Source of the DNA: Pyrinomonadaceae bacterium
GTDB lineage: Bacteria; Acidobacteriota; Blastocatellia; Pyrinomonadales; Pyrinomonadaceae
Direction of reading: 5' to 3'
Assembly: GCA_013812565.1 (NCBI GenBank)
Contig: JACCTF010000811.1
Span: 1 to 15,660, forward strand
DNA length: 15,660 nt
Both the position numbers and the translations under genes were made by a program. Numbering within the stretch: the first letter of the stretch is position 1; each line of letters opens with the position of its first letter. Positions 1 through 15,660 of the stretch are shown here, piece by piece. Under the pieces are notes generated by a model. It had not been told where the DNA came from. It did not search any database and was given only the letters and a program-made list of their open reading frames with translations.

Positions 1-137
1 CGTAATGGCACAAGAACCTTAGCAAACTCACCACGAGCTAAAAGAACCTTGAATATGCTGAACAACTAAACCCTCGTATTTGTTGGGGAATTAGATGCGC
101 TTGCCCTACCTCTAATAGCTAGAAGGAGGCAAACAAC

Positions 138-272
138 ATGGGTCTCAAACGAAGAGAATTTACCAGAGAGTTCAAACTGCAAGTCATCACCGAAGTCGAA
201 GCCGGGCGTCCAATGTCGCAGGTCGCGCGCGAGCATCAGCCAACCGTGGCGGATCGGAGTTCTTCCATTTGA
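138..272 (+). mobile_element. Truncated IS transposase OrfA (N-terminal remnant)
   Basis: The reading frame starts at ATG 138, eight bases after a strong Shine-Dalgarno AAGGAGG (123-129), and runs 44 codons to TGA. Its first 36 residues (RREFTREFKLQVITEVEAG, then MSQVAREHQ) are typical of the N-terminal helix-turn-helix of IS3/IS911-type OrfA proteins, which bind the element's terminal repeats. Family members are usually near 90-100 residues and are followed by a DDE-containing orfB. Here the similarity stops near base 240, and the next bases belong to an unrelated PD40 protein in another frame. No orfB and no right-end inverted repeat are visible. The IS was therefore cut by deletion or recombination and cannot transpose. 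The left terminus cannot be placed; an AAGAACCTT direct repeat (about 11-19 and 44-52) is the only nearby repetition. The family call rests on recalled sequence style. Confidence 0.7.
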
Positions 273-552
273 AGGTGGGCAAGCCGTCAAGGTGTTTGAA
301 GTTCCACGAATGGTTGCGCTGCCGAACCTCGTGCGCTGGACGCCGGACGGGCGCGGCATTGCATACATCGCCACACGCGGCGGCGTTTCTAACATCTGGA
401 GCCAGCCGTTAGATGGAGGTTCACTGAAGCAGTTAACTGACTTCAAAACCGATCGCATCTTCTCTTTCGACTGGTCACCGGATGGCAAATGGCTTGTCCT
501 TGCGCGCGGCACTGAGACCAGCGATGTGATCCTGATAAAAGAGTTCAGATGA
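238..552 (+). pseudogene. 3' remnant of a PD40/WD40-type beta-propeller gene
   Basis: An open frame with no credible start runs from about base 238 to TGA 550-552. It reads QPWRIGVLPFEGG, then two PD40-like blades with the TolB signatures LVRWTPDGRGIAYIA and FDWSPDGKWLVLARG, and ends VILIKEFR. This is how the propeller domains end on acidobacterial serine/threonine protein kinases and related TolB-like proteins. About 100 residues remain of a protein normally several hundred residues long. The GTG at 292 could start a peptide, but it lacks a ribosome site and lies inside a blade. The upstream gene body has been replaced by the IS remnant, whose frame is different, so no fusion protein is made. 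I read it as a dead C-terminal fragment. Confidence 0.75.
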
Positions 553-740
553 GCGGCAGAGAACTCAGTGAGGTATAACTCTCTGAACAAGCCCTTGCCG
601 CCGTCGCTTGAGACGGAGAAAATACTCGCCGTTAAACCACTCGTACACACGTCCATTTCGGGGTCGTGCGTACCGTCCCACACCTCCGCACAACTTACTC
701 GATACTTTCCGTTAACCTCTTCTTGCAGCCGAATCCATCC

Positions 741-1703
741 TCAAGTCGTCGCTTCGGCTTGTGTAATATGCCTGGAGACGCTTGGTGCGAAAGCCCGCGC
801 GACAGCGAGGTTCTGCGCTTCGGACAAGTCGGAGATGGTATAGACTGCGTGCCGCTTCGTCTCAAAGCACGAGACTTGATAACCTTCGATTTGTGCGCAC
901 GCAACGGCTTGGATGTCCGGCGTGCTGACGGGCGCGGCGTTACCAACGGCGGCGAGCGTTCCGTCGTTCGTTTCGGGTTTCTCGGTCACGAGCACTGAGA
1001 CGGTGCGCCCGTGATGTTCGAGGACGACGTGGGCGAAACGCTGACCGTTATAGACACAGGAATGTTCTTCGATAAGCCTGATGTCACCCGCCGTCTCGCC
1101 CCGCCCCGCCATCACGGCTTCTTCCAAGTCTGTGTAGACCGCATCGAAACGGCGTCCGGCTTCGTCAAGCGGAATCGGGTCTTCTTCGAGTTGGTAGTCG
1201 AGGGCGCAGAAGCGGTGGTCGCCGACCGCTGTTTTAGTTTGCTCGAACCGCGCTAAGCGCACCGCCGCTCCATCGAGTCGCGGCGCGTTCGATTCTCTAC
1301 GCTCTACTTGCGCGACCTGCGAACTCGTCGAAGTTTGACGCGAGGTGAGGGCGACGAAGCCGATTATCACCGCGACGAGAAGACACGCGGCAAAAGTGAG
1401 CCACTGCGTGCGCGCCGTTTGAAAGGGCGCGAATAACTTTGCAAAGGTTGATTTACGCTCTGACTGTTTTAGCGTCGCTTTCAAATCGTTCTGCAAGCGG
1501 AAAGCAAATTCCGGGCGCACGCGAAAATCGGCAGACTGTGTGATCGCGCGTTGCAACGCGGCACGCACCTCGCGCCGCGCCGTTAACTCTTGGCGGCAGT
1601 CGGCACAACCCTCCAGATGCCGTTGCAACGCGCCGTTCTCTTCCGTTGCCGATTCGTTATTAAGGTATGAGTCGGCGATCTCTTTAACATCATGGCATTT
1701 CAT
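741..1703 (-). CDS. Zinc-binding (zf-HC2/ZAS) transmembrane anti-sigma factor
   Basis: A 320-residue protein starting at ATG 1703, eight bases after AGGAG. The N-terminus has the ZAS zinc pattern: C3, then H29-x3-C33-x2-C36, with the usual helical stretch between. Such domains sit in the cytoplasm and sequester an ECF sigma factor. A single membrane helix follows at about residues 101-119 (WLTFAACLLVAVIIGFVAL). The remaining 200 residues would be extracytoplasmic and contain three or more cysteines. I do not recognise that sensor domain; it may detect the envelope redox state, given the thioredoxin and CcdA genes upstream on the same strand. The cognate sigma gene normally lies just upstream, but 1704-1962 has no room for one. 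Family assignment is secure; the partner and signal are unknown. Confidence 0.82.
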   Translation of the reverse strand: MKCHDVKEIADSYLNNESATEENGALQRHLEGCADCRQELTARREVRAALQRAITQSADFRVRPEFAFRLQNDLKATLKQSERKSTFAKLFAPFQTARTQWLTFAACLLVAVIIGFVALTSRQTSTSSQVAQVERRESNAPRLDGAAVRLARFEQTKTAVGDHRFCALDYQLEEDPIPLDEAGRRFDAVYTDLEEAVMAGRGETAGDIRLIEEHSCVYNGQRFAHVVLEHHGRTVSVLVTEKPETNDGTLAAVGNAAPVSTPDIQAVACAQIEGYQVSCFETKRHAVYTISDLSEAQNLAVARAFAPSVSRHITQAEATT

Positions 1704-1802
1704 TGTGATAACTCCTCGAAGACTATATTACGCCGGAGTCGAATTGACAGGCTGCTGTTCACGCCGGGATTGTGGTCGGTGTATTGATGCAACTTGACGA
1801 GT

Positions 1803-1946
1803 TCAAGAGATTGCTTTAGGAGCGTAGTTTATATGAGAGCCGCAGCGTTCGGCGCCGATTGACGCCATGCAGCCGGTGCAGGCTGAGATGATGACTTGTC
1901 GGTAGAACGAATCCTGAACGTCGCCACACGAAAACTCTGGGTACAT
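1803..1946 (-). CDS. Small cysteine-containing ORF of uncertain status
   Basis: A 47-codon frame from ATG 1946 to TGA 1803 lies between the TlpA-like gene and the anti-sigma gene, on their strand. The product has four cysteines, including the motif ACTGCM and ERCG, with no signal peptide or membrane helix. I see no clear ribosome site upstream. It could be a small metal- or thiol-binding protein of the redox cluster, the decayed tail of a lost gene such as the missing sigma factor, or chance. I do not recognise any family. The remaining bases between it and the anti-sigma start (1704-1802) show nothing beyond the ribosome site of that gene. Confidence 0.25.
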   Translation of the reverse strand: MYPEFSCGDVQDSFYRQVIISACTGCMASIGAERCGSHINYAPKAIS

Positions 1947-1962
1947 TCGTCGCTGTCGTGAT

Positions 1963-2532
1963 TTAGAGCAGCGCGTCAAGCCGTGCGGCATAGTCTTCGG
2001 GCAGTTCGTTGCCGGTGTAGCGTACGATGCCTTCTTTGTCCAAGAACAGCACCGTCGGCGTGCCCTGCACTTTGTACGACTTGGCGACACTCGCGTCAGC
2101 GTCGCGTGCCACCGCGTACTTGATGCCGAACTCGCGGACGCCGCCTGCTGTACGCGCCTCGCTGTCTTGAATGTTAATGCCTAACACGCGCACGCCTTTG
2201 GCTTCGTACTGCGCGGCGAGTTCATTGATGCGCGGAGCTTCCTCTTTGCAGAACGGACACCACGCCGTCCAGAAAACGACGACCGCCGGGCGACCGCGCA
2301 AGGTATCGGGCGAGACTTGCGCGCCGTCCGTCTGTGTCAGTCGGAAGTCGGGCACGAGGCTGCCGATAGATGTGCCACGCGAAACGGTTGTCGCGTTCAT
2401 CCTGGTTTCCGTGTTCGTGTTTGTCGTTGTTGCGGCGACTTCGTTGGGACTGCTGCTAGTCGCGCATCCGGTCAACCCCGCGAATCCGGCGAACAACGCG
2501 GCGACGAGGATGATTGTTTTGTGTTTGTTCAT
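1963..2532 (-). CDS. TlpA/ResA-like thioredoxin-fold lipoprotein
   Basis: A 189-residue exported thiol-disulfide protein. The start at 2532 follows a GGAG site. A lipoprotein signal peptide is clear: MNKHK, a hydrophobic core, then the lipobox L20-T21-G22-C23. A Thr/Ser/Asn-rich linker reaches about residue 55. A TlpA/AhpC-TSA fold follows, with the active site W91-C92-P93-F94-C95, the GIN(I)Q strand, and the cis-proline loop VQGTPT (P159). Length and layout fit ResA/TlpA proteins, which reduce disulfides on apocytochrome c or other exported proteins and are re-reduced by CcdA. The gene starts 49 bases after the ccdA stop on the same strand, so the pair is probably co-transcribed and functionally linked. 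Its natural client cannot be told from this window. Confidence 0.88.
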   Translation of the reverse strand: MNKHKTIILVAALFAGFAGLTGCATSSSPNEVAATTTNTNTETRMNATTVSRGTSIGSLVPDFRLTQTDGAQVSPDTLRGRPAVVVFWTAWCPFCKEEAPRINELAAQYEAKGVRVLGINIQDSEARTAGGVREFGIKYAVARDADASVAKSYKVQGTPTVLFLDKEGIVRYTGNELPEDYAARLDALL

Positions 2533-2581
2533 AATCGCTTCTCCAAACTTTGTTATCGACTTGCTCTAAAAATTGCCGAAC

Positions 2582-3313
2582 TCATATAAATCGCTTGCCC
2601 GCTTCGAGCAGCAGATACTCGGCGACGATAACCATGATGACGCCGAACGCCTTCTTGACCTTGACCATCCACGCGCCGGAGCGCGGCAGTAGCGCCCCGC
2701 CAAATGTCCCCAACACGATCATCAACGCGCCCATGCCCAGGGCGAAGGTGAACAGAATCGTCGTGCCGAACAAGACGTTTCCTTGCGCGCCGACGTAAGC
2801 CAACGCCGCGCCCAGACCCGGTGCGGTGCAAGGCCCGACGACTAAGCCGGACGACGCGCCGACGAGCAGCGCCGCGACGTAGCCGTTGCCTTTGCGCTCG
2901 GGGTTGAAGTTGGTTAAGAACTGCGGCGTCGGCAAGGTGAATACATCGAGCATCGAGAGCGCGAGCAGGAGCACGATATTGCCGACGATGATGTATGTCC
3001 ACGGACTCGCCGCCCAGATGCCGAAGAGTGTTCCGGTGAGTGAAGCGAACGCGCCGAGCGCGGCATAGACGAGCGCCATGCCGATGACGAACAACAGCGA
3101 GAGCACGAAGCCGCGACTGTTGATACTGCGCTTGTCCGCACCATCGACGCTCATTGCCGCGACACGTCCGCCGATGAAGCCGAGTTGAATCGGGATGATC
3201 GGATAGACGCACGGCGTGAAGCTGATGAGCAGTCCGGCTAAAAACGCCGCCGGATAAGCGAGCAGCGAACCGGCTGACAAATACTCTTGCAAGTTGGCGG
3301 CGATGCCGTTCAT
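2582..3313 (-). CDS. ccdA: CcdA/DsbD-family transmembrane electron carrier
   Basis: A 243-residue polytopic membrane protein of the CcdA (DsbD beta domain) family. The two redox cysteines lie in the family's proline-flanked contexts: SFTPCVYP in the first helix (C35) and VVGPCTAPGLG in the fourth (C162). About six hydrophobic helices are visible, at roughly 20-45, 68-93, 104-125, 145-175, 180-208 and 218-238. The family passes electrons from cytoplasmic thioredoxin to periplasmic thioredoxin-fold proteins. An upstream periplasmic thioredoxin gene (3921-3472) and a downstream TlpA-like lipoprotein gene (2532-1963) are its likely partners. The start at 3313 gives the family's usual N-terminus, although the ribosome site is weak. 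The gene ends AGKRFI with no thioredoxin domain, so it is CcdA-type and not full-length DsbD. Confidence 0.92.
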   Translation of the reverse strand: MNGIAANLQEYLSAGSLLAYPAAFLAGLLISFTPCVYPIIPIQLGFIGGRVAAMSVDGADKRSINSRGFVLSLLFVIGMALVYAALGAFASLTGTLFGIWAASPWTYIIVGNIVLLLALSMLDVFTLPTPQFLTNFNPERKGNGYVAALLVGASSGLVVGPCTAPGLGAALAYVGAQGNVLFGTTILFTFALGMGALMIVLGTFGGALLPRSGAWMVKVKKAFGVIMVIVAEYLLLEAGKRFI

Positions 3314-3358
3314 CGGTTAAATCCGTTTCTATCGTGAACTGATGTTTTTGTATGAGGC

Positions 3359-3402
3359 GCGGTGCACCGCTTGCGAGGGTGACTTCGAGCGGGCGAAGTC
3401 AC
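3359..3402. terminator. Hairpins between thioredoxin and ccdA genes
   Basis: Two structures sit in the 158-base gap. GCGGTGCACCGC (3359-3370) is a perfect 12-bp palindrome. GTGACTTCG (3379-3387) and CGAAGTCAC (3394-3402) form a perfect 9-bp stem with a 6-nt loop. Neither is followed by a T-run on either strand, so this is either a partial terminator or an RNA-processing stem that uncouples the thioredoxin transcript from ccdA. Confidence 0.45.
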
Positions 3403-3471
3403 GCCTAGCGAGAGTTTCATGACCAATGCACGACCGCGCCCCACCGCCGACGGCGAGTGAAACCTGTCGTC

Positions 3472-3921
3472 TTAGCTCTGGGCAAGTGCCTTGTCGAAAG
3501 CACTCACATAAGTCGCGCGCTCGAAGCTGCCCTGACGGTTAATGCTGTAGTGCGTGTGGAAGAGGATCTTTCCCTGCGCGCCGACGACCGCGACGAGCGA
3601 CGAATTCTTTTTGTTCGCTTCAAAGAACTTGCCGATGCCGAGTTCGCGCGCTTTAGCACTCGCCTGCCTCGTCGTCTCTTCATTCGTCACGTCGAGTTCA
3701 ATAAAATTGAGGCGGTCGCCATACTGCTCTTTGAGTTCAGTCATCGTCGGCGCGAGTTTCTTACACGCGCCGCACCAGTCGGCATGCAGGAGGATAACGG
3801 TCGGCTTCGCGCTGCTTTTCTCACTCGTCGTGTTTTGCGCGGTTGTGGTAGAGGCGAAGGGTGCGAGTAAAGTCACTACGGCGAAGGCGATTACCGCCAT
3901 ACGAATCGTTTGGTTGTTCAT
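3472..3921 (-). CDS. Exported thioredoxin-domain protein
   Basis: I place the start at ATG 3921 (MNNQTIRM), eight bases after GGAG. An upstream in-frame ATG at 4098 would add a hydrophilic leader with no signal character. The 149-residue product has a signal peptide (about residues 1-29, ending near TTTAQN), a thioredoxin fold and the active site W49-C50-G51-A52-C53. It therefore probably acts in the periplasm as a disulfide reductant fed by CcdA, encoded 158 bases downstream on the same strand. One oddity: the segment NSSLVAVVGAQGK, where thioredoxins normally have the cis-proline (as in TPT), carries no proline. Loss of this residue usually affects substrate release and redox potential, so the protein may hold clients or work as a specialised reductant. 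The fold is certain; the client is unknown. Confidence 0.85.
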   Translation of the reverse strand: MNNQTIRMAVIAFAVVTLLAPFASTTTAQNTTSEKSSAKPTVILLHADWCGACKKLAPTMTELKEQYGDRLNFIELDVTNEETTRQASAKARELGIGKFFEANKKNSSLVAVVGAQGKILFHTHYSINRQGSFERATYVSAFDKALAQS

Positions 3922-4149
3922 TGAGTTCTCCATGTGGGTTTGCGGTGAATGCTGTTCTTTAGCTACGGCAAACAACTTCGACGAGCACGCGCGCGGCGAG
4001 CGACCCGCGACATGCGCCTCGCTCGCGTGCGAAGGCTGCCGATTTCTTTCTCCTGCTCGACTAATACCTGACAGGAGATTGTTTATTCCTTCAATCACGA
4101 ATAAAACTTTGTCTTTGAGGTGCCGTGCTTCTCATTGAATAGAGGTTTT

Positions 4150-4414
4150 CTATCCGAGTAGCATTGGCAGCAGCACGCCGAGCGTCAGCACGAAGAACCA
4201 CAGCGCCGGTGTCGGCGTGCTGATGGGACGGCGCAGGCGCTCCTCGCGCGCGGCGAGACGCGGGTCGAGTCTCAGCCTTGCGGCGTGACGGCGTTCCAAG
4301 AGCAGGTAGGCAAATGTATATAAGCGTGGCGCCGGACGACGCCGCGAGCCAGAGGCTGGCGACGAGTCCGGCTAAGGCGCCGATGGTTATGCGGCGCAAC
4401 CGTTTATTGTTCAT
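4150..4414 (-). pseudogene. Small two-helix membrane protein, frameshifted
   Basis: The start ATG at 4414 overlaps the stop of the preceding gene (ATGA), a sign of translational coupling. The first 30 or so residues, [20 protein letters not shown] and onward, form a membrane helix. Near 4315-4335 that frame turns into an arginine-rich, unprotein-like sequence. The frame one base later continues plausibly as [18 protein letters not shown], with a second hydrophobic segment [17 protein letters not shown] and a stop at 4150-4152. Joined, they would give about 88 residues with two membrane helices. One extra base in genome or assembly therefore disrupts it. I do not recognise the family. Its place upstream of the thioredoxin and ccdA genes suggests an envelope role. 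Confidence 0.6.
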
Positions 4415-4606
4415 CGCAAACTGCCGGGCGTTGTTTCATTGAGAATAGTTTTGCTGATCGGTTCACATTCGGTGCGCTCTCGCGCGCCAATGATTGGCGC
4501 ACAGTTACGCCCCGCGCGGTCGAGGACGTAAAGCACACGCGGGCTGAGCAATACCGCGTGACCGGCGAGCAAAGCGATGAGCGGCGTAGATGCCGACAAA
4601 CTTCAT
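4411..4606 (-). pseudogene. Small hydrophobic protein, probably frameshifted near its start
   Basis: ATG 4606 (MKFVG) has an excellent ribosome site, GGAGG with a 7-base gap, but that frame becomes arginine-rich and stops after 31 residues. The frame one base later, open from TTG 4599, encodes a hydrophobic stretch (PLIALLAGHAVLLSPRVLYV), a hydrophilic tail with two cysteines (NCAP and TECEP), and ends at TGA 4411-4413 overlapping the next start. The likely intact product is therefore MKF joined to the second frame, about 65 residues with one membrane segment. It is either mutated or carries a sequencing error. TTG 4599 lies 15 bases from the ribosome site, which is too far for normal use. 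Function is unknown; it forms a coupled pair with the next gene. Confidence 0.5.
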
Positions 4607-4926
4607 AATTAATCCTCCATGTCATGCCAATACCATGAGCGTGGAGGTTTATTCCCGTCAGCCACTTTCCCGACTTTGGCGGACGGGGGTGTGCAAGGGT
4701 TTGGCGGTGAAGTCGTCCAAAGTGCTCTGAGGCTGGTAAAAGAATAACCGCGCGGCTTGATGATTACCGCGCCGTCATCATGGCGATTTGTTGTGGGACA
4801 TCAATGCGAACTATCCGACGGATGAACGCACTCGGCGATATTATTGGGGTCGTGAACACCACAGCACTGCTTGTTATCACGGGAGGGAGCAATGCAGGCA
4901 AAAGGCTAAACTTCTTGACGCCTTTC
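4607..4926. other. Gene-poor spacer with two short doubtful plus-strand frames
   Basis: No convincing gene. The ribosome site of the 4606 gene is at 4614-4618. A plus-strand frame 4619-4747 (42 codons, ending VVQSALRLVKE) looks protein-like. It begins opposite that ribosome site and leaves no room for a promoter, so it would have to be a remnant. Another plus-strand frame ending at 4952 reads DLLWDINANYPTDERTRRYY and then a histidine- and cysteine-rich stretch, without a start codon. Both may be debris of lost genes. Confidence 0.4.
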
Positions 4927-5133
4927 TTATGCCGGGTCCGGCGCATTGGTAATTCGGGTGGCTGCTTGTTTCCCGTTCACCTCGCGCAGCACCTCTTTGA
5001 CTTCCCGTGACAGATCAGTGTTCACGTGCGGGAGGTCAGGCTCCCGTGGCGCTGGCACAAGCACAAGCTTCGGGTGATTGTTAGAAGGAAAGACTCGCTT
5101 ACCTGGTTCTCTACGCTTTACTTCGTTGTCCAC
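4927..5133 (-). CDS. Small basic hydrophilic protein, unknown
   Basis: A 68-codon frame starts at GTG 5133 and overlaps the end of the preceding small gene by 16 bases, which suggests translational coupling at the end of the peroxiredoxin operon. The product is hydrophilic and proline- and lysine/arginine-rich (FPSNNHPKLVLVPAPREPD), with a charged, probably helical segment, SREVKEVLREVNG, near the C-terminus. There is no signal peptide, membrane helix or cysteine. I do not recognise a family. The composition looks like a real protein, but the GTG start and lack of a separate ribosome site keep confidence modest. Confidence 0.45.
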   Translation of the reverse strand: MDNEVKRREPGKRVFPSNNHPKLVLVPAPREPDLPHVNTDLSREVKEVLREVNGKQAATRITNAPDPA

Positions 5134-5297
5134 TTATCGCTGCCTTCCTTCTTACCCGTCGGCTTGGTGGGTTTGTCAGCACCGGCGTTCGTAATCAAGC
5201 CCAACTCCCGCGCACGCTTCTTCAGTTTCTCTGTTGCCTTATCTTCCACCATCAGGGGTGATAGTTGCTGGTCGTGTTGGTTGTTCTTATCTTTCAT
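5118..5297 (-). CDS. Small charged hydrophilic protein, unknown
   Basis: I place the start at ATG 5297 (MKDKNNQHDQQ) because a purine-rich ribosome site (GGAAGGGA) directly precedes it. A longer in-frame start at 5408 would lie inside the peroxiredoxin gene. The 59-residue product is highly charged. It has a helical middle (DKATEKLKKRARELGLI) and a disordered Lys/Thr/Gly-rich tail (KPTKPTGKKEGSDKW). It begins 41 bases after the peroxiredoxin stop and overlaps the next small gene, so it is probably co-transcribed. It has no cysteine and no membrane segment. The tail resembles small nucleic-acid-binding or stress proteins in composition only; no family is recognised. Confidence 0.5.
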   Translation of the reverse strand: MKDKNNQHDQQLSPLMVEDKATEKLKKRARELGLITNAGADKPTKPTGKKEGSDKWTTK

Positions 5298-5338
5298 TCC
5301 CTTCCACCTTTCTTCTTGCTGGACTGTTTTATCAGGCG

Positions 5339-5839
5339 TTACCTTCTTCCCCCGTACCGCGTAAGTAGCTTGTCGAAATTCGCTGAATAGATGGCGGCGA
5401 CAACCCACTTATCCCTCGGACGAAACACCCCGAGCATAATCCTACGATGGCGTACGATGCCTTCTGCATCGACCACCACAATGGCGCGGGTAATCCAACT
5501 CGGCATCCACCATTGGCCGGTGTATCTCTTGGTGACACTGCCGTCAGTATCCGCCAGTAACGTGAGTGGGAGATTGTGATGTTTGGCGAACTTTTGGTGC
5601 GATTCAACCGTGCCCGCTGACACCCCGACAATCTCGGCTCCGGTGGCGATATATTCAGACCAGTGATCACGTACGGAACATAACTGTTTCGTGCATACGA
5701 GCGTCTCGTTGCCCGGATAAAAAAGGAAAGCGACTATTCGACCGCGCTTGTCGGACAGCCGCCAATCTCTGCCTTGCCCGTCCTGAAGTGTGAAGTCAGG
5801 CGCTTGCGTGCCGACAAATGCGTCCGCAGCTTGGCTCAT
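5339..5839 (-). CDS. PrxQ/BCP-type peroxiredoxin
   Basis: A 166-residue thiol peroxidase starting at ATG 5839, after AAAGGA with a 7-base gap. The AhpC-TSA fold begins GTQAPDFTLQDGQG. The catalytic motif PxxxTxxC is present as P42, T46 and peroxidatic C49. A second cysteine five residues on (C54, in VCTKQLC) is the intrahelical resolving cysteine of the PrxQ/BCP subfamily, and R118 fits the conserved active-site arginine. Such enzymes reduce hydrogen peroxide and alkyl hydroperoxides in the cytoplasm using thioredoxin. No signal peptide is present. It lies 64 bases after an excisionase-like HTH gene and before two small hydrophilic genes on the same strand, so it may be governed by the operator upstream of the HTH gene. 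Confidence 0.9.
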   Translation of the reverse strand: MSQAADAFVGTQAPDFTLQDGQGRDWRLSDKRGRIVAFLFYPGNETLVCTKQLCSVRDHWSEYIATGAEIVGVSAGTVESHQKFAKHHNLPLTLLADTDGSVTKRYTGQWWMPSWITRAIVVVDAEGIVRHRRIMLGVFRPRDKWVVAAIYSANFDKLLTRYGGRR

Positions 5840-5903
5840 TGACTTATCCTTTACTACCCTTCCTGAATGCTTGGTTTAGCTTCTGAGGGATTTTATCTGT
5901 GTG

Positions 5904-6146
5904 CTATATTTCGCCGTCACTCGTAGGGGCTACGATCACTTGCTGGGAAGGTCTGCCAAGCTGTGGCGGCTCAAAAGATCTAACGGACTCGATAGGAATG
6001 TACCAGACTGGTCCGCGCTCACTTTCCTTACGCTCAGCACCTTTAAATCTGCCTTCCCTCGTCCATTGTGCAATCGTCGGATAGCTAACGGCGATGCCTC
6101 TCTCTTTAAGTAAGGATCGCGCTTCTTTAGTAGTCACCATCTTCAT
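5904..6146 (-). CDS. Excisionase/MerR-like helix-turn-helix DNA-binding protein
   Basis: An 80-residue protein with a winged-helix fold of the HTH_17/excisionase type. It reads TTKEARSLLKERGIAVSYPTIAQWTREGRF in the helix-turn-helix, then a wing (GPVWYIPIESVRSF) at residues 45-57, and a short Pro/Gln tail. The start may be ATG 6146 or ATG 6140 (MVTTKEA). A sigma70-like promoter places the transcript start within a few bases of 6146, so the mRNA may be leaderless. Two copies of ATAGCATCCTAT flank the promoter elements and are the obvious candidate for autoregulation. The peroxiredoxin gene follows on the same strand. Proteins of this type act as transcription regulators or recombination directionality factors; no recombinase is visible, so a regulator is more likely here. 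Confidence 0.75.
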   Translation of the reverse strand: MKMVTTKEARSLLKERGIAVSYPTIAQWTREGRFKGAERKESERGPVWYIPIESVRSFEPPQLGRPSQQVIVAPTSDGEI

Positions 6147-6154
6147 GAGCCAAT

Positions 6155-6183
6155 TTTATAGCATCCTATGAGAAATGGCTCAA
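6155..6183 (-). promoter_or_regulatory. Sigma70-like promoter of the HTH-peroxiredoxin operon
   Basis: On the minus strand, TTGAGC (6183-6178) and TATAAA (6160-6155) are separated by exactly 17 bases. Only eight bases lie between the -10 box and ATG 6146, which leaves essentially no untranslated leader. Confidence 0.6.
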
Positions 6184-6203
6184 CAAAATACATAGCATCC
6201 TAT
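6158..6203. repeat. Pair of 12-bp operator-like direct repeats
   Basis: ATAGCATCCTAT occurs exactly at 6158-6169 and 6192-6203, 34 bases apart. One copy covers the -10 box and spacer of the promoter; the other lies just upstream of the -35 box. The ends ATAG and CTAT are complementary, so each copy is a partial palindrome. The placement suggests repression by the HTH protein encoded directly downstream. Confidence 0.55.
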
Positions 6204-6309
6204 TGATATTAAATCATGCTGAACGATATGGAATGGTCGGATGAACTAGCGGTATAAACAACTACGCTTGCACAGAACGAAGGGTCGAGTCTTCACGGGC
6301 TCGCCTCTT

Positions 6310-6534
6310 TTACTGTCTATACCATAGCAAGTACAAGACGAATATCAACACTAGCACTTGAACCAATAATGACACGTAGAATACCACGATGATGTTGCGC
6401 GCTTTCTTTCTCCATACCTTTAGGACCTCCTGTGCTTGCACGTCCTCTGGATTCATCTCTCCGGTCGAACGGCGGTGTTCGATGATAGAGATCTGTAACA
6501 TCTCCCGATTAGCATTCTGTGAACCAGGTATCAC
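6310..6534 (-). CDS. Small single-pass membrane protein, unknown
   Basis: The start is set at GTG 6534 because a full AAGGAGG lies five bases upstream. The ATG at 6549 would precede that site and have none of its own. The 74-residue product has a polar N-terminal half, then a basic patch (VWRKKARN) directly before one strong membrane helix, residues about 47-71 (NIIVVFYVSLLVQVLVLIFV and on), ending WYRQ. The positive residues ahead of the helix predict a cytoplasmic N-terminus with the short C-terminus outside. I do not recognise a family. It resembles small plasmid- or phage-borne membrane proteins (holin, toxin or entry-exclusion-like) only in size and layout. Confidence 0.6.
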   Translation of the reverse strand: MIPGSQNANREMLQISIIEHRRSTGEMNPEDVQAQEVLKVWRKKARNIIVVFYVSLLVQVLVLIFVLYLLWYRQ

Positions 6535-6539
6535 TGTGC

Positions 6540-6546
6540 CCTCCTT
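6540..6546 (-). promoter_or_regulatory. Start-deciding Shine-Dalgarno site
   Basis: AAGGAGG on the minus strand, five bases before GTG 6534. It lies downstream of the in-frame ATG 6549, so it selects the GTG start for the small membrane protein. Confidence 0.65.
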
Positions 6547-6708
6547 CATATGTCAAAGGCAATGGTTAAAGTTTACAGAGACAGTTGGAGTATCCGTGCC
6601 GCACCACGGCTACGGGGGCAAGACAGTGATAAAACAGTATGGTGAGGGACAGCGGTTGCTGGCAGCGGAGTCCGCGAGAGCATAAGGGAGCGTAGCAGAC
6701 TCAGGCAA

Positions 6709-6738
6709 TCCAGCCGGTTTGCTGTCAAGGCGGCTGGA
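6709..6738. terminator. Stem-loop, possible terminator
   Basis: TCCAGCCG (6709-6716) pairs perfectly with CGGCTGGA (6731-6738) across a 14-nt loop. No T-run follows on the plus strand, and there is no obvious gene upstream to terminate. Its role is uncertain. Confidence 0.3.
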
Positions 6739-6813
6739 CGATATTCCAAACCAAGAAGCAAGTCAAACGTGAATCTATAGAAACTCACGCGAGAAAGCTT
6801 GATTAATCATCAG

Positions 6814-6924
6814 ATGTGCTACCCGTCGTGCGGGCTGTGCGAAGGCTGCAGCGAGGTCATGGACGTGTGGGACGACCGCACGTGGCACAGGGTGCCGGTG
6901 AGTGAGGCGCACAGATTTTCATAA
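6814..6924 (+). CDS. Cysteine-rich mini-ORF, doubtful
   Basis: A 36-codon frame begins MCYPSCGLCEGCSEVMDVW. Cysteines at 2, 6, 9 and 12 give C-x3-C-x2-C-x2-C, like a compact zinc- or iron-sulfur-binding knot. The remainder is acidic and aromatic (DVWDDRTWHRVPV). Local GC content is higher than in the flanks, which favours former coding sequence. The upstream ribosome site is weak. It could be a real microprotein, the conserved start of a truncated gene, or chance. No family is recognised. Confidence 0.3.
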   Translation: MCYPSCGLCEGCSEVMDVWDDRTWHRVPVSEAHRFS

Positions 6925-7067
6925 TCCTCAATATTAAGGATGCGGTTCACTCTGTTGCACACGAAGGAGCAAGTGAACTCGGCCGATGAAAGTGATGAGA
7001 TTCGATGGCCGTTTGAAAGATCAACGCTTCGCCAGCTAAGGCACGTTCAAGAGAGTAGAACTTACGA

Positions 7068-7095
7068 GTACCTTTGCCTGCGTACCTTTGCCTGC
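7068..7095. repeat. 14-bp tandem duplication
   Basis: GTACCTTTGCCTGC occurs twice head to tail (7068-7081 and 7082-7095). It is probably a replication-slippage duplication with no evident function. Confidence 0.7.
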
Positions 7096-7173
7096 GCATC
7101 GTCGAGAGATAGTAGCGCGGCCGGCAGAAGTACCTCTCTCATCAGCCGTCCTGAAGCACTCCCTGGATGGTCG

Positions 7174-7182
7174 TTATCCACC
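7174..7182 (+). promoter_or_regulatory. Single near-consensus DnaA box
   Basis: TTATCCACC matches the consensus TTATCCACA at eight of nine positions. It lies just before the AT-rich stretch 7260-7500. A lone box is weak evidence for an origin; the 15-bp repeats upstream of rep are the better origin candidate. Confidence 0.25.
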
Positions 7183-7570
7183 CACTACTAGCGGAGGTGA
7201 TTTCTCGAAATCGGCATTGGCAATCAGCCTGTCTGCTCCGCCTGAAGACAACCATTATTTTCAACGACTTTGATTAGTAAGTAGATAGATAGCTTAAAAA
7301 AGTATTGCCCAAAAGTTTTATTATCGGAATTGCCGCACGTGGCTTCTAACAACACTTTTTAATACTATGTAGTAACTCAGTTATTAGATATGCAACACCC
7401 GTGAAACAATTCCCCGAACAGCTTGTTTTGAAATTACCTTGGGACATAAAATTAGTAACATGATTCGACCCAAATCAAATCGCGATCATTATCTTTCAAT
7501 GGTTCGGACACTTTTTTGAGGTGCGATTTCCGTAAGTTGTTGATTCTTCAAGAGCGGCTCTAGTAAATCA

Positions 7571-7602
7571 AAGTTAGCTCTACTGGAATCACGGGCTAAC
7601 TT
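7571..7602. other. 8-bp stem-loop in gene-poor region
   Basis: AAGTTAGC (7571-7578) and GCTAACTT (7595-7602) are perfectly complementary with a 16-nt loop. No adjoining gene explains it. It may be part of an untranslated RNA or of an origin structure. Confidence 0.3.
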
Positions 7603-8008
7603 GCATTTAATTCATCAATCGCGCGAAAGGCTGCTGATTTGCTGGGCTTTTTGCCATCAAAAACTGTCCGAACTATTGATCTTTGTTACTTACCTTCAGT
7701 AAAAGGTAGGCTAGTTTTGTCATACATCTGCGAGTTGCGGTGTGTTTCATTGGATCATCTGCTAACGCAGATTGATGTAGGGCTTTATCGTAGACAATTA
7801 AAGAGCGGAGCCTTACTGAAAGCTTTGCACAGCTCGCTTCCCTTCGCTGTTTAGCGCAATCCCTAAAAACCTTTACTCTGCGTAAATTTCAAGTTGTTAT
7901 GCGAGCGCTTCAGTCCATCTCCATATTACACATGTCAGAAAGCGCGACAGGGTTGGCAAGTGAGGCATCTGGTTTCTGGTCTCGAACTGTTACCGAAGCG
8001 GGTTAGAG

Positions 8009-8086
8009 ATGACTTGCGAGTACGCTTGTTGGTTCGGCTGCGAAGAAGGCTCCCGCAATGCTAAGTGGGTGATTGGGATTTGCTGA
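8009..8086 (+). CDS. Cysteine-containing mini-ORF, doubtful
   Basis: A 25-codon frame beginning MTCEYACWFGCEEG, with cysteines at 3, 7 and 11, ends at TGA 8086. Like the frame at 6814, it places spaced cysteines at the very N-terminus. The ribosome site is weak. No family is recognised, and chance remains a fair explanation. Confidence 0.2.
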   Translation: MTCEYACWFGCEEGSRNAKWVIGIC

Positions 8087-8120
8087 GTAACGCATTGCAG
8101 ACCTTACGACATTGACGCGC

Positions 8121-8186
8121 ATGTTCACGCTGCTCGCTATCGCGTTGCTGGTGCTGTTAGTCTTGGTTACAGGTTGGTCGGATTAG
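8121..8186 (+). CDS. 21-residue hydrophobic mini-ORF, doubtful
   Basis: ATG 8121 to TAG 8184-8186 encodes MFTLLAIALLVLLVLVTGWS and D. It is nearly a pure membrane helix with a threonine/tryptophan end. An in-frame TTG lies at 8112. There is no clear ribosome site. It could be a small membrane peptide, such as a type I toxin-like one, the cut-off signal sequence of a lost gene, or chance. Confidence 0.25.
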   Translation: MFTLLAIALLVLLVLVTGWSD

Positions 8187-8347
8187 CATGAGTAACGATG
8201 CTCTCGCGCCGGGTGTGTTCGCAGCGGCGCGCACGAAGTGAACTGAGCATAGTCCGGTGGGGTCGTGTGACCCGCTCAATTTAGATGAGAGTTTTGGGAG
8301 TTGCTCAATCACGAAGCCTGAAGCCCTGTTTGAAAATTGACCCCCAC

Positions 8348-8391
8348 TAAATTTACCGGGGTAAGATTTACCGGGGTAAATTTTTCCGGGG
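8348..8391. repeat. 15-bp repeat cluster A (three units)
   Basis: Three head-to-tail units end at the stop codon side of the parB-position gene: a 14-bp unit at 8348-8361, then TAAGATTTACCGGGG (8362-8376) and TAAATTTTTCCGGGG (8377-8391). They share period, orientation and core with the clusters at 8744-8803 and 10198-10317. They are probable binding sites for a replicon protein. Confidence 0.85.
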
Positions 8392-8396
8392 TTAGG

Positions 8397-8993
8397 TTAG
8401 TCTTTAAGATCTGCTAGTGCGTTAGCTGAGAGGTGCAATATCAGGCCCCGCGCGGCACGGTCCGATCCCCCAAACTTTGCATGATAATCTCCGTCCATCC
8501 GCCGAATTATGTACCCTTCAGCGAACAACGCTTGTAAATGAGCACGACAAGATTTTTCATCCATATTTGTTTTAGCCGCAAGCCGGGGGGTGCTCACAAC
8601 TATATCTCGCTCTGTGGCTTCACTCCATCTATAAAGGCGTAACAAGATGGCCTGACGTGCTGGAGGAAAGCGCGGAAGGATAACGTCTAAGAAGGCGTCT
8701 AACTCCGGAAGTGGTTTGACATCTACCGACCCGGTATGGGCGGTAGATTTTACCGGGGTGGATATTACCCCGGTAGATTTTACCGGGGTGGATATTACCG
8801 GGGTAGGTTGATTTAGTAAAACTTCGGCACGTTCATGAATGTCTGTTTCCCCGCGACCTTCGACAGCTTCATTAAGGAGGTCTGCCATCGGCGAAGCAGG
8901 GCGACGAATTTGGAAACTGGCGGGAATCACATTTCGCGCGAATTTTGGACCGGCTTGCCGCGATTCTTCACTTGGCTTTGTTTGTTTGACCAT
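8397..8993 (-). CDS. Winged-helix protein in the parB position, probable centromere-binding factor
   Basis: The 198-residue product starts at ATG 8993, only 10 bases after the parA stop, so translation is probably coupled. Residues 1-60 are basic and look disordered. Residues 64-83 are four pentapeptide units (TPVIS, TPVKS, TGVIS, TPVKS) encoded by four 15-bp DNA repeats. Residues about 95-170 look like a winged helix, with helices AILLRLYRWSE, TPRLAAKTNM and KSCRAHLQALFAEGYIIRR. No ParB/Spo0J nuclease-like CTPase motif is present, so this is not classical ParB. By position next to parA it should be the DNA-binding adaptor that links plasmid DNA to ParA, and the 15-bp repeats are its obvious candidate target. 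That role is inferred. A replication or copy-control regulator is the main alternative. Confidence 0.65.
   Translation of the reverse strand: MVKQTKPSEESRQAGPKFARNVIPASFQIRRPASPMADLLNEAVEGRGETDIHERAEVLLNQPTPVISTPVKSTGVISTPVKSTAHTGSVDVKPLPELDAFLDVILPRFPPARQAILLRLYRWSEATERDIVVSTPRLAAKTNMDEKSCRAHLQALFAEGYIIRRMDGDYHAKFGGSDRAARGLILHLSANALADLKD
8744..8803. repeat. 15-bp repeat cluster B inside a coding sequence (four units)
   Basis: Four exact 15-bp units lie within the parB-position gene: 8744-8758 and 8774-8788 are TAGATTTTACCGGGG, 8759-8773 is TGGATATTACCCCGG and 8789-8803 is TGGATATTACCGGGG. In the second unit the core ACCGGGGT is replaced by its reverse complement ACCCCGGT. Fifteen bases is five codons, so the array stays in frame and yields a pentapeptide repeat. 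A degenerate unit may precede it at 8720-8734. Confidence 0.9.
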
Positions 8994-9003
8994 TACCTAC
9001 GTC

Positions 9004-9864
9004 TCACTTCGCCATACGGATCGAGCGTTTCTCATCTTTCTTTCGCGCGGGCAGTTGGAGGCGATTAAGGACTTCTAAAGCAAGCTCATCAAACTGTTGG
9101 ATAGCTCGAATCGAACCCGCTGACTGCTCTTGATATGCGTGAATCGGCACGTGGTACGCCGGAGCCTCTGCCAGTTTGGTGTTCACCGTAATCATGGTCT
9201 CGAACAGCCTGGGCCCAAGCGTGGCATCCTGACGAACGGCTTCAACCGCATTTCTCGCTAAACTGGTTCGGGCGTCGAATAAAGTCATCAGCGCACCGAG
9301 AATGTTGAGTTTGCGCCGTGCGATCATTTCATCGAGACTCTGTAATAGATCACCGACTCCTTCGAGAGGTAGGTATTGGGCTGCAACGGGAACTATTACA
9401 TGTTCTGCCGCTTTGAGCGCGGCCGTAAACAACAATCCTAGATTCGGTGGACAATCAAGGATAAGGAAATCATAGTGCTCGGCAACATCCCGTAGAGCCT
9501 CTTCCAGACGATCAATTGCCGGCGCGGTGTCGCGATCAAAAGCGGCCATCCCTATGTTTGATGGAATTATATCGAGTCGCGCAAACGACGTTGTGTAGAC
9601 AGCGCTTCGGATATGCTCAAAGGGCAGACGCATCGGCCGTCCAGGCTGTGCATGATTCCAGCGCGTGCAGATTACATCGGTTAATGTTGCATCGAGTTTT
9701 TCGCGATCGTAGACAAAGGTGGAGGCGTGGGCCTGCGGGTCACAGTCAACGAGCGCGACTTCATAACCAACATTGGCAAGAGCGGACGCGAGGTTAACAG
9801 CCGTGGTAGTTTTCCCAACCCCGCCTTTCTGATTAGCAATGGCAATGGTGATAGTTTTTCTCAT
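9004..9864 (-). CDS. parA: ParA-type partition ATPase
   Basis: A 286-residue ParA/MinD-superfamily ATPase. The deviant Walker A is at residues 13-19 (KGGVGKT), switch I at DCDPQAH (41-47), and Walker B at FLILDCPP (133-140). There is no N-terminal helix-turn-helix, as in ParA proteins that leave operon control to a partner. The family binds DNA nonspecifically in the ATP state and moves plasmid centromeres through an adaptor protein. The gene lies between a small HTH gene (27-base gap) and the winged-helix gene (10-base gap), all on the minus strand. These three form a partition operon expressed from the promoter at 10157-10129. The C-terminus is basic (ARKKDEKRSIRMAK), consistent with DNA binding. 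Confidence 0.93.
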   Translation of the reverse strand: MRKTITIAIANQKGGVGKTTTAVNLASALANVGYEVALVDCDPQAHASTFVYDREKLDATLTDVICTRWNHAQPGRPMRLPFEHIRSAVYTTSFARLDIIPSNIGMAAFDRDTAPAIDRLEEALRDVAEHYDFLILDCPPNLGLLFTAALKAAEHVIVPVAAQYLPLEGVGDLLQSLDEMIARRKLNILGALMTLFDARTSLARNAVEAVRQDATLGPRLFETMITVNTKLAEAPAYHVPIHAYQEQSAGSIRAIQQFDELALEVLNRLQLPARKKDEKRSIRMAK

Positions 9865-9891
9865 AACAGCCTACTCTTCTTTAACAGAGTG

Positions 9892-10101
9892 CTACGCTGC
9901 TAGGCGTTCAGCAGCCTTCTTAAGACGAATGATGTCAGCCAACCGCACGAGCTTCTTTCTTCGATCGAGCGGGTGTTCTACCGTGCTGATGATCCCCTCA
10001 CGAATCAACCTGGTCATGGTCTTCGACGACACGCCCAAGTAACTCGTCGCCTCTGTTGTTGTCATCCATTGTCTCGTCTCATCTCTCTCTCTGATAAACA
10101 T
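9892..10101 (-). CDS. Small excisionase/MerR-like HTH regulator of the par operon
   Basis: A 69-residue protein starting at ATG 10101, ten bases after GGAGG. A shorter start at 10065 (MTTTEATSYLG) would have only a weak ribosome site. The helix-turn-helix is TTTEATSYLGVSSKTMTRLI, followed by a short wing with EHPLDRRKKLVRLADI, which matches the HTH_17 domain. It is the first gene of the parA operon. Because this ParA lacks its own HTH, the protein is a good candidate for the operon repressor. The candidate operator is the GATGTAAA repeats that overlap the operon promoter. It is similar in type, but not clearly in sequence, to the HTH protein at 5904-6146. Confidence 0.78.
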   Translation of the reverse strand: MFIRERDETRQWMTTTEATSYLGVSSKTMTRLIREGIISTVEHPLDRRKKLVRLADIIRLKKAAERLAA

Positions 10102-10128
10102 AAAGTTTAAGCCTCCGCAGATGCGCGC

Positions 10129-10157
10129 ATTGTAATGATCCTTTTACATCACGTCAA
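10129..10157 (-). promoter_or_regulatory. Strong sigma70-like promoter of the HTH-parA operon
   Basis: On the minus strand, TTGACG (10157-10152) and TACAAT (10134-10129) are spaced by exactly 17 bases. Each differs from consensus by one base. It lies 28 bases upstream of ATG 10101. Confidence 0.75.
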
Positions 10158-10190
10158 CATCCTTTACATCGCTTTCCATCACTTTCCGCC
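10143..10190. repeat. 10-bp-phased short repeats over the par promoter
   Basis: TTTACATC occurs at 10143-10150 and 10163-10170, followed by TTTCCATC at 10173-10180 and TTTCCGCC at 10183-10190. All are in register with a 10-bp period, one helical turn. The first copy lies in the promoter spacer and the others lie upstream of the -35 box, as expected for a cooperative operator on one DNA face. Confidence 0.55.
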
Positions 10191-10197
10191 AGGGCAG

Positions 10198-10317
10198 TAA
10201 ATTCTACCGGGGTAAATTCTACCGGGGTAAATTCTACCCCTCTCAAATCCACGCTGGTGCAATCTACCACCGTATATTTAAGCCCGGTAAATTCCACCAC
10301 GGTAAAAATTGTTGTGG
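10198..10317. repeat. 15-bp repeat cluster C: eight-unit array between par and rep promoters
   Basis: Eight units fit an unbroken 15-bp register. Units 1 and 2 (10198-10227) are identical TAAATTCTACCGGGG. Unit 3 (10228-10242) starts TAAATTCTACCCC. Units 4 to 8 are degenerate but keep the T-rich start and GG end: TCAAATCCACGCTGG, TGCAATCTACCACCG, TATATTTAAGCCCGG, TAAATTCCACCACGG and TAAAAATTGTTGTGG. The array ends at the rep -35 box. This position, upstream of a replication gene, is typical of iteron origins and copy-control sites. Confidence 0.85.
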
Positions 10318-10347
10318 ATTGTCACAACTGAAAGCTCGTGTTAGAAG
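10311..10347 (+). promoter_or_regulatory. Candidate rep promoter with overlapping palindromic operator
   Basis: TTGTCA (10319-10324) and TAGAAG (10342-10347) are spaced by 17 bases. The perfect palindrome GTTGTG-N6-CACAAC (10311-10328) covers the -35 box and the end of the repeat array. This suggests autoregulation. The -10 box is a weak match. The rest of the 10102-10444 gap holds the par promoter, the repeat array and the rep ribosome site AAGGAG (10431-10436). Confidence 0.5.
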
Positions 10348-10444
10348 GCTTACTGACGGAGTTGCAGTTGGAAGTTTGATCCACCAATCAACAACGAAGT
10401 CGCGTGAGAATCTGAATACCACAGGAACGTAAGGAGAGGAACAA

Positions 10445-11620
10445 ATGTCAGCACTAGCGCAGGAAGCTCGTTTCGTGAGGCGAACATCGCTAAAGACGGG
10501 CGAGTACAGAACAAATTTCCGGCAGATTGATTGTGATGTTATTAGCGCGCTCACATCGGCCGAAGCGAGCCGGGTAACCCCCTTGATGAGCAAGATATAT
10601 CTTCGTTTGATCAGCGCTCCGACCAGTTTCTGGGAGCGGGACGGGGTCTTGCGATTTGCCGGTGACGAGAGTGAAGGGAAATGGCTAACAGCTTGGGCGC
10701 AACTTATCAGGTTGCTGGAAGTAGCTAACGCGACGGCCCACAAAGCGATTTCGTGGATGCACGAACAGGGAATTGTCGGGTATCACGCGGGCAAGAACGG
10801 CGTTGGGATTCGGATTTTTATCAACCGCGCATCTTCATCCATCGCTTCGGGGTCTTCGCGCGGCCAAAAAAATTTGCAGCTTATCCCTATTCCATCTGAT
10901 GCAAATCCTATTTCATCCGGCGTAACACCCTTTAAGGAAAGCTTTGCTTGCTTAGAAGAAGTTTTAGAAAAAGATTTAAATCCGCACGCACCAAAAGACG
11001 GCGCGGAGAAACACCGAGTGGGTGAAACAGCTTCTCAGACAGAATCCGTTTCGAGTCGCGTGACACAAACAGTTGCTAAGCAAGAAGTAGTCGCAGCGGA
11101 GACGGTGAGGGCTAACAAGCCTAGTGTGTTCGTGGTGGATGAGATGGTTCAACGACTCAGAAGCGAGCTGGAACCCTACCTTAAAACTGCTGCTTCGCAA
11201 GCAGCCGCGCGCGAGCACGAGCAAACCCGCCAATGGCTTGAGCAACGTGGACTGCCGAAAGCGGCGCGTGTGGCTCAGCGTGAGGCTTATAACGTTCTCC
11301 GGCAACACGGAGTGATAACTTCCGCTCAAGGGCAAGCGCGCTCTGAGTTGGAGGTGGGGCGTGCGAGTTCCTACAAGCCTCCCGAAGCACGACCACGCAC
11401 TCGGGAAGAGATCGCGGAAGTAGCTGAAATGTGTGTCTCACTCTATGAAGCACAAGGCAAGTCTATTGACCTCACCCTCGCTGAAATCAAATCTGAAGGA
11501 GGTTGGCTGTTGCCGGAAGATGCGATGAAAGCGTATGAGGCGGCGCAATTACTAATGCTTACTAGAAAAGGAAACCAAGTTGATGCGCGTCCAAGCAACA
11601 TCTCATACGCTTCCTGTTAG
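10445..11620 (+). CDS. Putative plasmid replication initiator with N-terminal winged helix
   Basis: A 391-residue protein starting at ATG 10445 after AAGGAGAGG. Residues about 45-128 form a winged helix ([19 protein letters not shown], then [20 protein letters not shown], then the wing [17 protein letters not shown]). A low-complexity Ser/Glu/Val linker spans about 130-225. A helical, Ala/Arg/Gln-rich middle follows, and the C-terminal domain (about 310-375) is acidic and helical. The layout resembles DnaD-like or Rep proteins that bind origin repeats and then recruit a helicase loader. The context agrees: it lies directly downstream of the 15-bp repeat array and overlaps a DnaC-like gene. 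No Rep catalytic tyrosine or primase motif is evident. The initiator role is inferred from context; a transcription regulator is the alternative. Confidence 0.65.
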
Positions 11621-12377
11621 TCAATCTATACCAGGGATGAATACTCAGACGGAAGATACAGGACGACAATTTCGCAATGAGGCTGAGGTTGTTTGCTCAT
11701 TCTGCTTCGGCACGGGGATGGAGGTAGTGCCGGACAAAGGAGCGCGTCGCTGCCGATGTCTTGAGCAAAATAAAAAAACCAAGTTGATTGAGCAGGCACG
11801 CATTCCGTGCCGTCACCAACAGTGCACGCTCGCCAACTATCACCCCACGCCGGGCAACAGCACTCAGTTGCGTGCCTTCAACGATGCCTTCCGGTTGGCC
11901 GACCAGTTTCCGGTGGTTGATCGTGGGCTGCTGCTGATGGGAACGGTCGGAGTGGGTAAGACGCACCTCGCGGTTGCCATCCTTCGCAAGATATTAGAGA
12001 AAGGTGTCCAGAGTTTGTTCTATGAGTTTGGGGCGCTGTTGAAGGAGATTCAAGACTCGTACAATCCGGTGTCGAAGACTTCAGAACTGCGTGTGCTCGC
12101 GCCCGTGTACGAGGCCGAGGTGCTGGTGTTGGATGAACTCGGTGCCGTAAAGCCAACTGATTGGGTCAGGGACACGATGATGCAGATTATTAGCAAGCGC
12201 TATAACGAGCGGCGTTTAACGATCTTTACAACGAACTACATGGACAGTCGCCGCACTGCGGCCGAAGAAACCCTGGAAGATCGCATCGGCGTCCGACTGA
12301 GAAGCCGTTTGTACGAGATGTGTAAAACGGTGCAGGTCGAAGGCGACGACTATCGCCGCCGTTTCGACACGCAATAG
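11583..12377 (+). CDS. DnaC/IstB-like AAA+ helicase loader with N-terminal zinc motif
   Basis: About 264 residues. The start overlaps the end of rep. TTG 11580 or ATG 11583 sits at the right distance from AAGGA (11568-11572), while ATG 11637 lies after the rep stop but lacks a good site. Counting from TTG 11580, the features are a probable zinc-binding cluster C39-x2-C42 with C58-x-C60, Walker A GTVGVGKT (121-128), Walker B VLVLDE (181-186), sensor TTN (217-219) and the arginine-rich [13 protein letters not shown] near the end. DnaC-like loaders place the replicative helicase on origin DNA. IstB transposition ATPases share the fold, but no IstA is nearby and coupling to rep favours replication. 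The sequence style matches chromosomal acidobacterial homologues closely. Confidence 0.85.
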
Positions 12378-12574
12378 TTTATATGACCCATTAACGGATC
12401 AAGGATTAGCGAACGCGAGCGTGCGATTACTGCATCGGCATCGCCAAACGTAAGAAGCGTGCCGATCAGACGACCCTCGCGGCCTTCACGCGCGATCTCG
12501 ACTGCGAGTTCAATCGTTGGCTCCGGACACTTACAATTGCAGTGACGCACCAGCGCGCGGATGGACTCGAACAT
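12350..12574 (-). pseudogene. Truncated diadenylate cyclase (DisA_N/DacZ-type) start
   Basis: ATG 12574 follows AAGGAG by five bases. The product begins MFESIRALVRHC and contains IELAVEIAREGREGRLIGTL, then SRSLILDPLMGH. This is the N-terminal half of the diadenylate cyclase domain found in DacZ-type and related bacterial proteins, which make cyclic di-AMP. Similarity ends at the histidine encoded at 12383-12385. The frame then runs seven residues into the dnaC 3' end and stops at 12350. The catalytic DGA and RHR motifs, which lie further on, are missing, so the fragment should be inactive. It starts 35 bases after the upstream secreted-protein gene and was probably co-transcribed with it. The break marks a recombination junction. 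The missing part is not elsewhere in the window. Confidence 0.75.
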
Positions 12575-12609
12575 TTCATCTCCTTGAAAACCTGTTATTT
12601 CTGAAAATG

Positions 12610-13707
12610 CTACGGCTCAGTGGATGGGGGCGGCGGGTCATCCTCTTCGATAATCGTGACCTTTGATCCATACTTCTGATAGTTACGAAACCGTATCTCG
12701 TTGCGGGTCTGCACGGCTTGTTCGCCGCGACGGGCGGTGAGCACGACTTCGGCGCGCGATGGCAGCAGGTGCTGCAGGCCGTCGATCTCAACCCAGTCAT
12801 AATCGATGGTGCTCGTGGCGGCGCTAACCGGAAAATCTTCGGGAATCTCCGTTGCGATGTCTTCCAGTCGAAGCACCCTGTTGACTTCGCGATCAATCCA
12901 CACTCTTCCGCGGTAACCAACAATGATCGATTGATCTTTGCCCGCTTTGATCGATTGCTTTGAATGTGGCTTCTTGACCTCGAACTCATAGACGATGGTG
13001 CGGCGACCGCGCAGCAGATCCGTGTCGATCATCTTGAATCTCGCCTGGCTAGCTTCGCTAAATAGGGCGGCGAGCATTGAGACAAACTCACCCGTCGAAC
13101 TCGTGCCGCCGAGACGTTCATAACTGTTGCCTGCTTGTTCGTCGTCTCCGGTCGGAAGCCCGTTGACGAGAAGCAGCTTATATTGTTCGCCGGCGCTTTC
13201 ACGGTAGCTCACCGCCACGGTCAAGCGATCCGACGGAATCCAGTTCCGCGTGTTGCCGCGCGCGTATGAACGACCAATCTGCTGTTTGACAACAAAGTCG
13301 GGCATGCTTCCGTTGGCGGCGAGCGTCGCCTCACGCGTTTTTTCAAGAAGGTCGCGTCCCTCGGCCTCGGGTGGCAGAGAGAAGGCCGTAGGGTTAAGTC
13401 GCCGCCGCTCCGCTTCTTCGAGCGTCCGGCGGAGCAACGCGTCATTGCCGCTCTTGGTGGCGACGACCGAACGGATGCCGTTCGTTAAAGTGAAGCCGAT
13501 GCCGCGGCGTCGCAGCTCTTCCACAATCTCACCCTTCTTCTCTGGATGAGCTGGCAGTTGTTGAACCAAGCGCACAAGTTCCTGACTGGTCAGCGGAGTT
13601 GACGATGGATTTGCAGATTGCGCACGAAGTGGTAGCGACAAAACACCAGTGAGCAGGCCGCACAGAATAGACGTTAACAAGTAAGACGGAAGGTTTCGGT
13701 ATTTCAT
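12610..13707 (-). CDS. Secreted protein of unknown function
   Basis: I prefer ATG 13707 (MKYRNLPS), which gives a clean signal peptide (YLLTSILCGLLTGVLSLPLR, cleavage near AQS). ATG 13737 would add ten residues ahead of it, and neither has a strong ribosome site. The mature protein, about 335 residues, starts with a helical region containing LTSQELVRLVQQLP and EEIVEELRRRGIGF-like sequence. A beta-rich domain follows (YEFEVKK, VGYRGRVWIDREVNRVLRLE, STIDYDWVEIDGLQHLLP). The strands resemble outer-membrane lipoprotein-sorting (LolA/DUF-type) folds that carry hydrophobic ligands, and similar proteins are common in Acidobacteriota. It ends with an acidic and proline-rich tail. I do not assign a function. 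The truncated diadenylate cyclase gene follows on the same strand. Confidence 0.7.
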   Translation of the reverse strand: MKYRNLPSYLLTSILCGLLTGVLSLPLRAQSANPSSTPLTSQELVRLVQQLPAHPEKKGEIVEELRRRGIGFTLTNGIRSVVATKSGNDALLRRTLEEAERRRLNPTAFSLPPEAEGRDLLEKTREATLAANGSMPDFVVKQQIGRSYARGNTRNWIPSDRLTVAVSYRESAGEQYKLLLVNGLPTGDDEQAGNSYERLGGTSSTGEFVSMLAALFSEASQARFKMIDTDLLRGRRTIVYEFEVKKPHSKQSIKAGKDQSIIVGYRGRVWIDREVNRVLRLEDIATEIPEDFPVSAATSTIDYDWVEIDGLQHLLPSRAEVVLTARRGEQAVQTRNEIRFRNYQKYGSKVTIIEEDDPPPPSTEP

Positions 13708-13737
13708 ATTGTTAATGACCGCACAGAAGATAAACAT

Positions 13738-14120
13738 ACACGGTTGAGCATTGCGCTTTCAACTCATGATGTAGAGACAAAGTGACGGGTGATAAGCAAG
13801 TGCTGCCGAAGCAGTCTTAACTGAACAATTTTATTGTAGTCCATATTGCTCAGAATTTATTTTGAGTTTTGGTCATCAACACCAAATCAAAACACATGAC
13901 AATGGGACACAGGGCCACTCATGGCCTGGGAATAGCGCATCCGGCATCCGCCGCCGCAGACGTAGAGATCAAGCAGAGGGTTGACCATTCACCACTCTGC
14001 GCTAACTTCGCGCTCTCTGCGTCTGCGGCGGTGAGTATGATGTAACGATGGTATAAGGTTCAATTTAGAGCGCTCGTGCCGTCCGCTTTTTCTCGTCACT
14101 TGTCACTCGGCACTTCAGAC
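13738..14120. other. Intergenic region between divergent genes
   Basis: No gene seen. It is AT-rich at 13800-13900. It holds an imperfect GGGCC/GGCC hairpin around 13914-13927 and the long inverted repeat at 13951-14031 described separately. Promoters of both flanking genes should lie here and at 14121-14153. Confidence 0.5.
13951..14031. repeat. Long inverted repeat of the dispersed intergenic type
   Basis: CCGCCGCAGACGTAGAG (13951-13967) pairs with CTCTGCGTCTGCGGCGG (14015-14031) over 17 bp with a single G-T wobble. The spacer contains a second CTCTGCGC motif. Arms with CGCAGACGCAGAG composition are typical of repeats scattered between genes in some bacterial genomes. The element may fold as an RNA hairpin. 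Confidence 0.6.
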
Positions 14121-14153
14121 GATTTGATCTTATGATCAAATCTCGCTTAAAAC
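14121..14153 (+). promoter_or_regulatory. Palindromic operator overlapping a candidate promoter
   Basis: GATTTGATC (14121-14129) and GATCAAATC (14134-14142) form a perfect 9-bp inverted repeat with a TTAT centre. A weak promoter, TTGATC (14124-14129) with TAAAAC (14148-14153) at 18-bp spacing, lies over it. A dimeric repressor bound here would control the dehydrogenase gene 48 bases downstream. Confidence 0.5.
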
Positions 14154-14189
14154 CAGCTATTAAATAATCGAAGAATAGGGAGCACGAAG

Positions 14190-15125
14190 ATGGGTGAACC
14201 AACTGAAGATTTTGCGTCGCCAATCAAACAAGTCGGATTAATCGGGCTGGGCATCATGGGTTTGCCGATGGCGCGCAATCTCGTTAAGGCCGGATTTGAT
14301 GTGACGGTTTACAGCCGAACGCAGGCGAAGGTCGCCGCATTAGAGAAGGAAGGAGCGCGTGGAGCGAGCGGCCCGGCTGAACTGGCTTCACGTTGCCAGA
14401 TGGTAATTACGATGGTGCCGGACTCAAGCGATGTTGAATCGGTCGCCGAAGGGAAGGGCGGCATCTTCGAGGGTGCGAAACCCGGCTTAATCATTGCTGA
14501 CATGTCAACAATTTCGCCGCTCACAACAAGGCGTCTGTCCGCGGCGGCGGCGGAACGAAGATTTCTTTGGCTTGATGCGCCGGTCTCCGGTGGTCAAGCC
14601 GGTGCGATTGCTGGAACGATGACTATTATGGTGGGCGGCGAGCGCGCCGCATTCGAGCGCGCCCAACCGGTATTTGCCGCGATGGGCCAGCGCATCACCT
14701 ACATGGGAGCATCGGGACAGGGGCAGACGGCGAAGCTTTGCAATCAGATTCTCGTCGCCGTCAATCTTTTAGCCGTCAGCGAAGCTTTGGTCTTCGGGGC
14801 TAAGGCCGGACTTGACCTCGACTCGCTTCTCGATGCGCTAACGGCCGGTGCAGCGAACAGTTGGGCGCTCGATAACTTGGGCCGCAAAATGCTCAAGCGC
14901 GATTTTGCGCCGGCGTTTATGGTTCGCCTTCAACAGAAGGATCTGCGGCTCGTCGGCGAGGCGGCGAGAGAACTGCAAGTGCCGGTGATTGGCGCAGGGC
15001 TAGTGCATCAGTTACTAACTTCACTGGAGGCCGCGGGGCGGGGCGACGACGGAACGCAAGCGCTGGTGAATGTTCTTGAATCGCTTGCTGGTGTCGAGGT
15101 TACTGGGAAAGGCAGTAAGCAGTAA
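14190..15125 (+). CDS. NAD(P)-dependent beta-hydroxyacid dehydrogenase (3-hydroxyisobutyrate dehydrogenase family)
   Basis: A complete 311-residue enzyme starting at ATG 14190 after AGGGAG. The N-terminal Rossmann motif GLIGLGIMG (16-24) binds the cofactor. The substrate-binding DAPVSGGQAG begins at residue 129. The catalytic lysine is K182, in GxGQTAKLCNQ, and K250-D251 fits the conserved C-terminal pair. The family oxidises or reduces small beta-hydroxyacids such as 3-hydroxyisobutyrate, tartronate semialdehyde (GarR/GlxR) and succinic semialdehyde. R43 in VYSRT after the second strand suggests preference for NADPH. The exact substrate cannot be told from sequence alone. A palindrome upstream suggests ligand-controlled expression. 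The gene converges on an omega-amidase-like gene with a shared terminator between them. Confidence 0.9.
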   Translation: MGEPTEDFASPIKQVGLIGLGIMGLPMARNLVKAGFDVTVYSRTQAKVAALEKEGARGASGPAELASRCQMVITMVPDSSDVESVAEGKGGIFEGAKPGLIIADMSTISPLTTRRLSAAAAERRFLWLDAPVSGGQAGAIAGTMTIMVGGERAAFERAQPVFAAMGQRITYMGASGQGQTAKLCNQILVAVNLLAVSEALVFGAKAGLDLDSLLDALTAGAANSWALDNLGRKMLKRDFAPAFMVRLQQKDLRLVGEAARELQVPVIGAGLVHQLLTSLEAAGRGDDGTQALVNVLESLAGVEVTGKGSKQ

Positions 15126-15182
15126 GAAGAAGGCAGAAAGCAGCATGAAGCTCTTGACTGCCTTCTGCTTTCTGCCTTCTTC
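15126..15182. terminator. Bidirectional terminator hairpin
   Basis: GAAGAAGGCAGAAAGCAG (15126-15143) is perfectly complementary to CTGCTTTCTGCCTTCTTC (15165-15182), an 18-bp stem with a 21-nt loop. It starts directly after the dehydrogenase stop and precedes the stop of the convergent nitrilase gene. The purine-only/pyrimidine-only arms are also typical of dispersed intergenic repeats. Confidence 0.7.
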
Positions 15183-15194
15183 CCTTTGTGTTTT

Positions 15195-15660
15195 CTAAAG
15201 TATCTCCGCATAGTCCGCATGCATATCTTTTAAGAATGGTAATTCTTGGCGATAACTAACCAATGCTTGCAGGTCGAGGTTGGCGCTGATAGTGCCTTCT
15301 TCAGCGTCGGCCTCGGCGATAACGCGACCATGCGGATCAAAGATCATGCTTTGTCCCGAGTATGACAGTTGCGGGTCACGCCCGCTGCGATTGACGCCGA
15401 CGACGTATGCCTGGTTCTCAATCGCGCGGGCTTTAAGAAGCGTGATCCAGTGGTCACTGCGCGGCGTGGGCCAGTTGGCGATGACCGTAAACAGATTCGC
15501 TCCTCGCCGCACCGCCGCGCGAAAGATTTCGGGAAAGCGCAGGTCATAGCAGATGAAAGGCGCGACGGTGAACTCGTTGCAAGTAAGAACCTGTAGGCCC
15601 GACCCGGAAAGGTAATTCCGCGATTCGCCGCCGAGGGTGAATGGATGCAGCTTACAGTAT
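15195..15660 (-). CDS. Nitrilase-superfamily omega-amidase (5' end outside window)
   Basis: The C-terminal 154 residues of a carbon-nitrogen hydrolase are present; the frame is open to the window edge and the N-terminus with the catalytic glutamate is missing. Visible are the catalytic lysine in YCKLHPF (codon 15653-15651) and the nucleophile cysteine in FICYDLRFPE (codon 15551-15549). After these come NWPTPRSDHWITLLKARAIE and NQAYVVGVNR, which are characteristic of the omega-amidase (Nit2/YafV-like) branch. Those enzymes hydrolyse alpha-ketoglutaramate and alpha-ketosuccinamate formed in transamination, or repair by-products in methionine salvage. The C-terminus SYRQELPFLKDMHADY is normal for the family. 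A GTG at 15512 is internal and not the start. Confidence 0.88.
   Translation of the reverse strand, partial: YCKLHPFTLGGESRNYLSGSGLQVLTCNEFTVAPFICYDLRFPEIFRAAVRRGANLFTVIANWPTPRSDHWITLLKARAIENQAYVVGVNRSGRDPQLSYSGQSMIFDPHGRVIAEADAEEGTISANLDLQALVSYRQELPFLKDMHADYAEIL

Follow-up and report, generated by a model that had tools for sequence, protein, structure and literature searches.

The four 15-bp palindromic units at positions 8741..8806 of the window (the whole 15,660-nucleotide stretch of DNA from a Pyrinomonadaceae bacterium that was analyzed) lie in frame within the gene that follows parA, and they encode a pentapeptide repeat in the predicted linker of its 198 amino acid product. These repeats, accommodated within a permissive linker, probably serve as parS-type (centromere) sites for the winged-helix protein that the operon itself encodes. 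The sites, their reading frame, a constraint on the DNA itself and the association of the array with the par operon are established.

The window is contig G000:C1087 of a draft genome of 5.34 Mb in 1,103 contigs. The replicon core is in mid-window, where a minus-strand par operon of three genes is divergent from rep and a helicase loader gene. The first gene of the operon (9892..10101, minus strand) encodes a 69 aa HTH_17/excisionase-like DNA-binding protein, possibly an autorepressor or a rival binder of the repeats. The second (9004..9864, minus strand) is parA, which encodes a Walker-type partition ATPase as seen from profile matches (Pfam AAA_31, E = 4.1e-43; phrog_164, ParA-like, E = 7.2e-61) and from solved relatives, the best of which is the Soj-type segregation protein 1wcv (E = 2.7e-38). 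The last gene (8397..8993, minus strand) starts 10 bp downstream of parA and encodes the 198 aa winged-helix protein, the proposed centromere-binding protein, with a conserved basic N-terminus and a disordered linker. The order of parA followed by the winged-helix gene is kept in L005, a related locus, and in the other ParA-bearing loci listed. On the plus strand, 10445..11620 encodes a 391 aa protein with an N-terminal winged-helix region, which is probably the replication initiator (Rep), judging from the adjoining gene at 11580..12377 (plus strand) whose profile matches are to DnaC-like helicase loaders. The draft genome of the window has two more par loci of other types: L051 (G000:C1025), which adjoins a short Rep remnant with an internal stop, and L065 (G000:C518), which bears a TTCAC-GTGAA array. 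Another related locus, L050, sits on a contig of 448,697 bases.

The repeat unit has a period of 15 bp and is a hyphenated palindrome, TTTACC-SS-GGTAAA, with the core ACCSSGGT. Tandem Repeats Finder shows three clusters. Cluster A (8349..8392, period 15) has three units and is located right behind the stop codon of the 198 aa gene. Cluster B (period 15/30) is the in-gene array, with cores at 8752-8759, 8767-8774, 8782-8789 and 8797-8804. Cluster C (10197..10306, period 15) has about seven units between the divergent par operon and rep, and is degenerate toward its right end (10233-10306). The core positions agree with these assignments, and the repeats are found inside and outside of the gene where the preliminary description had placed them. 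With up to three mismatches, TTTACCNNGGTAAA has 13 matches in the 2,245 bases at 8200-10444 versus 3 in the remaining 13,415 bases; the match at 9671, inside parA, is probably due to chance. Core pairs spaced 15 bp apart give five matches in the window and none in 200 shuffles, and the pattern ACCSSGGTNNANNNNACCSSGGT, a core pair 15 bp apart, is confined to this one contig within the 5.34-Mb genome. The spacer bases are not alike between clusters, which argues against recent copying. A 48 aa frame that crosses cluster C (10154-10300, minus strand) reads FTPVEFTPVEFT and resembles the linker peptide, but is probably not a gene. The region of about 1.1 kb past cluster A (7200-8340) has no open reading frame longer than 71 aa and displays an inverted repeat at 7496-7516/7659-7679 (90% complementary).

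We infer the identity of the binder, its contact with ParA and the centromere function as follows. A dimer of the winged-helix protein would bind each TTTACC-SS-GGTAAA palindrome, and the basic N-terminus of the protein would stimulate ParA. The three clusters (upstream of the operon, in the gene and past its stop codon) would build a single partition complex across the operon, and binding at the upstream cluster C may also repress it. The in-gene sites would dictate the linker, where ACC-NNG-GTA-RAN-YYY reads T-x-V-(K/N/D/E)-(S/I/T), and they could sit there because a disordered linker tolerates many peptides. Alternatively, the small HTH protein may bind the repeats, mainly as operators or as its own centromere, with the 198 aa protein joining via protein contact. 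Its gene adjoins cluster C and the HTH type changes with the par type: it is XRE-like in L047, L048 and L050, and the HTH is fused to ParA in L043 and L051. Both proteins travel with the arrays, so that the array association cannot separate them. However, three clusters spread over 2 kb, with one in and one past the last gene, are more centromere-like than operator-like, and a winged-helix protein encoded behind parA would by position be the expected binder. Binding by the small HTH protein is considered unlikely, though it is the most probable of the alternatives.

Cluster B encodes (TPVIS)(TPVKS)(TGVIS)(TPVKS)T by the codons ACC CCG GTA ATA TCC / ACC CCG GTA AAA TCT / ACC GGG GTA ATA TCC / ACC CCG GTA AAA TCT. 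These codons and the predicted structure bear out the original proposal of four in-frame units that form a pentapeptide linker before the winged helix. One unit had been described as carrying the reverse complement of the core, with a change of TG to TP in the peptide. A flip is present, but the core is itself palindromic, hence merely the central CC/GG is swapped; and the direction is the reverse, as TGV is read from the flipped unit and TPV from the other three (TP to TG).

In the AlphaFold2 model (112 aligned sequences) residues 49–89 are predicted to be disordered and residues from about 95 to 198 are folded with high confidence as a winged helix. Foldseek searches with the model return MarR-type proteins, RepA_N initiators (4pt7 and 5kbj, E about 0.02) and the centromere-binding protein of pNOB8 (4rs8, 5k5q), but no match reaches E ≤ 0.001; the AspA match 4rs8 (TMt 0.58, E = 0.023) is one among many winged helices. 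A sequence search of solved structures gives a best E-value of 0.57, the sole match in the Pfam scan is HTH_24 at E = 0.075, and there is no match in NCBIfam. Thus, on the model, the winged-helix fold is clear but the family is not. The protein does not have the features of the canonical ParB (CTPase) family, in that the model is without the N-terminal fold and no ParB domain is matched. Three features of ParA-based (type I) systems are present, i.e. a Walker-type ParA gene, an adjoining DNA-binding partner and par-type-specific repeats with a putative centromere role. Tandem in-gene sites that encode a linker are in turn a property of initiators with an in-gene origin (lambda O, RepA_N).

This property, as found in lambda and pSK41, raises the possibility that the 198 aa protein is an initiator of the lambda O or RepA_N kind with cluster B as an origin in its gene. 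Profiles of phage replication initiators (O-like and others) match the protein weakly (E = 0.0086 to 0.27), as do the RepA_N structures. These profile matches are, however, below the usual significance, and the 198 aa gene ends a parA operon next to which a separate probable initiator and a helicase loader are encoded. An initiator role is thus improbable.

The repeats might instead be replication iterons bound by the 391 aa Rep, with cluster C as the origin and the in-gene copies as extra iterons. Cluster C is directly upstream of rep, and plasmids commonly have iterons next to their rep genes. The Rep family comprises 1,800 proteins, and members were found in 10 of the 162 class genomes. Thirteen stretches were compared, and eleven have parA. 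The third genes of these operons are related to the 198 aa family: a profile of 11 sequences (from nine of these loci, L064 and L065) aligns with it across the winged-helix part (hhalign probability 96.5, E = 7.9e-10). The arrays differ among loci. L040 has an array with a period of 19–20, L041 and L044 have TTCAC-GTGAA array types, L042 a ACCCGTCTC array and L043 a TACCCCCGTA/TACACAGGTA array, and L045 and L049 have two-copy repeats only. In L042, L043 and L044, which belong to one draft genome (G429), the Reps are 73–89% identical, versus 20–42% for the ParAs and 18–23% for the third genes, and the arrays are unlike. Conversely, L041 and L044 (Reps 51%, ParAs 89% identical) have an array type in common, and L047 and L048 (Reps 46%, ParAs 90% identical) likewise share theirs. 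Compared with the 10 of 162 class genomes for Rep, the window-type tandem core pair is found in 2 of 119 family genomes, which are the two with a full-length 198 aa type protein, and the 24-bp palindrome of a second par type in 3 of 119, which are the three with close relatives of the L048 protein, subject to possibly imperfect binning of the draft genomes. Since arrays differ despite similar Reps and are shared when ParAs match, array type goes with the par operon and not with Rep. The iteron explanation is accordingly very doubtful.

Among the loci scanned for in-gene sites, L040, L041, L042, L043 and L044, which represent four par types, have arrays only outside of the gene; isolated partial matches in the third gene of L041 and in that of L044 are attributed to chance. 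The in-gene arrangement is therefore optional and not needed by such systems generally. In L045, a 21-bp palindromic unit (TTATACC...GGTATAA) occurs twice at 1196-1236; the pair follows directly on the third par gene's stop codon, a place equivalent to that of cluster A of the window. In L041, the region 5782-7652 has a 334 aa frame, between two array blocks, which we take to resemble a transposase; an internal stop interrupts the Rep gene of this locus. Two genomes carry several Rep loci: G429 has three (L042, L043, L044) and G480 two (L040, L048). The presence of related Reps with different ParA, third gene and array in one genome looks like compatibility set by par type.

The constraint on the in-gene DNA is seen in the window and in L005, the two loci of this type that were compared as DNA. 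L005 (64% identical) is from an Acidobacteriota genome of the same family and is the only other locus of this type available as DNA; its clusters are at 583-656 upstream, at 2020-2078 in frame and at 2433-2476 right behind the stop codon. Synonymous codons were resampled by locus codon usage with the peptide fixed, and sites were scored by a matrix from intergenic copies only, whose registers were assigned manually at 15-bp intervals and of which several barely match. None of 20,000 draws per locus reached the observed site score, either in the window or in L005, and the outcome was no different in each with a matrix from the other locus alone. GTA encodes 8 of 8 valines within the sites of both loci, versus 17 of 129 in the rest of the locus genes; for threonine, ACC is used in 9 of 9 cases versus 37 of 122. 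As no draw reaches the observed score, the DNA of cluster B is under constraint beyond its peptide; codon bias and resampling agree here with the constraint at synonymous sites predicted in the preliminary description. The combination it had named as contrary to its proposal, a conserved pentapeptide with a lost DNA core, is not found in L005, although two of the four in-gene units there have one mismatch in the 8-bp core. Overall, the original idea of one piece of DNA as centromere and protein linker at once is supported in part.

A second par type, distinct from that of the window, is present in L047, L048 and L050 and has a 24-bp palindrome, CCCCTGYAAT-N4-ATTRCAGGGG. Copies of the palindrome are found ahead of the operon, at two places in the linker that are 57 bp apart in all three loci, and also downstream. 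In frame it reads TPVKKIAGV and variants, where the arms hold T-P-(V/A) and A-G-V and the residues encoded by the spacer vary (KK, KR, MK, QE). Resampling of the six in-gene sites reached the observed score in 0, 1, 3, 44, 0 and 0 of 20,000 draws, using a 24-bp form chosen after looking at the sequence and a matrix built from 31 extragenic copies (six mismatches at most), some of them overlapping; a first resampling with a 25-bp site of wrong spacing gave no signal. Within the sites, alanine is GCA in 8 of 8 cases (37 of 230 elsewhere) and proline is CCT in 6 of 6 (21 of 142), and valine is GTA in just 5 of 10. That the layout recurs with a different motif and a different peptide is the best indication of a linker dictated by the sites. 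The palindrome spacings of 36 and 57 bp in these three loci and of 15 bp in the window are all 15 plus a multiple of 21, i.e. about the same helical phase, which may be chance.

The C-type locus L051, which belongs to the same draft genome as the window, carries TACTCCCGTA repeats in frame. There are no copies outside of the gene on the L051 contig; a similar array is found outside of the gene in L043. This is suggestive of L051 as a possible third case of in-gene sites. An unrelated phage contig (L013), found via the DNA pattern, has nine perfect 15-bp units at 1976-2103 that encode QTPVE repeats; par genes were not seen in this stretch.

Homologues of the window type were found in 234 matched protein clusters, of which 120 were listed, and a profile search gave 247 matches (120 listed, nine of them new), resulting in 129 listed homologues. 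They suggest that winged-helix partition proteins of this kind form a family that is so far uncharacterised. TxV triplets are exactly five residues apart in 124 of 126 linkers among the homologues listed (three of the 129 were not divisible into parts and were dropped), while shuffled linkers have a mean of 1.04. The number of TxV triplets is 2 to 9 in 118 of 120 linkers scored among the homologues listed. In 406 triplets from 125 linkers (four of the 129 listed were dropped), the middle residue is P in 329, G in 36, T in 13, L in 10, A in 6, R, V and S in 3 each, Q in 2 and E in 1. All 406 are encodable by NNG, as the palindrome requires, versus 90% of other linker residues, a test that is weak by itself because P dominates. 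K, E, N and D together account for 320 of the 406 residues that follow TxV versus 850 of 3,453 other linker residues, which fits GTA-RAN. The preceding residue is S, I, T, V, L, F, P, A or M, i.e. has a pyrimidine at the second codon position (serine also has other codons), in 373 of 413 cases versus 1,797 of 3,453. The sequences are related, so these residue counts and the linker-length pairs below are not independent. One clade of homologues has several threonines replaced (APV, SPV, PPV), and this counts against the DNA-site reading. P/G exchange was dropped as an argument, as close homologues show 34 P/G residue pairs versus 48 P/L and 45 P/S.

Linker length is equal in 433 of 806 close homologue pairs and is off by one residue in 222. 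Where the difference is at least 2 aa (151 pairs), 5 aa is the commonest (60 of 151), and 7, 13, 3 and 2 also occur. The 15-bp steps that had been expected for this linker are thus the most frequent of the larger changes, but other steps and the 222 one-residue pairs do not follow them.

Selection on a Pro-rich linker peptide, with the DNA likeness due to recent copying or codon bias, is highly improbable: the pentapeptide is kept in nearly all homologues listed and both P and G suit flexible linkers, but the codons chosen in the sites depart strongly from those usual in the locus and resampled ones do not attain the observed score, the differing cluster spacers argue against recent copying, and in the second par type the arm-encoded residues are kept while spacer-encoded ones vary, with a different peptide that matches its own array.

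The preferred reading, that the repeats are centromere sites of the winged-helix protein, has a tentative wider form, in which the centromere would include, by design rather than by accident, the very gene that encodes its binding protein. In at least two par types, whose motifs differ, binding sites would then write the linker and so couple its length to the number of sites. If this were so, the par gene could not move or duplicate without its cognate centromere, and new partition specificities would have a general means of spreading, as self-contained cassettes, between replicons with the same Rep. One DNA stretch that seems to be both a binding array and a coding sequence provides a clean and testable case. 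The direction of dictation is visible: in two par types, each with its own motif, the peptide follows from the sites. Replicons with related Reps that exchange par modules together with their arrays are also a natural system for studies of plasmid compatibility.

Several known systems share parts of this arrangement. Lambda O (and its relatives in Stx phages) is described in the portions available of PMC6022878 and PMC7466680 as having tandem sites with internal inverted repeats within the gene of their own binder, where they encode a linker; types with six iterons instead of four have 13 extra residues, so that site number and protein length are coupled. The window likewise has tandem palindromic sites in the gene of a putative winged-helix-type binder, encoding its linker. 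Unlike the window protein, lambda O is by these accounts a replication initiator that is not ParA-linked, and its array is the origin. The RepA_N Rep of pSK41 has four Rep boxes central in rep, and the central domain encoded by the ori is a deletable linker (PMC5703833, as excerpted). Here too a site array forms the linker of the protein that probably binds it; however, the excerpted account concerns replication and another sequence family, with no outer clusters around a par operon.

Among partition systems, SCP2 ParA-ParT-parS of Streptomyces has an 18-bp inverted repeat parS in the coding sequence of the binder (PMC12260392, in the part accessible). As in the window, the site is in the gene, the partner is ParA, the N-terminal peptide is basic and a CTPase domain is lacking. 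According to the same part of that source, SCP2 has a single site, a ParB-like M domain and a sliding clamp, whereas the window has a tandem linker array and a C-terminal winged helix. The AspA-ParB-ParA system of the archaeal plasmid pNOB8 (PMC9178275) pairs a winged-helix-type centromere-binding protein with ParA, as the 198 aa protein would be paired; unlike it, AspA is short and needs the adaptor ParB, and the sections available of that paper do not mention an in-gene array. The pCW3-like plasmids of Clostridium perfringens (PMC9426499, in extract) have similar Reps with different partition families and centromere repeats, which underlie compatibility. The similar Reps with different par families, each with its own repeats, are a shared feature, but pCW3-like plasmids use the actin-type ParM and not ParA, and an in-gene array is not mentioned in the extract. 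In pSM19035 ParABS, the contiguous short centromere repeats are bound by a small dimeric protein, and contiguity is needed for the partition complex (PMC9499535, in its accessible text). The repeats of the window are also short and contiguous, with a presumed centromere role, but the pSM19035 binder is a ribbon-helix-helix protein and the accessible text does not mention an in-gene array. The open-licence papers searched yielded no case of a partition protein whose linker is formed by a tandem array. Thus linker-encoding arrays in initiators and a single parS in SCP2 parT are already known, and the linker-forming array in a partition protein is apparently new.
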